The translations under genes were made by a program, and so were the position numbers. The notes below the pieces were generated by a model. It saw only the letters and a program-made list of their open reading frames with translations. It was not told the origin of the DNA and searched no databases. A stretch of 5,705 nt of DNA from Candidatus Fermentibacterota bacterium (GTDB lineage Bacteria > JAFGKV01): the NCBI GenBank assembly GCA_030620115.1, contig JAUXFG010000208.1, positions 1-5,705 of the forward strand. Reading direction: 5' to 3'. Shown here piece by piece: positions 1 to 5,705 of this stretch. Numbering within the stretch: position 1 is the first letter of the stretch; each line of letters opens with the position of its first letter.

Positions 1-60
1 CCAGATTGACAGATTATAGATTGTCAGATTTCACATTCCTCCCCCATCCCCTCCATCCCC
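1..60. repeat. CAGATT/CACATT low-complexity repeat with C-rich tract
   Basis: CAGATT or a near match recurs at 2, 10, 18 and 25. It is followed by TTCACATT and then a CCCCATCCCCTCCATCCCC tract. The same succession (CAGATT units, CCACATT, C-rich CTCC tract) appears in the same orientation at 5614-5670, so this is a dispersed family and not a chance local bias. The block overlaps the 3' end of the minus-strand elp3 gene: the stop codon (24-26) and roughly the last ten codons lie in it. It is probably non-functional expanding repeat DNA; no hairpin or terminator is evident in it. Confidence 0.75.
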
Positions 61-1712
61 TTCATCATATACCGCGTTCCATCAACATATCCCCGGGCTC
101 GATAGTACTCGCGGGTACCTATGGCTGAAATGACCGCAATGCGCCTGAACCCGGCTTCTCTGGCGATCTGTTCTGCGCGTTCAAGGAGCCGGGTGCCCAG
201 GCCAGCATGCTGCGCGCGGCCCGGGATTTTCGATCCAAGGGCAAGGGCCGGACCATAGACGTGAACTTCACGGATCATGGCAACGCCGTCAATCTCGTCA
301 AACTCTCGAGCCTCCTCAGGAATGGCCGCGTGGGGTAGTGAGAGACGCAGAAAGCCGGCCAGCAGGGCATGGCTTCGGCCCGGACGGATCCCCTTCTCAT
401 CTGCAGACAAAAAATGCTCAGTGGATACGCCTGTCTCATAGGTCAGGTCGTGGAGATGAATCGACGCCGGATCCAACTGCTGCGTGCGAACCTCCCGGCA
501 CCGGATACAAGCACATGCCTTACCCCGCGCGCTCATGAAGGCGTGAATCATCTGCCTGAGATTTGATCGGGTGCATCCTGCCGCAATATCGTGGGCGGGG
601 ATATCCCGCATGACCCGTGTAATCCGGCAGTAGGGCGGAACCATGGTCTTGCATTGTGCAATGAGATCGGTCAGCACATCGTCAGGATAGGGAGAATGCA
701 GGCCACACTTCCAGAGGTCATAGACTTCGGTTCCGGGAAGAATGCAGCATGGATAGATCTTCAGTTCATCAGGGCGGAACGATGGATCGTCCCAGAGCAA
801 AGCGAAATCAGTAAGATCCGACTCGGGAGTGGAGCCCAGGAGGTTGGGCATCCAGTGTGCATGAATCTTGAAACCCGTCGTGCGCAGCAACCTGAATGCC
901 TGTCGCGTTTCCTCAACTCCATGGCCACGCTTGTTCCGCGCAAGAATCTCCTCATTCAGACTCTGGATGCCAATCTGAACCTTAGTGACGCCAAGCTCCC
1001 GCAGCCACGCCAACTCGCCCCAGCTCACACAATCAGGCCTGGTCTCGATTACCATGCCCACATTGCGGCATGCGGCGCGCTCATTCCTGCGTTGTGCCTC
1101 TTCCAGCGTCTCTGACTCCGTCCCGTTCATGCCATCGAGACATCGCCGGATGAACCATTCCTGATACTCAGTCGGATAGCGTGACCATGTGCCGCCAAGA
1201 ACGATGAGTTCGATCTTGTCGGTTCGATGACCAATGCTCCTGAGGGCCCGTATGCGGCGTTCGGTTTGCAGAAATGGGTCGAAGTCAAGCTGTGCCGCGC
1301 GGCGAGCGCCCGGCTCGTTGGGCAGATACGATGTGGGCATAATACCAGGGAGGTCGGGGCAGAAGGCACAGGTACCTGTGCAAGGAAATGGTTTCGTCAA
1401 AACAGCCACTGGGGTCACGCCCGATACCGTTCGCGTCGGCTTGAGCTGGAGCAGTTTTTCGACGGCCGGCATGGGCTGTATTTCCCCACGGGCCAATAAC
1501 TCTCGGTAGCCTTTCAGGACCTGGGTCTTGGTAAAACGACCCTTGCCATGTCGTCGTATCACCCTATTGGTTTGGTCCGCGGTACTGTTTTCGAGTAGAG
1601 AAAGGCGCCCAAGGATCTCCAGGAGATCCGGCCTGCACTCATCCAAGTCGACCCGCTCCATGTGGGTCGCCAACCACCGTGCGTGTTGCGCGTCTTCCAC
1701 TTCAGTTGTCAT
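24..1712 (-). CDS. elp3: Elp3-type tRNA U34 carboxymethylation enzyme (radical SAM/GNAT)
   Basis: Predicted 562-residue Elp3. The family uses a radical SAM domain and acetyl-CoA to place a carboxymethyl group on C5 of wobble uridine 34 in tRNA; bacterial and archaeal Elp3 work without the other Elongator subunits. Visible parts in order: N-terminal helical tRNA-binding region (about 20-100) leading into SGVTPVAVLTKPFPC; iron-sulfur cysteines C111, C115, C118 (CX3CX2C); SYLPNEPGARRA (128-139); LGGTWSRYPTEYQEWF (172-187); IETRPD (222-227); QIGIQS and RGHGVEET (247-269); DELKIYP and RDIPAH (315-374); CACIRCREV (400-408); and a GNAT domain from about 480 with QHAGLGTRLLERAE (501-514) for acetyl-CoA and AVISAIGTREYYRARGY (526-542). 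The start ATG (1710-1712) lacks a strong Shine-Dalgarno site, so a nearby GTG (codon 5) or ATG (codon 18) is possible. Family members usually end soon after the YMxK motif; here about ten extra residues (GMEGMGEECEI) come from the edge repeat. Family call very secure. Confidence 0.97.
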   Translation of the reverse strand: MTTEVEDAQHARWLATHMERVDLDECRPDLLEILGRLSLLENSTADQTNRVIRRHGKGRFTKTQVLKGYRELLARGEIQPMPAVEKLLQLKPTRTVSGVTPVAVLTKPFPCTGTCAFCPDLPGIMPTSYLPNEPGARRAAQLDFDPFLQTERRIRALRSIGHRTDKIELIVLGGTWSRYPTEYQEWFIRRCLDGMNGTESETLEEAQRRNERAACRNVGMVIETRPDCVSWGELAWLRELGVTKVQIGIQSLNEEILARNKRGHGVEETRQAFRLLRTTGFKIHAHWMPNLLGSTPESDLTDFALLWDDPSFRPDELKIYPCCILPGTEVYDLWKCGLHSPYPDDVLTDLIAQCKTMVPPYCRITRVMRDIPAHDIAAGCTRSNLRQMIHAFMSARGKACACIRCREVRTQQLDPASIHLHDLTYETGVSTEHFLSADEKGIRPGRSHALLAGFLRLSLPHAAIPEEAREFDEIDGVAMIREVHVYGPALALGSKIPGRAQHAGLGTRLLERAEQIAREAGFRRIAVISAIGTREYYRARGYVDGTRYMMKGMEGMGEECEI

Positions 1713-1813
1713 GACTTCACTGAACCCTTATCCTAGCCCGCATTGCGAATTGCTCGATCGCGAGAAGAGAATGTGCCACTTGAAATGATCAACAGACGAG
1801 ACGACCACAGATC
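1713..1813. promoter_or_regulatory. Divergent intergenic region between elp3 and methyltransferase
   Basis: This 101-bp spacer separates the start codons of the two divergent genes and must hold, or overlap, the promoters and leaders of both. Toward the methyltransferase, TTGCGA (1743-1748) with GAGAAT (1767-1772) at 18-bp spacing is a weak sigma70-like pair. No convincing elp3 promoter or operator could be picked by eye, and neither start has a strong Shine-Dalgarno site. The call rests on gene arrangement rather than on motif strength. Confidence 0.4.
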
Positions 1814-2572
1814 ATGAGACAAGAAACCATCCATCGGCTTTTGAAACTCAATCACGAATTCTATACCACCTTCGCAACTTCATTCTCCAAGACTCGATCC
1901 CAAGGAAGTCGAGATCTCGATAAGATTACGCGCTGCATCACCAATGGAGCAAGGGTACTCGACATTGGCTGCGGCAATGGCAGAGTTGCGCATAGGTTGA
2001 TCCAGCAAGGAATAGTGGCTCATTATGTTGGCATTGACCGCTCTATGCAGTTGATCGAAATCGCCCAATCGGCCTTCCAAGATGACACCACTGCCCATCT
2101 CGTTCCTCAACCTAGGTTTCTTGTCATTGACATCACCTCTCCACACTGGCCTGACCTCTTGAGAAATCCATCAGACAAGAATCATCAGCAGTTCGACACC
2201 GTGCTTCTGCTGGCCATACTCCACCATATCCCCTCTTCTGCGCTCAGACAACGTCTTCTGAGCGAGGTGGCGGGGTTGCTCACGCCTGCAGGACGCCTTA
2301 TTCTCTCCACATGGCAATTTCTCGATCATCCCCGCATGAGAAAAAAAATCGTGGGCTGGGACAACACAGAGGTCGACATCCACGATCTCGAGCCTGGTGA
2401 CTATCTCCTCGACTGGAAGCATGAAGGCTTCGGGATTCGTTACTGCCATCTCATTGACCAGAAAGAAATCCACACGTTGGCCGCAGACACCGGTTTCTCC
2501 ATTCTCGAGACCTTCCGCGCCGGTGGCCACGAGGGCAACCTCAGCCTCTATGCAATACTCACGAAAGTATGA
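1814..2572 (+). CDS. Class I SAM methyltransferase, Trm9/ALKBH8-like
   Basis: Predicted 252-residue Rossmann-fold SAM-dependent methyltransferase. Motif I is VLDIGCGNGR (48-57), the acidic ribose-binding strand end is GIDRS (73-77), motif IV region is FDTVLLLAILHHIP (127-140), and LLTPAGRLILSTW (155-167) is the usual post-motif strand. Three features point to the Trm9/ALKBH8 branch, which methylates carboxymethyl-uridine 34 to its methyl ester (mcm5U): an N-terminal FYTTFATSFSKTR (16-28) comparable to YNEIAPHFSQTR of yeast Trm9; a GDYLLDWK segment (195-202) where Trm9 has a VFVPW segment; and RYCHLIDQKEI (209-219) followed by GFSILE, like the RYYHLYREGEL region of Trm9. The gene is divergent from elp3, whose product would be its substrate. 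No Trm112-like partner is visible. Hand-counted lines have about 50% GC, somewhat lower than lines in elp3. Methyltransferase fold is certain; the tRNA-specific role is inferred and could instead be a generic small-molecule methyltransferase. Confidence 0.9.
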   Translation: MRQETIHRLLKLNHEFYTTFATSFSKTRSQGSRDLDKITRCITNGARVLDIGCGNGRVAHRLIQQGIVAHYVGIDRSMQLIEIAQSAFQDDTTAHLVPQPRFLVIDITSPHWPDLLRNPSDKNHQQFDTVLLLAILHHIPSSALRQRLLSEVAGLLTPAGRLILSTWQFLDHPRMRKKIVGWDNTEVDIHDLEPGDYLLDWKHEGFGIRYCHLIDQKEIHTLAADTGFSILETFRAGGHEGNLSLYAILTKV

Positions 2573-2721
2573 TCGACTGGGGCCGGTATTCTTCTTGCAT
2601 AAACTCGACTTGACTCACGAAGGATGGAAGCCCCGCAAACCGTTCTGACACAGCGCGAAGGAATCAGAGGGAAAAGGGGATGTCTCAGGACAGGCCGGGA
2701 AGTGCTTCACACTCTCGGAAC

Positions 2722-2736
2722 CCTCCTCGCAATGAC
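2722..2736 (+). repeat. Solo right-end fragment of the GTCATCGCGAG hairpin element
   Basis: The 15 bases CCTCCTCGCAATGAC are identical to the right terminus of the complete element at 2810-2824. No matching left arm is seen just upstream, so this looks like a truncated or decayed copy. It lies 14 bp before the first complete copy. Confidence 0.55.
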
Positions 2737-2750
2737 TCAGGCCCGGGGGG

Positions 2751-2824
2751 GTCATCGCGAGCAACAGCGCGGCGATCTCAATGGGCGGATGAGATTGCTT
2801 CGTCGCTGGCCTCCTCGCAATGAC
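2751..2824 (+). repeat. Hairpin-forming interspersed repeat, copy 1
   Basis: The left arm (2751-2780) begins GTCATCGCGAG and ends GCGATCTCA. The right arm (2790-2824) begins TGAGATTGCTTCGTCG and ends CTCGCAATGAC. The arms are imperfectly inverted, so the element can fold into a hairpin with a nine-base loop. It resembles REP/BIME- or MITE-like dispersed repeats of the GTCATTGCGAG...GAAGCAATCTC kind seen in many genomes. Function is unknown; transcript stabilisation or passive mobility by a transposase in trans are both possible. Confidence 0.8.
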
Positions 2825-2838
2825 AGGTGGAGGAGCTG

Positions 2839-2936
2839 GTCATCGCGAGCGATAGCGCGGCGATCTCAGTTGAGAGCAGGTGAGATTGCTTCGTCGCGGA
2901 CTCTATCCTGAGCTTGTGGAAGGGCTCCTCGCAATG
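2839..2936 (+). repeat. Hairpin-forming interspersed repeat, copy 2, interrupted
   Basis: The left arm (2839-2868) matches copy 1 at 28 of 30 positions. The right arm starts TGAGATTGCTTCGTCGC at 2881 and its terminus CCTCGCAATG lies at 2927-2936. Between them is an extra stretch containing TCCTGAGCTTGTGGAAGGG (about 2906-2924), which belongs to a different common repeat type (TCCTGAGCTTGTCGAAGG). Copy 2 is therefore longer than copy 1 and looks like a composite of two families. Confidence 0.75.
2904..2926 (+). repeat. Nested CTGAGCTTGTGGAAGG repeat inside copy 2
   Basis: About 23 bp absent from the corresponding place in copy 1. The core CCTGAGCTTGTGGAAGGG differs by one base from the CCTGAGCTTGTCGAAGGG motif I know as a frequent dispersed bacterial repeat. 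It interrupts the right arm of the hairpin element, which makes the arm asymmetric. The exact boundaries are uncertain because the flanking arm sequences are themselves variable. Confidence 0.5.
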
Positions 2937-3028
2937 GATAGCCCGGATTTCTCACCTGGTTTCGTCGCGAGAGGGTCGAGATGATTGTGGCCGCGAGGCT
3001 TGCGACCGAGGACCCCGCAGGCGTATTC

Positions 3029-3052
3029 GCTGTCCGCCAGCTGGCGGACAGC
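3029..3052. repeat. Perfect 24-bp palindrome
   Basis: Half-site GCTGTCCGCCAG is followed directly by its exact reverse complement CTGGCGGACAGC, with no spacer. The symmetry breaks at the next base on each side. Such GC-rich palindromes occur as dispersed repeats in some candidate-phylum genomes. No T run follows, so it does not look like a standard terminator. An operator for a dimeric regulator is possible but unsupported. Confidence 0.8.
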
Positions 3053-3102
3053 AGACACTAGCATTGATCGTAAAACGAGAGAATGAAACGTCCCGGAAAA
3101 AG

Positions 3103-3128
3103 TCCACTAAATCCATGGATTTAGTGGA
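3103..3128. repeat. Perfect 26-bp palindrome upstream of barrel gene
   Basis: Half-site TCCACTAAATCCA is followed directly by its exact reverse complement TGGATTTAGTGGA. The centre is CCATGG. It ends 18 bp before the first candidate start codon of the outer-membrane protein gene, so it lies in the leader or promoter of that gene. It could be a dispersed palindromic repeat, an operator, or a cruciform or RNA hairpin. Sequence alone does not decide between these. Confidence 0.8.
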
Positions 3129-3134
3129 GATTAT

Positions 3135-3139
3135 GGAAG
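3135..3139 (+). promoter_or_regulatory. Ribosome binding site for the upstream (ATG) start of the barrel gene
   Basis: GGAAG stands seven bases before the ATG at 3147. A competing site, GGGGA at 3229-3233, stands nine bases before an in-frame GTG at 3243. Both are acceptable, so spacing does not settle which start is used. Confidence 0.4.
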
Positions 3140-3146
3140 AACCGAA

Positions 3147-4430
3147 ATGCTGGAATATATACTGAGGAATCGGCTACTACGTGTCATTCTGAGGAAGCAG
3201 TGCGACCGAAGAATCTGGGCGGGGTCCTGGGGAAAGAGAACAGTGCCGCTGATCCTCGTTCTCCTGATGACCTCGGCAGTAGATTCGAGCGATGTACCAT
3301 GGAATCCTGCCCGTACGGTGTATGGCCGGCCCCCCTGGGCCGTGAACCCCGCGCTTCTGGCGGTGAACTACGGCGAAGCATGGGGCTATGAGCTCATCGG
3401 GATCACTACTTCCATGGCCAACAATTCCATTGATCTCGACCTCTACACAAAGTATAACGGCACCTTCTTGGATCATGAGGATAAGCAGACGATCCTTGCT
3501 GAAATCGCGGACGAGTTGCGAGGCCGGGCGGTGACCCGTGTGGGGGCAATGAGTCTGAGAGCGGGAAAGCTCGGCTATATCATGAGATCCTATGTGGGGT
3601 CCGATGTTGGTTTGGACAAGGATTTGCTCGAAATCGCCTTCTTTGGCAATACACTCGGCGAGCAATACCATCTCCTCAACTCTGGCCACCTATTGGCCAT
3701 GAGCTCCTTCGGCTTCAGCTATGGCCACCCCTTGGGCTCGATCGGAGCATGGAAGTTCGCTGCCGGCGGAGGCCTTGAGTTTCTCTTCCCGTGGAAGGCA
3801 GCCGCCATTACGGAGAGCCGAGGCGAACTCATCACGGAGGACACCGGCGTCACGGGGTGGGGCGCCACCGCGGTGCGATACTCCCAGGGCACGGGCAAGG
3901 GCATCGCCTTTGATCTGGGCTTCTGGGCGGCATTCGACCAGTTGGAAATACGGCTTGCGGTGAGCACTATTGGGCCTTCGATTATTTGGCCCGAGTCAAC
4001 AGAGGAGTATTACCATTTCGAGATGGATGGGTGGACCCTTGAAAAAGGCGACGATGCCTTTGCCAAGGCGGATTCTACCAGGAACTTCTCCAGTTGGTCC
4101 ACGCCGCTTCCAACCGAGCTGCGATCCCTCGTTGCTGTCCACACCGCATGGGGACAGATACACTTGGCATGGATTCAAGGCCTTCGCACCCTAGCCGGAG
4201 TATCCACTGAACCACGTTTCCTTTTGGGCACCGAATGGGAACCACTCTCCTGGCTCAGGCCGCGATTCGGGATCAGCATCGGCGGCCTCGAGGATCTCAG
4301 CCTCTCCATCGGTTCGAGACTGAACCTTTGGGTTCTTCACACCGATCTCTCCGTCTTCGGTTTTCGCCTTCCAGCAGGCAGAAGCAAAGCCTTTGGGCTC
4401 AGCCTCTCCATCGGCCTCGGCGACATCTAA
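3147..4430 (+). CDS. Secreted, probably outer-membrane beta-barrel protein (DUF5723-like)
   Basis: Predicted 427-residue exported protein of unknown function. A hydrophobic signal segment VPLILVLLMTSAV (33-45) follows Lys30-Arg31. The mature part starts with WNPARTVYGRPPWAVNPALLA and continues with alternating hydrophobic/polar, Gly- and aromatic-rich stretches to the last residue (for example FGISIGG, LSLSIGSRLNLWV, AFGLSLSIGLGDI), as expected for amphipathic beta strands. The NPALLA motif, then NNSIDLDLYTKYNG and a DKQTILAEI helix (112-120), recall DUF5723-type barrels found in Bacteroidota and related phyla; this is recognition by eye. ATG 3147 is used as start because it is the first ATG, has GGAAG at good spacing and keeps the basic n-region. 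GTG 3243 (residue 33) is a real alternative, because residues 12-24 are encoded by a dispersed repeat and the signal segment starts right after. No operon partner is evident. Confidence 0.85.
   Translation: MLEYILRNRLLRVILRKQCDRRIWAGSWGKRTVPLILVLLMTSAVDSSDVPWNPARTVYGRPPWAVNPALLAVNYGEAWGYELIGITTSMANNSIDLDLYTKYNGTFLDHEDKQTILAEIADELRGRAVTRVGAMSLRAGKLGYIMRSYVGSDVGLDKDLLEIAFFGNTLGEQYHLLNSGHLLAMSSFGFSYGHPLGSIGAWKFAAGGGLEFLFPWKAAAITESRGELITEDTGVTGWGATAVRYSQGTGKGIAFDLGFWAAFDQLEIRLAVSTIGPSIIWPESTEEYYHFEMDGWTLEKGDDAFAKADSTRNFSSWSTPLPTELRSLVAVHTAWGQIHLAWIQGLRTLAGVSTEPRFLLGTEWEPLSWLRPRFGISIGGLEDLSLSIGSRLNLWVLHTDLSVFGFRLPAGRSKAFGLSLSIGLGDI
3182..3216 (+). repeat. TGTCATTCTGAG...GAAGAATCT repeat, copy A
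   Basis: 35 bp with the conserved ends TGTCATTCTGAG and GAAGAATCT and a different middle (GAAGCAGTGCGACC). The same ends bound copies at 4559-4592 (minus) and 4623-4657 (plus). It lies within the first codons of the barrel gene if translation starts at 3147, or in its 5' leader if translation starts at 3243. Confidence 0.8.
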
Positions 4431-4508
4431 GCCCACGCCATCCGCACGCCCCTGGCCATCAGCTATCACTTATCAGCTCCTTCTTCCCTCCCTATCCAGA
4501 TTCTTCCT

Positions 4509-4536
4509 CCGTCATCTGAACGCTGAACACTGAATA
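4509..4536 (+). repeat. CCGTCATCTGAACGCTGAACACTGAA block 1
   Basis: CCGTCATCT is followed by GAACGCTGAACACTGAATAC, an eight-base-type tandem of CTGAACRC. The block at 4674-4710 repeats the same lead and the same CTGAAC units in a different order. It is preceded at 4498-4506 by AGATTCTTC, the end motif of the TGTCATTCTGAG family. Confidence 0.65.
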
Positions 4537-4558
4537 CTTGCTCCTCCCAGCCCCGCCC

Positions 4559-4592
4559 AGATTCTTCAGTCGCCCGCTCCCTCAGAATGACA
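4559..4592 (-). repeat. TGTCATTCTGAG...GAAGAATCT repeat, copy C (inverted)
   Basis: On the minus strand this reads TGTCATTCTGAG, then a variable middle GGAGCGGGCGACT, then GAAGAATCT (34 bp). It lies 30 bp from copy B in the opposite orientation, so the two could pair into a long stem through their conserved ends. Confidence 0.8.
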
Positions 4593-4622
4593 CGGCTCTT
4601 CACATCCAATGCCAACCACCCT

Positions 4623-4657
4623 TGTCATTCTGAGCGACCCCAAGGAGCGAAGAATCT
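4623..4657 (+). repeat. TGTCATTCTGAG...GAAGAATCT repeat, copy B
   Basis: 35 bp with the same conserved ends as copies A and C and its own middle, CGACCCCAAGGAGC. The constant ends and variable centre suggest a family that diverges or recombines internally. I recognise the TGTCATTCTGAGCG...GAAGAATCT motif as a dispersed repeat reported widely in bacterial drafts. Confidence 0.8.
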
Positions 4658-4673
4658 TTCCTACACCCTGTTT

Positions 4674-4710
4674 CCGTCATCTAAACACTGAACGCTGAAC
4701 CCTGAACCCT
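4674..4710 (+). repeat. CCGTCATCTAAACACTGAACGCTGAACCCTGAACCCT block 2
   Basis: Starts with the same CCGTCATCT lead as block 1, followed by AACACTGAACGCTGAACC and CTGAACCCT. Units of CTGAAC plus a two-base variable part recur four times. Finding the lead sequence together with the tandem units twice in about 200 bp shows a modular repeat and not simple drift. Confidence 0.65.
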
Positions 4711-4821
4711 CTCCTCCTACCCCTGGACATGCTTCTCTGCCCCGATAGCTTGTATTGAGCAAAATAGAAAAACACTGGCCAAAGAACACAGCGCTCAACC
4801 AGAATAGAACCCGAGGTAATC

Positions 4822-5705
4822 ATGAGGATTGTTCACGTAGTCGGGGCACGGCCCAACTTCATGAAGATGGCGCCGGTCATGGCGGCGTTGTCAGAGAAAG
4901 ACGGCGTTTCCCAGAAGCTGGTGCATACGGGACAGCACTACGACGCCAACATGTCCGAGCTCTTCTTCGATGAGCTGGAACTTCCCGAGCCGGATCTCAA
5001 TCTCCAGGTGGGTTCCGGCGCCCACGGCGCGCAGACCGCCCAGATCATGATCCGTTTCGAGGAAATCATGCTGGCTGATCGCCCCGATCTCGTACTCGTC
5101 TACGGCGACGTCAATTCCACGGTGGCCGCCGCACTGGTGTGTGCGAAACTTCTCATCCCCGTGGGTCACGTAGAGGCCGGCTTGCGTTCCCTTGATCGAA
5201 CCATGCCGGAGGAAATCAACCGGCTCCTCACCGATCAGATTGCGGACTTCCTTTTTACACCATCTGCTGATGCTGACAGGAACCTCCTTCAGGAAGGTAT
5301 TTCGCGCGATCGGATCCATTTGGTCGGCAATGCCATGATCGACACGTTGGTGCGCCTCCTACCCCGGGCCATGGAGCGTTGGGAGCATGAGACCTTCGAA
5401 CCCTGGCACAATCGGCCCTATGTCCTGGTGACTCTCCACCGCCCATCAAGCGTGGACGAGCCCGACATGTTGGGCAAGCTCATGTCTGCGCTTTGTGAGA
5501 TCAGCCAAGAGATCCCTGTGATCTTCCCCGTCCACCCCCGCACCCGACAACGTCTCTCCGACCAATCCCGCATTCCCGCAATCCCGCAATCCCGCAATTC
5601 CTCCCCCTTCCCCCAGATTACAGATTCCACATTGTCAGATTCCACATTGTCCCCCCTCCATTCCCTCAATCCCTCCTCACATTCGACGTTGGATGTTGGA
5701 TGTTC
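4822..5705 (+). CDS. wecB: UDP-N-acetylglucosamine 2-epimerase (non-hydrolysing), partial at window end, with repeat insert
   Basis: WecB interconverts UDP-GlcNAc and UDP-ManNAc in the cytoplasm, feeding ManNAc-containing surface polysaccharide. ATG 4822 has GAGG at 4813-4816. Residues 1-246 match the family closely: VVGARPNFMKMAPV (6-19) with Arg10 and Lys15; TGQHYD (36-41); LVYGDVNST (92-100) with Asp96; VGHVEAGLRS (114-123) with Glu118; MPEEINR (128-134) with Glu131; VGNAMIDTL (168-176); LVTLHR (202-207) with His206; and FPVHPRTRQRL (235-245). In the family this last motif is followed by a strand and LGYLDFL, then a TDSGGIQEE motif. Here residues from about 248 to 294 are instead a Ser/Pro/Thr-rich stretch encoded by tandem repeats, including DSTLS twice, with no stop before the window edge. 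So the gene carries an in-frame insert, or is broken just beyond the window. Family call secure; intactness unknown. Confidence 0.93.
   Translation, partial: MRIVHVVGARPNFMKMAPVMAALSEKDGVSQKLVHTGQHYDANMSELFFDELELPEPDLNLQVGSGAHGAQTAQIMIRFEEIMLADRPDLVLVYGDVNSTVAAALVCAKLLIPVGHVEAGLRSLDRTMPEEINRLLTDQIADFLFTPSADADRNLLQEGISRDRIHLVGNAMIDTLVRLLPRAMERWEHETFEPWHNRPYVLVTLHRPSSVDEPDMLGKLMSALCEISQEIPVIFPVHPRTRQRLSDQSRIPAIPQSRNSSPFPQITDSTLSDSTLSPLHSLNPSSHSTLDVGC
5564..5595 (+). repeat. Tandem AATCCCGC octamer, four units
   Basis: Units begin at 5564, 5572, 5580 and 5588; the second carries one change (ATTCCCGC), and a partial fifth (AATTCC) follows. The array lies inside the wecB reading frame, directly after the codons for HPRTRQRLSDQ. 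Because eight is not a multiple of three, each unit is read in a different phase, yet no stop arises. Confidence 0.85.
5611..5705 (+). repeat. CAGATT/CACATT repeat plus C-rich tract and GTTGGAT units, inside wecB
   Basis: Two exact tandem copies of the 15-mer CAGATTCCACATTGT (5621-5635 and 5636-5650) encode DSTLS twice in the wecB frame. A C-rich tract (CCCCCCTCCATTCCCTCAATCC) and two GTTGGAT heptamers (5688-5694 and 5695-5701) follow, and the repeat runs past the window edge. The first half is clearly related to the block at 1-60, in the same orientation. Confidence 0.8.

Follow-up and report, generated by a model that had tools for sequence, protein, structure and literature searches.

In some bacteria, a methyltransferase completes the product of the MnmE/MnmG pathway of tRNA wobble-uridine modification. 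The wobble nucleoside mcm5U has been viewed as a eukaryotic signature (PMC2584109). A pathway of Elp3 and Trm9 was predicted earlier for archaea, where the two genes are clustered in Sulfolobus solfataricus (PMC2584109). Haloferax volcanii is among the archaea with both proteins (PMC2584109, PMC5372719), and mcm5U34 has been cited as a documented nucleoside of Haloferax (PMC7663514). For bacteria, a 2017 review gave Trm9-like genes as undetected (PMC5372719) and, according to another review, the absence of direct evidence leaves the cm5U derivatives of bacterial species with Elp3 unknown (PMC7663514). At the level of residues, E207, K302 and Y304 of Min Elp3 are required for cm5U formation, E207 being essential (PMC13315578). 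R29, H115, R241, Y243 and N271 of yeast Trm9 (ScTrm9) influence tRNA affinity and turnover, an effect of R29A has been described, and Trm9 has been described with a two-stranded lid (PMC5372719).

In this study, we analysed a 5,705-nucleotide stretch of DNA from a Candidatus Fermentibacterota genome (the window), in which an elp3 gene stands beside a methyltransferase gene. The pair is probably a two-gene bacterial wobble-uridine pathway used in place of MnmE/MnmG, in which Elp3 would form cm5U34 and the methyltransferase would convert it to mcm5U34.

The gene pair and its Elp3

A preliminary description of the window reported a complete Elp3 divergently paired with a methyltransferase. Both ORFs are present as reported, with ATG starts at 1712 on the reverse strand and 1814 on the forward strand in the ORF table, and 101 bp lie between them. 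We refer to the window methyltransferase and its relatives as subfamily A. The main features of the pair are:

24..1712, reverse strand: elp3, a predicted radical SAM/GNAT tRNA uridine-34 carboxymethyl enzyme of 562 aa, assigned by its TIGR01211 match and PDB relatives
1359..1382, reverse strand: cysteines C111, C115 and C118 of Elp3 for the [4Fe-4S] cluster, invariant in 53/53 aligned Elp3 rows
1044..1046, reverse strand: Elp3 E223, corresponding to Min Elp3 E207 by PDB-alignment mapping, invariant in 53/53 rows
753..761, reverse strand: Elp3 K318-I-Y320, corresponding to Min K302 and Y304, invariant in 53/53 rows
1713..1813, no strand: divergent intergenic region of 101 bp between the two start codons, presumed to be a shared promoter region; order conserved
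1814..2572, forward strand: Trm9-like class I SAM methyltransferase of subfamily A, 252 aa, predicted tRNA (cm5U34) carboxyl methyltransferase; best PDB match 5cm2

The Elp3 ORF matches the NCBIfam model TIGR01211 with 499.6 bits (cut-off 350) over positions 38-520 of 522 and contains the Pfam radical-SAM, Radical_SAM_C and GNAT domains. The C-terminal GNAT acetyl-CoA domain (PF00583) is just above cut-off and is spanned by the PDB alignment. The top PDB matches are the Elp3 proteins of Dehalococcoides and Methanocaldococcus (E about 1e-113). Spacing between the catalytic residues, 95 residues from E223 to K318 and 2 from K318 to Y320, agrees with that published for Min Elp3. Judged from its sequence, ORF 24-1712 is an Elp3 with intact catalytic residues, and cm5U34 formation is predicted for it.

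Distribution of the pair

The window genome (G000) is 98% complete, and the phylum is represented by two other genomes, G001 and G002, the latter 82% complete. The methyltransferase and Elp3 are found in all three. The divergent pair is observed directly in G001, while in G002 the methyltransferase contig breaks off inside the elp3 N-terminus, and its first bases, taken on the reverse strand, open with MTQHNDLQERWAQWTARHED, in agreement with the N-terminus of G001 Elp3, MTHHENLRERWAEWTARHED. Because the G001 pair is direct and the G002 contig end matches the Elp3 N-terminus, we consider the divergent layout conserved in 3/3 genomes of the phylum.

A single-sequence scan of GTDB contigs with the methyltransferase gave no matches. 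A three-row profile scan of the same contigs gave subfamily A loci behind 11 genomes, G001 and G002 among them, and in four of these 11 loci (L020, L025, L026, L027) Elp3 was not found in the flank examined. In a sample of 301 Chloroflexota genomes, with the nine top candidates of each genome scored, the subfamily A profile recovered 28 full-length members at 211-352 bits, with the next matches at 66 bits. Elp3 is present in 52 of the 301 genomes, including 28/28 with subfamily A compared with 24/273 others (Fisher 2e-25, with genomes treated as independent though they are related). The preliminary description had also suggested a check for a conserved methyltransferase-elp3 neighbourhood, and one is seen both in the phylum and in Chloroflexota, where 24 of the 28 A pairs are adjacent: they share a contig, diverge and are separated by 0.2-2.2 kb (profile coordinates). 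The other four pairs are on different contigs (three) or 641 kb apart (one).

Across the unrelated contexts of the A loci, Elp3 and the methyltransferase are the only genes in common. In some lineages, a gene for a PAPS reductase or for an M50 protease separates the two; neither is general, and both were rejected as a conserved third gene.

Twenty-four Chloroflexota genomes have Elp3 without subfamily A, and their Elp3 loci were therefore read. A second methyltransferase, subfamily B, adjoins Elp3 divergently in 23 of the 24; subfamily B was collected by adjacency to Elp3 alone, and it is on that basis that 23/23 B loci adjoin Elp3. In G205, which has an A-clade Elp3, neither an A nor a B methyltransferase was found. 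QueH, another wobble-modification gene, is present in 14 of the 23 B loci. Three B loci are Dehalococcoides-like (L061, L062, L064) and include an Elp3 matching the crystallised D. mccartyi Elp3 with 976 bits. Close relatives of the best-studied bacterial Elp3 thus have a Trm9-like neighbour, of which we found no mention in the accessible literature.

Relation of the methyltransferases to Trm9

For the window methyltransferase, Pfam and NCBIfam gave generic or sub-cut-off matches only, with UbiG (TIGR01983) at 45.8 bits against a cut-off of 102.95 and the best NCBIfam model, CpaM, at 47.7 against 180. The top PDB match of subfamily A, with a single sequence as well as with a 12-row profile, is 5cm2, the Yarrowia Trm9 of the Trm9-Trm112 complex. 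Alone among the top profile matches, the 5cm2 alignment extends from the TR near the N-terminus as far as the RYYHL lid near the C-terminus, most others ending at about position 157. Trm9 is also the first PDB match of subfamily B (E 1e-20). Numbering follows a yeast Trm9 sequence that is not a database record; it matches 5cm2 at E 2.5e-71, R29, H115, R241, Y243 and N271 all fall on the correct letters, and its low-complexity insert was omitted from the alignment and trees. The corresponding features of the window methyltransferase are:

1883..1897, forward strand: FSKTR, residues 24-28; R28 corresponds to ScTrm9 R29, a tRNA substrate residue; R in 39/39 A, 23/23 B and 5/24 generic methyltransferases
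2222..2227, forward strand: H137-H138; H137 corresponds to ScTrm9 H115; H in 36/39 A, 23/23 B and 3/24 generic methyltransferases
2399..2449, forward strand: lid hairpin D196-x-L-L-x-W201 ... R209-Y210-C211-H212; R209 corresponds to ScTrm9 R241 and C211 replaces ScTrm9 Y243
2438-2470, forward strand: RYCHLIDQKEI, residues 209-219; positional match to RYYHLYREGE of yeast and Yarrowia Trm9

FSKTR and RYCHLIDQKEI, which had been singled out as Trm9-like motifs outside the generic SAM motifs, are both found and match Trm9 by position (FSKTR has its counterpart in FSQTR of the yeast and Yarrowia proteins). The corresponding Arg of each motif does not vary among the relatives (39/39), but just 5/24 and 2/24 of the top-scoring generic methyltransferases have it. 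At the five ScTrm9 substrate positions, the window protein keeps R28, H137 and R209 and has C211 for Y243 and S244 for N271. Taking R29, H115, R241, Y243 and N271 in this order, the yeast residue is found in 39, 36, 39, 0 and 8 of 39 subfamily A sequences, with C, V or A at the Y243 position, in 23, 23, 23, 22 and 23 of 23 subfamily B sequences, and in 5, 3, 2, 1 and 0 of the 24 best-scoring generic methyltransferases. The lid motif W ... RY ... E occurs in 39/39 A, 22/23 B, 2/2 Trm9 and 1/24 generic sequences. Two lid strands are also present in the AF2 models of both subfamily A (pLDDT 92; strands 196-201 and 207-212) and subfamily B (pLDDT 91). Structure comparison as a test of family membership was dropped because the class I fold is too common to serve as a guide: it matches >1000 chains, and many small-molecule methyltransferases have it. 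Foldseek ranks Trm9 fourth for the A model and second for the B model, and Trm9 is not among the 50 VIA-align structural matches listed.

Profile comparison starting from Trm9 places B (E=1e-27) and A (E=1e-24) ahead of the next generic group (2e-12), while from A the generic groups come close to B in score and rank above Trm9. In an 88-row methyltransferase tree, which groups B with Trm9 (99/85), a clade uniting A, B and Trm9 is rejected (p=0.012). Once four long-branch rows are removed, the B+Trm9 clade has 97/91, A+B+Trm9 is not rejected (p=0.105) and A+B alone is rejected (p=0.016). The tree is biased against A because the generic rows were picked mostly as best matches of A. By these comparisons subfamily B is a Trm9 homologue, whereas subfamily A is Trm9-like over its full length and is not firmly joined to Trm9 as an ortholog in the trees. 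Thus, of the suggestion that the window methyltransferase is of the Trm9 type, the full-length likeness held (5cm2 as top match, profile ranks), while placement of A in the Trm9 clade is rejected by one tree and not by the cleaned tree.

The lack of Y243 and, mostly, of N271 in subfamily A, together with trees that do not firmly join it to Trm9, counts against mcm5U formation by the window pair. These features, and the generic groups that almost equal B and outscore Trm9 from the A profile, would fit an enzyme recruited independently of Trm9 that acts with Elp3 on the same wobble uridine but whose product is not the mcm5U ester, being for example another methylated cm5U or ncm5U derivative. 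We consider this unlikely, since A matches Trm9 over its full length, lid included, retains the R29, H115 and R241 positions, and occupies the same divergent place as B, in which the Trm9 residues are complete.

The Elp3 tree splits into the same two clades as the methyltransferases, A-paired and B-paired. Within A, Elp3 and methyltransferase distances are correlated (Mantel r=0.92, 0/10000 permutations), with the pairs that are no longer adjacent included. Divergent linkage and co-phylogeny support the pair as a conserved unit. Further observations count against the pathway proposed here: 4/28 A pairs are not adjacent, four of the 11 GTDB loci had no Elp3 in the flank examined, the Elp3 of G205 is without either methyltransferase, and the methyltransferase fold is common among small-molecule enzymes. 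It is very unlikely that Elp3 makes cm5U while its partner is a small-molecule or quinone methyltransferase and merely a stable neighbour. Weak matches to UbiG and other small-molecule models and a fold ranking full of small-molecule methyltransferases are what such an enzyme might give, but both UbiG (45.8 vs 102.95) and CpaM (47.7 vs 180) fall short of cut-off, the pair recurs in unrelated contexts in which A loci share nothing else, and the 28/28 co-occurrence and r=0.92 co-phylogeny hold even with the genes on different contigs.

MnmE, MnmG and Trm112

The pair had been put forward as an alternative to MnmE/MnmG, and the check for the two genes agrees with this: no MnmG (TIGR00136, PF13932) or MnmE (TIGR00450) match above cut-off was found in the window genome. 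Candidate MnmE matches there span the GTPase domain only, score under cut-off and were rejected. PF13932, the MnmG C-terminal domain, is absent from 3/3 genomes of the phylum, and the control detects it in nine bacteria. It is likewise absent from 11/11 GTDB A-locus genomes, of which the 'Deltaproteobacteria' genome G013 (locus L030) is a single 3.67-Mb chromosome contig. Among the Chloroflexota, MnmG occurs in 121/301 genomes, in 0/52 with Elp3 and 121/249 without (Fisher 1e-13, again treating related genomes as independent), and 128/301 have neither MnmG nor Elp3. MnmG is also absent from genomes in one near-complete contig, such as G013, G061 and G189. Because MnmG is absent in the window genome, the phylum and every sampled Elp3 Chloroflexota genome, the pair is most naturally read as an alternative to MnmE/MnmG. 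It is hardly credible that gaps in the assemblies explain the absence of MnmG and that the pair is an additional feature with no part in U34 chemistry. In favour of this, MAGs make up most of the genomes, completeness of G002 is 82% and 128/301 Chloroflexota are without both MnmG and Elp3, but the 0/52 vs 121/249 distribution, the near-complete single-contig genomes and the 98% completeness of the window genome all argue against it.

The same proposal described the system as apparently Trm112-free, a description that we dropped because Trm112-domain ORFs were found in the window genome, three of them above cut-off. In L008 and L010, the domain is N-terminal to other methyltransferases. In L009, the M at nt 1495 begins a Trm112-like domain of 91 aa, which could be a separate gene or a fusion. 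A Trm112 match at E<=0.001 is present in 22/28 A genomes; at the same threshold some pair-bearing genomes have no match, for example the Dehalococcoides-like G020 and G033. The pair may thus work with or without Trm112. A tentative and somewhat improbable extension is that A and B are two methyltransferase lineages beside two Elp3 clades, with A independent of Trm9, Trm112-free and providing its own bacterial finishing step, possibly to a nucleoside undescribed in bacteria.

Proposed pathway and comparison with known systems

In the two-gene pathway that we favor, Elp3 would add a carboxymethyl group to C5 of U34 by radical SAM chemistry with acetyl-CoA, giving cm5U, and the adjoining Trm9-like methyltransferase, with SAM, would methylate the cm5U carboxylate to give mcm5U34. 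We infer from the known roles of the two families that Elp3 and the methyltransferase share a target nucleotide and that the product is a methyl ester. If this is true, several bacterial phyla make mcm5U with two proteins instead of MnmE/MnmG, and the missing second enzyme adjoins the best-studied bacterial Elp3, offering a minimal system for reconstitution of joint Elp3 and Trm9 chemistry. The analysis suggests that what is new here is the bacterial pairing of Elp3 with a Trm9-like protein; an Elp3 and Trm9 pathway itself was proposed before, for archaea.

The MnmE/MnmG route to (c)mnm5U34, with MnmC or MnmL/MnmM, likewise modifies this wobble uridine at C5. Its enzymes are unrelated and are absent from the pair genomes. 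The eukaryotic route to mcm5(s2)U34, through Elongator (Elp3) and Trm9-Trm112 or ALKBH8-TRMT112, uses the same two enzyme families as the bacterial pair. The likeness extends to the intact catalytic residues of the bacterial Elp3 and to the N-terminal Arg, HH and W...RY lid that the methyltransferase has in common with Trm9. Unlike the Elongator route, the bacterial genes are two and divergently paired, and Elp1, Elp2 and Elp4-6 are not expected in bacteria; unlike eukaryotic Trm9, subfamily A is without Y243/N271. Archaeal Elp3 and Trm9 (PMC2584109, PMC5372719) resemble the pair in being prokaryotic, with an Elp3 without Elongator, a Trm9 homologue, clustered genes in Sulfolobus and a proposed mcm5U-type product, whereas the bacterial pairs are divergent and occur in genomes without MnmG. 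Dehalococcoides mccartyi Elp3 (PDB 5l7j; PMC7663514, PMC6367351) is also bacterial, and Dehalococcoides-like Elp3 divergently adjoins subfamily B. The window Elp3 belongs to the other clade, has ~110 residues N-terminal to the cluster cysteines compared with 22 in Dehalococcoidia Elp3, and is paired with subfamily A.

Genes near and within the pair

QueH, an epoxyqueuosine reductase of the wobble G34 pathway, lies near the pair of Elp3 and its methyltransferase in 14 of the 23 loci of subfamily B, the second methyltransferase group (e.g., L061:1753-2298, Dehalococcoides-like). Some lineages carry an additional gene between the two partners:

L097:3199-4005 and L098:3128-3880, PAPS-reductase-family gene
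L094:3191-4342 and L095:3583-4743, M50-protease-like gene

Neither Elp3 nor MnmG (PF13932) was found in 128/301 Chloroflexota genomes, some of which may be incomplete.

In the window genome, a Trm112-like domain that lacks the typical CxxC lies in frame downstream of another ORF, with which it possibly forms one fusion, two separate genes being the other possibility:

G000:C29, locus L009:820-1770, Trm112-like domain

Other features of the window

2722-2954 and 4578-4637, intergenic repeats
4822-5703, UDP-GlcNAc 2-epimerase (WecB) ORF

The intergenic DNA contains repeats (CCTCCTCGCAATGAC / GGTCATCGCGAGC...GCGGCGATCTCA, spacing 86-88) and an inverted repeat (TCAGAATGACA / TGTCATTCTGA), which resemble dispersed palindromic repeats. 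The WecB ORF looks disrupted or misassembled: its family match ends at residue ~248, past which the ORF enters CCCGCAAT / CAGATTCCACATTGT repeats where the contig ends.

Elp3 N-terminus by methyltransferase partner

The length of Elp3 ahead of the cluster cysteines differs with the partner, being mostly about 100-125 residues at loci of subfamily A, the group of the window's methyltransferase, and mostly 22 residues in subfamily B-paired Elp3 among L061-L084. In archaeal Elp3, tRNA is bound by an N-terminal extension (PMC6367351).

Follow-up and report, generated by a model that had tools for sequence, protein, structure and literature searches.

A dispersed, non-palindromic tandem repeat reaching into the wecB gene of a Candidatus Fermentibacterota bacterium, probably as an in-frame insertion in an exposed loop

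The wecB gene at the end of a contig of Candidatus Fermentibacterota bacterium runs directly into an array of short tandem repeats, and this array is one copy of a genome-wide, mosaic, non-palindromic intergenic repeat strongly depleted within genes. The best reading of the arrangement, held at a probability of roughly 60%, is that the repeat has been inserted in frame into wecB and that the C-terminal third of the gene continues past the contig end. The DNA analysed (the window) is 5,705 nt long and represents one complete contig (G000:C106; JAUXFG010000208.1). It comes from a metagenome-bin-like, 98%-complete genome (G000) of 4.1 Mb in 296 contigs, for which the genome collection held only two relatives of the same family, G001 and G002. 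The window carries genes for an ELP3-type radical-SAM/GNAT protein (ORF 24–1712, minus strand, matched by the ELP3 model to position 520 of 522), a methyltransferase, a DUF5723 protein, and wecB.

What is present of wecB is the 5' two thirds of a gene for a non-hydrolysing UDP-GlcNAc 2-epimerase (4822–5562, plus strand), specifying residues 1–247 and ending in HPRTRQRLS. Its product scores 240 bits against TIGR00236 (cut-off 210), but only over model positions 1–247 of 366 because the contig ends, and it matches Pfam Epimerase_2 (PF02350) over positions 2–235 of 347; after these matches, the rest of the ORF has no domain match. The ORF (4822–5703) is without a stop up to the contig end and, from codon 248, right after HPRTRQRL, enters 47 repeat codons in frame, as the initial annotation had stated. 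Coding character changes at the same place, the hexamer scores of 20-codon blocks in the wecB frame being positive without exception to 5541, beyond which they are -8.0, -6.2 and -4.1. The open frame is weak evidence, since all three forward frames of 5564–5705 are open, as are about 31% of the forward frames (and 12.5% of the reverse frames) in 40 other repeat copies over a stretch of equal length, and it was rejected as support for insertion.

The repeat copy in wecB (5564–5705, plus strand; in-frame reading DQSRIPAIPQSRNSSPFPQITDSTLSDSTLSPLHSLNPSSHSTLDVGC) is a mosaic of the GTTGGATGTTC type, ended by the contig edge. From the left, it comprises module A, an array of about 4.5 copies of the octamer CAATCCCG (5563–5602, with TRF delimiting the octamers at 5563–5598; families D1/D2); module B, CAGATTACAGATTCCACATTGT (5614–5650), which is found in most other copies and includes a perfect duplication of the 15-mer CAGATTCCACATTGT (about 5621–5651), read as DSTLS DSTLS; and module C, CACATTCGACGTTGGATGTTGGATGTTC (5678–5705), with GTTGGAT units at 5688–5704. 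C-rich tracts are also present, and one example of the predicted peptide within the insert is NSSPFPQITDSTLSDSTLSPLHSLNPSSHSTLDVGC. The position of the array, its octamers, the 15-mer duplication and the GTTGGAT units had all been described from the window sequence, and each was confirmed by TRF and by other copies aligning in register. In aligned copies, the modules usually follow one another as A (AATCCCGC), B (CAGATT...ACATTGT) and C (GTTGGAT), with other modules joining in mosaics, and elsewhere module C frequently precedes AATCC and additional modules. No inverted repeats were found in the window copy (5500–5705), and terminal inverted repeats, a trait of MITEs, were also absent from that range, the far end of the element lying beyond the window. 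Of the junctions at which a target-site duplication, another MITE trait, would show, the window contains one. The copy folds no better than shuffled sequences (z = +0.44) and so, with neither inverted repeats nor unusual folding, is not a palindromic, hairpin-forming element of the Rickettsia (RPE) kind. No Rfam family reached its gathering score in the window.

The array had been proposed to be an expanding element particular to this gene, a view that does not survive comparison with the rest of the genome. It has about 40 further significant matches within G000, and 44 of its 53 places in the first 823 kb are intergenic, making it a multicopy, mainly intergenic, dispersed short tandem repeat. 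Across a 1.25-Mb sample (stretches making up 31% of the genome), multicopy repeats cover 32% of intergenic bases versus 0.28% of coding bases, a ratio not to be over-read because the repeat mask was built on matches to intergenic pieces and the coding depletion is partly built in. At such a low coding coverage, in-frame inserts are rare. Within the window, a copy of the dispersed repeat lies at the opposite contig end (1–64, plus strand; detected by blast and the repeat mask), where it extends over the final codons of the ELP3 ORF. The mask also revealed a block of other repeat families between the methyltransferase and DUF5723 genes (2671–3064), which matches at least three other intergenic pieces and occurs at 64 places in 823 kb, and a block upstream of wecB (4489–4742) that contains CTGAACA-type heptamers and a CATTCTGAGCGAC...GAAGAATC module and occurs at 78 places in 823 kb. 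A further dispersed element, CCCAGATTCTTCGGTCGCTCCGCTCCCTCAGAATGAC ... GTCATTCTGAGCGACTCCAAGGAGCGAAGAATCTC, is found in the latter block and at many other loci, frequently adjoining tandem modules; its CCCAGATTCTTCGGTCGCTCCGCTCCCTCAGAATGAC and GTCATTCTGAGCGACTCCAAGGAGCGAAGAATCTC parts are near inverted copies of each other.

The suggestion that the repeat sits in a loop able to tolerate inserts gained support from 72 wecB homologs, in which inserts of at least four residues concentrate at two main sites. One of these hot spots, after residue 250 of the homolog L012, corresponds to window residues 248–252, where the repeat begins. Nearly all homologs have 35–44 residues between HPRT and TDSGG, and a single one has 47, with longer spacings in G002 (57), G001 (60) and an Armatimonadetes MAG (72). 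The last of these, a complete gene (L021, 241–1431 of JACQGM010000289.1), has an in-frame insert of 34 residues at the post-HPRT loop, and the insert contains TTCACCC heptamers that are found at 13 other places in its own genome; the loop of G046, a relative with 70% identity, is normal and lacks the insert. In an AlphaFold2 model of L021 (pLDDT 91.2, pTM 0.90), low order is confined to about residues 250–289, the loop between helix 241–249 and strand 293–296, so the fold is predicted to be intact and the insert alone disordered. Inserts at this loop are unrelated in sequence across lineages.

The wecB genes of the two family relatives have about 20 extra residues in the post-HPRT loop. Both genes (L116:3–716 in G001 and L117:159–1424 in G002) carry long, mutually different extra segments at the two hot spots, i.e., at residue about 189 and after HPRT. 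A repeat origin of these inserts is not provable; for the residue-189 insert of G002, neither G001 nor G002 contains a further copy. The wecB genes of G043 and G048, each split over two contigs, were discarded as parallels, as both breaks occur at TDSGGIQEE, outside the loop.

Repeats inside genes were also sought elsewhere in G000. Dips in coding score were too unspecific by themselves (157 candidates), and segments were therefore required to match at least two intergenic pieces, which left five segments in four of 865 genes; a reversed-sequence control over all called genes gave no matches. The clearest case of an in-frame repeat insert is a DegT/PseC-like aminotransferase (L124; G000:C218, 5324–6661). 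Its insert of about 50 residues includes NSELRIENSTL, derived from the intergenic AATTCAGAATTAAGAATTG repeat, and is missing from a 54%-identical G002 ortholog and from six paralogs. Both halves of PF01041 are present, and conserved sequence resumes in frame past the repeat, as it also does in the wecB of L021. The C-terminus of the aminotransferase (NVESGNL) likewise ends in repeat, and a match to a DegT paralog at G000:C203:3693–4271 contains a single in-frame TGA. A thioredoxin-reductase-like gene (L153; G000:C17, 9163–10107) contains the 28-nt module TAGCCCGGACTTCTCACC(A)..., at which it has eight extra residues compared with its G001 ortholog, and the same module is read in another frame in a second gene (L246; G000:C164, 2–1426), so that insertion appears to occur at the DNA level, the encoded peptide being incidental. 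L153 also holds a palindromic module, CGAATCCCGCGAACTGCGCGGGATTCG, and a thioredoxin-reductase-like match in G001 (L212, contig C34) has a single in-frame TGA. The fourth gene, L125, scores like ordinary coding sequence and was discounted.

Under the favoured interpretation, a copy of the dispersed mosaic repeat would have entered wecB at the DNA level, in the loop between the post-HPRT helix and the strand preceding LGYLDFL. Since the inserted codons contain no stop and the loop is exposed, they are probably translated, giving a disordered loop 47 or more residues long. The C-terminal third would then follow in frame past the contig end, and the resulting epimerase would be functional. Slippage could lengthen arrays of this kind, and template switching or illegitimate recombination could carry them to new sites, with copies in gene cores being purged and survivors persisting at gene ends and, if the frame is kept, in exposed loops.

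A different outcome, in which wecB was cut short by the repeat itself, or by repeat-to-repeat deletion or recombination, and is now a pseudogene or encodes a short protein with the repeat at its end, is unlikely but has some observations in its favour. The initial annotation had advised looking for the missing C-terminal motifs, and this could be done within the same genome, where neither the family profile nor the C-terminal protein of G001 used as query found the C-terminal third in the bin; a second wecB is also absent from it. Moreover, repeats are common at the 3' ends of called genes (16 of the 32 gene-overlapping segments), where they can supply a stop. Against truncation, the genes with 3' repeats and clear Pfam matches (a GATase_5 amidotransferase, PurH, a sigma-54 activator and a methyltransferase) have complete domains, the N-terminal part of wecB is undecayed, and a break at a random place would have only about a 2–3% chance of landing within some four codons of the hot spot, as calculated over 358 inter-residue positions. 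The missing third is an assembly gap rather than a refutation of in-frame insertion. The two shortest contigs encountered in the bin measure 1772 and 1821 bp, so a short fragment flanked by two repeats would likely stay unbinned. An RNase D-like gene, which lies 3' of wecB in G001, was not found in the bin, and this agrees with a gap but weakly so, because that search was made without a positive control.

It is improbable that the junction is an assembly artefact, in which unrelated places were fused at or inside the repeat and the true wecB has no insert. Repeats certainly break this assembly: of 198 contig ends, 78 (39%) have repeat within their final 100 nt, versus 9.5% of random 100-nt windows, and the wecB array does reach the contig end, which terminates inside it; given these frequencies, a break within the wecB repeat is ordinary. 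However, when the terminal region is compared with other sampled stretches of the genome, the longest exact matches measure 25 and 35 nt (the last 35 nt of the window recur exactly in contig C160), lengths that are short for assembler joining, and they lie away from the junction. The junction itself, at about 5556–5564, coincides with a natural insertion site. A reading in which the insert is no passenger but was selected as a functional domain or a regulatory loop is very improbable: the same wecB loop has been lengthened in several lineages, but by unrelated sequences, one repeat module is read in two frames in two genes, and the window insert has a non-coding hexamer usage.

Several bacterial systems are known to carry repeats inside genes, but the non-palindromic repeat of G000 is new. 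A likeness in principle to the palindromic elements of Rickettsia, with unrelated sequence, had been pointed out at the outset and can be upheld with the addition that the window repeat is also non-palindromic. In the account of those elements available through PMC2229807 (Ogata 2000), they are dispersed between genes, as is the G000 repeat, and also occur in frame inside conserved protein genes, but they are palindromic with terminal inverted repeats, whereas the window repeat is without inverted repeats. MITEs of the ERIC/RU type are small intergenic repeats whose open frames can be fused in frame to genes, and such fusions have been proposed as a source of new peptides (PMC2759123, PMC2229807); they have terminal inverted repeats and defined sizes, in contrast to the variable mosaics of tandem octamer, 15-mer and heptamer modules in G000. 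Closer in build are the repeats of Geobacter and the Beggiatoaceae. The heptanucleotide elements of Geobacter metallireducens are tandem heptamers found in 49 copies between and within genes (PMC2700814), but have a fixed architecture (GGGACCG x4) and a different sequence. The TAACTGA direct repeats of marine Beggiatoaceae are, like the G000 repeat, short tandem repeats that are mostly intergenic, and are sometimes found at gene ends or within ORFs (PMC4679880). They consist of a single heptamer and affect mostly the protein periphery and the regions upstream of start codons, while the repeat in the wecB of G000 combines several units and occupies a loop within a conserved enzyme domain. A literature search on the exact phenomenon yielded nothing useful. 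What sets the present example apart is that the loop lies inside a conserved enzyme, and that the same loop has been hit again in another phylum, by an unrelated repeat.

In-frame selfish or passive repeats in conserved proteins have been documented mainly for palindromic elements and in a few well-studied bacteria. An uncultured lineage rich in tandem-repeat mosaics now adds a probable case, in wecB, and a clear one, in the aminotransferase. Pairs of homologs with and without the insert allow one to ask to what extent enzymes tolerate foreign, low-complexity peptide, and there is also a practical caution, as genes that look truncated at a contig end in such genomes may conceal an insert and need not be pseudogenes. 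It could be speculated, tentatively, that intergenic non-palindromic tandem repeats continually supply new enzyme loops, and that unrelated repeats have entered the same wecB loop in frame and independently in unrelated phyla. If so, the wecB loop would act as a natural trap, and repeat-derived protein segments could be followed there from their birth through their ageing.
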